From: Leuconostoc kimchii IMSNU 11154
GTDB lineage: Bacteria; Bacillota; Bacilli; Lactobacillales; Lactobacillaceae
Length of the DNA stretch: 64,000 nucleotides
NCBI RefSeq assembly: GCF_000092505.1
Contig: NC_014136.1
Span: 1-64,000, forward strand
Direction: 5' to 3'
In this document: positions 1 to 64,000 of the stretch, piece by piece
How the letters are laid out: the number at the start of each line of letters is the position of its first letter
How positions within the stretch are numbered: position 1 is the first letter of the stretch
The notes under the pieces: generated by a model
What the model saw: the letters and a program-made list of their open reading frames with translations, nothing else
The model's database searches: none
Told to the model about the DNA's origin: nothing
Position numbers and translations under genes: made by a program

Positions 1-96
1 AATGTATGTGATGTATTTATGTTAGTGTATATAACATCATTATATAGGCTAACATATACACGCTTATATACACATCTATATATACGTATATAGTGA

Positions 97-143
97 CTAA
101 CATACACGTGAATATGTTTGTAATATACTGACGTGTATGTTAG
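97..143. repeat. Perfect 13-bp inverted repeat in an AT-rich tract
   Basis: CTAACATACACGT at 97-109 is exactly complementary to ACGTGTATGTTAG at 131-143, with a 21-base spacer. Related half-sites occur at 49-61 (CTAACATATACAC) and around 18-30. The clustered, spaced half-sites resemble a protein-binding array. The ligand is unknown. Confidence 0.6.
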
Positions 144-298
144 CCGTTAGACTGTTATTGACATTGATATTAGACTGGATTTTAACTAAAACGATTGGTA
201 AGATCTTCTCATAATATTGTGCTAATCAATTTAATTAATAGTCGTCAAGTAACTATGTCTGTCTCAATTGACAAGTGCGCTTGTTTATAATCGCACAC

Positions 299-323
299 AA
301 AAAAGCCATCAATGGACGGCTTT
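299..323. terminator. Hairpin with A/T tails, possible bidirectional terminator
   Basis: AAAGCC at the left pairs with GGCTTT at the right, with a partly paired centre. The left flank is A-rich and the right flank T-rich, so it could stop transcripts in either direction. No gene ends right next to it inside the window. Confidence 0.45.
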
Positions 324-570
324 ATTTGCGCAGTAAATCAGGTTTGATTGACTCACTGTTTAACTTTAGAAAAATGTTTTGAAAAGCCATGCAACAACAG
401 TAAATATATGAAGTGAGATATGATAATTTCTTGCAAGTTAATCGTAATTTTTGATGAAAGCAGACTACTGAAATCGCATGTCAAGACCTCTTCTGAACAC
501 CTTAAATATAGCACATTGTGAAGAACAAAACAAGGCTATTGTTCATTATTTTATTGCTTGATCAAGACAA

Positions 571-600
571 AACAAAAAAACAATGCCCTAAGGCACTGTT
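571..600 (-). terminator. Terminator of the adhesin/sortase transcript
   Basis: Read leftward, AACAGTGCC pairs with GGCATTGTT around a TTAG loop and is followed at once by a run of seven T. It starts about 10 bases beyond the adhesin stop codon. Confidence 0.85.
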
Positions 601-608
601 AAATATCG

Positions 609-2735
609 TTATTTGTGAAACCACTTCTTGATTGGCTTGCGAAATCCAAAGGCTGCGCCTGCTAGTGCAATCGCCCCATACAACCAACCCTTTGGCGGTT
701 CAACATAGCTCGTATTTGGCGTGGGTGTTGGTGTAACACCTGGCGTTTTGTTCTCGACAGTATTTGATTCCGTCTTTGAACCGTTTTTCCAGATGTCATA
801 CGTATTCTTAATCGTGGCATTATCTTTGTTAGCTGTTACATAAACATCAAACACTGGTAAGGCAAAGGCTTTTGTTTTATCTGCATTCGCTAACTTAAAA
901 AAGTCTGCGTTAGCCTCAGCTGTCAAGACTCGAGTCTCTTCATCATAACTAATCTTGAAATACTTAGTTAGATCAGTCTTACCGTCTTTTGAATAGACCT
1001 TCGCTGACTTATAATCCACTTCCTTTGGCAATGTATCAACGTATTTAAATGTCTTTAAATCGCTGGCACGGTTGGCTGGTAAGTCGTTAACTGTTAGCGC
1101 ATAAGTAATTTCTTGCCCCTTCTTGATTTCATCACCATCAATTGACTTGTCAGAGTCACCTTTTGCCTCGCCTGATTCAACATCTTTTTTAGGCTTAATT
1201 TCAGGTGTGGTGTTCTCAACGGTATTTGATTCCGTCTTTGAATCGTTTTCCCAAATATCGTATGTGTTGTCGAACTTAGCATTTGAAGTATTGGCAATCG
1301 CATAGACATCTACAATTGGTAATTCGAAAGCTTTTGTCTTATTTGCGTTAATCAGTTTCAAATAATCTGCATTCGCTTCCGCTGTAAACATGCGTGTCTT
1401 TTTATCATAACTAATTTTGAAATACTTGGTTAAATCAGTCTTGCCATCTTTGGAATAGACTTTCGCTGACTTGTAGTCCACTTCTTTTGGCAATGTGTCA
1501 ACGTACTTGATAGTCTTCATATCGTCAGTGCGATCAGCTGGCAAATCTGTTGTCTTCAATGAATAAGTTAACTCATCACCCTTTATCACAGACTTCCCGT
1601 TATCAGAACCATCCTTATCTCCAGCATTTTGACCTGCATCAACATCTTTTTTAGGTTCTGGGGTCACAATAAATTGAGTCAAGCCATAGGTTCCCTTGAT
1701 TGGTGTTGGCTTAGCAGGTTCAGTTGGAGCTTTGGGTGGTGTTGGTGCGGTTGGTTGCTTATTTATATTGGTAAATTTCGTATAGATTTGACCATGCGTA
1801 TTATAAACCCAGTTATCATCAACCTTCAAAATTTGTTGCTTATCGGTTGATTCGTTAGGTTTCAAAGTAAAGCTCGTACCCAGTGATAACGTTTTATTGA
1901 TGTCTTTGGTAAAGGTGCTCTCGCCATCATGATTGACAACAAATAATTCCTTGCCAGAATTATCATAGACGTGGAAATTGATATTTTTATTAGCAGCTGT
2001 GTTAGGATGTTCATTTGTATACTTGTATGACGTTAAAGTAATAGAGTCTGCAATGATGACTTCAGATCCATCGCCCTTTGAAGTGACTTTCCAATTAAAT
2101 TTACCTTTCAAAACACCATGACCAATGATTGACACGCCATCATTCATGTCATGAGTCAGTGTGAACTCACCAGTTTTTTGGTTAACGTCTGCTGTCATAA
2201 AAGTATCATATTGATCATGATTATCATGATTTTGGGTCAGCGCTTGCATTTCAGTATTGACATCAGTCCCGTTTTCAAAGGCAGCCTCATCCTTATCATA
2301 CTGGGCCTTGTCTTTGTCATATTGGGCTTTGTCTTTATCGTACTTGGCTTTGTCCACCTTGTATTGTGCCTCTTCCTTATCGTAAGCATCATTAGCAGCT
2401 TGTTGCTTCTTCAATGCCGCATCAATAGCTGACTTTTGTGAAGCGTAAAGTGCCTTTATTTTAGTTGCTTCTGCCGCGTATTGACTGGCTGTAATGACTT
2501 TAGTCACAGTAGCATTTTGTGTGATTGTCATGCCCGCTTTTTTAGCAGCAGCCACGGACTTATCCAACTCACTATGATCGACATCGACCGATGTTCCCTT
2601 TGCGTCAGAATTTTTTGAGTCATCCGCGAAGATGTTATGGTTATCAAATGGATGGACTAAGCCAATAATTGCAGACGTCGCCACCATTGCCGATACTGCG
2701 ATTACTTTTGTTTTGCGTTTAATGTTATGTGACAT
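609..2735 (-). CDS. Cell-surface adhesin with AgI/II-type isopeptide repeats (conjugation aggregation factor-like)
   Basis: A 708-residue secreted surface protein. Residues 1-38 form a signal peptide (KRKTK, a hydrophobic stretch, then a likely cut after IFA). Residues about 55-155 are coiled coil with a repeated KDKAQYD unit. A beta-rich V/GbpC-like domain covers about 160-330. Two near-identical C2-type domains follow (about 365-520 and 525-680, each with YVDTLPKEVDYKSAKVYSKD). The C-terminus is a Pro/Thr stretch, a hydrophobic anchor and a basic tail. This layout matches antigen I/II and PrgB-type adhesins that promote mating-pair contact in Gram-positive conjugation. There is no canonical LPxTG; TPNTS sits where the sorting motif should be. 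The dedicated sortase gene lies 61 bases upstream in the same transcript. The adhesin class is clear; its role in mating is inferred from context. Confidence 0.85.
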   Translation of the reverse strand: MSHNIKRKTKVIAVSAMVATSAIIGLVHPFDNHNIFADDSKNSDAKGTSVDVDHSELDKSVAAAKKAGMTITQNATVTKVITASQYAAEATKIKALYASQKSAIDAALKKQQAANDAYDKEEAQYKVDKAKYDKDKAQYDKDKAQYDKDEAAFENGTDVNTEMQALTQNHDNHDQYDTFMTADVNQKTGEFTLTHDMNDGVSIIGHGVLKGKFNWKVTSKGDGSEVIIADSITLTSYKYTNEHPNTAANKNINFHVYDNSGKELFVVNHDGESTFTKDINKTLSLGTSFTLKPNESTDKQQILKVDDNWVYNTHGQIYTKFTNINKQPTAPTPPKAPTEPAKPTPIKGTYGLTQFIVTPEPKKDVDAGQNAGDKDGSDNGKSVIKGDELTYSLKTTDLPADRTDDMKTIKYVDTLPKEVDYKSAKVYSKDGKTDLTKYFKISYDKKTRMFTAEANADYLKLINANKTKAFELPIVDVYAIANTSNAKFDNTYDIWENDSKTESNTVENTTPEIKPKKDVESGEAKGDSDKSIDGDEIKKGQEITYALTVNDLPANRASDLKTFKYVDTLPKEVDYKSAKVYSKDGKTDLTKYFKISYDEETRVLTAEANADFFKLANADKTKAFALPVFDVYVTANKDNATIKNTYDIWKNGSKTESNTVENKTPGVTPTPTPNTSYVEPPKGWLYGAIALAGAAFGFRKPIKKWFHK

Positions 2736-2796
2736 AATAAATATTCTCTCTTCCGATTTTTGGAGGGGTCGTAAATCCCGACCCCCTTTATAGGTT

Positions 2797-3678
2797 TTAT
2801 TGCAGTTGTTGCTTTAAGCTGCTGTCCAGGAAATTAATTGATTGTTGACCAACTAATTCACCAGTCAGTACGATTCGCTTTTTAGCGGTGAAATTTGTGT
2901 AGTGACTCGCTTTAACCTGCTGCCAAAATTCTTGATCTTCCAAACAAGCAACCAATTTAACCTTTGGTTTGCCTGTGTTCTCAATAGACAATTCTTGATT
3001 CATCGCGCCCACAGCGATACCATAATCCAATTTGGTCGCTTTATAACGATAAACTGTATGACCATCAGAGAGATAAATATCTTTCCCTATGATGGTTTTT
3101 TCAGTCATGTTTTGCAAGGCACTAAACTTGGTAGGATGGTATGGCCACACGGCATTATAATCACCCATATTGTGAGCAAATATTGGCACTAATCCAGTTC
3201 CAAACTTTAGGTTGGGTGCATTCATGCCCGCACCAATGGCTAAGACGTGGTTACTAGTGCCTTCATAGATTGGCTCACTAATGCTAAAACTTGGCATAGC
3301 CACATGTCCACGTAGGATTTCAGCTTGATTGCTTTGGGCTAGTTTCAACATATCTTCTTTGCTAGATAAACCGCCAGTCCCTGAGTAATCAGGTTTGACA
3401 CTTTTCTGTGCCGCCACTTGTTTGACTTGACTTGCTTTGACAACAGGTTGTTTTTTTGCTTGAGCAACAGCCTTATGACTAGCTTTTTGAACCTTCTTCG
3501 CTGTTTGCCACTGCGTATGGTTACCGTAAATCACAGCGCCAGTGACAATTAAGATGCCAAACATGGCTAATAACAGTGTTTTTAGAATTGGATGGTCCCT
3601 TTTCAAACGATGGTAATTTGGACGTCTCGGTTGCGCTGCCTTTCGACGGCGCTTGACTTGTTCAATGTTGATTGCCAT
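2797..3678 (-). CDS. Class A-like sortase
   Basis: A 293-residue membrane-anchored transpeptidase that attaches surface proteins to the cell wall. A basic N-terminus precedes one membrane segment (about 33-52). The catalytic domain shows His169 in AHNM (the class A signature is usually GHNM), Cys245 in KLVACLED and Arg268 in KKRIVLTG, which are the three sortase active-site residues. The N-terminal linker is longer than in housekeeping SrtA and rich in Lys, Ala and Gln. The gene lies just upstream of the adhesin, which has an atypical sorting signal. It is therefore probably a dedicated sortase for that substrate and not the housekeeping enzyme. Confidence 0.9.
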   Translation of the reverse strand: MAINIEQVKRRRKAAQPRRPNYHRLKRDHPILKTLLLAMFGILIVTGAVIYGNHTQWQTAKKVQKASHKAVAQAKKQPVVKASQVKQVAAQKSVKPDYSGTGGLSSKEDMLKLAQSNQAEILRGHVAMPSFSISEPIYEGTSNHVLAIGAGMNAPNLKFGTGLVPIFAHNMGDYNAVWPYHPTKFSALQNMTEKTIIGKDIYLSDGHTVYRYKATKLDYGIAVGAMNQELSIENTGKPKVKLVACLEDQEFWQQVKASHYTNFTAKKRIVLTGELVGQQSINFLDSSLKQQLQ

Positions 3679-3688
3679 AGTTCACCGC

Positions 3689-5818
3689 CTAATTGTCAAA
3701 CGGGACAACATAATCGTAGCCATCATGATGCACTGTGATGGTTTTGTCTTGTACCGAAACGACTTTAGCGGTGACTGTTTGACCATTGATTGTGGCATCT
3801 ACGTCTTCACCGACATGGTAGCGATCAGCTAAAGTAGAAGAAGTGTTAGCTTGTGAGCTTGATGAGCTTGATTGACTACTTGAAGCACTTACCTTTGAAG
3901 AAGAACCAGCTTCAGATGATTCGGGTGCTAAGGTTACGGTTGCGTTGCCTTCGTTGTGACCACTCGCAGAGACTGCTTTTGATGATTGTGCAGTGGCATC
4001 GGTTTTGTGTTGTGCCATCGCATAACCACCAAAGCCCGCACCACCAATAGCCAGAACAGCCAAGAAACCAATCGCCGATGATTGCCAAGCACTTGTTTTC
4101 TTTTGTTCAACTTGAGGCTGCTTTATTTGCGCTGCTAACAAAGTCATCAATTGTTGGTTAGTTTCATCATGTGATGTTGTCTTTGGGGCATTTTGAAGCA
4201 TTTGTAACTGTTGACGAAGTTGGGAAACCTCATCATTATTGACAGCATCTTTACCTTTTAATTGTTGCTCGAGGTTTAGATTAGTTTGCTTCAAAATCTG
4301 GACTTGTTGCTCAAGTTCACTGAGGCTACCAGAATGTGTTTTAGCACTTTCTAACTCAGTAGCACTGATCATCGCTTTTTCATGCTCTGATTGATATTGT
4401 GCCCGCTTGTTACTGATGTCTTCTTCCAGCTTTTGATGCATGTCTAGCAATGATTGTGTGTTTTGAGCTAATAACTCATCACGCAAAGCTTTAAGACTGG
4501 TTAGCGTCTCTGTTTGCGCTTGTGACGTCACTTCTGAGACCTGATCGTCTACTGTGGCTTGAAGATTACTTTGCAAGTCTTTAGAACGTTCTACAAACCA
4601 GTTATCGAGCTCTTGGTTAACAGATACTTTCAAAGCCTCTAAGTCGCTTACAAAGTCACTCTTGAGCGTTTTGAGAGTATTATCATGACGTGCATTCTCA
4701 TCTTCCACAGCCGTGCGATAACCTGCTTCACGAGCTTGATGTGCTTGCGCATAACGGGTTTCAAACTCAGTTGCCCGTTCTTCCTTCATTTGTGCATCAA
4801 CCGTCTCAGAAACATTAGTGTCACGTAACTGTTCAACTGCTGCTTTAGTCTTTGCTTGTTGTTGTTTCAACAAGTCGGACATCGCTTTGCGTATCTTTTG
4901 CGTGTAAATGTTGCTGGTATCATTCAAAAAGTCATTTGCTTTGGCTTTGTCAGCGTTCAAACGACTAACCACGTAATCGGGGTGTTCCGCAGGTAAATCA
5001 GCTTTGACATCACTCAATTCAAATGCATTTGGTGTCAGGTTGACACGATCAATTAACTTCTGTGTGGGATCACTTTCGGTCATGACACCCTCTGAGTTGT
5101 CTTGAGTCGGAACAACAGCTCGAACAATCGGCTTCACTGTTTCAGCAGTTGATGGTTGCTTTGGCTGGTCAACTATCTTAGGAATATCAGGTACAGTCTT
5201 TACGCCCTTTTCCTGTGATTGGGCACTAGTTTCATTTTCAACAGCTTGAACTACTGGTGGCTTGTCTTCAATCTTTGTGCGTTGGAACTTATTAGGCTCA
5301 ACTGTTAGGACTTCACCAGTTTCTCGCGCTTGTCTAAACTGTTCCTCAGAAGGTAAATCTGGCAAATCATCTGATGACAGACTACCATCTGCCAGCACGG
5401 CATCCATCAGCGGTTGTAAGGCTTCAACAATAATGTCATAAGTCATATCTTCATCTTGACGAATTTCTGTGTCATTAAAAATATGATCAGCGGTACTAAC
5501 AACAATGTTTTCAAACCCTGCTGTTAATGTCGCTCTTTCCCAACTTAATCCGGTTGGCTCAGCGCGACCTTTTTCGTTAGTGATAAAGTAGACGACATTG
5601 CCTAAACGAACATCATGATCACCTGCGCGAACCACATCATTGACCAAACCAGCAGCGAATTGTTGTAGCCCTGACAGTGATACATTCGGCCAGCTTTCAC
5701 TTACCCCACTTTTTTCTGCCAGGTCTTGAATCACCTCATCATTGAGATCAATTTCAGTTTGTTCAACGCGGGCAAAAAATGGATCCCCGATACTAGTTTG
5801 TTTTTTCTTTCCAAACAT
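3689..5818 (-). CDS. Coiled-coil membrane protein of the transfer operon, C-terminal SH3-like tail
   Basis: A 709-residue protein I cannot assign to a named family. Residues 1-170 look globular and probably cytoplasmic. A Gln/Glu/Lys/Ala-rich region from about 270 to 550 is predicted to be long coiled coil. One membrane segment lies near 582-602 (FLAVLAIGGAGFGGYAMA). A Ser-rich linker (poly-Ser around 645-655) then leads to a final small beta domain of about 45 residues, with the look of an SH3 or KOW fold. The topology suggests a cytoplasmic coiled coil tethered to the membrane with an extracellular C-terminus. It sits between the pilin-like gene and the sortase in one leftward operon, so a structural role at the mating channel is likely but inferred. 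Confidence 0.75.
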   Translation of the reverse strand: MFGKKKQTSIGDPFFARVEQTEIDLNDEVIQDLAEKSGVSESWPNVSLSGLQQFAAGLVNDVVRAGDHDVRLGNVVYFITNEKGRAEPTGLSWERATLTAGFENIVVSTADHIFNDTEIRQDEDMTYDIIVEALQPLMDAVLADGSLSSDDLPDLPSEEQFRQARETGEVLTVEPNKFQRTKIEDKPPVVQAVENETSAQSQEKGVKTVPDIPKIVDQPKQPSTAETVKPIVRAVVPTQDNSEGVMTESDPTQKLIDRVNLTPNAFELSDVKADLPAEHPDYVVSRLNADKAKANDFLNDTSNIYTQKIRKAMSDLLKQQQAKTKAAVEQLRDTNVSETVDAQMKEERATEFETRYAQAHQAREAGYRTAVEDENARHDNTLKTLKSDFVSDLEALKVSVNQELDNWFVERSKDLQSNLQATVDDQVSEVTSQAQTETLTSLKALRDELLAQNTQSLLDMHQKLEEDISNKRAQYQSEHEKAMISATELESAKTHSGSLSELEQQVQILKQTNLNLEQQLKGKDAVNNDEVSQLRQQLQMLQNAPKTTSHDETNQQLMTLLAAQIKQPQVEQKKTSAWQSSAIGFLAVLAIGGAGFGGYAMAQHKTDATAQSSKAVSASGHNEGNATVTLAPESSEAGSSSKVSASSSQSSSSSSQANTSSTLADRYHVGEDVDATINGQTVTAKVVSVQDKTITVHHDGYDYVVPFDN

Positions 5819-5833
5819 ATCTTATTCCCCCGT

Positions 5834-6223
5834 TTAGAATGGCCAGTTGATGACGTTTCCGCCACCAGCAGTAGTTGCTGTTTGCCAAATCCATGTCAGC
5901 AATAGTCCAGTTAAGGCGCCGCCACCAATACCGAACATGGCGTGCATTAGCTTGCTGTTACTCTTTTGCGCCATCTGTTCATTACCAGTAGCACGCATGA
6001 TGAAACCAATCAATAAGCAAATAGCGCCCACAACGATCAACACAATATAAAGAATTGTGATGACCTTTGAACCACTTGTTTTGGCAGCATCACCAATGTC
6101 CGCTGAGGCAACAGTCGGTAGCCACATTGGTAATGAAGCAACCAATCCCGCTAATGTTTGTTGTAAGCGTGAAATCGGACGACGCTCCCATAGAAACTTG
6201 TTATGTGCATTTGACTTTTTCAT
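5834..6223 (-). CDS. Small pilin-like (VirB2/TrbC-type) membrane protein
   Basis: A 129-residue protein with an N-terminal hydrophobic segment ending in ASA (possible signal cleavage near residue 41) and two further membrane segments separated by a short basic loop (KSNSKLM). Size and topology match VirB2/TrbC-type subunits of type IV secretion systems. AAGGAGGA lies nine bases before the ATG and fixes the start. It is the first gene of the operon driven by the promoter at 6269-6319. The assignment rests on topology and context, not on a diagnostic motif. Confidence 0.65.
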   Translation of the reverse strand: MKKSNAHNKFLWERRPISRLQQTLAGLVASLPMWLPTVASADIGDAAKTSGSKVITILYIVLIVVGAICLLIGFIMRATGNEQMAQKSNSKLMHAMFGIGGGALTGLLLTWIWQTATTAGGGNVINWPF

Positions 6224-6268
6224 TCAAAAAGTCCTCCTTTTTCTTTGTTGTGTTATCAACACACGCAC

Positions 6269-6319
6269 AGAATAACAAGAATCAAAAAATTGTCATAAAG
6301 GTAAATGGTTTTTCCTGAG
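6269..6319 (-). promoter_or_regulatory. Transfer-operon promoter with conserved upstream element (copy 1)
   Basis: Read leftward: -35 ATGACA (6291-6296), 16-base spacer, -10 TATTCT (6269-6274). Directly upstream and overlapping the -35 box is a conserved element at 6293-6319 whose core on the plus strand is GGTAAATGGTTTTTCC, an imperfect palindrome (GGtAAA...TTTtCC). The same element sits in the same place at 15178-15204 and 27243-27269. It drives the pilin-like, coiled-coil, sortase and adhesin genes. Confidence 0.7.
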
Positions 6320-6324
6320 GCAAA

Positions 6325-6355
6325 CAAAAAAGCCCATCCAACGGGATGAGCTTTA
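6325..6355 (-). terminator. Terminator of the peptidase E-like gene
   Basis: Read leftward, AAAGCTCATCC pairs with GGATGGGCTTT around a CGTT loop, followed by T residues. It separates the cargo gene at 6386-7009 from the transfer promoter just to its left. Confidence 0.85.
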
Positions 6356-6385
6356 GTTAATTTACAAAAAATAATTCAACGACAC

Positions 6386-7009
6386 TCAATCCAAAAAAGT
6401 TTGAGTGTCGTTATTAACAGCTAAGGCTTGGTCGTTATTAAGTCTTGTAATGTTAATTCCGGTTTCATTTTCATATTTATTAATTTTATCTTTTATTGTA
6501 GGATCGCGGGTTAGCATTTCTTTAAAGTGTGGATACACATGAATATCTGTTAAATTAAGGCCATCTAAATTCGAGTCATTAAACTGATTATCTTCCGGAT
6601 AAAGGTACTGCATCAGAGCTATGGAAGGGCCTGAAATAATTGAACCGGCACTTAAACCGAATATAAGTCCTCCATTTTGGTTTATTCTCTTCAAAATCTG
6701 ATCAGCACCACTTTTTTTGATGTAGTGCAAAAGGTAAAATGGATAGCCCCCATTCAGAAAAATTAGGTCGTAATCAAAGAGTTTGTTAGCATCTTCAAAT
6801 TCCACATCTAAGAAATCTACTTGCTGTATATTCATGCTGAGGAGATCTTTTTTTATTTTTTGCATCTGAGGGTGCTTTTCTTTTTCCTTTGGCCAAGATG
6901 TGGAAATAATACAAGCCTTTGTTATTTTATTCTCTTGAATCATTTTTTGAGCAACATTTATAATTTTTGGTGTTGAAAATCCATAAGCAGTAAGTAGTAA
7001 CTTATTCAT
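6386..7009 (-). CDS. Peptidase E-like protein (S51 / class I glutamine amidotransferase-like fold)
   Basis: A 207-residue cytoplasmic protein of the peptidase S51 family, whose founding member cleaves Asp-Xaa dipeptides. The nucleophile elbow is GLSAGS, with Ser120. An upstream FLNGGYPF motif is typical of the family (usually GGN). AAGGA lies 9 bases before the ATG. It is slightly shorter than the usual 220-230 residues, mainly at the C-terminus. It is the leftmost gene of a very AT-rich cargo block (6.4-9.0 kb) that separates two transfer operons. Substrate unknown. Confidence 0.8.
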   Translation of the reverse strand: MNKLLLTAYGFSTPKIINVAQKMIQENKITKACIISTSWPKEKEKHPQMQKIKKDLLSMNIQQVDFLDVEFEDANKLFDYDLIFLNGGYPFYLLHYIKKSGADQILKRINQNGGLIFGLSAGSIISGPSIALMQYLYPEDNQFNDSNLDGLNLTDIHVYPHFKEMLTRDPTIKDKINKYENETGINITRLNNDQALAVNNDTQTFLD

Positions 7010-7145
7010 TTAAAAACATCCTTCTCTTTTTGTTGTATAATTTTTTTAAAATATTTTTTCAATTATAACACTGTAAAAAATTATAATTTATTTTATTTTT
7101 GTAAATGCACATTAGCATCTTTTTAAAAAAAATGGGGGCAAAAAA

Positions 7146-7664
7146 ATGAAGTGCTTAGTATTAAGTGAAAAAGATTATTTATTGTACAAAGAAATTCGAC
7201 TCAAAGCTTTACGAAGTGATCCACTTTATTTTGGATCTACTTACGAAGAAGAATCTATTAAGTCTGATGATTACTTTAAAAATAAAGTCAAATTTTCATC
7301 TAAACATTTTGTTATGGGCTTCTATGATGGCACAAAACTAATAAATGTTGCCGTTTTTAATAGTCAGACCAATATGAAAGAAGCTCACAAAGGTGAAATC
7401 ACTTCGGTAATATGTTTAAAAAAATACCGCAATCAAGGATTAACCTACAATCTGCTGACTTGTTTAATTCGTAAAGCATTCACTGTGCCGAATTTAAAGA
7501 TAATAAAATTGACATGTTTGACGGATAACAATAGTGCACGGCATTTGTATTGTAAATTGGGGTTCAGAAGCTATGGTGAAGAGCCGAATTCTCTGTTTGA
7601 TGGCAAAAAATATTATAACGAAAGTTTATTGTTACTTGATTTTCATTCATTTACCGCAAAATAA
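7146..7664 (+). CDS. GNAT family N-acetyltransferase
   Basis: A 172-residue acetyl-CoA-dependent acyltransferase. The fold is visible as KEIRLKALRSDPLYFGST near the N-terminus (typical of RimJ/RimL-like GNATs), a central beta hairpin (TSVICLKKYRNQG) carrying the degenerate acetyl-CoA-binding loop (RNQGLTYNLL), and a C-terminal LTCLTDNNSARHLYCKLGF motif that fits the family's final helix and strand. A GGGGG stretch lies 8 bases before the ATG. The substrate could be a small molecule or a protein N-terminus. It diverges from the peptidase E-like gene across a very AT-rich intergenic region. Confidence 0.85.
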   Translation: MKCLVLSEKDYLLYKEIRLKALRSDPLYFGSTYEEESIKSDDYFKNKVKFSSKHFVMGFYDGTKLINVAVFNSQTNMKEAHKGEITSVICLKKYRNQGLTYNLLTCLIRKAFTVPNLKIIKLTCLTDNNSARHLYCKLGFRSYGEEPNSLFDGKKYYNESLLLLDFHSFTAK

Positions 7665-7750
7665 TGTTATGTCGTGGATAACCACTATCAGAATTGTTTT
7701 AATATATGCTTTCATTTATTTGAGCCAAAAAAGAAAAGGAAAACCATCTT

Positions 7751-8266
7751 ATGACACTGATTCATGAATTACATGCTATAGCCGAAACGGCTGAGCACCA
7801 TGAAGGTAAAACAATCTATTTAGCCGGAGGTTGGTTTAACCCACTTCAAGAGGAAATTCTGAAAAATTCTTTCAGTTCCTTACTCAAAAATACGACCGTA
7901 GCTCATGTTCATGTGCCCTTACTTCACCAGTACCAAGGCTCAAATCCGATTGTAGATGGTGAATTCAATCCTGATCAGGAATGGGCCACTGCCACTTTTG
8001 ATGACGATGTTAATGCAATCGATAATGCCAACATTGTTGTTGCTTTACTTGACGCAAAAGATCAAGATACTGGTACAATTTGGGAAATGGGATATGCTTA
8101 CGCCACTCATAAACCTGTGGTTGTATTAACAGTTGGTGATACGTTTGAGTATCCCATTAATCTGATGCCGGCTCAAGGGGCAATTCATCATCTCGAAAAC
8201 AATACTCTAGCAACATTTGATTTTTATGAAATTAACAAACGTTTCTATGTTGGAAAAACAATCTAA
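7751..8266 (+). CDS. Nucleoside 2-deoxyribosyltransferase
   Basis: A 171-residue enzyme that exchanges the base of 2'-deoxyribonucleosides in the nucleotide salvage pathway typical of lactobacilli. Visible motifs are IYLAGGWFN at the N-terminus, a D-rich DDDVNAID segment, and GTIWEMGYA, where Glu112 is the expected nucleophile. The C-terminus keeps the short DFYEIN segment. Length is normal for the family (about 155-170). It is the last gene before a strong terminator, in the same direction as the GNAT gene 86 bases upstream. Confidence 0.88.
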   Translation: MTLIHELHAIAETAEHHEGKTIYLAGGWFNPLQEEILKNSFSSLLKNTTVAHVHVPLLHQYQGSNPIVDGEFNPDQEWATATFDDDVNAIDNANIVVALLDAKDQDTGTIWEMGYAYATHKPVVVLTVGDTFEYPINLMPAQGAIHHLENNTLATFDFYEINKRFYVGKTI

Positions 8267-8305
8267 AAACCTTAACCAATCGAAATTTCTGGTTAAGGTT
8301 TTTTT
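8265..8305. terminator. Strong bidirectional terminator
   Basis: AAAACCTTAACCA pairs with TGGTTAAGGTTTT and a T-run follows. It overlaps the end of the deoxyribosyltransferase gene and separates it from the convergent membrane protein gene. Confidence 0.9.
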
Positions 8306-8343
8306 CATATCATTTCACGATGAATTATGTTTTTGGATTGAAA

Positions 8344-8979
8344 CTAGTCATATTTGATCAAAATATTTTTAAAAAAGAAACGCCAACTTTGTACGAAGTA
8401 TCCTGTCGTGAATGCTATAATCAATGTTCCAATTCCCAATGGTCCACCAAATACAAGTGCTAATGTAAAGAAAAGCACATCTTGCATAGACCTGGTTAAT
8501 CGATAACTAATCCAACCCTTTTTTTCAAATGACAGGGCGACAGCATCGTAAGGAGAAACCCCTAAATTGACGCTTGTGTATAGACTAATGCCTAATGAAA
8601 AAAGAACCATACCAAAAACAAACAAAATAATAATTTCTAGGATAGAACTCTTACTAAATGTGTGAAAAATTATCCTACTCAATATTGGCGTAAGATAGCC
8701 AACAATGTATCCTGGTAATGACATATTAATTAAAGTACCAATGCCAAATTGACTGCGATCAAAAATGCAAATAGTCAGAAATAAAAACGCGTTAAAGATT
8801 AGTTGATAGTTTCCTAAGTACCAATTAAAAGTATTTGATATACCGATATCAGCGGCTGTCGCGGGGTCTATTCCCAGACTCGATAAGCGAAAAAATACGA
8901 TACCCAGTGCTATTATACTTGTACCAACAACAGATAAACAAAGGCGAATGAAAATTGAAAGTGAGTCATTCTTAAACAT
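8344..8979 (-). CDS. YczE/YitT-type membrane protein
   Basis: A 211-residue integral membrane protein with about five membrane segments. The N-terminal FFRLSSLGIDPATAADIGIS and the mid-protein YTSVNLGVSPYDAVALSFE share the repeated G(I/V)(D/S)P pattern of the YczE/YyaS/YitT group, suggesting two homologous halves. AAGGAGA lies 6 bases before the ATG. It belongs to the AT-rich cargo block. The group has no established biochemical function. Confidence 0.75.
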   Translation of the reverse strand: MFKNDSLSIFIRLCLSVVGTSIIALGIVFFRLSSLGIDPATAADIGISNTFNWYLGNYQLIFNAFLFLTICIFDRSQFGIGTLINMSLPGYIVGYLTPILSRIIFHTFSKSSILEIIILFVFGMVLFSLGISLYTSVNLGVSPYDAVALSFEKKGWISYRLTRSMQDVLFFTLALVFGGPLGIGTLIIAFTTGYFVQSWRFFFKNILIKYD

Positions 8980-9111
8980 TTCTTCTCCTTTTTCTTACTA
9001 ATTATAAGAGAAGTCTAAACGTTTAATACATCATTGTCAATTTATATCTATGCCATACGTATCTTTCTACGCAGATTAATTTTTAATTGATCTTTTCAAT
9101 TTTTATCTAGT

Positions 9112-9708
9112 TTATAGCACGCTACTATCACTTTGTAATTGATAAGTCCCAATCCGATCTAATTGTGTCACAAGATTTGTTTTAGGATTGTAGGTCACAT
9201 TATAGACAAAACGTGTGGTGGCGTCTGCCGAGTCCTTGAGGTGGCTTTTAACAAAGACAATCACCTTCCCCTTCACTGCTTTGGCACTTGCTGAGGTGGG
9301 TAAGAAGTCCATGTGATCATAGGTCATCACCACACCTGTCTGTGTAATCATTTTATCGGGATCAGCCTTGAAATCTAAACTATTTTTGACTACATCCTGA
9401 GTCACATAAGGTGTCATCTGTTTGGCTTTGGCATCAAATTCCTTTTGAGAGGCAATTGTCCAATCTAGGGTAAACAGCCTATCTAGCAAGTTAGAAGCTG
9501 CAGAAACATTTGGTTGCTTTGAATCTAGTACCGTACCGACCTTTGATTTCTTCTTGATGAGTTTGCTTTGTTGTACCGCGAGTTCATTTGAGGCACTTTG
9601 ATGCGTTTTAACAGCGACTTGAGTAGCTAACCAAAAACCCAGTCCAGCAATCACCATCAACGCTGGCATAGCCCACAGTAAGGCTATTTTTTTATTAACT
9701 TTTGACAT
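9112..9708 (-). CDS. VirB8/TcpC-like transfer protein
   Basis: A 198-residue protein with a short basic N-terminus, one membrane segment (about 8-30) and an extracellular domain. The second half alternates strands and ends with VYNVTYNPKTNLVTQLDRIG, as in the NTF2-like fold of VirB8/TcpC proteins, which scaffold the type IV channel. Last gene of the operon that starts at 15098. Two bases separate it from the next upstream gene, which has the same topology. Family assignment comes from size, topology and position; no invariant motif can be checked by eye. Confidence 0.6.
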   Translation of the reverse strand: MSKVNKKIALLWAMPALMVIAGLGFWLATQVAVKTHQSASNELAVQQSKLIKKKSKVGTVLDSKQPNVSAASNLLDRLFTLDWTIASQKEFDAKAKQMTPYVTQDVVKNSLDFKADPDKMITQTGVVMTYDHMDFLPTSASAKAVKGKVIVFVKSHLKDSADATTRFVYNVTYNPKTNLVTQLDRIGTYQLQSDSSVL

Positions 9709-9710
9709 GG

Positions 9711-10268
9711 TTATTTCCTTCCTGAGGTATCTTTTACAGCACCCGTTTGGAGTTCTGTAATTTTGCCATTTTCAATGTGCATCAATATTGTTGTGCTGGT
9801 TTCCTCTTTGCCTAATTTATATTTAACCGTCCCAAATCCTAGACCTGAACCATCGGCTGCTTTGGAATAGACAATATCATTGCTTTCTAAATGAAAAGTT
9901 GGCACCCCTTCATCCACGTCACCGCCAAACGTTGCCCCTAGAAAAGCTGAAACAACATCATCCGTTGCCACACTGCTTTTTGCATCTGATTTATTCAGTT
10001 TTAGTGAGATGGCAAACATTTCTTTGAGGAAAGTATTGCCAATTTTTTGAATGTTTTGGGTATCTCGAATATCAGCGGTTTCAATCTTATCAAGTTGTTT
10101 AGCCTGGACAACGTACTGACTTGTCTTAGCTTTTGTTGCTTTGATTTCTTGGTGCACGATATTCACACTCTTGACCGTGCGTTGATAGCTAAGTCCTTGC
10201 TGGATTAAAAACAGGCAAGCAAGCGTTAACGCAAAAGCGTAGACCCATTTTAAATTGAATTTTGTCAT
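9711..10268 (-). CDS. Single-pass membrane protein of transfer operon, VirB8-like topology
   Basis: A 185-residue protein with a membrane segment at about 9-27, a helical stretch (30-90), and a beta-rich C-terminal domain with TVKYKLGKEETSTTILMHIENGKI. Like its downstream neighbour it resembles a bitopic NTF2-like channel component, and the pair may form a hetero-oligomer. Tightly packed in the operon (2 bases on each side). Function inferred from context only. Confidence 0.55.
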   Translation of the reverse strand: MTKFNLKWVYAFALTLACLFLIQQGLSYQRTVKSVNIVHQEIKATKAKTSQYVVQAKQLDKIETADIRDTQNIQKIGNTFLKEMFAISLKLNKSDAKSSVATDDVVSAFLGATFGGDVDEGVPTFHLESNDIVYSKAADGSGLGFGTVKYKLGKEETSTTILMHIENGKITELQTGAVKDTSGRK

Positions 10269-10270
10269 GG

Positions 10271-10696
10271 TTAATCTCCTGCGACCACTTTGGCAATCGT
10301 TTTATTGTTGGTTGAACTGGTACTGTCAATCACTTGATTACCTTTCAAAGCAATCACTGTGGGTACTTGTGTCACGCCGTACTTAGCAAGATATGCTTGT
10401 GCATCAAACTTTTTAACGTTGACCACAACATAATCAATTGTCTTTTGATGTGTCTTGATCGTCTTTTTAATCGTGCTACGCGCCTTTTTACAGTCAGGGC
10501 AACCAGGCCTATGGAAGATTAAGACTGTCTTTTGCTTGCTACTGGCATCTAACTGTTCAATCTTGTCAGCGAAGTTCTTGGTATCTGGATAACCATTCAC
10601 TTCCGTGTTGTAATAATAAGTCCCACCAATTGCAGTCAATATCGCAATGACGGCTAAAGAGAACACTGCAATGCCCCATTTCTTTAATTTATTCAT
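10271..10696 (-). CDS. Membrane-anchored thioredoxin-like protein (TrsF-like)
   Basis: A 141-residue protein with an N-terminal membrane segment (about 7-28) and an extracellular thioredoxin fold. The redox motif is CPDC (Cys66, Cys69) in FHRPGCPDCKKA, and the cis-proline motif is QVPTV. Gram-positive conjugation operons often carry such a protein; disulphide handling of exported channel components is the usual proposal. It lies directly upstream of the VirB8-like pair and downstream of the cell-wall hydrolase. Confidence 0.8.
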   Translation of the reverse strand: MNKLKKWGIAVFSLAVIAILTAIGGTYYYNTEVNGYPDTKNFADKIEQLDASSKQKTVLIFHRPGCPDCKKARSTIKKTIKTHQKTIDYVVVNVKKFDAQAYLAKYGVTQVPTVIALKGNQVIDSTSSTNNKTIAKVVAGD

Positions 10697-10708
10697 ATTT
10701 GAATACTC

Positions 10709-11959
10709 CTATTTATCTGTTTTGCCTGTACTAGAGTCAAATGGCCCACTAGGAATAACAACGTTAGTGCCTGCCTTTGCAGGTAGCTTGAGATAAAGCC
10801 CAGGGGATTTTAGTCCTTTACTTTCGGGCGCCCAATTATATTGATCTTTTGTTTGTACGGCGAAGTGAACGTGAATACCTGTTGCTTCACCAGTTTGTCC
10901 TTCATGACTAATGTGTTGACCAGCAGAAACCTTATCACCTGTATTGACAACAATGGCTGACTGAGTTGGTGCGTGACCGTAATAGGTAAACACCCCGTCA
11001 GTGCCTTTAATCACTAGCCAATTACCCCCAACGCTATCAAAGCTTTTGGCTACTACCGTGCCATCATGAACAGCGTACACATTACTTTCACCACCAGTCA
11101 TAGTGTGGTTGACGGTTTGAAAATCGACACCATAATGTTCTGCGCCTGTTAGGCCTGCATAGTTTGGATAGCCACCTGTTATGTTGTATTTTCCTTTAAC
11201 TGGTAAGCCATCTGTGTTGGTATCCAACCCTGTGTCACATGAGGCATCAGACATAGCACTTGAATTGGCATCGCTTGAGGTATCACTAGAACCCGAGTCG
11301 TTGTTGCCGCCATCAAAGACATCAATATTACCTGCATAATCTAGTTTGAAAACCTTTTTGACTTCTTCGGCAGTTTTTGCGGTGTCGGCGACTTTTCGTT
11401 GTGGATCATTTTCTCCGACCCCTTCAAACTTTGTATCCCAAGCCACCATTGAACTGTTAATGTTGTTAGCGGCCGCTAAGCCAATTAGAGTTGCTTTATG
11501 ACTACTATGCAATTCATTGATTGCCAGTTGAACTTGTGCTTGCACTGTATCAGCTGTGTCACCATAGCGATTTCCGTTAATACCTCCAGCACCCCACTGC
11601 CAAATGCCTTTTACCGAGCCAGCCGGATTGACGGCTTTCGAATTAAAGCCACTTTCTCTAAGACCAATCGCAATTGCAGCAGCGATATTGTCGCCTGACA
11701 TTTTAATTTCTTTATGAAAACGGTCAATTGCATGTTGTATGGCTTTGTGCGTTGCTGAGTTGGGATCTTTCCAATCACCACCGATTGAAGTGCCACCATC
11801 ATCAATGGTTGTATCATCATTCCAACAATTGGCATTCTGTGTTGAAAAGACCATGACACACATTAAGGCAATAACTGATATTGACAGAATTGCTGTAGTG
11901 ATGATGCCGATGATGACATACAAGCGACGTTTTTTATCTTGCATCCAACGTTCTAACAT
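10709..11959 (-). CDS. Bifunctional cell-wall hydrolase: lysozyme-like plus M23 endopeptidase (VirB1-like)
   Basis: A 416-residue membrane-anchored enzyme that opens peptidoglycan for the conjugation channel. The membrane segment is at about 15-38. A lysozyme-like domain (about 65-210) has the probable catalytic Glu in GLRESGFNSKAVNPAGS followed by KGIWQWGAGG. An M23 (LytM) domain (about 255-390) shows the zinc ligands in HYGVDF and HVHF, with the YYGH motif between them. Such SLT-plus-peptidase fusions are the VirB1 equivalents of Gram-positive type IV systems (TrsG/PrgK group). It follows the small membrane gene at 11963 with a 3-base gap. Confidence 0.88.
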   Translation of the reverse strand: MLERWMQDKKRRLYVIIGIITTAILSISVIALMCVMVFSTQNANCWNDDTTIDDGGTSIGGDWKDPNSATHKAIQHAIDRFHKEIKMSGDNIAAAIAIGLRESGFNSKAVNPAGSVKGIWQWGAGGINGNRYGDTADTVQAQVQLAINELHSSHKATLIGLAAANNINSSMVAWDTKFEGVGENDPQRKVADTAKTAEEVKKVFKLDYAGNIDVFDGGNNDSGSSDTSSDANSSAMSDASCDTGLDTNTDGLPVKGKYNITGGYPNYAGLTGAEHYGVDFQTVNHTMTGGESNVYAVHDGTVVAKSFDSVGGNWLVIKGTDGVFTYYGHAPTQSAIVVNTGDKVSAGQHISHEGQTGEATGIHVHFAVQTKDQYNWAPESKGLKSPGLYLKLPAKAGTNVVIPSGPFDSSTGKTDK

Positions 11960-11962
11960 GGT

Positions 11963-12157
11963 CTAACCTCCCATTAAAAGGCTGAGGCCTTTGAGAATAA
12001 AAACAAAAACAAAACCACCAATGACATACCAAATAATTTTGTTATCCACTGGTTGAGGTTTTTGACCTTTGTCATAGTTTTCAACGATTTGTTGCGCCTC
12101 TTGCTTCATTTTTTCACGGTTATCACGCGCCTTCTTTAATGGATGTGGCAACTTCAT
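11963..12157 (-). CDS. Small membrane protein of transfer operon
   Basis: A 64-residue protein starting MKLPHPLKKARD: a charged helix followed by one membrane segment (IIWYVIGGFVFVFILKGLSLL). GGAGG lies 8 bases before this ATG. An upstream in-frame start would overlap the VirB4 gene by 47 bases and is less likely. It sits between the VirB4 ATPase and the hydrolase. Function unknown; it may be a membrane docking factor for VirB4. Confidence 0.6.
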   Translation of the reverse strand: MKLPHPLKKARDNREKMKQEAQQIVENYDKGQKPQPVDNKIIWYVIGGFVFVFILKGLSLLMGG

Positions 12158-12158
12158 C

Positions 12159-14114
12159 TTACAGTCCTCCACCAAACAAATTAATTTCTGAGTCATTAAG
12201 ATCAACGTGCATGAACGTAGCTTGCTTACCCACCAAGTTCATTAAGAAATCACCTTGATCCAATCCTTGTAACGCTTGTAGTTGACCATCAGTGATATTA
12301 GTTTCACTCACCACACTGCGTAAACGGGTTGTATCCGTTTTTGATAGACGTCCAATCGTTTGCTTTGGGAATCGGCCGAAGAAGGAAGATGCGGCACGAC
12401 TAGCCTCAGTGTCTGAGGCATTACCCGTTGGCACAACGTTTTTGAGTCCTGGGAAGATAGCAAACATCCCGAAAAAATCTTTACCATGTTGTGCCATCAT
12501 GTTATCGCCAAAGGTTATGCCTAATGAATGTTTAGCATTGAAAATATCATCCGCTTCATCCTGTATCCACCAGAAGTATTTTGGTGGATTACCATTGTCG
12601 TTGGCCTGAGTTGAGACTTCACCACGTTTAATGCGCTCACGTTGCTTAGTTCCATTAATCGTGATGTAGCTTTCCATCAAAGACAAAATGGTAAAGTATT
12701 GGGCGTTGTAGAGATCATCTTCTAATCTTGAAAGACCACTCGTATCAAAACGAATCAAACGCTCACCAGACAGATCAGGCATGGTCGTTACACCATTCAC
12801 CATGTCGCCATGGTTTTGTATTAAGCTGCTAATTGTCGATAAGATGTTATCCAAACGTTCTACGGCAGGCTGTGTCATGTTGCGCGTCAGCATGTTACGG
12901 GTTTCTAGGAAGGTTTGAAAATCTTCGAGAATTGGATAGGCTTCATTTCGTAGCCCGATTACACGCAAATCTTGCGGGTTGTCTTTTGGTGACAATGACC
13001 ACATACGCCGTTCAACATAGAAATCAGTAATTAGGTTACCCAACATTTCTAATTCTTTCTTGTCGGCTTGTGGATTAAGTGTCGCGTAGTACGTAATCAC
13101 TTTTGTACGATGCTGGTTGAAACTTGCAATGACATCAACATTGCCATTTGCATCAAGGACAGTGCCAAACACTTGCATCAAATTAATGATGTTTTGACTA
13201 CCATCAAGCGTCAGAGTGACACCGTAATAGTAATTCACTATATCACGCCATTCATTAGACTTATCAAACACCCAAACTGTATCACCGCGAGAAACTAATG
13301 GCCCCAAGTTCTTTTTGGCAAACGAGCTTTTACCTGAGCGCTCACCACCCACAACTAGGTTATAAGCGGTTAACTGCGTTCGGTGGTCATTGTAGCTAGG
13401 ATCATACATAACTTCACCACGTTGCATGGTTAAGCCCATGTATGAACCACGAGGATGTGCAATAAAGGTTTGATTAAAGGCATAAGAACCAGCTAAAGCA
13501 TAGGCTTTCATTGGGAACCCTTTGTCCTTAATCGTTTGATTTTCAATTGACATTGCTGGCATAAAGAACTGTTGGAAGTGGGTTAATTGCTCAGAAGGAT
13601 AAACTTTCATGCGGTAGTTAGAAAGCTGTTGTTGAATTTCTTTAACACGACGACGTAATTCTTCTGGAGAAACATCTGATACCAATAATCTAACGTAGAC
13701 ACGTTTGTAAATTTCACGACCATTGCGGGCTTCATTCAAGTCTTGGAGTGTAATGTCAGCATCTTGTTCGGCTTCCAACGCGTCACCTTGTGAGGTCACT
13801 TCACTACGTGCCTTACTACGCAACGTGTTAGTAGCTGTCTCAAGTGCTTTTTGCACTTCAAAGTTGTTCTCAGTCCCAATCTTGATGTCTACAATGGTGT
13901 TCTTGTGATTGATTAACTCTTTGAACCAGCCTTGTAACTGTTCATTCTTGGGATAGTCATAGACATTGATAATGGCACTACTCGCCATACCATCATCAAA
14001 GTAAGTGGTATGAAATTCAATGCCACTAGGGTTTTGAACTTCCTCAATGAGTTCTAAATTATAGCCGCGTGCTTTCAATGCGGAACGTTTTGCTGTATTT
14101 AAACTTGTGCGCAT
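12159..14114 (-). CDS. VirB4/TrsE-type conjugation ATPase
   Basis: A 651-residue ATPase that powers assembly and DNA transport of the type IV secretion channel. Walker A is GGERSGKSS (about residue 255); Walker B is YFWWIQDEADD (about 515-525), with the expected Asp-Glu. The C-terminal half carries the usual VirB4 IGRLSKTDTTRLRS and GDFLMNLVGKQATFMHVDL segments. The N-terminal region is shorter than in many VirB4 proteins. The two small upstream genes (14117-14425 and 14425-14769) may supply the missing N-terminal module. Confidence 0.93.
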   Translation of the reverse strand: MRTSLNTAKRSALKARGYNLELIEEVQNPSGIEFHTTYFDDGMASSAIINVYDYPKNEQLQGWFKELINHKNTIVDIKIGTENNFEVQKALETATNTLRSKARSEVTSQGDALEAEQDADITLQDLNEARNGREIYKRVYVRLLVSDVSPEELRRRVKEIQQQLSNYRMKVYPSEQLTHFQQFFMPAMSIENQTIKDKGFPMKAYALAGSYAFNQTFIAHPRGSYMGLTMQRGEVMYDPSYNDHRTQLTAYNLVVGGERSGKSSFAKKNLGPLVSRGDTVWVFDKSNEWRDIVNYYYGVTLTLDGSQNIINLMQVFGTVLDANGNVDVIASFNQHRTKVITYYATLNPQADKKELEMLGNLITDFYVERRMWSLSPKDNPQDLRVIGLRNEAYPILEDFQTFLETRNMLTRNMTQPAVERLDNILSTISSLIQNHGDMVNGVTTMPDLSGERLIRFDTSGLSRLEDDLYNAQYFTILSLMESYITINGTKQRERIKRGEVSTQANDNGNPPKYFWWIQDEADDIFNAKHSLGITFGDNMMAQHGKDFFGMFAIFPGLKNVVPTGNASDTEASRAASSFFGRFPKQTIGRLSKTDTTRLRSVVSETNITDGQLQALQGLDQGDFLMNLVGKQATFMHVDLNDSEINLFGGGL

Positions 14115-14116
14115 GC

Positions 14117-14425
14117 TTATTTTTCCTCCAGTTCTAAGGTTTCCCCAGGATTGTTAATTTGGTACATGACCATCTTTTTACGATTAATTGAGACTGGCTC
14201 AGGTGTAAACGCCATGCCTGCGTGTGCCATAAAGTCACGGCGATTTTTATCTAAGGCAGCTAACGTCTTGCCATAGATCACAGCGGTATATTCTTGATGT
14301 TTAATGTCACCGACCACATTTTTTTCAATATTAATTTCTTGCAAAATGGTTTGGCGCATCATTAACAATTGTTGATAATGACGATCATCTAGGTCAACAC
14401 TATTCAATTGGCTTTCCACTCTCAC
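14117..14425 (-). CDS. Small transfer protein, possibly a detached VirB4 N-terminal segment
   Basis: A 102-residue soluble protein, helical, with DDRHYQQLLMMRQTILQEINIEK and a C-terminal VMYQINNPGET strand. Start and stop are tightly coupled: it overlaps the upstream gene by one base and leaves 2 bases before VirB4. The fold cannot be named by eye. Together with the next gene upstream its length approximates TrsD-type proteins (about 205 residues), so the two may represent a split TrsD-like function. Confidence 0.55.
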   Translation of the reverse strand: MRVESQLNSVDLDDRHYQQLLMMRQTILQEINIEKNVVGDIKHQEYTAVIYGKTLAALDKNRRDFMAHAGMAFTPEPVSINRKKMVMYQINNPGETLELEEK

Positions 14426-14769
14426 TAACTCTTGCCCCCATGAAGCTTGCTGATTCGCGTGTCAGCGGGTAGTTGACTAACGAAAATATCAAAGTCCTCC
14501 ACGTAAACTGATAGCAACTGGTGAAAGTCAGCGATAATGGCGTTGGAACTCTTATCGCCTTCAGCATTCAGGAAATCCAAATCTTTTCCAGGTAAATTGA
14601 GCATGTCAGCGTATGTATCATCTGCCAATAAAATTGGATGCCCTTTTTTATTCAAAATGTCTTTATAAGGTAAAGCAAAGTAGATTGGAATTGGTTTGCG
14701 ATTATCAAGTGCTTGTTTGACAACTGTTAAACCCTTTCCCTTTTGTGCTTGTTTAGCTTTTATTCCCAT
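14425..14769 (-). CDS. Small transfer protein (TrsD-like N-terminal part)
   Basis: A 114-residue soluble protein with a basic N-terminus (KAKQAQKGKG) and a segment YFALPYKDILNKKGHPILLADDTYADMLN that reads like the first beta strands of VirB4/TrsD proteins, followed by VYVEDFDIFVSQLPADT. One-base overlaps (ATG sharing stop bases) with both neighbours imply translational coupling. Exact role unknown; context ties it to VirB4. Confidence 0.55.
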   Translation of the reverse strand: MGIKAKQAQKGKGLTVVKQALDNRKPIPIYFALPYKDILNKKGHPILLADDTYADMLNLPGKDLDFLNAEGDKSSNAIIADFHQLLSVYVEDFDIFVSQLPADTRISKLHGGKS

Positions 14770-15098
14770 TATTTTTCCTCTCGTTTCTTGTTTTCAGTAA
14801 TCGCAGTTAGATCACCTGTGGCGTGCTTGCTGGACTTTAAGATGCCACGTAGGATTTCTTGATACATGAGACCCATTGGGTTACTTGGACTCGGTAAAAT
14901 CAAATAGCCAGCTAGTAAAGCATTACTGATAATTAGAATCAGCCCATACTTGCCAATATTGTAGGGATAGAATGATTTAATCATCAGGTAAGTAATACCA
15001 AAAACAATGACTAGGACAAAGATTCGTTCCATCGTGAAAAACATCCACCGAGATACTTTCTTCCAAATATTGCGTCCAGGGGTAAAGTGTTCATACAT
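14769..15098 (-). CDS. VirB3/TrsC-like membrane protein
   Basis: A 109-residue protein with two adjacent membrane segments (about 25-45 and 50-70), then PSPSNPMGLMYQEILRGI, which resembles the short cytoplasmic motif of TrsC/VirB3-type proteins that partner VirB4. AAAGGAG lies 9 bases before the ATG. First gene of the 15.1-to-9.1 kb operon under the promoter at 15154-15204. Confidence 0.65.
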   Translation of the reverse strand: MYEHFTPGRNIWKKVSRWMFFTMERIFVLVIVFGITYLMIKSFYPYNIGKYGLILIISNALLAGYLILPSPSNPMGLMYQEILRGILKSSKHATGDLTAITENKKREEK

Positions 15099-15153
15099 AT
15101 AATTTCTCCTTTAACAAGTTATTTTTGCCTGGATTGAAGTTCAATCTGTGGTC

Positions 15154-15204
15154 AGTGTACAAGGTATCGAAAAAATGTCATAAAGGTAAATGGTTTTTCC
15201 TAAG
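15154..15204 (-). promoter_or_regulatory. Transfer-operon promoter with conserved upstream element (copy 2)
   Basis: Read leftward: -35 ATGACA (15176-15181), 16-base spacer, -10 TACACT (15154-15159). The conserved element occupies 15178-15204 with the same 16-base core as copy 1. Drives the VirB3-like, VirB4, hydrolase, thioredoxin and VirB8-like genes. Confidence 0.7.
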
Positions 15205-15209
15205 GCAGA

Positions 15210-15235
15210 GAAAAAGCCCCCTGCACGAACAGGAG
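15210..15235 (-). terminator. Hairpin with T-run upstream of the transfer promoter
   Basis: Read leftward, CTCCTG pairs with CAGGGG and five T residues follow. It lies between the par region and the transfer promoter and may block leftward read-through from the AT-rich control region. Confidence 0.55.
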
Positions 15236-15239
15236 ACAA

Positions 15240-15467
15240 TGATTTGTTTGTTAAATTTTTGTGTATCCAATCTATATACGATATTGATATCTGTGTATAT
15301 ATTCATCTTATAACATAAACATACCTTTACTTATACTTAAAGTATAGTATATTGATATACATGTTATACGTATGATATAATATATATGTAAGCAAGTTTT
15401 ACATGCCTGGATTGATGGTTTCATCGTTATTTCGTTTTGACAGATAAAATAACTAAGGAGCTTCATC
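15240..15467 (+). promoter_or_regulatory. Control region of parAB: promoter and candidate centromere
   Basis: A promoter is visible: TTGATA (15352-15357), 18-base spacer, TATAAT (15376-15381). The DNA around it is dense with overlapping TATAC/GTATA words and contains the palindrome ATACTTAAAGTAT just upstream of the -35 box. Repetitive AT-rich tracts upstream of ParA plus ribbon-helix-helix operons usually serve both as operator and as plasmid centromere. The centromere role here is inferred. Confidence 0.6.
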
Positions 15468-16247
15468 ATGAGTAAAACAATCACATTTTCAGCATCTAAA
15501 GGTGGCGTTGGTAAAACAACGATGACATTCAACTTCGCTAGTTTTTTGATCCGACAAGGCTACAAGGTCTTGTTAATTGATTCAGACTACCAAGGTAACT
15601 TGTCCTCTACCTATGAAAGCTATACTAATAAAAATACGCTATATGACGTCTTTACAGGCGGTTTAGCCCAAATTAGACACATTACCCCACAATTAGGTTT
15701 GTTACCTGCTAGCCCTCATTTAGACGAATTAGAAGGTACATTACAATCAAAGAATAATAAAAACTTTTTGATGATGATGTGGCTTCAAGATCACCTTGAG
15801 GAAATCAAAGATTATGACTATATTCTAATTGACACCCATCCAGAGTTTGGGACGTTAACGAAGAATATGATTGCCGTGTCTGATTACGTTGTCGTGCCAC
15901 TAGAACCCTCTGAATATGGCTTTATTCAATCAAAACAACAATTTGACCTGCGGATGAAAGAGTTCCGAGATGATGCAGTAGATATTAGAACACGCGAATC
16001 ACTGATTGAAGCGAAAGTCTTGTACCTTGCTAATCGTGTGAAGCACAATACCCGTTCAAGTCATGAGTTTGGCCAAATTATTGACCAAATTGAGAACCTT
16101 GTCGCTGTCTTAAATGAGCGTGAAGTGTTTAATAGTTCAACGATGCTTAAAACCCCAGTGTTTGATTTAGACCAAGCAAAGCGCAACCCTAAAACCTTGC
16201 AGCAAATTAATGATGCTTATCAAAAGCTATTAGAAAGTGTGAAATAA
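15468..16247 (+). CDS. parA: ParA-family partition ATPase
   Basis: A 259-residue deviant-Walker ATPase that positions plasmid copies before cell division. The Walker A box is KGGVGKTT with both signature lysines (Lys11, Lys16); the Walker A' region is YILIDTHPEFG; VLLIDSDYQGN precedes it. There is no N-terminal DNA-binding extension, so it is of the short ParA (type Ib) class, in which the small partner protein represses the operon. AAGGAG lies 8 bases before the ATG. It shares a base with the next gene (TAATG). The gene runs against the surrounding transfer genes. Confidence 0.92.
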   Translation: MSKTITFSASKGGVGKTTMTFNFASFLIRQGYKVLLIDSDYQGNLSSTYESYTNKNTLYDVFTGGLAQIRHITPQLGLLPASPHLDELEGTLQSKNNKNFLMMMWLQDHLEEIKDYDYILIDTHPEFGTLTKNMIAVSDYVVVPLEPSEYGFIQSKQQFDLRMKEFRDDAVDIRTRESLIEAKVLYLANRVKHNTRSSHEFGQIIDQIENLVAVLNEREVFNSSTMLKTPVFDLDQAKRNPKTLQQINDAYQKLLESVK

Positions 16248-16528
16248 TGGATTACGATAAAAAAGACCCCCGTATGTTTGATGAAGCCAGCGCTCAAAAA
16301 CAAATGGCAGATGCCTTTAGTCGAGACGAGCCACAATCAGAGGTATCGTTAGGTGACGGGTTTAAGTTACCTTCTTCAAATCATAGTAGTCGTAAAATAC
16401 AAACGACTTACACCATTCGCCCTGAGATAAAACAAGGCATTGAGAAGTTGGCTACCAAACAAGGATTCCGCTCATCAAGTGCCTTTGTAGATCTAGTATT
16501 AGAACAAGTCTTAAATCAATCAAAATAG
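16247..16528 (+). CDS. ParB-like ribbon-helix-helix centromere-binding protein
   Basis: A 93-residue protein with a disordered charged N-terminus (1-55) and a C-terminal ribbon-helix-helix domain (TTYTIRPEIKQGIEKLATKQ, then FRSSSAFVDLVLEQVL). This is the standard partner of short ParA proteins: it binds repeats upstream of parA, represses the operon and links plasmid DNA to ParA. Translation is coupled to parA by a one-base overlap, and a strong terminator follows. Confidence 0.85.
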   Translation: MDYDKKDPRMFDEASAQKQMADAFSRDEPQSEVSLGDGFKLPSSNHSSRKIQTTYTIRPEIKQGIEKLATKQGFRSSSAFVDLVLEQVLNQSK

Positions 16529-16540
16529 TTTAGAACAAAA

Positions 16541-16575
16541 CAAAAGCCGTGATTACTTATTAAATCACGGCTTTT
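16541..16575. terminator. Bidirectional terminator between par genes and transfer genes
   Basis: AAAAGCCGTGATT pairs with AATCACGGCTTTTT around a short loop, with A and T tails on either side. It serves parAB from the left and the convergent gene at 16579-17097 from the right. Confidence 0.93.
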
Positions 16576-16578
16576 TAT

Positions 16579-17097
16579 CTATTTCTTTATATCATCAGGA
16601 TTAACTCCTGGATATTGTTTGTTATATGCCTTAACTGTGGAGAAGTAATCAGAAGGTGTGCCATTAGATTCGATTTGTTTGGCCCAATTATCGAGGGGAT
16701 ATAACATATTAGTATCACTGTTTTCAATGTTCACTGGGGTGCCAAAACTTTCTTTAACACCATCTTTGTGTCTTTCGGACTCAGATAGCGCAAGATAATG
16801 GCTAGCCCAATTCTTAAACTCTTTAGCTGTCCACGTAGTGAAATATACTTGATTTTCACCCATTATCAAAACATGTCCCTTCATCGAAGCGGCTTTTTTT
16901 GCATACACTTTTTCATTGTTCTTGTCTTGAACTGAGGTTGAGGCGGATGAAGCCTTAGCACTTGACACGTAACTTGATGATTGTGCCTCAGGACTGTTTT
17001 GTTTTTGTTGATGCAACATAGCCAACAAAATTCCGATAACAATGATTCCAATTACCAAAATCGTGATCCAAATTTTATTTTGCTTAATTTTCTCCAT
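16579..17097 (-). CDS. Single-pass membrane protein of unknown function in the transfer region
   Basis: A 172-residue protein starting MEKIKQNKIW. AGGGAG lies 8 bases before this ATG, so it is chosen over an upstream in-frame start. One N-terminal membrane segment (WITILVIGIIVIGILLAML), a Ser/Ala-rich linker, then an extracellular domain with TTWTAKEFKNWASHYLALSE. No family recognised. It is separated from the VirB6-like gene by 62 bases and is the last leftward gene before the par operon. Surface exclusion or channel accessory roles are possible but unsupported. Confidence 0.6.
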   Translation of the reverse strand: MEKIKQNKIWITILVIGIIVIGILLAMLHQQKQNSPEAQSSSYVSSAKASSASTSVQDKNNEKVYAKKAASMKGHVLIMGENQVYFTTWTAKEFKNWASHYLALSESERHKDGVKESFGTPVNIENSDTNMLYPLDNWAKQIESNGTPSDYFSTVKAYNKQYPGVNPDDIKK

Positions 17098-17159
17098 CAG
17101 TATACTCCCTAAAATCAACTACTGTTAATTTTATCGTATTAGCCTACAAATTAAAAGTT

Positions 17160-19271
17160 TCACTTGTCTTCTTTACTTGATACGTTTTGTTGATTCTGCA
17201 TTTTAGCTTTTTGTTTTGCAATAACACTCTCAGCCCATGCGCGATCCTTTTCTTTTTGTTGAACAGGTGTCAGTGGTTGAGTCACTGTCTTTCTACCAGG
17301 CAATGTACCGCTCAAACGTGGGGTGTTTGGACGTGACATGGTTGCTGGTGTTGCACCAACTCCCTTAGGTTGAACAACTGTTCCACCACTCACAATTGGC
17401 TTAGTTGAATTAGCAGTGCTAGACTTGGGTGAATTAGTTCTAGTAGATAAGCCACGATGTGCATCAGACATAGCGTGGCTCATGTTAGATTGAGACTTAT
17501 TTGCTGTATCCTTTGGATGAGAATTAGGTGAATCTGTGGCAGCCTTTGAAAGTGCTTCATGCACATTATGTGGTTGAGAAGAAGATGGTGTATCACCGTT
17601 GTTTGATTTTGGTGTTACAGGTGAATGACGTTTGTTAAAGGCTTCAACCGCTTGTTGTCCTCCTGCAAAGTTGTCGGCGACACCACCAGCATAATCTTTG
17701 ACATTGCCAACGGCTTTATTCACGCCACCTTTAACTTTATCACCAGCCGCACGACCAGTGTTTTTCAATAAACTACCTGGATGTTTCATTGCTCCGACTG
17801 TACGTCCTGCTACCTCAGCCGCCTTTGCCGCCTTACCTGTGGCTTGTGCGGATGCATCGACACCAGTATCATTTAAGCTATGATCAGTCAGTGCTTTACT
17901 ATTATCTAAGCCTTGATTGCCACCTGAGTTGGCAATCTTCTTACCTAGTTCACGATTCTTCTTTTTCTGTTCTGGTGAAATTGCGTTGAGACCCTTGCCA
18001 ATATTTTTCTTGGCAACCCTTGTGGCGCCACCTACCATGTGTGCAGCTTGATTGGCTAACATCATTGAAGCAACAGGATTATGACCTGAGCGAACACCAG
18101 TCCATTGCTCAATCATTTCAAAGCCACCTGCGAGTCCTTTACCACCAGCTAACAGAGCGGCAATCGACAAAATTGTAAATGGCCACATATCTAGACCTAA
18201 ACCATTAATGGTATTAAAGGCAAATTCTACCCAGGCAAAGAAGAAAATTAATGAAATTGGCATCATGACAATACCTGTTATTTGTCCCTCAATCATTCCC
18301 AGAACTTGCTGTACCCGTTTACCTTGTGTGCCATCTCTTAGTCCAAAGTAAACAATGGATCCTGCCATAAAAGCCATTTTATAGACTGAGGACAGCAAAC
18401 GCACAATCGCACCAGCTACAACGATAATAAAGACTATTTCACCACCAATGATGCCTAACCAATTTGTTTTCATCACTGGATAATCATCCGCAAATGTCTT
18501 ACCCAGAACAAGTGAGTCACCGGTAATATCAACCATGTTGCCATTGCCACCAATTTTTTTGGTAAATACAGACTTTTGAGCGTCACTTAAACCGTCGGTG
18601 TAACCAGCATCACTCATTACTGAGTGGAAATCCGAACCTTCAATTTTTTCTCCAGTAATTGGATGGTTACTCAAGTAGACTTTATATTTATTCAGGTCAA
18701 AGTTATTTGAGGCTAATGTACGCAAATTTGTAGAGTTACCTTGCCATAATTGTGTGACAATGTTTTTTTCTTTTGTACCTGACGTATCATTGACCGTGGC
18801 TGTCCCAATACCACTCATCAATCCAATCGCCCAGGGTAAAGCCGTGATTACGGCAACTGTAATGGTGATTCCCTTAGGCCACTCCCTACCCTTGCGACCA
18901 GAAGTAGCGGTATATTGTATCCACTGCACCATCATCATGATGCCAAATATAACAAAACCCAGGTACAGAAAGTCTTTAAGAATATTACCTAAATTCCAAT
19001 TTTGATAAACATCGCTATTTGGCTCAAAAAAGATATTCATAAAGTCTAACAGTTTGAAAGATGACTGATAAGCCGTAAAGACTGCATTCGCAATGTAATA
19101 GAAAATCAATGCAATGCTGTGCATGAATAACATGATCAGCGTTAAGAAAATATGTGGCAATGGTGATAGGTATTGCGACCATTGGTTGTAAAAATCGGCT
19201 GTTGGGCCATTATTAGGTAAAGTTGGTAAACTTTCCGCTAATGTATTGATGCCCGAGAATAGATTTGTCAT
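17160..19271 (-). CDS. VirB6/TrsL-like polytopic channel protein
   Basis: A 703-residue protein. Residues 1-400 contain about seven membrane segments, including IFLTLIMLFMHSIALIFYYIAN, a long extracellular loop at about 155-270, and LTFAWVEFAF-type segments. Residues 400-703 are a hydrophilic, low-complexity tail rich in Ser, Pro, Lys and Gly. This is the usual layout of Gram-positive VirB6-like proteins (TrsL/PrgH/TcpH), which form the inner channel. It overlaps the coupling protein stop by 4 bases (ATGA), so the two are translationally coupled. Confidence 0.78.
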   Translation of the reverse strand: MTNLFSGINTLAESLPTLPNNGPTADFYNQWSQYLSPLPHIFLTLIMLFMHSIALIFYYIANAVFTAYQSSFKLLDFMNIFFEPNSDVYQNWNLGNILKDFLYLGFVIFGIMMMVQWIQYTATSGRKGREWPKGITITVAVITALPWAIGLMSGIGTATVNDTSGTKEKNIVTQLWQGNSTNLRTLASNNFDLNKYKVYLSNHPITGEKIEGSDFHSVMSDAGYTDGLSDAQKSVFTKKIGGNGNMVDITGDSLVLGKTFADDYPVMKTNWLGIIGGEIVFIIVVAGAIVRLLSSVYKMAFMAGSIVYFGLRDGTQGKRVQQVLGMIEGQITGIVMMPISLIFFFAWVEFAFNTINGLGLDMWPFTILSIAALLAGGKGLAGGFEMIEQWTGVRSGHNPVASMMLANQAAHMVGGATRVAKKNIGKGLNAISPEQKKKNRELGKKIANSGGNQGLDNSKALTDHSLNDTGVDASAQATGKAAKAAEVAGRTVGAMKHPGSLLKNTGRAAGDKVKGGVNKAVGNVKDYAGGVADNFAGGQQAVEAFNKRHSPVTPKSNNGDTPSSSQPHNVHEALSKAATDSPNSHPKDTANKSQSNMSHAMSDAHRGLSTRTNSPKSSTANSTKPIVSGGTVVQPKGVGATPATMSRPNTPRLSGTLPGRKTVTQPLTPVQQKEKDRAWAESVIAKQKAKMQNQQNVSSKEDK

Positions 19272-22200
19272 TCGACTTCTCCTTGAGTTGTTGCAGCGTT
19301 AAGCTTCTTATATATTTCCCACATGTATGCGGGTTCGTTGTTTAGTAATCGTAGAACTTTACCGTTATTATTGTTGCCAGAAAGTGTCAGATATTTGCCA
19401 CGATTTAAGTAAGCAACGGCACTGTTTTGTTCTTCCGTTTTATTTGAGCGTGGTATCCTCATTTTGATGGATTTCTCTACAATTTGACGTAGCTCAACAT
19501 TGTCTAGTTGTTCTTCGGTCATAAATGGTTCATCAGGGTTAAAGTCATGTTTCCACTGCAAGTAACGTTCCTCATCAGAGAGTTCTTGTTGTGTTTGCAC
19601 TGTCGCTGTTTCGATACCTTGATGCGCTTTGGCCAAAATGTTGTTGATTTCATCATCAGCTAACGTGTTGAGTTGACGATTATCAATTTGATTGCCACCT
19701 GCGCCTTCTTCCTCAATTTCTAGTTGAACTTGTTGATCTAGCTCATCAAAGTAAGGCACAAAGTCATGATAGAGGTCATCATATTTCAAATCGTTATGCT
19801 GCGCTTTGATGTTCAAATCGGCTGTATAGTAATCAAGTGAATACTGCTTACCCAATAATTCGTAGGCAAACGGCATTCGGTAAGCACCCGTAGAGAAAAT
19901 TGGCAAAGGTCTAACTGATCTTCCCTTCTTATCCGCACGTTTGATCGTACGGATGGTAATCATCTCACGCGGACTCAATTCACTAATTTCTTTGGCATCT
20001 AACAGCCGAACCTTGCTAACTTGTGCATGACGGTTACCACGATCTTGACGATCTAACCCAATCTGTGAATTGACTGATTCAGTTTGGACTTCGACCTCAC
20101 CTAATTGTTTGGATAAGGCTTCATTAGTTGGCTCATCATTAGTTAAAATGTGGAACCAGTTACCCGTGTTACCATTGATGTCATTGGTTTCCATTTCAGA
20201 ATAATGCAATCGTGGTTGTGTTAAGGTTTGAATATACAAATCAACCAAATGCCCGTAGGTTAAACCACGCGTTAGAATATTGGTAAAACCTGGAATACGT
20301 GGGAACATAGAAAACTCATTGAGCTTATAAAGGATCCAACTGTCCATTTTCCTGCGGGTAATCGTTGAAGCAATATCGGTGTTAACCGAGAAGACTTGTG
20401 AGATAAACAAGCTGGCCAAAGCAGAGAAATCATCGTTAGATTGTGGCGTGATGATGAAGACTGCCATTGGATTTTCTGAGTAACGCAAGGTAACACCTGG
20501 TGTCTCAGTAGTGCCTTGTGGTTTAATCTGATCAACCAGGCATTGGATGACAGGCTGCTTAGAAAACAAGTCCCGCTTAATCTTGCCATTGAGTAATTTT
20601 CGTTGTACAATCTTACCAGTCAATGTAAACTTTTGTTTACGCATCACAATTGAATTGCCGTCATTATCGAGTGACAACTCAATTTGCCATGAGACGGGTA
20701 AATGGTTATGAATCGGATAAGTTAGCGTGCCTGATTGGGACACGGTTAGCTTGTCCTTTTCTATTGCATGCTTTTTACCTGATTCATAAACATGAATGCT
20801 CACATGAACGCCTTTATAGCGGTCAGAGAACTTAATCTTTAGCATTCTTGGAAACCCTAAGTCGGTCAAATTGATAGTGTTAAAGGTTGTCAGACGAGTG
20901 ATTGACTCTGAGGCAAACAAATTCAAACGATTCATAACTGAGAAAGAAATTGATGATTTTGTATCCCCTGTGGCAGATAGGTACTCAGCGGCGTTTAGAA
21001 TAATCATATTGCGCGCTGGTGTTCGCGGTAGTTTACCAATGTTAGTAATGTACTTAGTTAAGCCATCACCTTCCTTGTCCGTGAACTTGTTCATATCATT
21101 GATGAACTGCAAAACGTTTGATATGGTCACCATTGATTTGTCCTGGTGACGTACAGCAATATCTAATACCGTGAGCATGACTGCCTGGATGGTACTTTCA
21201 GCGGCACTATCCCAAATATCTTTGTGGCTACTTTCTTCACCACTGGAACCACCAATAACCTGCACGACCTTACGCAATTCCGTATTGGCACTGTCCCAGT
21301 CACCATCAAAGGCATAATCAATCGCAATTTCAAGTGGATTCCAGGACTCAGACTCACTTGGCTCCATGATATTGAGTAATTTCACGTCATAACCTGCTGT
21401 GCGTAATGACTTGTAACTCATTTTGGCATCTTCGTTTTTGGCATCAGTATCAATAATGTTCCATTTGATTTCGGCACGACGAATGATGTCAATTAGGGTG
21501 TAGCCTCGCATTTGGTCTTTTGAAGAACGCGTCATCCCAGTGGTCTTTGAATGTGTGTTACTGGTATCCACCCAATAAAAACCATCAAAACCGCCGTGAA
21601 CATTCAGTTGCTTTTCAAATAACTTTGGCAAACGTTCCAGTAAAACGGGACGTATTTTTTTGTACACCCCGCTAAATTCTAGTGAATTCATACCTAGTGG
21701 CCGCTTAAACCATTGCCACGCCCACAGGAACGGATGAATCATAAAGAATTCGAAGGTGTATCCTTGTGTGTGCAGCACTGGTTGTCCTGGGCGACCCTTA
21801 AAATTCTTATTGCGATCAGGAATCAATTTATAAACCTTATCGACTTCACGGACTTCCGCAAAACGGTTAGTATTACGCGTTTGGTCTCTAAACAATTGAT
21901 ACCAGTCATAGATGCGTTGGAAGACATATTTTTTAAGTAGGAGTAACAAGCAAAGGATTAGTACAATGCTTGTCACTAAAGTTAGTCGGGACAGAATAGT
22001 GAAAATATTGAGTGGATTGAGCACCGTGGCGGTCATGTTCATGACATCGTTGAATTCAGGCCATTGAGCAACACCACTTTGCATATAGAACTTGAAGGCT
22101 TGAATATATGGGCCAACTACTCTTATCAACAAGTCAACAATAATCGTGACGTAAAGCGATATGAATATCACTCCAATAGTTGCTGTAATGCCATACAACC

Positions 22201-22288
22201 ATAAGAACCAGGGACGACCACGCCAACGAATGTAACTCTCGCGCATAAATTGTCTTTCAGCTCGGTAATCTTTTTTAAATAGCTTCAT
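19268..22288 (-). CDS. VirD4/TraG-like coupling protein with degenerate nucleotide-binding motifs
   Basis: A 1006-residue membrane protein in the position of the conjugative coupling protein. AAGGAGG lies 8 bases before the ATG of MKLFKKD, which decides the start. Two membrane regions (about 28-56 and 95-120) precede the cytoplasmic part. The TraG fold is recognisable in TGMTRSSKDQ (251-259), IIDTDAKNED, then AGYDVKLLN and SESESWNPLE. The Walker A is degenerate: Gly-Lys-Ser/Thr has become Ser-Lys-Asp. The Walker B region reads ILYKLNEFSMFPRIPGF, with Asn where Asp is expected. A beta-rich insertion of about 120 residues (about 540-660) interrupts the motor domain. It overlaps by 14 bases the gene for a ClpB-like ATPase. 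Family membership is fairly clear; loss of ATPase activity is inferred. Confidence 0.75.
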   Translation of the reverse strand: MKLFKKDYRAERQFMRESYIRWRGRPWFLWLYGITATIGVIFISLYVTIIVDLLIRVVGPYIQAFKFYMQSGVAQWPEFNDVMNMTATVLNPLNIFTILSRLTLVTSIVLILCLLLLLKKYVFQRIYDWYQLFRDQTRNTNRFAEVREVDKVYKLIPDRNKNFKGRPGQPVLHTQGYTFEFFMIHPFLWAWQWFKRPLGMNSLEFSGVYKKIRPVLLERLPKLFEKQLNVHGGFDGFYWVDTSNTHSKTTGMTRSSKDQMRGYTLIDIIRRAEIKWNIIDTDAKNEDAKMSYKSLRTAGYDVKLLNIMEPSESESWNPLEIAIDYAFDGDWDSANTELRKVVQVIGGSSGEESSHKDIWDSAAESTIQAVMLTVLDIAVRHQDKSMVTISNVLQFINDMNKFTDKEGDGLTKYITNIGKLPRTPARNMIILNAAEYLSATGDTKSSISFSVMNRLNLFASESITRLTTFNTINLTDLGFPRMLKIKFSDRYKGVHVSIHVYESGKKHAIEKDKLTVSQSGTLTYPIHNHLPVSWQIELSLDNDGNSIVMRKQKFTLTGKIVQRKLLNGKIKRDLFSKQPVIQCLVDQIKPQGTTETPGVTLRYSENPMAVFIITPQSNDDFSALASLFISQVFSVNTDIASTITRRKMDSWILYKLNEFSMFPRIPGFTNILTRGLTYGHLVDLYIQTLTQPRLHYSEMETNDINGNTGNWFHILTNDEPTNEALSKQLGEVEVQTESVNSQIGLDRQDRGNRHAQVSKVRLLDAKEISELSPREMITIRTIKRADKKGRSVRPLPIFSTGAYRMPFAYELLGKQYSLDYYTADLNIKAQHNDLKYDDLYHDFVPYFDELDQQVQLEIEEEGAGGNQIDNRQLNTLADDEINNILAKAHQGIETATVQTQQELSDEERYLQWKHDFNPDEPFMTEEQLDNVELRQIVEKSIKMRIPRSNKTEEQNSAVAYLNRGKYLTLSGNNNNGKVLRLLNNEPAYMWEIYKKLNAATTQGEVE

Positions 22289-24173
22289 TGTCTGTTGCCT
22301 CCTTAACTGTGGAAACCACAACTTGCCACTCTCCGTAAGGACTTGTTAAAGATGGCGGGTTGCCAATGGCTCTAAAGATGAAAGTGTCAAAGTCTTGCCC
22401 TAATCCTTGTCGCTTTTGGATAATTGCGGCAGACACTGGATCACTCACATACGTGGCAATTGTGTCATCAATTGGTCTGACACCACGAGATGGTTTATAA
22501 CCAACGTCTGCGATGTAGTTGGCAATTGGTGAACTGACTTCCTGTGTACCGTTCAGATACTCAAAGCCCAGGTCAAAAGATGGAATATAACGCGCTACTT
22601 CTTGTGTGTCAAAAACAATATTGAAGCCACTAGTTTGTGCTTTTTGATTGAGTCGGGACAATTTTAGTTCAACAATTCGCACCATATCCGCCATCTTTAA
22701 GACATCAAAGACAATAATGGCACCAATTCTTGCGATAAACTCAGGACGGTAACCATCACTTTGCAAGGCAATTTCGAGTTGTTCTTCAAAATTTGCTTGA
22801 CGCTTTTTGTCTTCTTTAACAGCATCTGATTTGGCATCACGATTCATCACTGCTGTGGCCCCTGAGTTGGTTGTCATGACAACGATTAAGTCTTTAAAGT
22901 TAATGACCCGACCATATTCATCACTCAAACGACCATCATCTAAGACCTGCAAAAGTAAATCCATGACTTCTGGATCAGCCTTTTCAATTTCATCCAACAA
23001 CAATACGGCATAAGGCGTGTGCCTGACTCTAGTTGTGAGTTGATCTTTAAATCTTTCTAGGCTAGTCCCTGCAAACTTAAACTCAGACATATCAAAGCGA
23101 ATAAAGTTTTGAGCGTTACCAAATAGATTTAGCGCTAGTTGTTTGGCGGTCTCAGTCTTACCAACACCAGTTGGCCCCATAAAGAGAAATGACTCAGGCT
23201 TTGAGGTATCGGCCAGACCTGCCTCACGATTAGTCAGTTTCATCGCAACTTTTTCTAAGGCTGTGTCTTGACCAATCACCTGGCTTTTTAGTCTTGGTAA
23301 CAGGTTTAATAATCGTTCATCAGACGTCTGATGAATGACATATTCAGGCACATGATAATCATCATGGATGATTGTGGCAACATCTGTGTCTTCTAAACTA
23401 GATTTATTAGCTAATCGTGCGACACTTAACGCACCATCTAGCAACATAATTGCCTTTTCAGGAAAGTAACGGTCAGTGATATAGCGTTGTGATAGTGCCA
23501 TAATTCTGTCTTGTACTGTTTCTGTCACTTCAATACCGTTATTTAGTTGTAAGGCGACTTTAGACAAAACACGCTTCGTTTGTTCAAAGCTCAGTTCTGG
23601 CACTTCAATCAAATCAAATCGCCGCATCAGTGCGCCATCACGCGCCACATATTCGTGAAATTCTTTCGTAGTCGTTGCTCCAATAATTTGGAGATCATCA
23701 CGACTCAGAGCTGGTTTGATAATATTACCCGCATCCAATGAACTGCCTGATGTTTCAGCACCAGTGCCAACAATTTGATGAATTTCATCAATAAAGGCAA
23801 TCACTGTATCTTTATTGGCAATCAATTCATCAATGATGGCTTGGAATTTATGAGCAAATGACTCACCATCGCTACTTTTCATTAAGTTGGCCAAACTAAT
23901 TTGAACTAAGTGCTTGGCTTTGAGGGAAGAAACTGAGGTACTTAACAATTGACGTGCCAGGTCTTCCACAATGGCTGTTTTACCAACGCCAGGTAGCCCA
24001 ACTAATAAAGGCGCATTTTGAATCTGTTTCATCAAGGAGACCATGATACGACGCGTAATACTTTCACGTTCGTAGGCATGATACTTTTCTGGATCAGACA
24101 TCACTTTGGCACTAATGTCTGTTGTATAGCGATCAAGGTAAGGCGTGGTATTGTTTTGTTTTAATTCAATCAT
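22275..24173 (-). CDS. ClpA/ClpB-like protein with two AAA+ modules
   Basis: A 632-residue tandem AAA+ ATPase of the Hsp100 type. Module 1: Walker A GLPGVGKT (59-66), Walker B IAFIDEIHQ. Module 2: Walker A GPTGVGKTE (about 338-346), Walker B AVLLLDEIEKAD, sensor region YRPEFIARIG, and a C-terminal GYKPSRGVRPIDD small domain. The usual Clp N-domain and the ClpB middle coiled coil are missing, so it is about 200 residues shorter than ClpB. Both ATPase sites look intact, in contrast to its operon partner, the degenerate coupling protein, which it overlaps by 14 bases. It may unfold or deliver transfer substrates; this is inferred from context. Confidence 0.85.
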   Translation of the reverse strand: MIELKQNNTTPYLDRYTTDISAKVMSDPEKYHAYERESITRRIMVSLMKQIQNAPLLVGLPGVGKTAIVEDLARQLLSTSVSSLKAKHLVQISLANLMKSSDGESFAHKFQAIIDELIANKDTVIAFIDEIHQIVGTGAETSGSSLDAGNIIKPALSRDDLQIIGATTTKEFHEYVARDGALMRRFDLIEVPELSFEQTKRVLSKVALQLNNGIEVTETVQDRIMALSQRYITDRYFPEKAIMLLDGALSVARLANKSSLEDTDVATIIHDDYHVPEYVIHQTSDERLLNLLPRLKSQVIGQDTALEKVAMKLTNREAGLADTSKPESFLFMGPTGVGKTETAKQLALNLFGNAQNFIRFDMSEFKFAGTSLERFKDQLTTRVRHTPYAVLLLDEIEKADPEVMDLLLQVLDDGRLSDEYGRVINFKDLIVVMTTNSGATAVMNRDAKSDAVKEDKKRQANFEEQLEIALQSDGYRPEFIARIGAIIVFDVLKMADMVRIVELKLSRLNQKAQTSGFNIVFDTQEVARYIPSFDLGFEYLNGTQEVSSPIANYIADVGYKPSRGVRPIDDTIATYVSDPVSAAIIQKRQGLGQDFDTFIFRAIGNPPSLTSPYGEWQVVVSTVKEATDNEAI

Positions 24174-24652
24174 TCATTCCCTCCTTGGTCGGTGACGGGA
24201 TCACCATAATTCGTATTGCTTTCAGGAACTTGATTGGCAGCATCATGTTCTCTGGCCAATTCTTCTAATTCGCTTGTACCCGCATCAATGTGATCAACTG
24301 CTTTTTGACGGTCAGCAATTAAACTTGTGTAGACATCAGTGTTTTTGGCATCATCTAATTGATGATTCAATTGGCCAAGTTCTGGCACTTCATCAGCGGC
24401 AATAAAATCACCTTCGGGATCATAAATTGACACCACTTGTAATTTCTTGCCAACTTGTTGTAATACGGCCACCATTTCAATGCCTAAAATTGGATCGCCT
24501 GCTGGGAATAATTCGTGGTAGTGTCTAGTTTCAATTGTCAAAGCAATTGCACCTGGTTGACCCTTTTCCTGGAAGGATAAAATATTAACTTCCGCAGACT
24601 TTGTAATGCCTGTGATAAAGCCTGTAACTTCTTGAATGTTTTCTTGTGACAT
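24170..24652 (-). CDS. Soluble transfer-operon protein of unknown function
   Basis: A 160-residue protein starting MSQENIQEV. AAAGGAG lies 7 bases before this ATG, which is preferred to an upstream start inside the preceding gene. The first 100 residues read as a small beta domain (GFITGITKSAEVNILSFQEKGQPG, then LTIETRHYHELFPAGDPILGIEMV). The tail is acidic and helical. It shares the ATGA overlap with the ClpB-like gene. No family recognised; an adaptor for the AAA+ protein is one possibility suggested by the coupling. Confidence 0.6.
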   Translation of the reverse strand: MSQENIQEVTGFITGITKSAEVNILSFQEKGQPGAIALTIETRHYHELFPAGDPILGIEMVAVLQQVGKKLQVVSIYDPEGDFIAADEVPELGQLNHQLDDAKNTDVYTSLIADRQKAVDHIDAGTSELEELAREHDAANQVPESNTNYGDPVTDQGGNE

Positions 24653-24665
24653 GTGTTTGCTCCTT

Positions 24666-26933
24666 TTACATGTGTCGTGTACTTGTTTGATTAATGGCCT
24701 GATAGTTTTGTTCAACAACCGCTAACTTATCAGGCTTAAGCAATTTTGTTGTTTTTGGTTGACGGACTTCACCGTTGCTCAAGTTATCCGATAAATACTG
24801 AGTAACATCGGTACTAGCTTTGAGTGCTTGACTAATGATTTTGCCAGTATTTCGACCCTCTAGCGCCTTTAGGTTCTTTGACCAACCCGCAATATAATCA
24901 ACGCTTTTCTCACCAGGCTCAATGCCTAGGTTTTTAGTAATCACATAGCTGGATAACTCTGCCTGCGTTTCTTTAATGGCTGTGGGCCAATTATTTTGAC
25001 TCTGCAAAGAATGAAGTTGTGCGTGCGCTATTTCGTGTGCTAAGGTGTGGATTTTATCGGTTGGGGTAAGATCACTGCGCAACAGGATATATTTTTCATC
25101 CTTATTGGTTTTTGATTGAACAAAGGCCCCTTTTGCTTGTCCTTGCCAGGTCATTGGTCGTTTGGCAATTTGTTCGTCTAAACCTTGGTCAATGACGGGC
25201 ACTTTAAGCTTGTCGGCGAACTTTAATAATGTTTTATAGGCCGCATCCAAATGTTTTGGACTTTTATCAGTGGCTAAGTCAATTGGACGATTCGGTAACA
25301 AACTTGGCAATTGCTCAGCTGTGGCATTGGTTTGACGAACATCAAATACGGTTTCGACTGGATAATGTTTTACACTGCGGACTTCCAATTGATTGTTATT
25401 GGCTAATTGCTTTTGTTCAGGTGTCGCATCAGACCAACGTATCTTTTCACCATTGCTATCAATAATGGTTTTCAAGTTTGTTGGGGCGCCAAATATTTTG
25501 ATGCCCTTTTCCCCCTTATTAACTTGGATGCCATCAGCAGACCATTGTTTGTAGCCTTTTAACAAGGTGGCTTTTGGATTTTGTAGTTGAATCAACATTG
25601 AATTACGAGCCGAATAATTTAAGCCAGTCGCGGTAAAGTCAAGGAGCTTTTTAAGTTCAGCGGGATCTTGTTGGTACTTAGCCACCTTTCCCATTGCCTC
25701 TTGAATAATCTGCTTATTTTTTAAAGCATTTTCCTTACGACGATCAGCTTTGGAACGGCGTTCTTTACCCTTTTTAGGTGTTTGTTCCTCAACAGTTGGC
25801 TTAACAGGTTGAATGGTGCTCATTTTGACATCCACATAATCAGGTTTGCCTGTTTGTGTCTCTTGCACAGCAAGTTTTTCTAAGGCATCTAGGCGATTAG
25901 CATTATCCGTCATACTCATGACACGACGGCCTGTAACACCTGCTTTCAGTTGTTCGTTCCAATCTTTGCCTTGTAAGGGAATATGACGTTCTGCTTCAAT
26001 TGCTTCACCAGTAATTGGATTTTTAAAGCTAAATCGATCAAAGTAATCTGCGGCTTTAAATCCTGCGACATCATTATCAAAAGCCACAATGATCTTATTA
26101 AATTTGGCTTGCTTAGCCGCAACCGCATCATTCAAATATTGCAAGCCACGCTTAGCATCAGTGCCAGACACAGACAATAGCGTGGCGTTACTTTTCACCA
26201 TGTCTTGATGATTTTGTTGCGCATAACTCAATAAATCAATTGGGCTTTCAAATAAAATCAATGTTTTGTCACCTGATCCAAATGAGAGGTTATAACCCGT
26301 TGAGGTATCACTGCCAGCAAAGATTTTTTTGGATGTGCCACGCTTTTTGTAATGTTCAAAGTCTTGTTCAGTCCCTTGACGATCAGCGCCAACAATTTTG
26401 CCATTCACATCCTTCCAGGGAAAGATGACAGGGTTTTGATGCAACTTATCACCTTCACGGTAACGGCTACCTTGTACAACTGCGCCACTTTTCAATAAAT
26501 TGTCAACGAACTGTGGATTGAGCTTGCGTTGATTAACTAAATAATCTTTGGCTACGTTTGTTTCTTGAGTTTTGAAGACCTTGTCATAATCAAACTTGTA
26601 ACGCGGTGTGTTGTCTTCGTACAGTTTAGAGACATCAATATTTTCACCTTTGACAAAGCGTGCGTAAGCCAGTTGATTTTTAATAGCGGCACCTTTACTG
26701 TCACCATCTGATTTACCTAATTCGTAGTAATGAATGAAATCAACCAAATCGCCTTTAACCCCAGTTGAGTTCCAGACAAAGCGGTTTAATTTTGTCCTAA
26801 CCACCAAACTGTCATGATCAACCATACGTAACTCAGTGGGAGTGTCCGTCGTGTATGGAATACCCTTCCAATCGCAATAGCCACGAATTGGTAATAATTT
26901 TAGCTGCGCACGTTCTTCTTTACTGATCGCCAT
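24666..26933 (-). CDS. LtrC-like multidomain protein: CHC2/TOPRIM primase-like, ArdC-like and zinc metallopeptidase
   Basis: A 755-residue protein starting MAISKEER, with GGAGG 8 bases upstream. The N-terminal third resembles the DUF3991/TOPRIM primase-like module (YCDWKGIPY near the start, then KTLILFESPIDLLSYAQ and IIVAFDNDVAGFKAADYF, which carry the TOPRIM Glu and Asp-x-Asp). Residues about 390-510 match the ArdC single-strand DNA-binding region (GLNYSARNSMLIQLQNP). The end has the zinc peptidase motif HTLAHEIAHAQLH. Proteins of this LtrC/ArdC type enter or act early in recipients, priming transferred DNA and countering restriction. It lies second in the operon led by the promoter at 27219-27269. 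Confidence 0.82.
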   Translation of the reverse strand: MAISKEERAQLKLLPIRGYCDWKGIPYTTDTPTELRMVDHDSLVVRTKLNRFVWNSTGVKGDLVDFIHYYELGKSDGDSKGAAIKNQLAYARFVKGENIDVSKLYEDNTPRYKFDYDKVFKTQETNVAKDYLVNQRKLNPQFVDNLLKSGAVVQGSRYREGDKLHQNPVIFPWKDVNGKIVGADRQGTEQDFEHYKKRGTSKKIFAGSDTSTGYNLSFGSGDKTLILFESPIDLLSYAQQNHQDMVKSNATLLSVSGTDAKRGLQYLNDAVAAKQAKFNKIIVAFDNDVAGFKAADYFDRFSFKNPITGEAIEAERHIPLQGKDWNEQLKAGVTGRRVMSMTDNANRLDALEKLAVQETQTGKPDYVDVKMSTIQPVKPTVEEQTPKKGKERRSKADRRKENALKNKQIIQEAMGKVAKYQQDPAELKKLLDFTATGLNYSARNSMLIQLQNPKATLLKGYKQWSADGIQVNKGEKGIKIFGAPTNLKTIIDSNGEKIRWSDATPEQKQLANNNQLEVRSVKHYPVETVFDVRQTNATAEQLPSLLPNRPIDLATDKSPKHLDAAYKTLLKFADKLKVPVIDQGLDEQIAKRPMTWQGQAKGAFVQSKTNKDEKYILLRSDLTPTDKIHTLAHEIAHAQLHSLQSQNNWPTAIKETQAELSSYVITKNLGIEPGEKSVDYIAGWSKNLKALEGRNTGKIISQALKASTDVTQYLSDNLSNGEVRQPKTTKLLKPDKLAVVEQNYQAINQTSTRHM

Positions 26934-27186
26934 GAGCTTGTCCTCCAACTTGTTTGTCAATTGGTAAGTGATTCAATTCAGCAAATGCCTGGTCAATATC
27001 ATCTGTTTTCAAGTTCATTTTGGCTAACAGTGACCGTCCCAATTCAGCCACAAGAGCGTCATTAAGTTGTTTGATGTCTTTTTTGATGGCCCGCTTTTCG
27101 TCTTGAATTGCCTTTGCTTGTAAATCTAGTTCATCCAAACGTGTTTGCTTTTCTTTGATTTGTTGGTCAATCGTTTTTTTAGCCAT
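26920..27186 (-). CDS. Small coiled-coil protein at the head of the transfer operon
   Basis: An 88-residue protein, almost entirely charged coiled coil (KEKQTRLDELDLQAKAIQDE), ending in a short disordered tail. AAAGGGAGC lies 6 bases before the ATG. It overlaps the LtrC-like gene by 14 bases. Small coiled-coil proteins at this place in Gram-positive plasmids are often relaxosome accessory factors, but no DNA-binding motif is visible here. Function unknown. Confidence 0.6.
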   Translation of the reverse strand: MAKKTIDQQIKEKQTRLDELDLQAKAIQDEKRAIKKDIKQLNDALVAELGRSLLAKMNLKTDDIDQAFAELNHLPIDKQVGGQAHGDQ

Positions 27187-27218
27187 TTTGTAGCTCCCTT
27201 TTTGTTTAATATAGGGTC

Positions 27219-27269
27219 AATATATCAACCTTTTAAATAACCTCATAAAAGTAAATGGTTTTTCCTGAG
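27219..27269 (-). promoter_or_regulatory. Transfer-operon promoter with conserved upstream element (copy 3)
   Basis: Read leftward: -35 ATGAGG (27241-27246), 16-base spacer, -10 TATATT (27219-27224). The conserved element lies at 27243-27269 and differs from copy 1 by one base in the first half (AAAA for AAAG). Drives the coiled-coil, LtrC-like, unknown, ClpB-like, coupling and VirB6-like genes. Confidence 0.7.
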
Positions 27270-27281
27270 ACTAAGCAAACC

Positions 27282-27357
27282 TCCCCCAGTCCCCCTAATC
27301 ATTAACTTGACAGGCGTGGTTGATACCACACCAGTAAAGTTAATTGGGGGTTCAAAA
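27282..27357. repeat. 76-bp hairpin repeat, copy A
   Basis: Identical to 28974-29049 except for one base. Internally it is a long imperfect hairpin: CCCCC/GGGGG, TTAACTT/AAGTTAA and GTGGT/ACCAC stems around a TGAT loop. Same orientation in both copies. It lies 12 bases beyond the conserved transfer-promoter element. Confidence 0.9.
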
Positions 27358-27407
27358 AAAGCCATCACATTCAAACGATTTTCAAACCGTTTAAATGTGA
27401 TGGCTTT
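27358..27407 (-). terminator. Long hairpin, terminator-like on the minus strand
   Basis: AAAGCCATCACATT (27358-27371) pairs perfectly with AATGTGATGGCTTT (27394-27407), and the stem continues with AAACG/CGTTT. Read leftward it ends in a run of seven T. No leftward gene ends here, so it may terminate an unannotated leftward transcript or act as structured DNA. Confidence 0.65.
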
Positions 27408-27642
27408 CCTGCCTGCTGGCTGTTATGCACCATCTATTCTTGCTTTTGTGCCTACCAAAACTCTAACAAGTCAAGCAAATCTAAGGACTAAAGTCCAAAG
27501 ATTTGGGGCTAAATTTGCAAGGCCAAGCCCTGCGTGTCGCTACGCGAGCTTTGCAAACCCGCCCTGGCTTGTTTTAGTTTCTCCGTTCACAACGCAATAA
27601 GAATAAATTGGTCACAAAACAGGCCAACAGGAGGACAAGACT

Positions 27643-28011
27643 ATGGGCTTAGATATGTATTTACAAACAGAGAACAAGCAAACAGGTAAAGCCGTCATTA
27701 TTCACTCATGGCGTAAAGCCAATCAAATTAGAGATTGGTTTGTAAGACGCTTTGACTTAGACCCTAATGACCAATTGAAGATTGCTATCACTCGTGATGA
27801 CTTAGAGGCTTTAACGAGTGATATTGAACAGGTTTTGGCAAGCCATGCTTTGGCACTAGAGTTGTTACCTACGGCATCAGGGTTTTTCTTTGGTAGTACA
27901 GACTATGACGGCTATTATTTTGAAGTGTTGAGAGACACACGGCATTTTCTTCAGAAAGAATTTACTTACAACAGTGATTCAGAAAATTTGTACTATACAG
28001 AATGGTGGTGA
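27643..28011 (+). CDS. MGLDMYL-type hypothetical protein
   Basis: A 122-residue protein. It begins MGLDMYLQ and has SWRKANQIRDWFV and a C-terminal YDGYYFEVLRDTRHFL; this start and pattern recur in small phage and plasmid hypothetical proteins whose role is not known. AGGAGG lies 8 bases before the ATG. First gene of a rightward block of closely spaced small genes (27.6-28.9 kb). Confidence 0.75.
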   Translation: MGLDMYLQTENKQTGKAVIIHSWRKANQIRDWFVRRFDLDPNDQLKIAITRDDLEALTSDIEQVLASHALALELLPTASGFFFGSTDYDGYYFEVLRDTRHFLQKEFTYNSDSENLYYTEWW

Positions 28012-28014
28012 AAT

Positions 28015-28359
28015 ATGAATATCAGAATTATTAGAATGGAGACCTACTTACAAAATTCAGCAATGGTACTCATTCCTAGCGGTGCTATCCAAGCCGTAGA
28101 ACTTGTTTATGAGGCTAAAGGCTATGATGAATATGATTTGACGGCTAATGTCTGGTCGGGATTGGAAGACGAGTTATCCGAGCTAGGACTTTATTACCCC
28201 GTCAACAACAATTGGGTACACCATCAACATCTAAATGAGAAATTCGATAGATTAACAATTGGCTACGTGGCAGACAACAACATCACGGTCACAAACGAAA
28301 GTCTAGTCAATCATATTCACGGCAGTATTGATGGTGATGAAAGACCCGATTGGATGTAA
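28015..28359 (+). CDS. Hypothetical protein of the small-gene block
   Basis: A 114-residue acidic soluble protein with VLIPSGAIQAVELVYEAKGY, NVWSGLEDELSELGLYYP and WVHHQHLN. The ATG follows the previous stop by 3 bases, with only a weak GGTGGTG site, so translation probably depends on the upstream gene. No family recognised. Confidence 0.65.
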   Translation: MNIRIIRMETYLQNSAMVLIPSGAIQAVELVYEAKGYDEYDLTANVWSGLEDELSELGLYYPVNNNWVHHQHLNEKFDRLTIGYVADNNITVTNESLVNHIHGSIDGDERPDWM

Positions 28360-28369
28360 AGGAGACATT

Positions 28370-28741
28370 ATGGCATGGTATAGCCCTCAACAAGGTTTGA
28401 CAACAGACTATATGATGATTGAACAAAATATTTCAATAACTACAGAATTATTGAGCTGGCGTGATTGTGACTCAAAATTAAAACCAATTCACTTGCAAGC
28501 GTATCGTAATGACTACAATGACGGTGATTATGACTATTTTTTCTCATTGCGGTTTGCAGAATATCCATTATCCAATCTTGTTTTTAATAATGATGTGACG
28601 GAACTAGTATGTGGCAACCCCAAAGCCAGTGCAGTAACCATTCGTAAAAAGTTGTTTAAAATCATGAATGCCTGGTGGCTAAACAACCCAGACTATCACT
28701 CACCAAAATCAGACAAGGAGCAACAAAATGACAGAAACTAA
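28370..28741 (+). CDS. Hypothetical protein of the small-gene block
   Basis: A 123-residue protein starting MAWYSPQQG. AAAGGAGA lies 5 bases before this ATG, which decides against an earlier in-frame ATG that overlaps the previous gene. Rich in aromatic and acidic residues (YNDGDYDYFFSLRF), with a C-terminal WWLNNPDYHSPKSDKEQQ. No family recognised. Overlaps the next gene by 14 bases. Confidence 0.65.
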   Translation: MAWYSPQQGLTTDYMMIEQNISITTELLSWRDCDSKLKPIHLQAYRNDYNDGDYDYFFSLRFAEYPLSNLVFNNDVTELVCGNPKASAVTIRKKLFKIMNAWWLNNPDYHSPKSDKEQQNDRN

Positions 28742-28940
28742 CCCATTTGAAATTGTAAATAAGCTAATCACTACCAATGGTGTGATGATTGCAACCCTAA
28801 AAAATGGTGATGAAATAACCGTGGCTAGTAATGGTCTAGCGAGACATAACGGGACTTACTTCAAAGATTATGGAGACATTCTAGCGACTGTTTCAATTGA
28901 TACAATTCTTGATGCTATTGTTCAATCAATATCTCAATAA
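28728..28940 (+). CDS. Small hypothetical protein
   Basis: A 70-residue soluble protein starting MTETNPFEIVNKL, with GVMIATLKNGDEITVASNG forming a probable beta hairpin. AAGGAG lies 7 bases before the ATG, inside the end of the preceding gene. Last of the 27.6-28.9 kb gene group. No family recognised. Confidence 0.65.
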   Translation: MTETNPFEIVNKLITTNGVMIATLKNGDEITVASNGLARHNGTYFKDYGDILATVSIDTILDAIVQSISQ

Positions 28941-28947
28941 AACAAGC

Positions 28948-28968
28948 CATGACTATTTTTTAGTCATG
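28948..28968. terminator. Hairpin after the first small-gene group
   Basis: CATGACTA pairs with TAGTCATG around a T-only loop. There is no clear downstream T-run, so termination efficiency is uncertain. It directly precedes the second 76-bp repeat. Confidence 0.45.
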
Positions 28969-28973
28969 ACCCT

Positions 28974-29049
28974 TCCCCCAGTCCCCCTGATCATTAACTT
29001 GACAGGCGTGGTTGATACCACACCAGTAAAGTTAATTGGGGGTTCAAAA
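28974..29049. repeat. 76-bp hairpin repeat, copy B
   Basis: One mismatch from copy A at 27282-27357, same orientation, 1.69 kb apart. The conservation covers stems, loops and flanking C and A runs, which implies a recent duplication or strong constraint. Confidence 0.9.
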
Positions 29050-29104
29050 GGCTCACTTCCGTTCGCATCGCACCAAATTGTTCTGTTTGCTCTGTGCCGT
29101 TTTC

Positions 29105-29221
29105 ACAATCGCATGATAAAGAGTCTGTAAGTCGCAAGCGCCAAACAGTCTCTACAAAGAAACACAAGGACGTGGCAAGTTGCTGCGCAATCCTTGTGTT
29201 TCTTTGGTTATCATGCCAATT
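29105..29221. other. Nested inverted repeats able to fold as a three-way junction
   Basis: Outer arms: CAATCGCATGATAA (29105-29118) with TTATCATGCCAATTG (29207-29221), one mismatch. Inside are two hairpins: AGAGTCTGT/ACAGTCTCT (29120-29152) and a 15-bp stem AAAGAAACACAAGGA/TCCTTGTGTTTCTTT (29155-29204). The order of pairs matches a branched RNA or single-stranded DNA fold. No protein-like frame covers it. Confidence 0.7.
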
Positions 29222-29276
29222 GTTACCCGTCACGACGCAACCAGCTCAATTGGAGCGATTGCCAATAGGAAAAAGT

Positions 29277-29314
29277 TTTGGAAAGGTTTATTTCTTTTGG
29301 AAAGGTTTATTTCT
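29277..29314 (+). repeat. Tandem duplication of 19 bp before a start codon
   Basis: The unit TTTGGAAAGGTTTATTTCT occurs twice in a row. The second copy supplies the GGAAAGG that precedes the ATG at 29316, so the duplication doubles a potential ribosome binding site. Confidence 0.75.
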
Positions 29315-29315
29315 T

Positions 29316-29537
29316 ATGGAAGTTTATTATCAACTCATTCGCAACAGCGGTCATACCGTGCGTTATGCCTCAACTGATAAGCAAGTTGTTCTCACGCATG
29401 GCTACCCAATTTATTTACAAATCTATGGCGTTAATCGTTCTACAGATTATATTTTGAAAGCCACGTTTGCCTTTTTAGCCACCCAATACGGCAACAATAT
29501 TAAATTAGTCAATGTTGATGAACTGGAGAAAAAATAA
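29316..29537 (+). CDS. Small hypothetical protein
   Basis: A 73-residue protein starting MEVYYQLIRNSGHTVRYAS. GGAAAGG lies 11 bases before this ATG. The longer open frame upstream runs through the inverted repeats and is rejected. Compact alpha/beta composition with a charged C-terminus (NVDELEKK). Stop and next start overlap (TAATG). Confidence 0.6.
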   Translation: MEVYYQLIRNSGHTVRYASTDKQVVLTHGYPIYLQIYGVNRSTDYILKATFAFLATQYGNNIKLVNVDELEKK

Positions 29538-29980
29538 TGACAAAGCAATTCTATGATGATTTTAGTAAATTACCAATCGCCAAAATGGCACAATCAATCG
29601 CTGATATGACTTATTTGTTCAATGAGACCAAAGTGCCAACTAGTCACTATAAAGCGCAATTAAGTAAAGGCTTTGAAGAAATGGTTGAAGCAAACGTTAG
29701 TGTTTCATTAGTCAACACCATTTTCAACACTTTGCAAGCTTTGCAAAAAGAAAGCCCAAAGTTGTTTTACCAAGCTATGCTCTGCCTTGATACCAAAGTA
29801 AAGCCTAGCAGTATTACGCCAAGTCAATATCAAGCAATGGAATTTACTTGGTCACAATTTGAATTGAACAAAAAGAAAAACATCCTTGATAAGGACTTTA
29901 TCCAAATGTTCAATCAAGTTGAAGAAAACGGACTAACCTATTACACGCAAAACCAACAGGAGACAGATGACAATGAATGA
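29537..29980 (+). CDS. Hypothetical helical protein
   Basis: A 147-residue mostly helical soluble protein (FSKLPIAKMAQSIADMTYLF, VSLVNTIFNTLQALQKE). Coupled to the previous gene by a one-base overlap. No family recognised. Its gene group (29.3-30.5 kb) is preceded by structured DNA, like the group before it. Confidence 0.65.
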   Translation: MTKQFYDDFSKLPIAKMAQSIADMTYLFNETKVPTSHYKAQLSKGFEEMVEANVSVSLVNTIFNTLQALQKESPKLFYQAMLCLDTKVKPSSITPSQYQAMEFTWSQFELNKKKNILDKDFIQMFNQVEENGLTYYTQNQQETDDNE

Positions 29981-30185
29981 TGAAGTTATTGAAAATATAG
30001 CCATACGTTACTTTTCATGGTCTGATAAACAACCTATGGGTGGCTCAGAAATACTGGTAAGCGAAAATCAAAGCAATAGTTCTGGCGAAATTGTTTTATC
30101 AGATGATGAAGCACTGCGATTAAGCGCATTTATCATGGAAGAATTGGCTGAGGGTAAACACGTTACCCTAAGAACCACAATTTAA
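29973..30185 (+). CDS. Small hypothetical protein
   Basis: A 70-residue acidic protein starting MNDEVIENIAIRYF (an alternative start two codons earlier, at 29967, gives MTMNDE). GGAGA lies 10 bases before the chosen ATG and 4 before the alternative, so the start is uncertain. Contains SDDEALRLSAFIMEELAEGKH. It overlaps the end of the previous gene. No family recognised. Confidence 0.6.
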   Translation: MNDEVIENIAIRYFSWSDKQPMGGSEILVSENQSNSSGEIVLSDDEALRLSAFIMEELAEGKHVTLRTTI

Positions 30186-30195
30186 GGGGAATAAT

Positions 30196-30414
30196 ATGGC
30201 AACCGTCAACGTTAAATATATGGAAACATTGGTTAAAACAGTGGCAGTTAATGTCCCTGACACACTCACAGATGAACAGAAACTGACACTAGCTGTTGAA
30301 ATTGGTAAACGTCACTATTTTGACGAAAAAGTGATTTTGGGGGCAGATGATTTAGATTTACGTGAAATCAGTGCGGAATACAAACAAGAGACAACAGACT
30401 ACGAGGAATTTTAA
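30196..30414 (+). CDS. Small hypothetical protein
   Basis: A 72-residue acidic protein starting MATVNVKYMETLVKTVAVNVP; the central DTLTDEQKLTLAVEIGKRHYF is helical. AAGGGGA lies 6 bases before the ATG. No family recognised. Confidence 0.65.
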   Translation: MATVNVKYMETLVKTVAVNVPDTLTDEQKLTLAVEIGKRHYFDEKVILGADDLDLREISAEYKQETTDYEEF

Positions 30415-30436
30415 TCACAGATAGGAGTGTGTGCTT

Positions 30437-30544
30437 ATGGGTGTATTCGTTTTTAAACTTCTCATGCTAATTACCATGCTGGTCTATATTTTATATTACC
30501 TAGTCGGTGTGATTATGATTGCGCGTGAAGATGATGAGCGGTAA
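30437..30544 (+). CDS. 35-residue single-pass membrane peptide
   Basis: Reads MGVFVFKLLMLITMLVYILY, then YLVGVIMIAREDDER and a stop. One hydrophobic helix with an acidic cytoplasmic-type tail. AGGAG lies 9 bases before the ATG, and the gene follows its neighbour by 22 bases in the same direction. Function unknown. Confidence 0.6.
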   Translation: MGVFVFKLLMLITMLVYILYYLVGVIMIAREDDER

Positions 30545-30860
30545 AATTTTTTGCCGTGTTCCCCAGACCCGCAAGCGGGATCAAACACGCTACGCTAGTC
30601 CTGCCAAGATCTTGGGTGCCACTTCGCTTTGAGTCAAACATTGTGCCACAACCAGTGACTTGTAAGCTGTGGTGATGATACCACAGCAACAAGCACTAGC
30701 ACAGAATACAAGGGCTTCGTAAATTCGCTACGCTCACCCTTGTATTCTGCGCTGCTTGTGTCCCTATGTTCTTCGTCAAAACGAGATAACACACCAATCA
30801 CAGGCAGGGCCGACAGGAAACAGTTTCTGCCTGGTGCGTACATAATGAAGGAGAACTACT
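30545..30860. other. Structured non-coding region with long inverted repeats
   Basis: No protein-like frame. Visible stems: GCTGTGGT/ACCACAGC (30666-30687); a long hairpin 30689-30759 with outer ACAAGC/GCTTGT and inner GCACAGAATACAAGGG/CCCTTGTATTCTGCGC arms (15 of 16 paired); and AGGCAG/CTGCCT near 30802-30834. Loops carry the words CGCTACGC and CGCTACGCTC, also found in the region at 27.5 kb. Third block of this kind in 3.5 kb. Confidence 0.65.
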
Positions 30861-31091
30861 ATGAATCGAATTACCAAAGTTATCACTACTATTGCCGCAA
30901 CAATTATCAGTTTGGATATTTTATTAATGGTCATCAATGGCACGATGCTGTATGTCTTGCTCACCCTGGCTGGCTTTTATGTCTTAGCTTGCTTGGCTTT
31001 CAAGCAGTCCGCTTATAAAGCAACGCGTAGCTGGATTGATACTGGTCACCTGTCCCATAAGGAGAAAACTCATGTCAAAACTCACAACTAA
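30861..31091 (+). CDS. Small two-pass membrane protein
   Basis: A 76-residue protein: two membrane segments (about 7-28 and 30-50) and a basic, His-containing tail (HLSHKEKTHVKTHN). AAGGAGA lies 6 bases before the ATG. It overlaps the next gene by 20 bases. No family recognised. Confidence 0.65.
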   Translation: MNRITKVITTIAATIISLDILLMVINGTMLYVLLTLAGFYVLACLAFKQSAYKATRSWIDTGHLSHKEKTHVKTHN

Positions 31092-31395
31092 ATCATTGTC
31101 TACCACTACTGATGTTAAAGGATCAGCCATTTTAGAAAGCAATGGCCAATATATTTACCCAGGTTTAGCACAAGCAATCTTTGACGATGCTATTTTTGGT
31201 CCGCGTATTTTAAAGCGACTGCAACGTCTTTTTGTTGACCACCCAGATGGTCTGAGTGAATCAGGCCATGACTGGTATTTTGGTTATCTGGTCTGCGCTT
31301 ATACGCAAACGCATTTTGGTATTAAGAATCTATTGAATTATCCCTCAGTGACAAAGGAGCTTTTTTCACTTTGTCTCACACAACTCTCTAATTAG
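31072..31395 (+). CDS. Hypothetical soluble protein
   Basis: A 107-residue protein starting MSKLTTKSLSTTTDVKGS. AAGGAGA lies 6 bases before this ATG, which is preferred to an earlier in-frame start. Central GLAQAIFDDAIFGPRILKRLQ is helical. No family recognised. Confidence 0.65.
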   Translation: MSKLTTKSLSTTTDVKGSAILESNGQYIYPGLAQAIFDDAIFGPRILKRLQRLFVDHPDGLSESGHDWYFGYLVCAYTQTHFGIKNLLNYPSVTKELFSLCLTQLSN

Positions 31396-31407
31396 GAGGA
31401 ACCTAGC

Positions 31408-31671
31408 ATGTTAATCTTTTGTTTATGTCTATTAGCAATGTTTCTGTTTTGGCTATTTGGCCACATCATGGGCACCATCCTGTATTTGAGTATCCTATTT
31501 GTTGGTCATTTCATTTCATATTGGTACTTTTATTTATCACTTATTATTTTGATAAGTCTGGCTATTGTTTTTGGCATCAAAAGTATCTTAGCGATGCTGG
31601 TGCTAATTATTCTCATTCTTTCACTTGTATTATCACTAATGATATATTGGCCGCGTCATCACAATTCATAA
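31408..31671 (+). CDS. Small hydrophobic membrane protein
   Basis: An 87-residue, almost wholly hydrophobic protein with three predicted membrane segments and a basic end (YWPRHHNS). AGGAGGA lies 7 bases before the ATG. It closes the rightward small-gene block and is followed by a terminator. No family recognised. Confidence 0.65.
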   Translation: MLIFCLCLLAMFLFWLFGHIMGTILYLSILFVGHFISYWYFYLSLIILISLAIVFGIKSILAMLVLIILILSLVLSLMIYWPRHHNS

Positions 31672-31677
31672 CAAAAT

Positions 31678-31704
31678 AAAAAGCCCTGAATAATCAGAGC
31701 TTTT
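31678..31704. terminator. Terminator closing the small-gene block
   Basis: AAAAGC-CCTGA pairs with TCAGA-GCTTTT (minor mismatch) a few bases after the last stop. A second small hairpin TACCGAA/TTCGGTA follows at about 31704-31725. Confidence 0.75.
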
Positions 31705-31800
31705 ACCGAACTATATCATTCGGTATCCAATGGTTAAGCGCGTTGTAAATGCCACTGGTATCATTTACTTGTGTATTATATCATCTTTTGAGTAACACTT

Positions 31801-32055
31801 TTAAATATTAGTGTTAACTGTTAGCCCAGTTTCTTTGCGAATTTTAGTAATGATTTCAGGTATCTGTTCTCTGTACTCACTGTCTAAGCGAGCTATTTGT
31901 TGTGAGTGTGTTGCTTTGCCAATTTTATAGTATTCAAAGAAAATATTGACCTTCTTTGAGTAGATCTGATCAACTACCCTCACCTCATAGATTGTGTTAG
32001 GCTGTTTAGCAAACATCTTTTTAATATCTACAATGATAGCATCAATTTGATTCAT
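31801..32055 (-). CDS. Small protein of the umuC operon
   Basis: An 84-residue protein with a helical N-terminus (MNQIDAIIVDIKKMFAK) and a beta-rich middle (IYEVRVVDQIYSKKVNIFFEYYK). It overlaps the stop of the YolD-like gene by 4 bases. Small genes of unknown role often trail plasmid umuC operons in lactobacilli. Function unknown. Confidence 0.65.
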   Translation of the reverse strand: MNQIDAIIVDIKKMFAKQPNTIYEVRVVDQIYSKKVNIFFEYYKIGKATHSQQIARLDSEYREQIPEIITKIRKETGLTVNTNI

Positions 32056-32420
32056 TCTTCTTTCACCACCGCTCTAATGTTTTCAAAGGCAATATAGGTT
32101 TCATTAATATACACTCCTAAATCCGAAAAGCCATCAACCAAACCTGTTGTGTTAGGCACTAAATTGCCATCCGTGTCCTCAATATTTTGTTGTACCGTCA
32201 CAAATTCATAATTTGCTGCCGCATGACGTAAGATATTTTGACAATCCGTTAAGGACATCATTGGTAATTTAACAGGTACGGCATTTTTTGCCTGTGCTTC
32301 ACGTTTTAAAGCTGAGGTATGGTCTGACAGAAAATAGCCATTCCACTTCACCTTACCACGCACGCGATAGTCGTTTTGAAAGTAATTGTTAATCATCTTA
32401 CTAAATTCTGCATCACTCAT
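32052..32420 (-). CDS. YolD-like protein
   Basis: A 122-residue protein starting MSDAEFSKMINN. GGAGGT lies 7 bases before this ATG, so it is preferred to an upstream start inside umuC. The segment RGKVKWNGYFLSDHTSALKRE is the RG-h-KW-x-GYFLSDHT pattern of the YolD-like family, which in Gram-positive bacteria regularly accompanies UmuC-type polymerases. It overlaps umuC by 8 bases. Probably a polymerase accessory; the mechanism is not established. Confidence 0.75.
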   Translation of the reverse strand: MSDAEFSKMINNYFQNDYRVRGKVKWNGYFLSDHTSALKREAQAKNAVPVKLPMMSLTDCQNILRHAAANYEFVTVQQNIEDTDGNLVPNTTGLVDGFSDLGVYINETYIAFENIRAVVKEE

Positions 32421-33735
32421 AGCTGTTACCTCCGTTATGACCACCAACAAGGCTGGCACGGTTAATCGCCGTACCGCCTTTTTCTTTGGACATTGCCCGC
32501 ATCAGGGCTGTGGTGCCAAACCGTTTTCGAATTTCATCAACAACTTGATCAATCTTATTGGATTTAATTGATTTTTCTGGTTGTTCAAAGAGGTCAAGCT
32601 GTACGCCAGTGTCCTCAATTAAGCCGCCATAATCAATCCCAATATTACGAATCACTTCACCATGCCAATGCTTTTCAAACAAAGCCACCATAATTGCCAT
32701 TAGTTTGCGGGTATCATTAGTTGGATCAATCCTTTGTTGCTTTCTAAAACCATGACTTCCCTGGCGTTCACTTTCGGCAAAAGAATACCCGATAAACAAG
32801 CTTACCAAACAAGTTTGTTTCTTATGTGATCTAATCCTGGTCGCCACTTGATCTGCCATTTCACGGACAACAATTTCAATCTCTTCTTTTCGTTTATAAT
32901 CACGCGGTAATACCTGGGAATTACTATATGATTTGCTTTTAGGCACGACCACCCCAGCCATATCTGTACGATCAATGCCCCAAGATAAGGCAAACAATTG
33001 CTCGCCAACCAATCCCATTTTGGCTCTAAATTGATAAGGGTCCTGATGCGCCAAATCGTACATTGAATGGATACCCATCACTTCAAGTTTATGTGCTGTG
33101 CGGGAACCAATACTCCAGACATCATCCAGTTTCGTAATTGGCCACAATTTTGTCGGCACATCCTCATAGTGCCAAATACCCGTCAGGTTTTTTGTATGTT
33201 TTGCGTCAATGTCCAAGGCTATTTTTGCGAGCACAGGCGTGTCACCAATGCCAACTGTTAAATAGACACCTGTTTCCGCTCTAACTTGCTTTTGAATTTT
33301 AAAAGCGACTTCCTCAGGAGTTTTACCAAACAACCGCCAAGAGTGGGTTACGTCTAAAATAGACTCATCAATCGAGTACGGCAGCAAATTAATATCATCG
33401 GTATATTGACGATAAATATTATTGATTTTTAGGTTTTCAGCAATATAATTATTCATCCTAGGGTGTGCGATAAATAAGCCATGCACATCAGGTAAATCAC
33501 GCTGGCGCATCACATTACTAATGCCTAAGTCCTTCTTAGCTGTTGGTGAGGCCGCTAGGACTAAACCACCATTCGTGTTTGCTTGTTCAGACATCACAAC
33601 TAGATCGCCCTTTAGTGGATTAAAGCCTCGCTCAACATTCTCAACACTGGCATAGAAACTTTTTGAATCAATTAAAAAAAACACGCCACGATTTTCTTTG
33701 CTATAATCATATTCAGTTGTGATTGCGTTTTCCAT
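32413..33735 (-). CDS. umuC: Y-family DNA polymerase (UmuC/ImpB-like), SOS-regulated
   Basis: A 440-residue error-prone polymerase for translesion synthesis. Catalytic residues are visible: Asp23 in LIDSKSFYASVE and Asp123-Glu124 in YSIDESILDVT. The helix-hairpin-helix region follows at TKLDDVWSIGSRTAHKLEVMG. A C-terminal VQLDLFEQPEK matches the beta-clamp-binding type motif (QLxLF). GGAGG lies 6 bases before the ATG; an in-frame TTG two codons upstream is less likely. The promoter has a perfect Gram-positive LexA box. It heads a three-gene operon. Confidence 0.93.
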   Translation of the reverse strand: MENAITTEYDYSKENRGVFFLIDSKSFYASVENVERGFNPLKGDLVVMSEQANTNGGLVLAASPTAKKDLGISNVMRQRDLPDVHGLFIAHPRMNNYIAENLKINNIYRQYTDDINLLPYSIDESILDVTHSWRLFGKTPEEVAFKIQKQVRAETGVYLTVGIGDTPVLAKIALDIDAKHTKNLTGIWHYEDVPTKLWPITKLDDVWSIGSRTAHKLEVMGIHSMYDLAHQDPYQFRAKMGLVGEQLFALSWGIDRTDMAGVVVPKSKSYSNSQVLPRDYKRKEEIEIVVREMADQVATRIRSHKKQTCLVSLFIGYSFAESERQGSHGFRKQQRIDPTNDTRKLMAIMVALFEKHWHGEVIRNIGIDYGGLIEDTGVQLDLFEQPEKSIKSNKIDQVVDEIRKRFGTTALMRAMSKEKGGTAINRASLVGGHNGGNSYE

Positions 33736-33767
33736 CAGCAACCTCCAAAAACAATTGTGTATAATTC

Positions 33768-33796
33768 ATTATACGAACAAGCGTTCGTTTAAGCAA
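33768..33796 (-). promoter_or_regulatory. SOS (LexA-type) promoter of umuC
   Basis: Read leftward: -35 TTGCTT (33791-33796), 17-base spacer, -10 TATAAT (33768-33773). The spacer contains CGAACGCTTGTTCG (33774-33787), an exact match to the Gram-positive SOS box CGAAC-N4-GTTCG. LexA bound here would block the polymerase directly. Confidence 0.92.
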
Positions 33797-33814
33797 GCGA
33801 ACAAAACATTAAAT

Positions 33815-33846
33815 TTGTGACAAAAGAAAAAGCTATGCTATAATAA
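33815..33846 (+). promoter_or_regulatory. Promoter of the antitoxin RNA
   Basis: A GTGACA-like -35 box, 16-base spacer and TATAAT with an extended TG (TGCTATAAT), read rightward. It is a strong consensus promoter with no ribosome binding site or protein frame after it, so it most likely makes an RNA. Confidence 0.75.
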
Positions 33847-33849
33847 AGA

Positions 33850-33966
33850 CATAGAAAAGAGCCGTAGCGCTAACTACGACTCCTAGCAAACCCGTATCGA
33901 CGGTGGCTAAGTTAATAATTCATCTAATGATCATCAGCCCAGCTAAAGCAAGATGATCATTTTTTG
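33850..33966 (+). ncRNA. Antisense antitoxin RNA of a type I toxin-antitoxin system
   Basis: About 115 bases run from the consensus promoter to a rho-independent terminator in which GATGATCATC-type arms (ATGATCATC around 33937-33946, GATGATCAT at 33953-33961) are followed by a T-run. The 5' part has a hairpin CCGTAG-CGCTAA-CTACG. The RNA converges on the holin-like toxin gene and overlaps the end of its message, as in par/Fst-type and lactobacillus Lpt-type loci. The 5' end is inferred from the promoter. Confidence 0.72.
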
Positions 33967-34061
33967 TTGCTGTTTTTTATCAGCTCAACAACTAATCCAA
34001 CCAGTATCAAGACAAATGTCCCAAAACCAATCATTAGCTGTAAAGTATCCGAAACGGACAC
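33957..34061 (-). CDS. Holin-like toxin peptide of a type I toxin-antitoxin system
   Basis: A 34-residue membrane peptide with a GTG start: (M)SVSDTLQLMIGFGTFVLILV, then GLVVELIKNSNKK. The N-terminal SVSD-LQLMIGFGTFVL signature, single membrane helix and basic tail are those of the putative holin-like toxin family common in lactobacilli. AAAGGAG lies 9 bases before the GTG. The stop codon lies in the convergent antitoxin terminator. Overproduction would be expected to damage the membrane; the antisense RNA should restrain it, giving plasmid maintenance. Confidence 0.85.
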   Translation of the reverse strand: MSVSDTLQLMIGFGTFVLILVGLVVELIKNSNKK

Positions 34062-34089
34062 TAGGCATCTCCTTTCCTAGAATCTGGGT

Positions 34090-34218
34090 TTACAGTTTTG
34101 ACACCAGCGCCACCTGCCGGTCGGCAGGTGATATGCGTTCTAAACCTTTTAGTCCTTTTTCGGAATAGGGAATATTTTGAATTACAAGTTTATCTGATTT
34201 CACCGTCATTTTCATCAT
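34090..34218 (-). CDS. 42-residue protein upstream of the toxin
   Basis: Reads MMKMTVKSDKLVIQNIPYSE, then KGLKGLERISPADRQVALVS, ending in KL. A small basic soluble protein with a weak GGGCGG site before the ATG pair. It ends 28 bases before the toxin start and may share its transcript. A perfect hairpin CACCTGCC/GGCAGGTG lies inside the frame (34111-34130) and could regulate expression of the toxin message. No family recognised; the protein-like composition supports it only moderately. Confidence 0.5.
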   Translation of the reverse strand: MMKMTVKSDKLVIQNIPYSEKGLKGLERISPADRQVALVSKL

Positions 34219-34294
34219 CCGCCCTATTAATAGATACCTTTATTATATATCATAAAACCATTCAAATTTTAGTTTTTTAATAGAGCAAATGCAG

Positions 34295-34326
34295 ACAAAA
34301 AAGGGTTGATTCAAACGAATCAACCC
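34295..34326 (-). terminator. Terminator of the pglZ-brxL transcript
   Basis: Read leftward, GGGTTGATTC pairs with GAATCAACCC around GTTT and ends in six T residues, 33 bases beyond the brxL stop. Confidence 0.95.
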
Positions 34327-34358
34327 AATAGTTGTATTAAAATCACTATATGTTGTAA

Positions 34359-36497
34359 CTATTCAACACCCAAAGCCTTAAAAGCAGCTTCTTCAATCGT
34401 ATTATAGAAAATAATTGTAAATGATCCTAGCAAATCGCTAGGGACAGTACCAAAATCGGCAGCTGAGGTCATTGGTAGTAACACTTTCTTTGCACCGCTA
34501 TCCCGTGCAACCTGTAGCGTATCAGCAAGATTCTCAGGCTTAACTACTGATCCGCCAATTGTTAAATCTCCTACAACAACAAGGCTATCAACAGTTGGCT
34601 TTGCGAGACTAATTGAAATCAAAGCAAGGTACGTCGCCAATGACAAATGGTCTGTCATCAAGCCATTATTTAAGTTGGTAGCGTTCAATATAAAGTCATG
34701 TTGTGACAACGAGATAGTACCACTAACCTGGCCTGCATTTGCTTTCAGATACTTATATGCTGTATCCATACTTTCCTTCGCGCCACGGTGACCACCAATA
34801 CCAGTAGTCGCAAACTTGCCGTTACCCGCAGTCATTTGAGTCTCAATCTTAAACAAACTCAGTCGGTTTCCAGCATCATAACCGACTGAGTAAACATGCC
34901 CCGGCTTCTCAGTTCCAACAGGAATTAATGTTGAAGATCCTTGTTCAGGTACTGCGACAAACTTCTCTTCAAACGTTTCATTATCAATGTAACTTAAGTT
35001 CACATCGAAAAACTCCATGCCACCAATTTTCTTAAGTTGTTCCTTAACACGGCGTCGCATTTCAATGGCGAATCGAAGTACTTCTTCAACGTCTTCCTTG
35101 CTAAACTCTCCATGAGGATAGATAAGCTTGATCATTCCAGACACTGTCTTACGAACCGCGATTGTATCACGTTGATTCAATTGATTCCCTAGTTTGAAGT
35201 ACGCTTCGAAAGCATCACCATATGAAATTTTACGCAACTCACGCATCACTTCCGCAAAATAATCAGTGATGAAGCCATATCCCTTTGTAAAAAAAGAAGG
35301 CTTATACTTTGGAATTTCCCAGCCAGGCAAGTAATTATGAATTCGGTCCAAAAATGCCGAATCGTTGGCCATTACATCGGGGAATGGATCAAACAAATGT
35401 GATGTCCGCATAACAACATCTACACTTTGGTTGATATTTCCAACAAACACCATTGACGCACTTGCTTGAATTTCATCCTTGCCTCGTGCGAATGATCCCG
35501 ATGCCATGTAGTCTTTCATAATTTGAACGCCGTCTTTATCTTTAAATGTAATACCCGCTACTTCGTCGAAAGCGACAGTATCCCACATTCCAACCAGCCC
35601 TACTTGGTGGCGGCTCATGTTATAAAACAAGTTTGCAACAGTCGTTTGACCACCTGAAACCAAAATAGAATTTGGTGATAATTCTTTATACACGTGTGAC
35701 TTTCCGGTTCCACGAGGACCCAGTTCCACGAAGTTGTAGTTGTTTTCCACCATTGGAATTAGACGTGAAATGAATAACCACTTTTGTCGCTTTTCAAATT
35801 GAGTTGGTTCCATCCCAATCGTTCGAAGCAACAAATCGATCCACTCGTCCGTAGTGAATTTTTCTCTTCCCTGTCGAACTTCAGACATGTCCAGTCCGGC
35901 AACTTGAATTGGAGTAAGCTTTTCTACATTGAATGGCGCTGTGCTATCACTTTCCATATCATCGTGATAATAACTTAGTCGCACAATCGCCCAGATACCT
36001 CCGCCTAGCAAACGCTCATAATCCTGAGGATAACGTGAATCCACTGGCACTCCCGTAATGCCTAAATTACTGAACGCCGCCTCATACCGATCTAATCGCG
36101 TGTTCAAAGTAACAGTCAATTTATCAATTACGGTATAAGCACCGTTCTCTCGAATTTTTGACTTAATTTTCTCCGCCTCGTCTGGACGAACATAATTGTT
36201 TGCTAGTGTTTTCTTGACGTTTTCTACACCTTGCTCGATAGTTGCTGGATCCGATGAGTTTGCATACATACCAAGCAGATACTCCAACACATAAGACGGC
36301 ACGTTTGCGCCTTCTTTGATTCGCTGCGTCAAATCCTTACGAACAAAACGACCAGGAAAGTTAATTTCCAACTTGTCCAGCAAGTCGAAATTACTATCAC
36401 TCCCAGAGGCTAAAACTTCAGTGGCAGTAATATCTACGTCGTCATTTGAACTCTCTAAGTCATCGTGTAAGTTGTTGTCATCATTAACTAAAGTCAA
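34359..36497 (-). CDS. brxL: BrxL, AAA+/Lon-like BREX protein
   Basis: A 712-residue protein and the last gene of the type 1 BREX set, required for phage exclusion. Best start is TTG at 36497 (MTLVNDDNN), with GGAGG 8 bases upstream; a further in-frame start would overlap pglZ by 38 bases. The AAA+ Walker A is GPRGTGKSH (about residue 265), with FVELGPRG before it and AFDEVAGI as Walker B. The C-terminal Lon-like domain has SLVVVGDLTIGGSVV and ARDSGAKKVLLPM. The canonical Lon Ser context (GPSAG) is absent, reading NNGLMTDHLS, so proteolysis is doubtful. Overlaps pglZ by 14 bases. Confidence 0.93.
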   Translation of the reverse strand: MTLVNDDNNLHDDLESSNDDVDITATEVLASGSDSNFDLLDKLEINFPGRFVRKDLTQRIKEGANVPSYVLEYLLGMYANSSDPATIEQGVENVKKTLANNYVRPDEAEKIKSKIRENGAYTVIDKLTVTLNTRLDRYEAAFSNLGITGVPVDSRYPQDYERLLGGGIWAIVRLSYYHDDMESDSTAPFNVEKLTPIQVAGLDMSEVRQGREKFTTDEWIDLLLRTIGMEPTQFEKRQKWLFISRLIPMVENNYNFVELGPRGTGKSHVYKELSPNSILVSGGQTTVANLFYNMSRHQVGLVGMWDTVAFDEVAGITFKDKDGVQIMKDYMASGSFARGKDEIQASASMVFVGNINQSVDVVMRTSHLFDPFPDVMANDSAFLDRIHNYLPGWEIPKYKPSFFTKGYGFITDYFAEVMRELRKISYGDAFEAYFKLGNQLNQRDTIAVRKTVSGMIKLIYPHGEFSKEDVEEVLRFAIEMRRRVKEQLKKIGGMEFFDVNLSYIDNETFEEKFVAVPEQGSSTLIPVGTEKPGHVYSVGYDAGNRLSLFKIETQMTAGNGKFATTGIGGHRGAKESMDTAYKYLKANAGQVSGTISLSQHDFILNATNLNNGLMTDHLSLATYLALISISLAKPTVDSLVVVGDLTIGGSVVKPENLADTLQVARDSGAKKVLLPMTSAADFGTVPSDLLGSFTIIFYNTIEEAAFKALGVE

Positions 36498-39012
36498 AAT
36501 CGAAACCTCCAGTGATTGCAAGATCCATCGTAAATTCTTCGCGAATTATTTCTTGCTTATTTTCAACATTTTCGACAATCAAGAAGTAACTTTGCGTTTG
36601 ATCATACACTTGGTCCGCGATTACAAAGCGTTTCTTAATAATTCGCTTACTTGGATTTTGGTCATCACTAAACGCATTAATAACTTCCGTAGAAGAAATG
36701 ACGTCACCCGCTTGGTCCACAAACTTCGCTTCAAACGTAGCGCCATTCACGTCGGAACTAATTGGTTGCAATTGGTTAAAGCTGACAATAATAGTTCGAG
36801 AAGTAATGCGGTGTGGGACTGGACTCAGTTGAACTTCCACAGTTTCAGATGTATCTGCCCCACGCTTTGAGTGAACAGCAATCACCGGCACAATCATTTC
36901 TTGTGGCGAAACACCGCCGTGAACGTAATTTTTACCAGCCCCTTGCGACATAAAGACGTTTGCGGAAGTTGGATAGTACACTATTTCCTCTTGGTCATTG
37001 TCCAAAACATCACTAATCGCCACTGAATCAACGCCCGTCTGTTCAAATTTTTCTTTCGAAACGGCGTATCTTGGTGCTTTTTTCATAAAGTTAGCTGGCT
37101 TAAGATCAATCTTATCTGTGGTGTCCAGTTCGGAATCACGATAAATAAATCCATGATCCGCAGTCACAATAAAGTTTGTGCGATTTGCGCTTCTTAACCG
37201 CTTGATAATTGATTGAATTTCGCTGACAGTCTGAGCAGTCGCTTCGAACGTTTTACGTTCGGTTTTTGCATTGTCGCTAATTGCATCAATGCCGTTGTGA
37301 TATACGTAAATAACATCTTTGCCCACGAATTCAGACTTTAGGTCTTCCGTTTTGGTACTCATCACCTTATCTGCAGCAATCGTCATTGATTTAGCATTGC
37401 GTTTTTGCAAAACCAACTCTCTTGAAGCCAAATCTGTTGCTTTAACACCATCCACCAAAACCGTAGGCACCGACGCATCATACGTCAGCTCTTCATGAGG
37501 AAGTAATGACGGCATACCGAAGTATGTCACCGACGGCACGCCGGTAATCATATAATCAACTTCAGCAGATAGTTGATTTTCTCTATTAATAAACTTCGCT
37601 AAATCTTGTCCTGACTCAAACCTCAATGCATCAGAAACAATTACGACAACTGGATTTTTGCTTGAAGCAACCTTGTTTCGATAGAAATTTCTCTGCAATT
37701 TTTGTGATTCAATGGACTTAATATCATACACATCAGACCAGCGCTTAATCATCGGGTTCAAAAAGCCATTTAAATAGCTTTGTTCTACACGTTGTGCAAG
37801 CGTATCAAACGAGTCAAACAATTCAGAATCTAACGTCCAACGATAGTCAACAAACTTACGATATGATGTATCGATATTAGCAAGCCCGTTTTTTGTATCC
37901 ACATACGCTTCTGCAAATTTTTCTACGTTTTCGTAATCACCAAACGCTTTACCAGCTAATACTGGTATCGCCTTTCGAATCATCTTGTACGCCGATTCGT
38001 ACTCATTCGCATACATCGTATCCTGTCGTTCATGAGTCAAGAAACGTAAATCAACCCCATTAGGCTGAAGTTCTGAGTTCACTAAACTAGTAGCAGCCCA
38101 ATCCATGATTTTTAAATCAAAATTTCTAAATACATCAGATTTAATCAAATCATTCATCTCAACGTTTTTAAAAACCGATTCTCCGTTAATAAATTGCCAG
38201 ACTTCATCGGCAATTTGTTTCATACGAGACGTGAAATTAGCCATATTCATCAATTGCGAAACTGCAGCTATAACATTAGTCTTCGCAAACGATTGATAAA
38301 CATTTACTTGGGAAGGAAGATCCAGTTCCATTTGATCGAATGCCGTAATAACAAGCATACCACTTAACAATTCTTTCAACTTCGGCTCTGAAGAAAAATA
38401 ACCAAATTGGCTACTCATTCCTTGCCAAAACTGATCATAAACATTGAATTTTTTAAACTCATTCAACGCTTGATTATCTTCTAAGTCCGTTTGAATAACC
38501 GACTTAAGAATGTCCAGAGATGAAATGCCGTTAGCCTTTGCAAGAGCGGCTAAAATAACAATAACTGGATTGTTAATTTTTCGGTCTTTAGTTAACGCCT
38601 TAAATTTATTAATGCGCTCCTTATTTCCGAAGAACTTCATGTTGTCCACAACAAACTCTTGGTGTTTCTCTTCCAGTCCTAATTCTTCACGAAGCATTAC
38701 AGTTGCGTCCGCTGTAAATTCAACCGAGTAGCGTTCTACATCGGCCATTAAATTTTGTGATAAGCCAGGCTTTTTTGCAGGCGAATATATTAATGCAGCT
38801 TCCCCATTCTTCTCAAGACTCAAAACCTCTAACTTAGTCTTAAATTGTTCACCCGGAAGCATTTCAATTGTCGTTTGAGTCAATTGTGCAGTGATTTCTC
38901 CGATATTATCTGCGAAATCCGCATTTGCGTCATACCAAAAAACAAACTGTTTTCCTTGCGCGAATAACGTACGAATTCGTTCAACAATCTCCCCTGTATT
39001 TAATTCAACCAT
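36484..39012 (-). CDS. pglZ: PglZ, alkaline phosphatase-superfamily BREX protein
   Basis: An 842-residue BREX core protein. The C-terminal half is the alkaline phosphatase-like domain: VVVIVSDALRFESGQDLA holds the metal-binding Asp, and NFIVTADHGFIYRDSE holds the second metal site (Asp-His). The N-terminal half carries the usual helical region with FVFWYDANADFADNI. It starts about 100 bases from the start of the silent pglX cassette on the other strand, so a separate promoter for pglZ-brxL must lie in 39013-39107; TATAAT (read leftward) is visible there. Confidence 0.95.
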   Translation of the reverse strand: MVELNTGEIVERIRTLFAQGKQFVFWYDANADFADNIGEITAQLTQTTIEMLPGEQFKTKLEVLSLEKNGEAALIYSPAKKPGLSQNLMADVERYSVEFTADATVMLREELGLEEKHQEFVVDNMKFFGNKERINKFKALTKDRKINNPVIVILAALAKANGISSLDILKSVIQTDLEDNQALNEFKKFNVYDQFWQGMSSQFGYFSSEPKLKELLSGMLVITAFDQMELDLPSQVNVYQSFAKTNVIAAVSQLMNMANFTSRMKQIADEVWQFINGESVFKNVEMNDLIKSDVFRNFDLKIMDWAATSLVNSELQPNGVDLRFLTHERQDTMYANEYESAYKMIRKAIPVLAGKAFGDYENVEKFAEAYVDTKNGLANIDTSYRKFVDYRWTLDSELFDSFDTLAQRVEQSYLNGFLNPMIKRWSDVYDIKSIESQKLQRNFYRNKVASSKNPVVVIVSDALRFESGQDLAKFINRENQLSAEVDYMITGVPSVTYFGMPSLLPHEELTYDASVPTVLVDGVKATDLASRELVLQKRNAKSMTIAADKVMSTKTEDLKSEFVGKDVIYVYHNGIDAISDNAKTERKTFEATAQTVSEIQSIIKRLRSANRTNFIVTADHGFIYRDSELDTTDKIDLKPANFMKKAPRYAVSKEKFEQTGVDSVAISDVLDNDQEEIVYYPTSANVFMSQGAGKNYVHGGVSPQEMIVPVIAVHSKRGADTSETVEVQLSPVPHRITSRTIIVSFNQLQPISSDVNGATFEAKFVDQAGDVISSTEVINAFSDDQNPSKRIIKKRFVIADQVYDQTQSYFLIVENVENKQEIIREEFTMDLAITGGFDFDFS

Positions 39013-39107
39013 GTACTGATACTCATTCCTTTTATACGTTGTCCCGTCATAAACGGTGTTTAATTCATTATATCAAAATTAGTCAGCATCCCCTATTATA
39101 ACATATA

Positions 39108-39243
39108 AATTATTGTTCACCCCCAGCTATCACGATGGGGTCATTAAGGACTTGATTGATGGTATTCCTGAGAGTGATTTTGATGTGCAACTTGAAGGCC
39201 AAGTTGAAATTATTGGCTGGCTCTACCAGTACTATAATGAAGA
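39108..39243. repeat. Inverted repeat IR1, copy in the silent pglX cassette
   Basis: 136 bases that match, inverted, 45279-45414 inside pglX, with 4 mismatches by eye. It covers the first codons of the cassette (FTPSYHDGVIKDLIDGIPES). The left edge begins AATTATTGTTCACC in both copies, three bases before the first cassette codon. Confidence 0.92.
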
Positions 39244-41146
39244 GTCGAAAGATAAAGCTATCGGTCAACCTAAATCTCATAAGTTTCGAGATGTTGAAAT
39301 AGCTTCAGTAACACAAATTTTTACTCCAGATTGGATCGTTAAGTATATGGTCCAAAATTCAGTGGGTAAATACTGGATGAACGTTCTTAAAACTCGTCCT
39401 TCCTTTACAAGTGAGAAGGAAATCGCTCAAAATTTCGGTTGGGAATATTACATGGAAGATGCAGATCAACCCATCGATGTTGAAACCAATCTTTCTGTTG
39501 AGAACGATATCTTGAACAAAGATATTCAGAAACTAAAAGTGCTAGATCCATCAATGGGAAGTGGACACATTTTAGTGTATGCGTTTGACTTGTTAATGGA
39601 TATTTATCAATCGGAAGGCTATTCAAAGAATGAAGCCGCAACATCTATTTTAAATAATAATTTATTTGGGATGGATATTGATAGACGAGCATTCCAATTG
39701 GCTTATTTCGCTTTGATGATGAAATACAGGCAATATGTCCGACGTGGGTTGTCTGATGAAAATTCTGCCCACGTTTACGATATTCCAAGCACTTCTGGTT
39801 TTGATGCTTTGGATTTTGCTGCAATTGAAGAAACATTCAGCAATCCGGTTGCATTAGAAATTAAAAAAGTACTAAACAGGTTTGAACATGGGGATGAACA
39901 GGGGTCACTTTTAAACACTGATGATATCGATTTCAATGTGATTGAAGACGCATTGGCAGATTTGAAAAACAGTTCTATCCCTCTTGATTTAATTAACGTA
40001 ATTGATACGCTGGAAAACTCATTGGTAGTTGGGCAAACGTTATCAGCTATGTACGAGGTAGTGATCACAAATCCTCCGTATATGGGATCTTCTAGAATGA
40101 ATAGTTCCCTATCTGATTTTGCCAAGAAGCAATTTCCAAATTCGAAATCAGATTTATTCGCAATGTTCATGGAGCATTATAATGGACGTATCGTAAAAAA
40201 TGGTTACAATGCTATGGTAACTATGCAGTCTTGGATGTTTTTATCTAGTTTTGAAACTATGAGAACGTACCTTTTGGAAAAATTCACAATTTCAAATTTG
40301 ATGCACATGGAAAACAACGTTATGGGTATTGCGTTTGGTACAGCCGTTACGATTGTTCGAAATGTGAACCTTCCCACCTTTGTTGGAACGTATCATCAAA
40401 TAAAAACTTCTGATGCTTCGGGTAAAGTGCCAAAAAATTTACCTGTTTATGGTAATAGGTATAATCGAACTAACCAAGCGAATTTTAAGAAGATTCCTGG
40501 TAGTCCGATTGCGTATTGGGTAAGTGCTAATTTGATTCATGACTTTGAAGTTGGCACTAGAATGGACAAAATAGTAGAACCTCGTCAAGGTCTTGCAACT
40601 GCAGATAATAACAGATTTTTGCGCCAGTGGTTTGAAGTTTCATTAAACAATATTAAGTTTGACGCTAAATCAATCGATGAATCGATCTCATCAAACAAAA
40701 AATGGTTTCCATATAACAAAGGTGGTTCCTATCGTAAATGGTACGGCAACTATGATTATGTTGTTAATTGGGAGAATAACGGTGCCAAAATTCGTAATTT
40801 TACAGATGCCAAAGGAAAAGTCAGATCCCGTCCACAAAACACAAATTATTACTTCCGTGAAGCAATAACCTGGTCGGATGTGAATAGTGGTCATTTTTCG
40901 TTGCGATATCGCGAATTTGGATCGATACACGATGTTAAAGGGATGTCTGCTTTTAGTACAGATAAATCAGTTTTTGAATATATATTGTCATTATTAAATT
41001 CACCCGTTGGGGAATACATTTTCAAAATGCTGAATCCAACTATTAGTTTGCAAATAGGAAACTTCCAAACTTTTCCTGTTTTAGGAATCCATGCTGATTC
41101 AACGGCTATTAAAGCATTTGCTCATCGCAATATTAGTCTCAGTCGC

Positions 41147-41232
41147 AATGATTGGGACTCATTCGAGATATCTTGGAACTTTAAAATGCATCCGTTGATT
41201 CGTCATATCGATGAACATAATCGAAATTGGAA
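41147..41232. repeat. Inverted repeat IR2, copy in the silent cassette
   Basis: 86 bases that match, inverted, 43338-43423 in pglX with about 4 mismatches. Encodes NDWDSFE(I/T)SWNFKMHPLIRH and the following IDEHNRNWN in both copies. It sits at the downstream end of the variable region. Confidence 0.9.
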
Positions 41233-41300
41233 TATCACCCCTATACTTAACCACTGTAATGTGCCAAACTTGAGCCAAAAAATATTTTTGGAGGTCAACT

Positions 41301-42383
41301 ATGGTTAGTTATCGAAAGCGTGGCTCAGTCTGGCAGTATGAAATTTCATATAAAGATACATCTGGTAAATATAAAAAGTTGCGAAAATCTGGGTTTCCTA
41401 GAAAATCAGACGCCATTTCTGCAGCAGCTCAACTCCAAACAAATCATCCAAATTTAATTTCATTTCAATCTGGCAAACAGCTTTTCTCAGATTACTTCGA
41501 ACACTGGATAAATCTGTATAAAAAGCCTACCGTTTCAAAGATAACCTTTATTAAATATCAAAATACATTGCAACATGCAAAACAATTATTTAAGGGAATT
41601 CGCCTTTCTGATCTTTCTCGTACTGTGTACCAACAGAAAATCAATAAATTTTCAGAAACACATAGCATCCGTACGGTACACACATTTCACAAGCAACTAA
41701 AATCCGCACTTCTTGATGCATTCGATGAAAAAATCATCTCTATTGATCCCACGAGAAAAACTGTAATTAACGGGACTCCACCTCGCAAGCAGCGCATGAC
41801 ATTAGACTACAAAGAGACCAAGCTACTTGTTAAACATCTTGATTTAAATATGCTAGAAGACCTTGTAATCTACGTTGCAATCGTGACCGGAATGCGCTTC
41901 GCCGAAATATTAGGACTAACTCCTGCTGACATAGACACCCAGAACAATATAATTTCAATAACTAAAACTTGGGACTATAAGTTTAATAGTGGATTCAAAC
42001 CAACTAAGACGAAATCATCTCAAAGGGACATCGTCGTAGATTCCGAGACAATTAAAGCTATTCAAAAATTTGTCAGCCATCACAAGATTCCGGAAACGAA
42101 TCCAATTTTCGTATATAACAGTCATAGCATCGTCAGCGCCGAAATAAATAAGATTCTCTCTTCCAAATTGAATGGATTAGGCATCGCAAGAATTCCGTTT
42201 CACGGACTTAGACACACTCATGCATCAATTTTGTTGTACAGCGGGGTAAATCTCCTTTCTGTGTCAAAGAGACTAGGCCACAGCAATGTTACCACAACAC
42301 AGCAGACATACTTGCACATTATTAAAGAAATGGAAGAACAGGACGATAACAAAATAATAATCCTTCTTCAAGCTATAAAATAA
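41301..42383 (+). CDS. Tyrosine recombinase next to the pglX cassettes
   Basis: A 360-residue integrase-family recombinase. The N-terminal AP2-like arm domain is RKRGSVWQYEISYKDTSGKY. Catalytic residues: Arg199 (TGMRFAEILGL), His301 and Arg304 (HGLRHTH), His327 (GHSNVTTTQQ) and Tyr337 (TYLHI). The set is complete, so the enzyme should be active. The start overlaps the cassette stop by 8 bases, and GGAGG lies 6 bases before the ATG. Its place between inverted pglX copies makes DNA inversion at IR1 and IR2 its probable job; capture from a prophage or ICE integrase is likely. Confidence 0.92.
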   Translation: MVSYRKRGSVWQYEISYKDTSGKYKKLRKSGFPRKSDAISAAAQLQTNHPNLISFQSGKQLFSDYFEHWINLYKKPTVSKITFIKYQNTLQHAKQLFKGIRLSDLSRTVYQQKINKFSETHSIRTVHTFHKQLKSALLDAFDEKIISIDPTRKTVINGTPPRKQRMTLDYKETKLLVKHLDLNMLEDLVIYVAIVTGMRFAEILGLTPADIDTQNNIISITKTWDYKFNSGFKPTKTKSSQRDIVVDSETIKAIQKFVSHHKIPETNPIFVYNSHSIVSAEINKILSSKLNGLGIARIPFHGLRHTHASILLYSGVNLLSVSKRLGHSNVTTTQQTYLHIIKEMEEQDDNKIIILLQAIK

Positions 42384-42402
42384 TTGGCACAATATTTGGC
42401 AC

Positions 42403-42436
42403 AAAAAAGGAGATTCCAAAATTGGAATCTCCTTTT
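42403..42436. terminator. Bidirectional terminator between recombinase and pglX
   Basis: AAAAGGAGATTCCAA (42405-42419) pairs perfectly with TTGGAATCTCCTTTT (42422-42436). It serves both convergent genes. Just before it, TTGGCACAA occurs twice in 20 bases (42384-42404), resembling the 3' context of phage-type integrase genes. Confidence 0.93.
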
Positions 42437-42439
42437 CCA

Positions 42440-45400
42440 CTATTTTATTTTTGTTAACAACTTTTGTCCGTCTTGGATCTTTACATGATTTTCGACCACA
42501 CCATCATCTAAATCAATTTCAATTCGTGCCGTCGCTAAGTGTTGCAATACTTGATCAAACATTTTCATTTCATCAATTTGATTTGTTAAACGAGTTACTT
42601 TCTTTTCGTAAACCTTACGAATCTTTGCTACTGTTTCTGATTCAACAAGTGATTCGAAATTGGCCAGTGCGTTTTCATAGGCTTCCTGAAGTGGCAACAA
42701 ATAGTCCGTCCTTATCATTCCTGTTGTGTCGGCATCATAACGGTGAACATACATCAATGCTCGTAACCCTTCTTTCTTTCCAGAGTTATATTCCCAGTAG
42801 ATGGGCCTCTTTGAGTACACAGAGACATGATCTGCATAAAAATCTTTGATGAAGTATTGCCGAATCTTTTCTTCCGCGGTGCCGCCACCTTTGCCGACAA
42901 TTTGAGCGATATATTCTAGATTTGCCTGAACATTCTCATTTCCAAATGCAACTCTCAAGAACTCTTTCAAACGATTGATAATGTCCCGAGAATCATTAAA
43001 GTATGCATCATCAGACAAAATCAGAACATTATCCTTATTAGGTTGGAAAGACTTGTATTGATCAGAATTCCAATCGCCACCAGCATAAATCAATCCCGGC
43101 ACATCCAAAGAATAACGTCCAAATACAAGTCCCACGAAATATGATAAGAACGACTTTATATCACGAACCTCGTCTGCTAAGCGCACGGAAACATCCTTGT
43201 TCGCTACGTCTGGTGTCAATTCGTCTTGCAGACCATATAAATCAATAAAAATACGGTTTAATTCTTCTTCATTGTCCTTCAATTGATCAAATCTATCTTG
43301 TGTTTCACTTTTCCACACTTCAAAAGCTTCTTTAAGGTTCCAATTTCGATTATGTTCATCGATATGACGTATCAATGGGTGCATTTTAAAGTTCCAAGAT
43401 GTCTCGAATGAGTCCCAATCATTTTTAGAAATTGCGACTGCTCCAGTCACCTTCTCATTTATTTCAGGATTATCAATAGCCTTATCAAGGACTGGGAAAC
43501 TATTAAAGTCACCAATTTGCAAATTGATGGTTGGATTTAACATTTTAAACACATGATTTCCGATTGGAGTGTTCATCAGGCCAAGAATGTTCATTAACTT
43601 ATCATGACTTGATGAGAATGCAGACATCCCCGAAACATCATGTATACTACCAGCGCTCCTATATCTTATGCTGAATCCACCCGAAGTAATTAGAGACCAG
43701 GTTATTGCTTCACGGAAGTAATAATTAGGATTTCGAACAACGGAACGTTGCTTGCCGTTTGGAAATTTAAAATTCTTAATGTCTTGGCCATCATTCTCCC
43801 AATTAACTACATAGTCATAGTTTCCGTACCACTTTCGATATGCCCCCCCTTTGTTGTAAGGGAACCATTTTTTGTTTGATGAGACCGATTCGGGGATGTT
43901 TTTAGCATCGACCGCAATTTTAGCGTAACTAACTTCAAACCATTGACGTAAAAATACCGAATTATCGCCAGTTTGCAATCCAACTCTCGGTTCGACTAAT
44001 GTATCCATTTGTTGACCAATCTCAAAATCTCTTAACAAATTATCTGAAGCCCAATAGGCAATAGGACTACCCGGAATTTTATTGAAATTCGATTGGTTAG
44101 TTCGATATAGATAATCAACATCGGGATTTTCAATCGCTTCTAATGTTTTCACTTTTTGAACGTCCATGCCACCTTTAAAGTCAGACAATTTAATATACAC
44201 ACCATTTTCCGATGTGCTTGAATTTTTTAAAACAAACGTATTGATAGGAACTGTAGCTTCTTCAAAGGCAGAATACTCCATTTGAATCAGGCTAGAAATT
44301 AGTTTAGTGTTCAAAATTGACTTTCGCAAATTCTCGTAACTCTTTATGAACATCCATACAAATGGAGTCATATATGCGGCATATCCGTTGGTCACTGTCA
44401 TGTTGATGTTGTGCCAAATAAAAACGGAAAACAAATCACTTGAATAATCTTTATAATGCGTTTTCACATATTCTTTCAGGACCTTGTTCATTTTGTTTAG
44501 ATATGGCGGGTTCGTGATGACTGCTTCGTACTTATTTTGCATTGTTTCAACTATGTCTAACAGACGCAATAGTTGATAAGTAATTTCACGAGTGTTGTTT
44601 AAGTCTAGCGAAGTGTCCTGTGGAATGTTAGTTAGAACTGTTCGCAAATTACCTGTTTTTACAGGTTTATCGATTTGAATGATTGATCCTAGCGTACGTG
44701 AATCATGGAAAAGAGACACAATGTATTTCAAATCTTGAATGTTAGATTCAGACACAGGTAGACTTTCGAAATAGTTGTCATTGATGTTTGAAGTGTCCTC
44801 AAAAACATAAACCTTTGGTGAAATATTCGAAGTTAAAGCTCGACGATTATACTCGCGAGCTTTCATCATAAGTGCAAAGTAAGCCAGTTGATAAGCGCGT
44901 TTATCTATTTCCAATCCAAATAAATTGTTTTCAAGAATTAGGCTTGATGCTTCGCGAGACGAATACCCTTGCTCAGCATACATCTTCATCAAAACATCAA
45001 ATGCGTACACGAGAATGTGTCCTGAACCCATTGCGTTATCAATTACTTTAATTTGGGTAACGTCTAAATCATCAGAAACCATCTCCAAGCTATCAGGAAG
45101 TAAAAATTCTAGATGAGTTCCTAACTCTGAATGAGCATTACGTTCAAGATAATATTTTCCCAATGAGTTATCAACCATATATCGAACAACCCAGTCAGTA
45201 GTAAATAGTTGTGTGGCTGCAGGTATGTCATTAGTTTTGACAGTACCTCCATTTATATTTACTACTGCATTATGAGGTTCTTCATTATAGTACTGGTAGA
45301 GCCAGCCAATAATTTCAACTTGACCTTCAAGCTGCACATCAAAGTCACTCTCTGGAATACCATCAATCAAGTCCTTAATGACCCCATCGTGATAGCTGGG

Positions 45401-45991
45401 GGTGAACAATAATTGCATGTAATCACTGGTACGCTCAAACAGATAAGGCAAATTGTCATTCAATGCATTAGCTTGCTTAATGAATAGCATTGTATACGCC
45501 TTATCCAAGTCTTCTGGAATTTCAGTATCAAGTGCTTTAGCTAACAAAGCACGTTGATTGCTGTTAAATCCGCGCAAATCGTCTTCAATATCAAACGCTT
45601 CTGTCAAAATATCAGGCTCTGTACGCCCATTTTCAGATGATAGAACTCGTGTTTTAGATGGTAAATAGTCATTAACTTCCATAAATCGAATCGCAATAAT
45701 TCGATTGAACCAGGTATATGCTACCTCTTCAATAAAGTCCTGAAGCAACGTATTCCAATCCTCAGCTACACGTGACTTTAAGTGGCTCACTAGTTCACGG
45801 CGTAACCTGATATCATCACCACTAATCTCGTAAGCCAACTCACCATAATACTCGATTTCAGCTGTTGATTCCGCACGTTTTTCTTGAATGCCATCTTCAT
45901 CAATACCAAGTAGCCCTAGCTTATTCGTAATATCACGAATCAAGTCACGACGTGCTTTAACGGCAAAATTATTTATTGCCCGTTTGTCCAT
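42440..45991 (-). CDS. pglX: PglX, BREX N6-adenine DNA methyltransferase
   Basis: A full-length 1183-residue BREX methyltransferase that marks host DNA at the BREX site and is needed for defence. The SAM-binding region is IDNAMGSGHILVYAFDVL (321-325 MGSGH) and the catalytic motif is NPPY (494-497). The target-recognition region follows (about 550-850), then a conserved C-terminal domain of about 300 residues. IR1 covers residues 193-238 and IR2 857-885, so both the catalytic and recognition parts lie between the repeats. It is transcribed leftward after brxC with a 61-base gap holding a hairpin. The expressed version now is this one. Confidence 0.95.
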   Translation of the reverse strand: MDKRAINNFAVKARRDLIRDITNKLGLLGIDEDGIQEKRAESTAEIEYYGELAYEISGDDIRLRRELVSHLKSRVAEDWNTLLQDFIEEVAYTWFNRIIAIRFMEVNDYLPSKTRVLSSENGRTEPDILTEAFDIEDDLRGFNSNQRALLAKALDTEIPEDLDKAYTMLFIKQANALNDNLPYLFERTSDYMQLLFTPSYHDGVIKDLIDGIPESDFDVQLEGQVEIIGWLYQYYNEEPHNAVVNINGGTVKTNDIPAATQLFTTDWVVRYMVDNSLGKYYLERNAHSELGTHLEFLLPDSLEMVSDDLDVTQIKVIDNAMGSGHILVYAFDVLMKMYAEQGYSSREASSLILENNLFGLEIDKRAYQLAYFALMMKAREYNRRALTSNISPKVYVFEDTSNINDNYFESLPVSESNIQDLKYIVSLFHDSRTLGSIIQIDKPVKTGNLRTVLTNIPQDTSLDLNNTREITYQLLRLLDIVETMQNKYEAVITNPPYLNKMNKVLKEYVKTHYKDYSSDLFSVFIWHNINMTVTNGYAAYMTPFVWMFIKSYENLRKSILNTKLISSLIQMEYSAFEEATVPINTFVLKNSSTSENGVYIKLSDFKGGMDVQKVKTLEAIENPDVDYLYRTNQSNFNKIPGSPIAYWASDNLLRDFEIGQQMDTLVEPRVGLQTGDNSVFLRQWFEVSYAKIAVDAKNIPESVSSNKKWFPYNKGGAYRKWYGNYDYVVNWENDGQDIKNFKFPNGKQRSVVRNPNYYFREAITWSLITSGGFSIRYRSAGSIHDVSGMSAFSSSHDKLMNILGLMNTPIGNHVFKMLNPTINLQIGDFNSFPVLDKAIDNPEINEKVTGAVAISKNDWDSFETSWNFKMHPLIRHIDEHNRNWNLKEAFEVWKSETQDRFDQLKDNEEELNRIFIDLYGLQDELTPDVANKDVSVRLADEVRDIKSFLSYFVGLVFGRYSLDVPGLIYAGGDWNSDQYKSFQPNKDNVLILSDDAYFNDSRDIINRLKEFLRVAFGNENVQANLEYIAQIVGKGGGTAEEKIRQYFIKDFYADHVSVYSKRPIYWEYNSGKKEGLRALMYVHRYDADTTGMIRTDYLLPLQEAYENALANFESLVESETVAKIRKVYEKKVTRLTNQIDEMKMFDQVLQHLATARIEIDLDDGVVENHVKIQDGQKLLTKIK
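43338..43423. repeat. Inverted repeat IR2, copy in pglX
   Basis: 86-base partner of 41147-41232, opposite orientation. Homologous recombination or recombinase action here would exchange the 3' part of the gene. Confidence 0.9.
45279..45414. repeat. Inverted repeat IR1, copy in pglX
   Basis: 136-base partner of 39108-39243, opposite orientation, 4 mismatches by eye. Identity stops sharply at AATGAAGA on one side and AATTATTG on the other. The interval between the IR1 copies (6.3 kb) is the largest invertible segment. Confidence 0.92.
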
Positions 45992-46022
45992 TTTTAATTC
46001 TCGCCTTCATTAGGTTATGTAC

Positions 46023-46044
46023 AGTCCAAGAACAGATTCTTGGA
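46023..46044 (+). terminator. Hairpin between brxC and pglX
   Basis: AGTCCAAGAA pairs with TTCTTGGACT and, read rightward, is followed by AATTTTTT. It is therefore a terminator in the direction opposite to the BREX genes. For leftward transcription it is only a hairpin and may tune the level of pglX. Confidence 0.65.
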
Positions 46045-46052
46045 CTAATTTT

Positions 46053-49000
46053 TTAGATGTTCAAATCAATAAATGATGTTTTCCCATCATTTAGTTGTGC
46101 CAAAATTCGTTGCTTTAATTCTGCTAGTTGCACATCCAAGTCCGACTCAGAAGTAATGTGCCAGCTCGTTGCACCGGTATAATCACGTAAACTTTCGAAG
46201 CGTGGAATCTTGACTGGTCCAGCAGGTTTACTTTGCACTTCATCCCCATCTTCATGAGTAACAGGCAGCACTTGCCGCTTCGCCACTTCTGACTGAACTT
46301 TAGCCATCAATTGATTAAGCTTTGAACTAGCCAACGGTAGCTTACCATTCAAAGTTTCTAAATCAACAGCCTCAGTAGCCTGAGATCGAATGTTTTCCAT
46401 TTCAGAAATATAATCTGACGTTAACAGTGACTTTGTAGAATCGCTCAAATCAGTCTCAGAAATCAGCGTTTCTCCACGTTCTTGGTAATCCTGTACCCTC
46501 AAGATTACTCTTTGTTGTTCATCATCCAGAACCGAGTTAAACAGGTTTGAAAACTCTTCATTCTTTGCTTTAACATCTTGCACTTTCTTAGCCGTGCCTG
46601 ATTTGATTAACGATTCCAAGTTGTCTACAAGTTCATTTAGCTCAACATTCGTGATAAAGCCTTCGGAACGATGATAAATATCAACATTCTTTATTCCTTG
46701 CTCCCAGATTGCTTGAGAAGATTTATTACCATAAAAGTCCTTAACATCTTTGTCTTCCATAGCTTCATGCCAATCAAGCAATTCTTCCTCCATAGACGAC
46801 ATTTGCGCATAAAATTCGGCCGTATCTTTCACACCCAGCAATCGCTTGAGCAACTGAATTCCCTTTTGCAATTCAACGTGCCCAGGGAATTTTGAATCAC
46901 GCCCCTCGTAATCTGACAATCGGTCATATTCATACTTGATTGTTGCATCTCGCAATTCAAGCACCATACCATCGTCTGTCTCATCCTGAAAGGCGCGCTT
47001 ACCAAAGACCTCTTTAGCCAAATTTTTCAACGTCTTACGTTGCTTCATCGGAATATCTTGCTTAATCGTCAATGCGAGTCTCTTTTGATTCTTTAAGAAC
47101 AAATCAGCTTTTTGCTTATTAGAATAATGTTCATCCTTAACAAGGATTTTTTCACCATCACTCTCAATGTCTATTTTACCGTCAACGAACAGCTTAGCAA
47201 CTAGCCATTGCGTATCAATTGGTGAGAATCCATATGGAATAGCTTGAAATTGCGAAATAATGGTTTCCAATGACACTTTAGGATTCTTTGTCAGTTCTTT
47301 AGATATCTTGTTTTTTACATCTTCCAATGCATTTTGATTTACATCGGCCGCATCCAATACCATGTCGTCATCAGATGCGAAAAGTGAAACGATGTCACGG
47401 TCTGTATGTGTCTGAACCAAATCATTTAACTTTCGGAATGTGTTTCCAACAACATTTTTCATTCCTGATTCCAAACGCGTCTTTATGACGCTACCCTCAA
47501 TTTGATTTCCATTAACAAATACACGCGCCTCTGAAAGTGCATCAAGCGCATGTTTCTTAGCGGCATCCATCAAGCTTTTTCGTTCTTCTGATTGCACGCT
47601 AATCAATTGGCTAGCTTTAGAATCAAGCGAGGATGATCGGCTGAGGTACTGCGCAATTCGAATAGCCTGACGTAATTCATCAATATACTCAGCATTATTT
47701 GGCAAATCAATCACTAGAGTGTTAGATTCTGTACTCTCCATCTCAAGCTTCACATCAACATTATTCATGTCATTCAGTGGCGTGATGACCTTCATATTTA
47801 GTGCGTTTCGATTTGAACCTTGAAGATACTCATCCACAAATGTGTTGAACTTAAAGTTATAGTTTTTCCCCATTCCATCCGGTGTGAATGTAGTAGCCAT
47901 TTCAGCAAACAAGAAATCACCCAAACTTTTATCAACATCACTGTCATTAACCATTTGCTTGTCAATTTGTCGTTTAATATCTTGTTCTGTGTTAGTAAGG
48001 AATTCGTATCCCTTTGTCGTTTTTTCAACAAAACCTTGCTTAATCAGTACATTCAGTGCGTCTTCAACACGCTTACGCAATTCAATAACATCTTCATCAT
48101 TGCTTGAAATCAACAAGGTTGTAATTCCATCGATATTTTTTTCGAAAGAATCAACGTGCTTCACCATGAACAACGTTTGTAGAACACGAAGGGCAAACGG
48201 ATTTTTCTCTTCATTCGGATTCACCGCTTCATTTTTCTCAGCGTTCGAAATAACAATGCGGTGTTCGTGATCAATAAATCCCTCAAGCCCATCGTAGAAT
48301 GAACTAAATGGAATGAGCGTACTGGTGTCGTCTTCGCCAACCTTTTCTGCAGACTCTTTGAAAATAGCCAGCATAGAGCGTTCACCTTCTGACAAGTGTT
48401 TCCCGTCAGATCCGTGTTCTCGCACCGCTGTCAAAACTGATTGCAACAGCTCGAACTGATAAGGTACGAATGGATACACGTCTGCATAATCCTGAGCAGA
48501 CTTGTACTTTCGCCACTTACGCTCACTACCAAAGTTAAACTTATTCAAAATGGCCTGCTTATTGTTTTCAAAGTCACCTTCCAAGAATCCAGCAGCATCA
48601 TTTGTTTTTGCGAGCAATCGCTTCTTAATTACTTCGGCAACGTCTGCAGAACTCATAGAAATCTTTGTATCAAATCGGCCTTGAATCTTTGAAAAATCAG
48701 TACCACTTAAATTAGTGGTAACCTCATCAATTGCTTGCTGAGAAGTAACCATTACCCAAGCTTTTCCGCCAGTGGCAACACCGAGCTCTTCGACAATTGT
48801 TTGAAGATTCAACATGCGCTTAATATCATCACCAATAAATTGACCAACCTCGTCCACTAGGAACACAACGTGGTGATTGTCGCCCTTAGCATTGATATAG
48901 GTAGCAACACGCTCTGCAAAATCTTTAATATTCAGTTCGTAATCTGCATGGAAATTAGGCATATCATATTGATATCCAACTTGCTTCAAAGCTGGTTCGA

Positions 49001-49637
49001 TTGCAATTTTCTCCTCAAATGCATAACGATCACGGCCCTTCTCCCAATCATCATGCTTAGGATTCAATTCCTTATAAGCAGCCTTAAAGTCATCATATAG
49101 TCCGTCTGCAACGAGCATTTGTTCCATGTCAGCTAGCCAAAAGTTTTTGTCCGTAAAACCTTGCATCTTATTAAAGACTTGCAAAAACACGTTACGAATG
49201 GCATTTTCAGAGGACTTATTGCCTGATTTTGATTCAGAGTCAATGTTAAACAAAATAACATCCGAAGGAACACTAGCTGCCAAATCCATATTAGCAATTG
49301 TCATCGGGTCAGCAACCTTATTTTGCTGCTTGAAAAATTCGACCGCACTCATGCCATCAACCTGAACTTTAGAATTCAAAAGGTATGACAAGATTTTAAG
49401 GAAGTGAGACTTACCAGAGCCGAAGAAACCAGAAATCCAAACACCCATCTTGTCTGTCGTACCGTTAATTCCTTTTTGATATGCATCAAAAAAATCAGCG
49501 AAATAACGTTGCAACTCAGACGTCACAACATACTCATCTAAATCCTGTTTAATGGTTTGGACATCATCCTGTCCCACCTTGATAACCCCTTGAATATCAC
49601 GGGTAATATCCTTTTCAAAAATATCTTGAATTTTCAT
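46053..49637 (-). CDS. brxC: BrxC, BREX P-loop ATPase
   Basis: A 1194-residue ATPase of the BREX core (the PglY counterpart). Walker A is GFFGSGKS (70-77) in GVWISGFFGSGKSHFLK, and Walker B is VVFLVDEVGQFIGDD (about 255-270). Long helical and coiled regions fill the middle; the C-terminus ends with the small conserved WHITSESDLDVQLAEL region. It starts 17 bases after brxB. Confidence 0.96.
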   Translation of the reverse strand: MKIQDIFEKDITRDIQGVIKVGQDDVQTIKQDLDEYVVTSELQRYFADFFDAYQKGINGTTDKMGVWISGFFGSGKSHFLKILSYLLNSKVQVDGMSAVEFFKQQNKVADPMTIANMDLAASVPSDVILFNIDSESKSGNKSSENAIRNVFLQVFNKMQGFTDKNFWLADMEQMLVADGLYDDFKAAYKELNPKHDDWEKGRDRYAFEEKIAIEPALKQVGYQYDMPNFHADYELNIKDFAERVATYINAKGDNHHVVFLVDEVGQFIGDDIKRMLNLQTIVEELGVATGGKAWVMVTSQQAIDEVTTNLSGTDFSKIQGRFDTKISMSSADVAEVIKKRLLAKTNDAAGFLEGDFENNKQAILNKFNFGSERKWRKYKSAQDYADVYPFVPYQFELLQSVLTAVREHGSDGKHLSEGERSMLAIFKESAEKVGEDDTSTLIPFSSFYDGLEGFIDHEHRIVISNAEKNEAVNPNEEKNPFALRVLQTLFMVKHVDSFEKNIDGITTLLISSNDEDVIELRKRVEDALNVLIKQGFVEKTTKGYEFLTNTEQDIKRQIDKQMVNDSDVDKSLGDFLFAEMATTFTPDGMGKNYNFKFNTFVDEYLQGSNRNALNMKVITPLNDMNNVDVKLEMESTESNTLVIDLPNNAEYIDELRQAIRIAQYLSRSSSLDSKASQLISVQSEERKSLMDAAKKHALDALSEARVFVNGNQIEGSVIKTRLESGMKNVVGNTFRKLNDLVQTHTDRDIVSLFASDDDMVLDAADVNQNALEDVKNKISKELTKNPKVSLETIISQFQAIPYGFSPIDTQWLVAKLFVDGKIDIESDGEKILVKDEHYSNKQKADLFLKNQKRLALTIKQDIPMKQRKTLKNLAKEVFGKRAFQDETDDGMVLELRDATIKYEYDRLSDYEGRDSKFPGHVELQKGIQLLKRLLGVKDTAEFYAQMSSMEEELLDWHEAMEDKDVKDFYGNKSSQAIWEQGIKNVDIYHRSEGFITNVELNELVDNLESLIKSGTAKKVQDVKAKNEEFSNLFNSVLDDEQQRVILRVQDYQERGETLISETDLSDSTKSLLTSDYISEMENIRSQATEAVDLETLNGKLPLASSKLNQLMAKVQSEVAKRQVLPVTHEDGDEVQSKPAGPVKIPRFESLRDYTGATSWHITSESDLDVQLAELKQRILAQLNDGKTSFIDLNI

Positions 49638-49654
49638 TTTTTTACTCTCTAAAA

Positions 49655-50233
49655 TTAATTAATTTGTGTTGCTCGATAGTAATTATCGTCGTTTAACTCG
49701 CCAAACATACTTAGTTTAATGTTATCGAACTTTCCAGGATAAAACAACACAACTGGCATGTAGTCAATCACTTGTGTCATTGTATTTAAAATTTTGTGTG
49801 TACGGACAAGCGGGAAAATTTGTCCAATCCCCTCAATAAAGATAATATCCTCATCCGGATTAACTCGACTCTTAATGTATTCGACAAATCGATTATTTTC
49901 TTCGTTTGTAGCCATTAAATTGTTAATTTGCTCAATAACAAAGTCCATCCCTTGTTCTTTTTCGAATTGATAAATTATTTCCGTATACCCAAATTCATTC
50001 AGAGTATCCATCATAATATCGAACAAGTTGAACAGCTTAATATTCATTTGATGCTCACCATATGGTCCGCCATTGACAATTTGATTAGTCTCATCACGTA
50101 CATACAACTCATCTTGAGGACGGTAATCAAGGATAAAGTATGGCACCTCACCTGAAAGACCGTGATGGGCTGTTAAGCCGTCCACTTTTAGTCTGTGCCT
50201 CAAATTTTCAAATTTCTCAGTCAGTTCACTCAA
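49655..50233 (-). CDS. brxB: BrxB
   Basis: A 192-residue BREX core protein (DUF1788 type), with KFENLRHRLKVDGLTAHHGLSGEVPYFILDYRP near the start and the characteristic IIFIEGIGQIFPLVRTHKIL followed by MPVVLFYPG. It has no known catalytic residue; in other systems it contacts other BREX proteins. Three bases separate it from brxA. Confidence 0.95.
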   Translation of the reverse strand: MSELTEKFENLRHRLKVDGLTAHHGLSGEVPYFILDYRPQDELYVRDETNQIVNGGPYGEHQMNIKLFNLFDIMMDTLNEFGYTEIIYQFEKEQGMDFVIEQINNLMATNEENNRFVEYIKSRVNPDEDIIFIEGIGQIFPLVRTHKILNTMTQVIDYMPVVLFYPGKFDNIKLSMFGELNDDNYYRATQIN

Positions 50234-50236
50234 TTT

Positions 50237-50836
50237 CTATACTCCTGTAAATGCGGTTATGTAAATCCCTAGATTTTCTTTTTCCAATTCAATTAAAACT
50301 TGTGAATCTAGCAAATGTCGCTGAATAATATCCACGCCTTGTTCGTCAACAACACTTAGGCCAGACGAACGTACGAAATTTTTTAACAGCACTAGCATTC
50401 GTCGTTTCGTTTCATTCGTCCAGTTATCGACAATTTCGCTTTCGCCTTCTTTGCGTCGCATAAAAGCTTTCCACTCATAATCTTCTATTTTAGAATCGCC
50501 CAACATAATCTCATTTCGAAAATCTTCAATGATAAAGTCCTCAATCAATTGATTAAGTTTCATTATCGCTGTTAAGTTTATAAGCTTTTGATTTTGTGAA
50601 TCAACATCATTATATAAATTAAGCAGACCATCAGGAATGACCGACAATCGTTGATTCATAGCTTGCGCAACTCGAATACGACTTCCCTTTGATGCCTGAA
50701 GATAAATATTTTCATTCAAGCTCATCTCACGCATTTCAATAGGAGACTTTCCCGCCAAGAATAGATTAACACCTATACCAAATTCTTTTTGCCAGAAAGA
50801 TTGCGACACTTGTCCCGCTGAGTATTTTTTCTTCAT
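50237..50836 (-). CDS. brxA: BrxA
   Basis: A 199-residue BREX protein (DUF1819 type), a small DNA-binding-like helical protein and the first gene of the operon. It starts MKKKYSAGQVSQSFWQKEF and contains NIYLQASKGSRIRVAQAMNQRL. GGAGG lies 4 bases before the ATG. No brxR-type regulator gene is found upstream within the window. Confidence 0.95.
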   Translation of the reverse strand: MKKKYSAGQVSQSFWQKEFGIGVNLFLAGKSPIEMREMSLNENIYLQASKGSRIRVAQAMNQRLSVIPDGLLNLYNDVDSQNQKLINLTAIMKLNQLIEDFIIEDFRNEIMLGDSKIEDYEWKAFMRRKEGESEIVDNWTNETKRRMLVLLKNFVRSSGLSVVDEQGVDIIQRHLLDSQVLIELEKENLGIYITAFTGV

Positions 50837-50922
50837 ACTACCTCCAATTATACCGTCCCAGATGCTATTTATTTATTCATCGACTTCGTCGGTTCTGTTA
50901 TGAAAATTTATTTGTTAATTGG

Positions 50923-50940
50923 TGTAGAAATCATTCTACA
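50923..50940. promoter_or_regulatory. Dyad-symmetric operator-like site upstream of the BREX operon
   Basis: TGTAGAAATCATTCTACA: 7-bp perfect arms with a 4-base centre, about 90 bases before the brxA start. It is a plausible repressor or activator site in the BREX promoter region. The ligand is unknown, and no obvious -35/-10 pair could be fixed. Confidence 0.55.
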
Positions 50941-51000
50941 TTCATACCTATTCATTATACATTTAACCACACTGAAATAATAGAAAAATTAAAAAGGGCG

Positions 51001-51300
51001 CTGATGTCAAGATTATGGACAGGTTTTTTCGGCACCGAGAGTTGCCGGACTCCGAAAATTTTTCAAAACCCGGATTTCAGCTTAAAACGGCGTGATTTCT
51101 GGGTGTTTTTGTAGGTGGAACAGGGCCGAGCCCTGCCGGTGAGAGAAAACGGATGGTATAGATTGTGAATCAGCCGGATTTCACAAGTTGTATCGTGCAA
51201 CAAATAAGCCTTCACAAGGCGAATTTTTGAAATTCACAAGTGACGGCTTATAAACGGTGTCCTACCAGCTAGTGCCGAAAACCGAGATTAAGTCAACCAA
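51001..51300. other. Structured non-coding segment with imperfect terminal inverted repeats
   Basis: Ends that mirror each other (GGTTTTTTCGGCAC near 51023-51036; GTGCCGAAAACC near 51272-51285) bracket about 260 bases. Inside are a perfect CAGGGC/GCCCTG hairpin at about 51122 and a TAAGCC...GGCTTA stem (51209-51255). GC is higher than in the flanks. No coding frame. It may be a MITE-like or solo insertion-sequence relic; the family is not identified. Confidence 0.5.
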
Positions 51301-51317
51301 ACATTGGTCGAACGATT

Positions 51318-51872
51318 TTGATTAACGCGGAACGCTCCCTAGCATATTTTGGTTATACCTTAATATCTGCTTTTAGATTAGAAGGCTCCCACCTATTTGG
51401 TTTTCAAAAGAGTTTTGAACTTTTTAATCATCAGCAATCCTACTATTATTTATTACCAGCAATGGATTTACCTGAATTCGTAGCGCCTGGTAAGCAATAT
51501 AGTGTAATGCACACAAATTTGAGCCAATTTTTTTCGTCTTCAAATCTCAACAATCAATTTACGTTTCAGTACGACTTCGGGGATAATTGGAAGATTTCTT
51601 TAAACGTTGAATCAATAGAAACAAAAGAAATAATGTTGCATGACATTCCTAGGGTCACTGGAGGATCGGGCTATGGATTAATAGAAGATATCGGTGGCAA
51701 TTCTGGGTTACATGAATATATAGAAGCATTTGCCAGTGGTGATCTTGATCATTATTATCAAATTTTTGGTAATCAACTGCCCCACCTTCGTCCTTTCTCG
51801 TTGCCCATTGCCAATGAGAAGTTGAAGCCCGAAATAAGCATTTTGAAGCGTCAATACGAAGATAATGAGTAG
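51318..51872 (+). CDS. Plasmid pRiA4b ORF-3-like protein
   Basis: About 184 residues if the TTG at 51318 is the start; no good ribosome binding site is seen, and the first part may have been lost to the structured segment just upstream. The middle FTFQYDFGDNWKISLNVE and PRVTGGSGYGLIEDIGG form the YDFGDxW...GxG-PxED(I/V)GG signature of the PRiA4_ORF3 family. ITA-type aromatic residues precede it (SAFRLEGSHLFGF). Function of the family is unknown; members recur on plasmids and near mobile elements. Confidence 0.7.
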   Translation: MINAERSLAYFGYTLISAFRLEGSHLFGFQKSFELFNHQQSYYYLLPAMDLPEFVAPGKQYSVMHTNLSQFFSSSNLNNQFTFQYDFGDNWKISLNVESIETKEIMLHDIPRVTGGSGYGLIEDIGGNSGLHEYIEAFASGDLDHYYQIFGNQLPHLRPFSLPIANEKLKPEISILKRQYEDNE

Positions 51873-51958
51873 ATTGGAAAACTCTAGTTATTGTTTTTAG
51901 TGAAATCCTATAATATGATATAGTAATATTTAATTGGGAGAATTTACTGGAGTGTAAG

Positions 51959-52084
51959 ATGAAAAAAGCGATAACTATTATTTTGGTTTTGGTATTGTTT
52001 GGATTACTATTTTTAAATCCTACCCTGGCTTTTGTTGGATTGGTAATTTTTGGATTAGTCATGAAATTCGTTAACAAAAAATAA
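51959..52084 (+). CDS. 41-residue membrane peptide
   Basis: Reads MKKAITIILVLVLFGLLFLN, then PTLAFVGLVIFGLVMKFVNK and a final K. Two short hydrophobic helices with basic ends. GGAG lies 6 bases before the ATG. It ends 23 bases before the next gene and is probably co-transcribed with it. No family recognised. Confidence 0.6.
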   Translation: MKKAITIILVLVLFGLLFLNPTLAFVGLVIFGLVMKFVNKK

Positions 52085-52107
52085 TATATATAGCGGGTGC
52101 AACTATA

Positions 52108-52743
52108 ATGAAGTTTAGGCGAAAAAGTAGAACTAAGACATGGCTTATCCTGGTTTTGTTGGTTGTTATTTTAATTGTCGGTTTGATTGCTGGTTTTAAA
52201 TTAAATAGTCTTTTCAATAATCAAGATGCCGGAATACAAACCAGTCAGTCAACTACAGCTACAATGGTTAAAAACCTTGAAAAAGTTGATGAACATGTTT
52301 TTTTGAATGTCGGTATACAAGATATCGAAACAAGACAAAATAATCTTAAAATACCATGGACTCACATAGGGGTACCACTAACAGAGAAAAAAGCGATAAT
52401 TATTTTAAACTATGATGCTAAGTTGGGAATCAAAAAGCCAGTTAAGATTAAATATAATGATAAGAACCAAGTTGATATTACAGTACCTAAATTCGACGTT
52501 ATTGGTGTCGAATTAGATAAGAAAAACCCTTACCAACTTTATGATGACAGTGGCAATATTTTGAGTGCATCAACAAAAAACGTAGATACGGGACAACTTG
52601 TTTCTCAAGCACTTTCAAGCAGTAAACAAAAGCATTACTTAAAAACATACAAAGAAATGATTCAGGATTCGGCTAAGGATTATTACACCACACTTTTCAA
52701 GTCGACTGGCAAAGAAACAAGTGTGAAAGTTAATTTTGAGTAA
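52108..52743 (+). CDS. Membrane-anchored protein resembling DUF4230
   Basis: A 211-residue protein: a basic N-terminus, one membrane segment (about 11-32), then an extracellular domain with VKNLEKVDEHVFLNVGIQDIE, LTEKKAIIILNYDAKLGI and a helical end. The TMVKNLEKV...KAIIILNYDAKLGID-like pattern suggests DUF4230, a family of unknown function; the match is by eye. A strong terminator follows. Confidence 0.65.
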   Translation: MKFRRKSRTKTWLILVLLVVILIVGLIAGFKLNSLFNNQDAGIQTSQSTTATMVKNLEKVDEHVFLNVGIQDIETRQNNLKIPWTHIGVPLTEKKAIIILNYDAKLGIKKPVKIKYNDKNQVDITVPKFDVIGVELDKKNPYQLYDDSGNILSASTKNVDTGQLVSQALSSSKQKHYLKTYKEMIQDSAKDYYTTLFKSTGKETSVKVNFE

Positions 52744-52771
52744 TAGAATATTGCTACATAACTACTAATTT

Positions 52772-52808
52772 AAAAGACGTCTAACACCAAAAATGTTAGA
52801 CGTCTTTT
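52772..52808. terminator. Strong bidirectional terminator
   Basis: AAAAGACGTCTAACA (52772-52786) pairs perfectly with TGTTAGACGTCTTTT (52794-52808). Confidence 0.95.
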
Positions 52809-52957
52809 AAACTTGTATATTTTCATGGCTTGTGTGCATAAAAAAATCAACTGTTCACGTACCAAAAAGTATGCGATCTGTAGTTAGTGAAATACTGATA
52901 TTTTACCAAGTGCATAGTAGGATATCTAGATTTTACTTTAAATCAGAATAAAAATAA

Positions 52958-53466
52958 TTAGTAACCAAAATCTTGATCCTTCATTATCGAGTTTACAAGT
53001 TGGGTTTCATTCAATTTCATTTCTCGAGAAAATTCAGAATATGTTAAATCCTTGCTTTTCGGTATCATCAAGCCCAATTTTGTAATAATAATATCTTCTT
53101 TATGCTTCACATTATTTTCAAAAGTGGTTCCTTCGTTCAAATACATTTTGGATTCAGGAACTGATTCGTTGTTGTTTGCTGGATAAATGTAAGACCCCTT
53201 TTTGGCATTGAAGCGAAACATATAAGCCATAACTTTAATTAGTCCTTACCTCCAATGTTACCAATTGGCTTATACCTAGTATTCGCTATTATTCTTTTGT
53301 CACTATTTTTACTACTAAAATCAGGATAAATTAGGCCAATTTGGGAATAATTGTTGCTTTTTGAAAATAATTGCTGCGCATCGATACCTGACTTATTTTT
53401 TAGATGATAGAAAATTTCCCTTATCAACTTATTGATGTATTTTTCCCAAAGACATTTACCATCAAA
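52958..53466 (-). pseudogene. mcrC: Decayed McrC-like nuclease subunit
   Basis: Two consecutive leftward frames read as one McrC C-terminal half: DGKCLWEKYINKLIREIFYH (LWEEY-like), IGLIYPDFSSKN (PDF motif), RIIANTRYKPIGNIGGKD, then after a one-base loss near 53235 the frame continues AYMFRFNAKKGSYIYP to the end. The family nuclease motif PDF...DAKYK is altered (Asp and first Lys replaced by Asn and Arg). The N-terminal half is missing, fused instead to an McrB relic. Inactive remnant. Confidence 0.8.
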
Positions 53467-53605
53467 TAATATGGGCCAATGTGATAGTTATCATTCAACT
53501 CCTCCGTTGCTGAAATTTCACTATTTGAATTTTTTAATTTTTCAATAGCTTGCTCTCTAACACTGCCGTCCAGATCATCTGGCATTGCTAATTTGTCAAA
53601 GGCTT
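53430..53605 (-). pseudogene. mcrB: C-terminal remnant of McrB-like AAA+ restriction protein
   Basis: A leftward frame FDKLAMPDDLDGSVREQAIE and ISATEELNDNYHIGPYYLM matches the last part of McrB-type GTPase proteins (LNxxYxIGxxYF). It has no start and is cut on the right by an IS30 end; on the left it runs into the McrC frame with a frame change. A deletion has apparently joined mcrB and mcrC. Confidence 0.65.
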
Positions 53606-53612
53606 TTTACTT

Positions 53613-53711
53613 CCGGCGAATTGTCAAACTAAGTGCAACGGTTTGTCAAAAAATACTTCATATGGGGTTTCATAGTTTAACACTTTGCGAGGACGTTGAT
53701 TTAATTCAACC
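53613..53711 (-). mobile_element. IS30-family 3' end fragment
   Basis: Leftward frame VELNQRPRKVLNYETPYEVF ends a transposase of the IS30 family (the NQRPRK-LN-TPYE-F C-terminus is diagnostic). The terminal repeat GGCGAATTGTCAAACTAAGT lies at its left edge and resembles the end at 58771. Only about 100 bases remain. The right boundary near 53711 joins DNA of clearly higher GC. Confidence 0.8.
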
Positions 53712-53716
53712 ACACA

Positions 53717-55048
53717 TTAATACAAATATTGTAAGTCACTAGCCGGCGTTGGGTAAGCCAATACCAACCGTTGTAAATCTGGTAAAGTCACGTGTTTTTC
53801 AATTAACAACGTGAAGTAGTTAATCATCTCGTCGGCAACATCACTTAGAAGGGTAGCACCCACAACCTGCCCACTCGCTTTAGCAACCACTACTTTAGCT
53901 TGGGCCTGTTGTGCGCCAAAGCGGTAATAAGTGAACCACTTCGTCATATCAAGTGTATTGACACGATACTCATCTGGATGCTCAGTCGCCGCGGCCGCGC
54001 TGATCCCGACTTGCGCTAACTTGGGCGCTGCAAAAACCTGCGTTGGCACAACGGGATACTTTATGGCTGCGCCGGGATGCGTCAACTCACCGACCAGATA
54101 ACGCGCTTCAAAACCTGCAACTGGCGTTAACTTCGGTACCGGTGTATCGCTGACATCCCCAATGGCATAAATGTGCGGGTTGGCCGTCTGCAAATGATCG
54201 TTGACTTGAATCCCATGCCGATCAAAGGTAACGCCCACGTTGGCTAGACCTAACTGGTCCGCGTTCGGAATCCGTCCCGCTGAGCTGATGACCAGATCCG
54301 TTGTCAGCTCGAAATTATCAGCTGTCAATTGTAGACCGGTCGCCGTTTTAGTAATTGCTTGGACATCCGTATTCAAGTCAAACGTGATTCCATCAGCCGT
54401 CATTGCGGCCATCAAATCCTTAACCAAATCTGCATCAAAAGCTTTTAACGGGCGGTCATTATGATGAATCACGTGCACATCAGCGCCAGCGGCATTCGCA
54501 ATCGTCGCCAATTCAAAGCCTACGTAGCCACCACCTACGAATGTCACGCGTTTAGGCATCTGGTCCAAATCTAAGAAGTCAGTGCTCGTCTTAAAGTATT
54601 CGTGCCCGGTAATCGGTAGAATCGCCGGACGCTGACCAGTGGCAATCACGTAATCAGTCGCACTGACTACTCGATCCCCGACCGCTAACTGATTGTCGGA
54701 TTGAAAGTGCGCTTGACCATGTAACGTCGCAATATCTTGCCCCTTTAGTCCGTTCAACGTCCCATCGTTGATGCCATCCGTATAGCCTCGTTTATGCGCC
54801 ATCAGTGCTGGCCAATCAATTTTGGGCGCACCAATCAGGCCCTGCCCTTGTAAATGTTGCGCTGCTTGTCGCGCTTCGACGGCGCTTAATAGGATTTTCT
54901 TAGGGTCACAACCGCGGTTAGGACAAGTGCCGCCCCACAGATCCGCTTCAACGATCAACACTGTCTTGCCCTGAGCCTTTAATCCGCTAGCCATGGCATT
55001 GCCGGCTGGTCCGCCACCAATCACAACAACATCGTACTGTTCCGCCAT
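53717..55048 (-). CDS. Glutathione reductase-like flavoprotein disulphide oxidoreductase
   Basis: A 443-residue FAD/NAD(P)H enzyme, starting MAEQYDVVVIGGGPAG; AAGGAGG lies 8 bases before this ATG, which is preferred to one 12 codons upstream. FAD-binding GGGPAG; redox pair Cys42/Cys47 in GGTCPNRGCDPKK; NAD(P)H-binding GGGYVGFE; second FAD motif HIYAIGDV; a dimerisation domain at the end. The His-Glu dyad typical of glutathione reductase C-termini is not obvious: the end reads LAYPTPASDLQYLY, so the substrate may be another disulphide. GC is higher than in the flanks. It probably supports oxidative stress tolerance. Confidence 0.85.
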   Translation of the reverse strand: MAEQYDVVVIGGGPAGNAMASGLKAQGKTVLIVEADLWGGTCPNRGCDPKKILLSAVEARQAAQHLQGQGLIGAPKIDWPALMAHKRGYTDGINDGTLNGLKGQDIATLHGQAHFQSDNQLAVGDRVVSATDYVIATGQRPAILPITGHEYFKTSTDFLDLDQMPKRVTFVGGGYVGFELATIANAAGADVHVIHHNDRPLKAFDADLVKDLMAAMTADGITFDLNTDVQAITKTATGLQLTADNFELTTDLVISSAGRIPNADQLGLANVGVTFDRHGIQVNDHLQTANPHIYAIGDVSDTPVPKLTPVAGFEARYLVGELTHPGAAIKYPVVPTQVFAAPKLAQVGISAAAATEHPDEYRVNTLDMTKWFTYYRFGAQQAQAKVVVAKASGQVVGATLLSDVADEMINYFTLLIEKHVTLPDLQRLVLAYPTPASDLQYLY

Positions 55049-55125
55049 TCGAAATTCCTCCTTAAATTCATTAGCGACCATCAATTATCACAACCTAGTG
55101 TAACTAATTCATCCTTAATTGACGA

Positions 55126-56097
55126 TTAAGATATTTCTTCATGTTGACTCAAGTAAGCCACGATTCGTTGGCTATCCAAATAGCCAACAACCCGATTTTC
55201 TTCCGTGACCGCCACATAATCGTGATCTGTCAATGCCGTAAAGGCGGTGCGTAACGTGGCTTGAACGTCTAACGATTGAATCCGACCACTCGCAACACTG
55301 GGTTTTTCTGTGAGATAACCCTGAATAAGCCCTACACGCCCAACGTAGACATCATAGACATTTTTAGCTCGGCTCGCGCCAAAGAAGTTCCGCACAAAGT
55401 CGTTCACTGGATGCTGAGCCAGAGCAGCCGGCGTATCGACTTGTATTAACTGACCGTGTTGCATGACACCGATCCGGTCACCCAACTTCAACGCCTCATT
55501 CATATCATGCGTCACGAAGACGATCGTGTTGTGATAGCGGGCGTGTAGCCGTAAGACCAAGTCTTGCAATTGTTGCCGCGAGATGGGGTCTAACGCACTA
55601 AATGGTTCATCCATCAAAACAATATCTGGTTGCGCCGCAATCGCCCGTAAGATACCGATGCGTTGCTGCTCACCACCGGATAATTCTGACGGCATCCGGT
55701 CACGGTATTCCTTTGGATCGAGGCCAACTTCCGCCAATAGCTCATCAATCGTTTGATTAATTTCCTTCTTAGCTGTCCCTTTCATTTCTGGAATCACGGC
55801 GATATTTTGCGCCACCGTCATCGTTGGGAACAAGGCAATTTGCTGTAAGACATACCCCATTTGCCACCGTAGACTTCGGACTGGTATCGTGGTTGTATCA
55901 GTACCATTAACTAGGATTTTACCAGCCGTCAATGGCTCTAAGCAGTTGATCATTTTAAGTGACGTCGTTTTGCCACTCCCAGAAGTCCCTACCAAAATAA
56001 ATAGCTCACCCTGGTCAATCGTTAAATTAAGGTCGGGAATCACGGTCTGCCCATTAAAGTCTTTCTGGACGTGTTGAAATTCAATTGCCGTTGTCAT
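55126..56097 (-). CDS. Glycine betaine/carnitine/choline ABC transporter ATPase
   Basis: A 323-residue ATPase of the OpuCA/ProV type. Walker A GTSGSGKT (37-44), signature LSGGEQQRIG, Walker B IVLMDEPFSALD, switch His in FVTHDMNEAL. The C-terminal extension (about 235-323) holds CBS-like sequence (HDYVAVTEENRVVGYLDSQRI), used by this family to sense ionic strength. The stop-start spacing to the permease gene upstream is zero bases. Energises osmolyte uptake with its partner; equivalents in Lactiplantibacillus plasmids are called choQ. Confidence 0.9.
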   Translation of the reverse strand: MTTAIEFQHVQKDFNGQTVIPDLNLTIDQGELFILVGTSGSGKTTSLKMINCLEPLTAGKILVNGTDTTTIPVRSLRWQMGYVLQQIALFPTMTVAQNIAVIPEMKGTAKKEINQTIDELLAEVGLDPKEYRDRMPSELSGGEQQRIGILRAIAAQPDIVLMDEPFSALDPISRQQLQDLVLRLHARYHNTIVFVTHDMNEALKLGDRIGVMQHGQLIQVDTPAALAQHPVNDFVRNFFGASRAKNVYDVYVGRVGLIQGYLTEKPSVASGRIQSLDVQATLRTAFTALTDHDYVAVTEENRVVGYLDSQRIVAYLSQHEEIS

Positions 56098-57624
56098 TTA
56101 ACGTCCCTCCTTCAATAAACCGTGCTTCACAAGATAGCGATGTGCAACCGTCGAAGCGGACTGCTTCTTAACATTGACTTCATAGTTCATTTCTTGCATA
56201 TCAGTTTCTGAAATCTTTCCTGCTAACTTATTCAACGCTTTAACGACCTTAGGATGTTTGTTGGCAAAGCTCGTCTTCATCAACGGTGCCCCTTGATACG
56301 TTGGGAAGAAGTGCTTGTTATCCTTCAATAAGGCCAAGTGATACTGCCGTAATTCACTATCCGTCGCATAGGCATCTACCAAGTTGATTTTCCCCTTACT
56401 GATAGCTTCATAGCGTAGCGCCGGCTCCATCGACTTTGCAGTCACGTCTAACCCATAAGTCTTCTTGATTCCTTTTAAGCCATCATTACGATCAATAAAC
56501 TCTAGGGTCATTCCGGGTTTCAGAATCGATTCAACTTGCGTTAAGTCGCTGATTGTCTTCAAATGATGTTCTTGTTGAAATTTCTTAGTCACTGCCAATG
56601 CGTACGTATTGTTATACTGCATCGGCTTCAAGTAAGTCATTTGTTCCTGTTTAGCGAGGCGCTGTTTGGCGAGCTGATAGGTCTGGTTAGCTGTTTGACC
56701 AGCTGGGTTATTCCCCTTACCTAAGGTCTCCAGCACCGAGCCAGTAAATTCAGGATAAATATCAACCTGATTATTCTTTAACGCGCTGAATAAGAACGTG
56801 GTCTTGCCAAAGTTAGGCTTGAGCGTCACATGAACATGCTCATCTTCAGCTTCAATCAGCTGCTTATACATATTAATCAAGATTTCTGGTTCAGAACCGA
56901 GTTTACCTGCAATCGTAATTGTTTCAACTCGATTGGCATAAACACTATAAGCCCCGCCACCACCTAGTAAAGCTAAAATACCGACAAAGACAATTAAGGC
57001 GTGGCGTGGTTTAGCCGTTTGAAACCACCGAACGAGCGCACTCAGCAGAATTGCTAACAATGCTGATGAGATAGCCCCAATCAATAATAACGAGGTATCA
57101 TTACGGTCAATACCGAGCATGATAAAGGTCCCGAGACCCCCAGCACCAATCAAAGCGGCCAAAGTAGCCGTCCCAATAATTAAGACGAGCGCGGTCCGAA
57201 TCCCAGAAATGATCTGTGGTAGGGCAATGGGTAGTTCAACTTTAAACAACTTACGCATTCGTGACATCCCAAAGGCATCGGCGGTCTCTTCAATTGAGGC
57301 GTCAATTTCTGAGATACCCAAATAAGTATTTTGAAAAATTGGCAGTAAAGCATAGATCACCAGCGCAATTACTGCTGGCACCGTTCCAATCCCAACTAAC
57401 GGAATCAATAACCCTAACAGTGCCAAAGACGGAATCGTCTGTAAGACACTCGTGAGCTGTAATAATCCCTCGGCCCACCGTGGTCGTCGAACGACCCAAA
57501 TAGCCAACGGAATCGCAATTACCATTGCGATGACTAATGATGCTAATGAAATCCCCAAGTGTTGCCATAGCGCAGTCAGCAAATCCCCGCGTCGATCTAT
57601 AAACGTCTGTATTAATGTCTGCAT
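56098..57624 (-). CDS. Osmolyte ABC transporter permease fused to substrate-binding domain
   Basis: A 508-residue fusion. Residues 1-215 are a five- to six-pass OpuCB-type permease (LQTIPSLALLGLLIPLVGIG; EAA-like loop DAFGMSRMRKLFKVELP). A further membrane segment at about 212-230 leads to an extracellular OpuCC-type binding domain (230-508), starting ETITIAGKLGSEPEI. Such permease-binding protein fusions pair with the CBS-containing ATPase; plasmid examples are called choS. GGAGG lies 5 bases before the ATG. Confidence 0.92.
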   Translation of the reverse strand: MQTLIQTFIDRRGDLLTALWQHLGISLASLVIAMVIAIPLAIWVVRRPRWAEGLLQLTSVLQTIPSLALLGLLIPLVGIGTVPAVIALVIYALLPIFQNTYLGISEIDASIEETADAFGMSRMRKLFKVELPIALPQIISGIRTALVLIIGTATLAALIGAGGLGTFIMLGIDRNDTSLLLIGAISSALLAILLSALVRWFQTAKPRHALIVFVGILALLGGGGAYSVYANRVETITIAGKLGSEPEILINMYKQLIEAEDEHVHVTLKPNFGKTTFLFSALKNNQVDIYPEFTGSVLETLGKGNNPAGQTANQTYQLAKQRLAKQEQMTYLKPMQYNNTYALAVTKKFQQEHHLKTISDLTQVESILKPGMTLEFIDRNDGLKGIKKTYGLDVTAKSMEPALRYEAISKGKINLVDAYATDSELRQYHLALLKDNKHFFPTYQGAPLMKTSFANKHPKVVKALNKLAGKISETDMQEMNYEVNVKKQSASTVAHRYLVKHGLLKEGR

Positions 57625-57861
57625 GCTAACCTCCAGTGCTCACCTTTATTGCTTAATAACTTCTTAATTATCCATGTATTTAATCGTAGCATAATCCGCC
57701 AAAAATCATAGTAATACGCACCGGCAATTCACTAAATTTTGTAACTATTGTAGTTTCACATTAAAATTATTCATTAATTTAAAATGAAGCTGGCTAGTTT
57801 TTACAAGGCTATTAGATGAACCACTCAATGGATTATCATTACCACTAAGGAGGCCCCAACA
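57625..57861. other. Divergent intergenic region
   Basis: Contains the unassigned promoters of the leftward osmolyte/reductase genes and the rightward RNase H-like gene. No hairpin or repeat of note. Confidence 0.5.
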
Positions 57862-58308
57862 ATGGCTACGATTCATCTTTACCTTGCAAGTACCAACCAC
57901 CAATCGACCAACATCACCGCAACAACCCCCGCTGCCTGGGTCGTCATTCTGAGATATGCTGACCATCAAAAGGCGCTAAACGACGGTGGCTACGGACATA
58001 CCGAAACTTCACTGGCCTTGAGTGCTCTGACCACCGCACTCGCCACGTTGAAACGTCATGATTTACCCGTTCATATTCACACCACAACTGAACAAGTGGC
58101 GGCGGTTATTAGCGAACAACGTTATTTAAGCTGGCAGCAAAACAACTGGGACGTTCCCGAAGCCGACCAACCAGACCTACCCCAATGGCAAACGCTGATT
58201 CCCATTATCGAAGAATTTCCCAACCTCACCATCACCTACCACCCCGTGGACGATCCCGCGATGACCACCGCAACGACTACGCTAACGGCGGTGATGACGA
58301 AGCTATAA
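57862..58308 (+). CDS. RNase HI-like protein lacking the expected catalytic residues
   Basis: A 148-residue protein with the strand-helix pattern of RNase HI: IHLYLASTNHQS, AAWVVILRYADHQKALNDGGYG, TETSLALSALTTALATLKRH, then VHIHTTTEQVAAVI. The acidic residues normally at the first strand (D), first helix (E) and fourth strand (TDS) read as A, S/A and TTE. It may be a binding fold without nuclease activity. AAGGAGG lies 8 bases before the ATG. GC content matches the adjacent osmolyte genes, so it entered with that module. Confidence 0.6.
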   Translation: MATIHLYLASTNHQSTNITATTPAAWVVILRYADHQKALNDGGYGHTETSLALSALTTALATLKRHDLPVHIHTTTEQVAAVISEQRYLSWQQNNWDVPEADQPDLPQWQTLIPIIEEFPNLTITYHPVDDPAMTTATTTLTAVMTKL

Positions 58309-58343
58309 AATCGAACTCATTTCCTGTCAGTCATTTTGGACAT

Positions 58344-58380
58344 AAATAAGCCGATCGTATACTTGACGGTCGGCTTATTT
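58344..58380. terminator. Bidirectional terminator after the RNase H-like gene
   Basis: AAATAAGCCGA pairs with TCGGCTTATTT around about 15 bases, A- and T-flanked. Confidence 0.85.
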
Positions 58381-58479
58381 AGTTGAATTAATTTCTTCAT
58401 AACTACTGTTACGATATCGCAACAAATTCTACATATAGCTTATTTCCAATTGAATTCATCCACAATGATTGACCAACAA

Positions 58480-58770
58480 CTACAGGTCCCGCACATCTTC
58501 AGTATTAGATGTGAAATAATATTCATTGATAACTCGATACTTCCCTCTAGTTCTTTCAGCGATTTCTTCATAAATCGCATTAAAGTCACGTTCGAATGCA
58601 TTCTCATCTTCATGCGTTTTAAATCCATTATATCTAAATTCATAACCATTATTGGTAAACAGCTCGCTATACTGACGATTTAAAACGTTTACCTTCGCCA
58701 CTAGTCCTGAATCAGGATATAGCTCATCCGGGAGTCCATTTTTAATCAATTCATTATCCTCGTTATATAC
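58480..58770 (-). pseudogene. C-terminal fragment of an unknown gene cut by IS30
   Basis: Leftward frame of about 97 codons beginning inside AVYNEDNELIKNGLPDELYP and ending NTEDVRDL. Composition is protein-like (charged, helical: ENAFERDFNAIYEEIAERT). The IS30 terminal repeat starts exactly where the homologous part should continue, and the frame runs on only by chance into the element. The original family is not recognised. Confidence 0.6.
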
Positions 58771-59027
58771 GGCGAATTTACAATTGAAATGCAACACAAA
58801 GTAAAAAAATAAACCCATACCGGGTAGAATATGTTTAACGACCAAATCAAACAATTCGAGGTATCCGGTATGAGCTATAAACATCTTACTATAAAAGAAC
58901 GTGAAATACTTATGTTTTTACGAGCTAAGGGGTTATCTATCCGGGCTGTTGCGTTACGGCTGGGGCGAAATACAAGCACTATTTCACGGGAGTTAAAACG
59001 TTGTGCAGGTAATTATTCCCCAAGCAA
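58771..59027 (+). mobile_element. IS30-family 5' fragment
   Basis: The terminal repeat GGCGAATTTACAATTGAAAT at 58771 is followed by the transposase N-terminus from 58872: MSYKHLTIKEREILMFLRAK, then GLSIRAVALRLGRNTSTISR (helix-turn-helix of IS30 transposases). The frame breaks off at about 59027 where IS3 sequence begins. Orientation is opposite to the fragment at 53613-53711, so the two are not the ends of one intact copy. Confidence 0.85.
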
Positions 59028-59759
59028 TATTGAATGAAACGCTTCCATACGGCCATTATCGTACGGATGGCCTTTGAGTGAATATGAATGTTTCAAGCCA
59101 TAATTTTGGCATTTAATATTAAACTCAGCACTCGTGTATTGTGACCCCATGTCTGAATGAATAATGAGTGGCTTTCGATGCTTATCTAACGCCATCTGTA
59201 AGGCACTTGTGGCTAGCTCGGCTGTCATTGTATCGCCAATTTTATAGCCCAATACTTTTCTCTTCTCAGGATCCAAAACGGTCGCTAAATAGACCCATCT
59301 GTGATCAGTCAACTGAATATAAGTGATATCTGTTTGCCAAACACCGCTCAAATCATGCAAGTGTCTAATCAGATTGGGTTTTTGATCAACCGTCACAACA
59401 GTTTTGGGTTTGCGATAACGTTTTTGCATGCGGGATTTAATCCCTAATTCACGCATCAATTTGAGTGTCATATACTCAGATACTTTCGGCCCGTCGGTTT
59501 GTTGACTATAAGCAGCAATACGACGATAACCATAAAATTTAAAGGTTTTCCAAACGTCTAAAATATAAGGTTTCAGGGATTCTCTACGCTTTTCTTGTCG
59601 ACTGGGCTGCTGCCAATGGCGCCAGTTGTAATAGGTACTAGGTTTGATTTTAAGTGCACTTAAAATACGCACAAGCGCGTAGCCTTGTGCTAAAAATTGA
59701 TTAACTAGCGGCAATCCCACATTACGAACTATTTTTTGGCTAGTAAGATGGCCGCTCAA
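59013..59759 (-). CDS. IS3-family transposase orfB, truncated at its C-terminus
   Basis: A 248-residue DDE transposase (usual length about 280-295). The triad is visible: Asp in GVWQTDITYIQL, Asp in IIHSDMGSQYTS, and Glu in NGRMEAFHS. The natural continuation after FHSIL is replaced by LGE and a stop, because the element is joined to IS30 DNA at about 59027. It would normally be made as an OrfAB fusion by frameshifting from orfA; its own start here is TTG. Probably inactive. Confidence 0.85.
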   Translation of the reverse strand: MSGHLTSQKIVRNVGLPLVNQFLAQGYALVRILSALKIKPSTYYNWRHWQQPSRQEKRRESLKPYILDVWKTFKFYGYRRIAAYSQQTDGPKVSEYMTLKLMRELGIKSRMQKRYRKPKTVVTVDQKPNLIRHLHDLSGVWQTDITYIQLTDHRWVYLATVLDPEKRKVLGYKIGDTMTAELATSALQMALDKHRKPLIIHSDMGSQYTSAEFNIKCQNYGLKHSYSLKGHPYDNGRMEAFHSILLGE

Positions 59760-60056
59760 TGCCTGTCAGGCTATGCGTGATAAAATTTCGTTTTCTTCCT
59801 CCAAAATAGCGAGGCGCTTCTCTAGTTGCTTGACGTCTTTTAAAGTCTTTGACTGACCCTTGATCATGATTGGGGTAGCTTGTTTAACCCAAATAGCAAT
59901 AGAATCTTTTGATGGTCCAAATTCTTCTGCTAATGATTTGAGTGAACGGCCTTCTTGGTGAAGTTTAACCAATGAATCTTTGAAATCTTGTGAATAACGA
60001 ATTGACATAAAAATACGCCTATACTTTCATTTTACGGACTGAATAAAAATAGTCCA
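59027..60056 (-). mobile_element. IS3-family insertion sequence lacking its 3' end
   Basis: The 5' terminal repeat, read leftward, starts TGGACTATTTTTATTCAGTC at 60056. The 3' repeat is missing at the junction with IS30. orfA and orfB are both present. Confidence 0.85.
59766..60008 (-). CDS. IS3-family transposase orfA
   Basis: An 80-residue helix-turn-helix protein (YSQDFKDSLVKLHQEGRSLK, then SLAEEFGPSKDSIAIWVKQ) with a C-terminal leucine-zipper helix (LEKRLAILEEENEIL). It binds the terminal repeats and provides the N-terminus of the transframe transposase. Length is a little short for orfA (usually about 90-100). Confidence 0.85.
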   Translation of the reverse strand: MSIRYSQDFKDSLVKLHQEGRSLKSLAEEFGPSKDSIAIWVKQATPIMIKGQSKTLKDVKQLEKRLAILEEENEILSRIA

Positions 60057-60629
60057 TTTTTTTAGTATAAGAGCAAGCTCAGCAGGAACGAAACTGAAGA
60101 GCTTTTTTTTTAACAACACAACTAATTTTCGAATCGTATATTTTCAGCCAACACTAGACTATTTGATAATAACTCTTTTCAAAATATAATCTAGCCTGCC
60201 TATGCTCAGAAGTCAATACATTGAACTATTTTTATTCAGCCATTGGTCTAAAACTCAAACGCTTGTGAAATTTTAAAAACCGAGCATTAAAATAAGGATT
60301 CCCAAGAGAAACGATTTTCTGACAATATAGAATTTAAATTATAGTTGGTGAAATATTGCTATTATACTTAATATGGAGTAGAGTATCTGAATCGTACTGT
60401 TTTAGTTACAAATAAAAATAAATAATCAGGATTTTGATCATTAATTGTTGAGTTGATAATTTGAGTTTCATTCGAATTCAATGTCCTTGAAAATTATACC
60501 AAAAGTTGAATCCTTACTTTTCACTCTTGAACTAAAAACATGAACGATTCTTTTTCACAGGTACTGCAGATTTTTTAATTAAGTTTTTGGTTTTAATTTT
60601 ACAATATGTTTTTTGCATCTAAACTAGGA
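60057..60629. other. Decayed non-coding stretch with relics
   Basis: No intact gene. TGAACTATTTTTATTCAGC at 60222-60240 is close to the IS3 terminal repeat and may be a solo end. A diverged McrC relic lies at about 60425-60540. The remainder is AT-rich without visible features. Confidence 0.6.
60425..60540 (-). pseudogene. Second, more decayed McrC 3' relic
   Basis: Read leftward in two frames it gives KSKDSTFGIIF and then SNETQIINSTINDQNPDY, parallel to KSKDLTYSEFSREM and LNETQLVNSIMKDQDFGY at the end of the McrC relic at 52958. DNA identity by eye is about two thirds, so it is a separate homologue and not a recent copy. Confidence 0.65.
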
Positions 60630-61562
60630 CTAATTATTTACTTGATGTTTTGGTTGACTTCCATTTAATACTCGTGTGATTTCTTTAGCTGCTTCGAGGG
60701 CAACGTTTTCTTTTGCTTCTCGCGATTGTCCTGCAACATGTGGGGTAAGAAATACATTAGGCAGACTATACAATGGATTTTGTGCACTCACAGGCTCATT
60801 TTCAGTAACGTCCAAGCCTGCTCCAAAAATTTGATTATTTATTAACGCACTATATAATGCATCTTCATCAATGAGCTGACCACGTCCGACATTGATCAAG
60901 ACGGCATTTCTTTTCATTAGTTTTAACGTAGCAGAGTTAATCATGTGTGTTGTTTCATGTGTTGCAGGTAATGCTAAAACAATATAATCTGCTTTTTTGT
61001 ATATTTCAACTAATGAGGCCATTTCACCATTGTTTATTACGTATTTATGTCTCGCATTTACAAGAATTTTTACATTGAAACCGCTTAAAAGACGAGCGAT
61101 TTTCCGCCCAATGTTACCATACCCAATAATTCCAACAATTTTGTGAGATAGTTCGTATCCAAAACTATTACCTGTTGAAAGAGCTAAACTTTTGGTATTA
61201 GAATTGATTAGTTTTGAGGCAAATTGACGTCCGGACATTAATAAAAACATCAAAGCAGTCTCGGCCACTGAGCTAGCATTTGCACCAGGTGTGTTTGTGA
61301 CAACGATTCCACGCTGAGTTGCAGCACTAAGACTGACATTATCATAACCAACTCCATGCCTCGCTATAATTTTCAAATTTGGCATTTTATTCATTGTATT
61401 ATCATCAAATTTAATTGGCATTAATAATACTGCTTCAACCTCAGGATTCTCATCAAAACAATTATCAGTTTCTTGATTATTTTCAAGCACTTGAAATCCC
61501 TGCTGTATTAAAAAGGTTTTGGCTATTTCATCTACCTGCGAAGCCACTAAAACTTTTTTCAT
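60630..61562 (-). CDS. D-isomer-specific 2-hydroxyacid dehydrogenase
   Basis: A 310-residue NAD(P)-dependent oxidoreductase. ATG start (MKKVLVASQV) with GGAAG close upstream; an in-frame GTG four codons earlier is possible. Rossmann motif GIIGYGNIGRK, catalytic Arg in INVGRGQLIDE, Glu in VTENEPVS, His in LTPHVAGQS: the family triad is complete. Closest in style to phosphoglycerate or hydroxypyruvate-type dehydrogenases. Last gene of an operon with an aminotransferase, 49 bases downstream of it, suggesting they act on the same 2-oxoacid. Confidence 0.92.
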   Translation of the reverse strand: MKKVLVASQVDEIAKTFLIQQGFQVLENNQETDNCFDENPEVEAVLLMPIKFDDNTMNKMPNLKIIARHGVGYDNVSLSAATQRGIVVTNTPGANASSVAETALMFLLMSGRQFASKLINSNTKSLALSTGNSFGYELSHKIVGIIGYGNIGRKIARLLSGFNVKILVNARHKYVINNGEMASLVEIYKKADYIVLALPATHETTHMINSATLKLMKRNAVLINVGRGQLIDEDALYSALINNQIFGAGLDVTENEPVSAQNPLYSLPNVFLTPHVAGQSREAKENVALEAAKEITRVLNGSQPKHQVNN

Positions 61563-61611
61563 TTTTTCTTCCACTCAATTTATAAACCTTGATGGTTTTA
61601 ATAATTTATCT

Positions 61612-62784
61612 TTAGTTAAAAAAGTGTTTTAATCGTTTAACCGCTTCAATTAATTCGGCTTCTGATTTGGCATAACTTAATCGAAGGTAACCGGGCATTC
61701 CAAATCCCTCACCCGAAGGAATAGCTAGTTTTTCCTCAGATAGCAGTGCCATTGAGATTTCGTTGGTATTTTTAAAATTATTCTTTTTCATAAATTTACT
61801 ATCAATTTTGAAAAAAATATAAAATGATCCAGATGGTTTAAAAGGTATGCTGATATTATCAATTTCAGACAAATCCCTATACAAAAAATTTAGTCTACTT
61901 TCAAACGATTTTCTCATTGTTTCGACACTTTTTTGTTGCCCGTTCAATGCTTCAATTGCTGCATACTGTGCTACTACAGTTGGATTTGAGGTCAAGTGTC
62001 CTAATATTTTAGTCATTGCATGCGTTATAGAAACATCAGCAATTGCCCAACCAATACGCCATCCAGTCATCGCATATGCTTTAGAAACGCCATTAATAAT
62101 AATCATTTTACTGTTTACAAGAGATTCTAGTGACAATCCAGAATGAAATACTGTGTCGCCATAAACTAATTTGCCATAAATTTCATCTAGAATTAGATAT
62201 ACGTCATTAGTCTTTGTCCACAAAATAATTGATTCTAATTCATTCTTTGAGTAAACAGCGCCACTTGGGTTGTTGGGTGTATTTAGTATAACTACTTTAG
62301 GCTTGTCTTCTAATTTGTTAAGATCATCTATTGTTAACTTGAATTGTGGATCAGAAGAAACAATAGCTTTAAAAGATCCCCCGGCTAATTTGACCTGTTC
62401 TGAATAGCTAACCCAAAAAGGGGCAGAAGTTATAACTAGGTCTCCGGGATCAACTAATATTTGCATCAATGCATACAGGGCAAGTTTTGCGCCAGTCGTA
62501 ATCACAACTTGATCGGTTAATAAGGAAACATTGTAATCTCTTTTTGCTGCAGCGACCACAGCATTTTTGAGTTCAACTAATCCATTTGTAGCTGTATAGG
62601 AATCAGTCAGGTGATCTTTGATAGCAATCCGTGCCGCTCTGCCAATATTGTCAGGTGTATTAAAATCTGGCTCACCTTGACTTAAATTAACGACATCAAT
62701 GCCATCAGCAATCATGTCCTTAGCTTTTTTCCCCATTGCCAACGTTGGAGACGCTTCTAAACTGTCGACTCGTTTTGCTAACAT
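61612..62784 (-). CDS. Class I pyridoxal phosphate aminotransferase (aspartate aminotransferase type)
   Basis: A 390-residue PLP enzyme. NTPNNPSGAVYS (171-175 NNPSG), LILDEIYGKLVY, the PLP lysine Lys235 in GVSKAYAMTGWRIGWA, and the C-terminal Arg in GYLRLSYA. AAAGGA lies 9 bases before the ATG. Subgroup I-gamma, as in AspB/PatA. It sits 15 bases after pxpC; glutamate released by 5-oxoprolinase could be its amino donor. Confidence 0.93.
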   Translation of the reverse strand: MLAKRVDSLEASPTLAMGKKAKDMIADGIDVVNLSQGEPDFNTPDNIGRAARIAIKDHLTDSYTATNGLVELKNAVVAAAKRDYNVSLLTDQVVITTGAKLALYALMQILVDPGDLVITSAPFWVSYSEQVKLAGGSFKAIVSSDPQFKLTIDDLNKLEDKPKVVILNTPNNPSGAVYSKNELESIILWTKTNDVYLILDEIYGKLVYGDTVFHSGLSLESLVNSKMIIINGVSKAYAMTGWRIGWAIADVSITHAMTKILGHLTSNPTVVAQYAAIEALNGQQKSVETMRKSFESRLNFLYRDLSEIDNISIPFKPSGSFYIFFKIDSKFMKKNNFKNTNEISMALLSEEKLAIPSGEGFGMPGYLRLSYAKSEAELIEAVKRLKHFFN

Positions 62785-62799
62785 TCTTTCATGTCCTTT

Positions 62800-63813
62800 C
62801 TAAAACAAACATTTGATTTTATTCGCCATAGTTCGAGTATGTAATAAAATTTCCCATGGCTTCGATTTATAGATACCTTCTACTACCTCAGCTCTGTCCG
62901 CTGAAGCCAACCAAGCATCATTTAATGACACCTTTTCAAAATGTATTGGTTTATGTTGTGGCCATTGCGCAAGTGTACTTAAATCACTAATGATAACCTT
63001 AGCAATGACAGGATATCCTCCATGAGTAGCGCGATCCGCTAATAAAACAATTGGTTGCCCGTCGCGAGATATTTGAATTGCGCCATTCATATTGGCTTCT
63101 GACAATAAATTTTCTGGTTTAAAAATAATCATTGGCCCTTCTATGCGGTATCCCATACGGTCAATATGCTTGCCTAAGTGAAATGGTTTGTTTAATAGTT
63201 TTTGCCATTCATCCTCCGAAAACCAGTCATATTCAGGACCGGGCACAATTCGAATTTTCTTTGTCTTAATTAAACTAATTAGGTTTAATGGCATTTTTGG
63301 TAATAGCTTCACAGTATTGTAATTAAAAGCCTGAGACGCGTCTAAAATATTCAATACATCACCACTTTTTAATCTTTTTCCATTAAAACCACCCAAATTA
63401 ACGGCCAAAGTAGTCGCATGCGATCCCATAACTTTTGGCACCTGAATACCACCAGCAACACTCAAATATACAAATCGTCCTTCTATAATTTGCGTAAAGT
63501 CCAATACGTCATTTTCATTGACTAAAATTGGAATATCCTGACTCACCGTAGCATCATTTAGCTTTGCATTTACACGTGCACCAGTTATAGCTACAATAGT
63601 GCTACTCGAAAATTTTACCTTACCTCCAGTTACGCCAAACTCAATACTAGCAGGTTTATCTGTCGATTTATTACCCACAAGTGCGTTACCAATCTGATAA
63701 GAAAAAATGTCCATAACGCCAGAATTCAAAAACCCTTCACCCTGGTGACCTATTCTACCATCATCTTGAACCGTCGCTAGCATTCCAGGTGTTATGATTT
63801 TTATAGTATTCAT
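62800..63813 (-). CDS. pxpC: PxpC, 5-oxoprolinase subunit C (biotin-dependent carboxyltransferase-like)
   Basis: A 337-residue protein of the urea amidolyase/KipA type: PGMLATVQDDGRIGHQGEGF (the TVQDxGR-G start is diagnostic), AITGARVNAKLN, RMGYRIEGP and ILLADRATHGGYPVIAKV. With PxpA and PxpB it forms the ATP-dependent 5-oxoprolinase that opens pyroglutamate to glutamate. The start overlaps the pxpB stop (ATGA). PxpA is not in the window. Confidence 0.92.
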   Translation of the reverse strand: MNTIKIITPGMLATVQDDGRIGHQGEGFLNSGVMDIFSYQIGNALVGNKSTDKPASIEFGVTGGKVKFSSSTIVAITGARVNAKLNDATVSQDIPILVNENDVLDFTQIIEGRFVYLSVAGGIQVPKVMGSHATTLAVNLGGFNGKRLKSGDVLNILDASQAFNYNTVKLLPKMPLNLISLIKTKKIRIVPGPEYDWFSEDEWQKLLNKPFHLGKHIDRMGYRIEGPMIIFKPENLLSEANMNGAIQISRDGQPIVLLADRATHGGYPVIAKVIISDLSTLAQWPQHKPIHFEKVSLNDAWLASADRAEVVEGIYKSKPWEILLHTRTMANKIKCLF

Positions 63814-64000
63814 AGCGTTTTCTCCTTAGAAACAAAATCATCAAAATGCGTACCTTTCAATTTTTGGAATTCAAGCTTATCTATTGCATAAAACTTCATC
63901 CTGTCTCCAGCATGAAGTTTTATTTCAGGTCGATTCGAATCAAACATAACTAATGGTGTTTGACCAATAATCTGCCAACCGCCCGGAGAGTCAACAGGAT
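63810..64000 (-). CDS. pxpB: PxpB, 5-oxoprolinase subunit B (partial, cut by window edge)
   Basis: The C-terminal 62 residues only: VDSPGGWQIIGQTPLVMFDS followed by IKLHAGDRMKFYAIDKLEF. The SPGGW-hhG-TP...GD-h-F pattern is the end of KipI/PxpB proteins. The gene continues beyond 64000. The stop overlaps pxpC by the ATGA junction, so they are translationally coupled. Confidence 0.9.
   Translation of the reverse strand, partial: PVDSPGGWQIIGQTPLVMFDSNRPEIKLHAGDRMKFYAIDKLEFQKLKGTHFDDFVSKEKTL

Follow-up and report, generated by a model that had tools for sequence, protein, structure and literature searches.

How can one BREX locus hold both a complete and a partial pglX, facing each other across a recombinase, and which parts of the two copies can be exchanged? 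We addressed this in a window of 64,000 nucleotides of Leuconostoc kimchii IMSNU 11154 (NC_014136.1, positions 1 to 64,000; "the window" means this whole stretch). PADLOC found a complete type 1 BREX cluster of six genes (brxA, brxB, brxC, pglX, pglZ and brxL) and called both pglX pieces PglX. Type 1 BREX is characterized by N6-adenine methylation at a non-palindromic 6-bp motif. The full and the partial pglX lie head to head around the recombinase, which is the arrangement of an invertible lactobacillus pglX locus. It would work similarly to the invertible hsdS loci of type I restriction-modification systems, but its target is pglX, which places it in a different class. A probable invertible hsdS locus lies elsewhere in the same genome. 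The genes of the region are as follows.

34359..36521, minus strand: brxL
36484..39012, minus strand: pglZ, adjoining the invertible region from outside and divergent from the cassette
39113..41308, plus strand: partial pglX cassette (ORF, PADLOC), 731 aa, with methyltransferase core 2 and TRD 2, lacking NTD and CTD
41301..42383, plus strand: tyrosine recombinase, 360 aa, its start overlapping the cassette stop, with GGAGG ahead of its ATG
42405..42436, plus strand: terminator-like hairpin (14 pairs) in the gap where recombinase and pglX converge
42440..45991, minus strand: full-length pglX, 1183 aa, with NTD, methyltransferase core 1, TRD 1 and CTD
46053..49637, minus strand: brxC
49655..50233, minus strand: brxB
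50237..50836, minus strand: brxA

The cassette had been described as promoterless, which the promoter scan did not bear out: the region held 14 sites against 14.1 expected from shuffles, with no excess, including for the cassette. Terminator-like sites numbered 2 against 1.9 expected. Folding of the gap between recombinase and pglX, done for 31 of the 34 loci, gave energies between -16.5 and -36.3 kcal/mol, as raw values without a shuffled control.

The repeat search recovered the two inverted repeat pairs given in the initial annotation, IR1 (136 nt, 97% identity) and IR2 (86 nt, 95% identity). Comparison with relatives added a middle pair, Sm, which had been overlooked, making three pairs instead of two. 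Sm sits in a 57-nt inverted match of 88%. A chance origin of the repeats was ruled out by 136 nt with about 4 mismatches and by the IR1-like pairs (129-260 nt, 94-100%) recorded for 25 of 34 loci in relatives. The repeats and sites are located as follows.

39108..39243, plus strand: IR1, cassette copy
39112..39130, plus strand: site S1, cassette copy, arm-N11-arm
40464..40483, plus strand: site Sm, cassette copy, at the methyltransferase/TRD border
40679..40777, plus strand: homology block within the TRD, 87%
41147..41232, plus strand: IR2, cassette copy
41207..41225, plus strand: site S2, cassette copy
42384..42403, plus strand: TTGGCACA twice, 12 bp apart; putative arm-type sites for recombinase binding
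43338..43423, minus strand: IR2, pglX copy
43345..43363, minus strand: site S2, pglX copy
44087..44106, minus strand: site Sm, pglX copy, differing from the cassette copy by one mismatch at the core edge
45279..45414, minus strand: IR1, pglX copy
45392..45410, minus strand: site S1, pglX copy

In 33 related genomes, with 34 recombinase loci between them, three candidate crossover sites fall close to the borders of NTD and methyltransferase, of methyltransferase and TRD, and of TRD and CTD. S1, Sm and S2 have common weak outer arms, WTMG-N11-CKAW, and differing 11-nt cores; the outer arm of the S2 cassette copy has diverged in many relatives. Synonymous codon identity over 28 invertible pglX genes, three of which (L114, L130, L141) belong to loci whose cassette is TRD-only, peaked at residues 875-884 (0.79), 628-637 (0.79) and 193-202 (0.72). 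Over the scan windows the mean was 0.437 (sd 0.076), and the fourth-best reached 0.62. The same three scan windows topped the contrast with 39 non-invertible pglX, a distant control set in which L056, itself a carrier of inverted pglX copies, may be included. In the closest control, 11 family pglX without a recombinase, the numerical separation was weaker (0.65, 0.65 and 0.52 at the three sites, with a baseline of 0.547 that is higher because several of these genes are closely related), and the site motif was visibly absent.

The Sm pattern occurred in 34 of 397 family genomes and its reversed control in 0, and 31 of the 34 positive genomes are among the 34 that carry the recombinase. In G023 and G244, the stretches retrieved around the match end at contig ends and hold no pglX; G114 has the pattern without a full recombinase match, its cassette and a cut recombinase lying at a contig end. 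An order-level search found the recombinase at E <= 1e-85 in 9 of 395 genomes. Six of these belong to the family and were in the counts above; the remaining three are L006, G656 and L166, the last with no pglX nearby. L126, a 99.9% copy of L125, was omitted from the synonymous contrast (39 controls) and from the motif, segment, folding, arm-repeat and tree analyses; L144 was also omitted from the segment, arm-repeat and tree analyses, and L143 and L145 from the recombinase tree. L006, outside the family, entered only the arm-repeat comparison and the tree, and G656 was left out. Seven further loci of the same layout (L033-L036, L043, L049, L058) overlap the set of 34 and were kept out of the counts.

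The recombinase itself is complete, as the initial annotation had it: it has a Phage_integrase domain, and both Tyr337 and the catalytic H301xxR304 were found. By sequence it belongs with the arm-binding, phage-type integrases, having an N-terminal arm-binding domain and putative arm-type DNA repeats. Of 33 loci, 29 have the TTGGCACA repeats. Two phage integrases, those of 4995_1 and bIL309, are 40-44% identical to the recombinase over nearly the whole protein and likewise have paired TTGGCACA directly after the stop codon, and the pair behind the recombinase therefore probably represents arm sites. Behind eight more distant full-length integrases (L021-L030) paired TTGGCACA was not found, some having other repeats there. 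The phage integrase genes lie in phage genomes, whereas the BREX recombinase gene is part of an invertible segment within a defence locus. In the tree, the pglX-associated recombinases form one clade (support 99/91).

In-silico inversion at the three nested pairs gave eight states, every one in frame, where four had been proposed. As the initial annotation had anticipated for IR1, inversion at S1 alone yields a truncated PglX, here of 925 aa ending in an unrelated tail, and a second inversion brings back the C-terminus (1199 aa). An even number of inversions leaves PglX full-length and the recombinase convergent with it; an odd number leaves a CTD-less PglX with the recombinase co-directional behind pglX. 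Among 34 genomes, 27 (including both L125 and L126) were in the full orientation, 2 (L119 and L142) were truncated and 5 were uncalled. In all 28 full loci the recombinase and pglX were on opposite strands, and in both truncated loci they shared a strand.

More than one orientation state thus exists in nature between relatives, species and plasmids, the assemblies giving one state per genome. This is clearest in L170 (an L. brevis plasmid) and L172 (an L. plantarum plasmid), where the flanks are 99.0-99.5% identical, the central block is collinear and the methyltransferase cores are exchanged both ways, one tract beginning at S1 and passing Sm by 36 bp and the other extending about 400 bp beyond Sm. 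In L123 and L128 the stretch from Sm to S2, with the TRD, lies on opposite sides, and the remaining alignable sequence is collinear; in L119 and L127 the block of CTD and recombinase is inverted; and in L129/L132 and L119/L122 the core is found on opposite sides, the L129/L132 exchange again extending about 400 bp beyond Sm. Counting segments of at least 80% identity, and with pairs that are partly non-independent, the methyltransferase was on the same side in 6 pairs and swapped in 3, and the TRD on the same side in 0 and swapped in 2. The proposal of a PglX-core inversion system was partly supported: that cores are swapped by way of CTD-less forms is backed by relatives in differing states and by L119 and L142 being truncated; it needed revision in that there are three pairs, that methyltransferase and TRD are separately exchangeable (L123 versus L128) and that the cassette is TRD-only in five relatives. 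Assembly duplication was also weighed as a source of inverted copies: the two BREX copies at either end of the G290 contig are one locus in identical orientation (99%), were counted as one genome and are no evidence of switching.

At the level of sequence, the natural swaps between near-identical loci mostly fit the three sites. Protein P0001, among the 120 of 7991 homologous proteins listed, is a near-identical chimera of the two window pglX genes, and its join lies about 75 codons beyond Sm, inside the homology block. Since this join, the L129/L132 exchange and one L170/L172 tract all pass Sm, homologous recombination or gene conversion is probably also at work. We considered whether the TRD-internal block holds a fourth recombinase site and rejected this: no outstanding synonymous peak lies there, which makes homology the likelier cause.

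Could the exchanges then be mainly RecA-dependent homologous recombination or gene conversion, with the recombinase a passenger or active at S1 only? The P0001 join in the homology block instead of Sm speaks for this, as do long tracts of 80-95% that reach from Sm into the TRD, seen in several systems (L117, L129 and L137 among them). We nevertheless regard it as unlikely, because it leaves unexplained that different genera conserve the same three short words of DNA at synonymous positions, and because the recombinase adjoins the pglX pieces in 34 of 34 relatives' loci and the L123/L128 tract begins at Sm and stops within S2. The two-level, four-state switch first proposed, using IR1 and IR2 only, draws on these being the best-matched pairs in the window and on the one core-edge base by which its Sm copies differ; with Sm strongly conserved in relatives and swaps bounded by Sm seen, we think it improbable. 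A frozen locus with an inactive recombinase and a relic cassette draws on decay in relatives (recombinase and pglX damaged in L145, a 1-bp insertion in Sm of L118, a broken pglX ORF in L130 and L131/L144), but is very improbable for the window, where all ORFs are intact, the catalytic residues are present, the IR1 copies are 97% identical and P0001 is a chimera of the two genes.

We therefore favour, with good confidence, a locus in which one recombinase inverts three nested site pairs shared by the expressed pglX and a silent cassette copy. What the sequences establish are the sites, the eight states, all in frame, the swaps between related loci and the two truncated genomes. A single phage-integrase-related tyrosine recombinase would invert the DNA between the S1, Sm and S2 pairs, and because the 11-nt cores differ, like site would recombine with like. 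Since the sites lie near the domain borders, NTD and CTD would stay constant while methyltransferase core and TRD are exchangeable. The innermost block, CTD plus recombinase gene, would be flipped by every inversion: even numbers would give full-length PglX, and odd numbers a CTD-less PglX, presumably inactive (OFF), with the recombinase behind pglX in the direction of the brx operon, where its output may be higher. The swap would presumably alter the methylated motif.

More tentatively, and at somewhat less than even chances, the locus may be a self-correcting shuffler. Because CTD and recombinase share the flipped block, a single inversion would turn BREX off and put the recombinase under the brx promoter; a second, at any site, would turn BREX on again with the old or a new specificity and end the recombinase supply. 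Three differing cores and one phage-derived, arm-binding recombinase would thus give four full-length combinations, reachable only through transient OFF states, and the common ATYG arm would permit rare S1 x Sm deletions that leave TRD-only cassettes. Such a scheme would be a possible way for a defence system to switch its recognition motif without a full-strength encounter with its own unmethylated chromosome.

These results turn a known oddity, a second and inverted pglX, into a testable machine with nucleotide-level crossover sites, eight listed states and a rule linking PglX completeness with recombinase orientation. They also suggest which PglX parts may be exchangeable modules, with a bearing on the engineering of BREX specificity. 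In the open-licence literature we found no description of the three sites or of the even/odd rule. An inverted pglX pair in the type 1 BREX of Lacticaseibacillus rhamnosus (L. rhamnosus GG) was reportedly described by Goldfarb in 2015. As the initial annotation noted, the layout of full PglX, partial PglX and integrase is already known from lactobacilli, where PglX heterogeneity is cited as phase variation (PMC7513527, in part); the available portion of that account of the L. rhamnosus pair gives no crossover sites, third site, truncated states, arm repeats or even/odd rule. In Lacticaseibacillus paracasei Zhang, an eight-gene BREX cassette has two methyltransferases, the second of which we take to be the partial pglX cassette, and 6mA was lost only on inactivation of pglX and not of the second methyltransferase, which fits a silent second copy; its authors propose a regulatory role for the latter, and the available text does not mention inversion (PMC10164179). 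The pneumococcal cod/SpnIII locus is close in design according to the available portion of PMC7096588: one tyrosine recombinase, PsrA, and three inverted repeat pairs, with IR1-like sequences inside IR2 and IR3, rearrange methyltransferase specificity genes, and arm-type repeats are not described there. Its target is the hsdS of a type I restriction-modification system, whereas that in Leuconostoc kimchii is the pglX of BREX. Unlike cod/SpnIII, the pglX locus would also exchange the catalytic core, and every inversion would cut off the CTD.

On its minus strand the window carries a complete type 1 BREX cluster, in the order brxA, brxB, brxC, pglX, an inverted region, pglZ and brxL, and the interval between pglX and pglZ holds a partial pglX cassette and a gene for a 360-aa tyrosine recombinase on the plus strand. 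The initial annotation had proposed a two-level, four-state PglX switch from two inverted repeat pairs shared by pglX and the cassette, and a repeat search of the window recovered both at exactly the positions it gave:

IR1, 39108-39243 with 45279-45414, inverted repeat pair between pglX and the cassette
IR2, 41147-41232 with 43338-43423, inverted repeat pair between pglX and the cassette

Among the matches listed (120 of 7991 proteins), the closest named partial protein was from Weissella confusa, with 98% identity over 445 aa. The host genome (2.10 Mb, six contigs) has a probable second invertible methylation locus (L146; contig C6, about 544 kb), where hsdM and two head-on hsdS half genes are accompanied by a 62-bp inverted repeat (95%) and a recombinase related to the pglX one (about 44%).

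We compared synonymous codon identity along pglX in two sets, 28 invertible genes and 39 non-invertible ones, and the largest excess in the invertible set fell at residues 871-885, 191-205 and 626-640. When the invertible set was scanned alone with a one-codon step, the top three windows lay at the same places (0.79, 0.79 and 0.72; mean 0.437, sd 0.076), and the fourth-ranked window reached 0.62. In 11 family pglX genes without the recombinase, the contrast was numerically weaker, with 0.65, 0.65 and 0.52 at the three sites and a baseline of 0.547, and the site motif was absent. The aligned DNA defined the sites as follows:

S1, near the NTD/methyltransferase border, ATYG-TTCACNCCNAR-CTAT
Sm, near the methyltransferase/TRD border, ATCG-AACTAACCAAR-CGAAY
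S2, near the TRD/CTD border, ATCG-CTGANSATAAN-CGAAA

All three roughly match WTMG-N11-CKAW, an imperfect palindrome, and their cores differ; tyrosine recombinases require like cores. The cassette copies of S2 frequently have CTATC at their end or diverge. At Sm and S2, similar peptides are encoded with other codons in L151, a family pglX that lacks this recombinase. The Sm pattern occurred at 61 places in 34 of 397 family genomes, 31 of them recombinase genomes, and the reversed pattern, used as a control, in none of the 397; the exact pattern was absent from the recombinase genomes G026, G087 and G192. In two loci close to contig ends (L168 and L169), the stretch fetched has an Sm-like pattern and gave no pglX match, and one additional base within the Sm core puts the silent cassette of L118 out of frame.

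The window pglX aligns almost end to end with the solved PglX/BrxX. In E. coli BrxX, the domains are the NTD (1-210), methyltransferase (211-650), TRD (651-837) and CTD (838-1205), with hinge loops at 638-675 (PMC11842806). By the printed alignment to BrxX, S1 lies about 20 residues ahead of the NTD/methyltransferase border, Sm within the hinge, and S2 about 30 residues past the TRD/CTD border.

We then inverted the window in silico at all combinations of the three sites, and all eight states were in frame. An even number of inversions yielded PglX with the CTD (1183, 1183, 1199 and 1199 aa), and an odd number PglX without it (909, 909, 925 and 925 aa). Each inversion also switches the strand of the recombinase. 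The recombinase and pglX converge in even states, and a terminator-like hairpin separates them; in odd states the recombinase lies directly after pglX, with GGAGG ahead of its ATG, and its expression would for this reason be expected to rise. CTD-less PglX is likely inactive, since charge-reversal mutations in the CTD region of E. coli BrxX abolish defence (PMC11842806). A break near S2 is apparently tolerable provided that the CTD is made, because in L162-L165 PglX stops near S2 and an ORF of its own encodes the CTD. These four loci show a second BREX layout, with the CTD ORF outside the inverted region, an inverted partial pglX and a shorter recombinase, and L162, L163 and L165 hold an additional TRD copy. 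Among the matches listed, at least 15 proteins of 888-896 aa, including those of Ligilactobacillus murinus and Vagococcus fluvialis, end at about the same place (PLI, KLI or PIV) and may represent this layout.

Across the 397 family genomes, the recombinase (E <= 1e-90) was found in 34, and every one of these belonged to the 52 genomes that have a close pglX (E <= 1e-120). We fetched 34 loci from the 33 recombinase genomes other than the host, G290 contributing two as its locus lies at both contig ends, and pglX pieces adjoined the recombinase in all 34. With full orientation defined as NTD and CTD on one strand, 27 genomes were full, two truncated (L119, L142) and five had the locus cut by contig ends, one state being recorded per assembly, so that these counts are not frequencies. 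The recombinase lay opposite to pglX in 28/28 full loci and on the same strand in 2/2 truncated loci. Despite full orientation, pglX was broken in L130, L131/L144 and L145. Four plasmid loci are also full by annotation, L170 and L171 being identical over 16.5 kb. L131 and L144 come from opposite ends of a single long contig; their BREX loci are 99% identical, share one orientation and probably represent an untrimmed contig overlap. In Methanobrevibacter (L056) there are several inverted pglX/TRD copies with repeats of 69-80%, and a matching recombinase was absent from the stretch examined.

Some related loci differ by segment swaps. Between plasmids of L. brevis (L170) and L. plantarum (L172), the sequence outside the region is 99.5% and 99.0% identical and the recombinase-CTD block is collinear (94%), and the methyltransferase cores have traded places between pglX and cassette, with reciprocal matches of 98% and 91%. 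Of these, the 98% tract runs from S1 to 36 bp beyond Sm, and the 91% tract continues about 400 bp into the TRD. In L123 versus L128, the TRD tract from Sm to S2 lies on opposite sides, other alignable sequence is collinear, and the remaining TRDs have no mutual match at 85%. L119 and L127 have the CTD-recombinase block inverted relative to each other, and a core that L119 has on one side lies on the other in L122. Among segment pairs of at least 80% identity between systems, methyltransferase segments were on the same side in six and swapped in three, and TRDs in none and two, respectively, the swapped pairs stemming from few groups and not all being independent. Homologous recombination probably contributes too, because the L129/L132 tract overshoots Sm by about 400 bp and protein P0001, which follows the window cassette for about 535 residues and then the window pglX (97-100% per 30 residues), has its join in a TRD-internal homology block, not neatly at Sm. 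Among the 120 listed of 7991 proteins, P0001 and P0100 begin at S1 and have the CTD but no NTD, and P0020, P0043 and P0102 have the NTD and end soon after S2; both kinds are expected products of truncated states. P0002 and P0003 come from assemblies whose longest contigs are equally long, and the near-identical cores of the full and partial genes there are either homogenised copies or an assembly effect.

The cassettes of L114, L130, L134, L141 and L143 consist of a TRD only, beginning at the Sm core. In L134, sequence that in Levilactobacillus-type loci lies outside S1 joins directly to the Sm core, as expected from an S1-Sm deletion at the shared arm; in the other four, the flanks at the cassette start are unrelated.

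In 29 of 33 loci, the stop codon of the recombinase is followed by two GGCAC-containing repeats, in the window TTGGCACA, spaced by 12 bp in 27 and 11 bp in two. The exceptions are L122, L135 (one repeat altered), L143, which lies at a contig end, and the decayed L145. Together with the Arm-DNA-bind_4 domain of the recombinase, the repeats point to putative arm-type sites. The integrases of L007, L166 and phages 4995_1 and bIL309 are followed by the same pair, which is missing after eight more distant full-length integrases and after the shorter recombinases examined, among them the hsdS-linked one in the host genome. In a 67-row tree of uncertain rooting, the pglX recombinases formed one clade (support 99/91); its placement next to the recombinases from the split-CTD loci was less well supported (93/78).

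Published data contain hints of such a system. Relative to ATCC 53103, the KCTC 5033 stock of L. rhamnosus GG carries silent SNPs in both pglX copies. The partial gene has 2158707 C>T and 2158710 G>A, and the full gene has 2164871 A>G and 2164868 T>C, given for the plus strand (PMC6256098, Table 1). On the gene strands the two pairs are reciprocal, and their gene positions differ by 585 nt (195 codons), an offset that fits IR1; one more SNP, 2158719 C>T, is without a partner. That paper offers no interpretation of the SNPs, which may reflect exchange or gene conversion at IR1. In L. paracasei Zhang, inactivation of pglX abolished 6mA and that of the second BREX methyltransferase did not (PMC10164179), which fits a silent cassette if the second gene is one. 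The inverted pglX layout is already known. Four features are additions to it for which we found no description in the open-licence papers searched: three heterospecific sites, a TRD that can be exchanged separately, the coupling of even or odd inversion number to full or truncated PglX, and the arm repeats.
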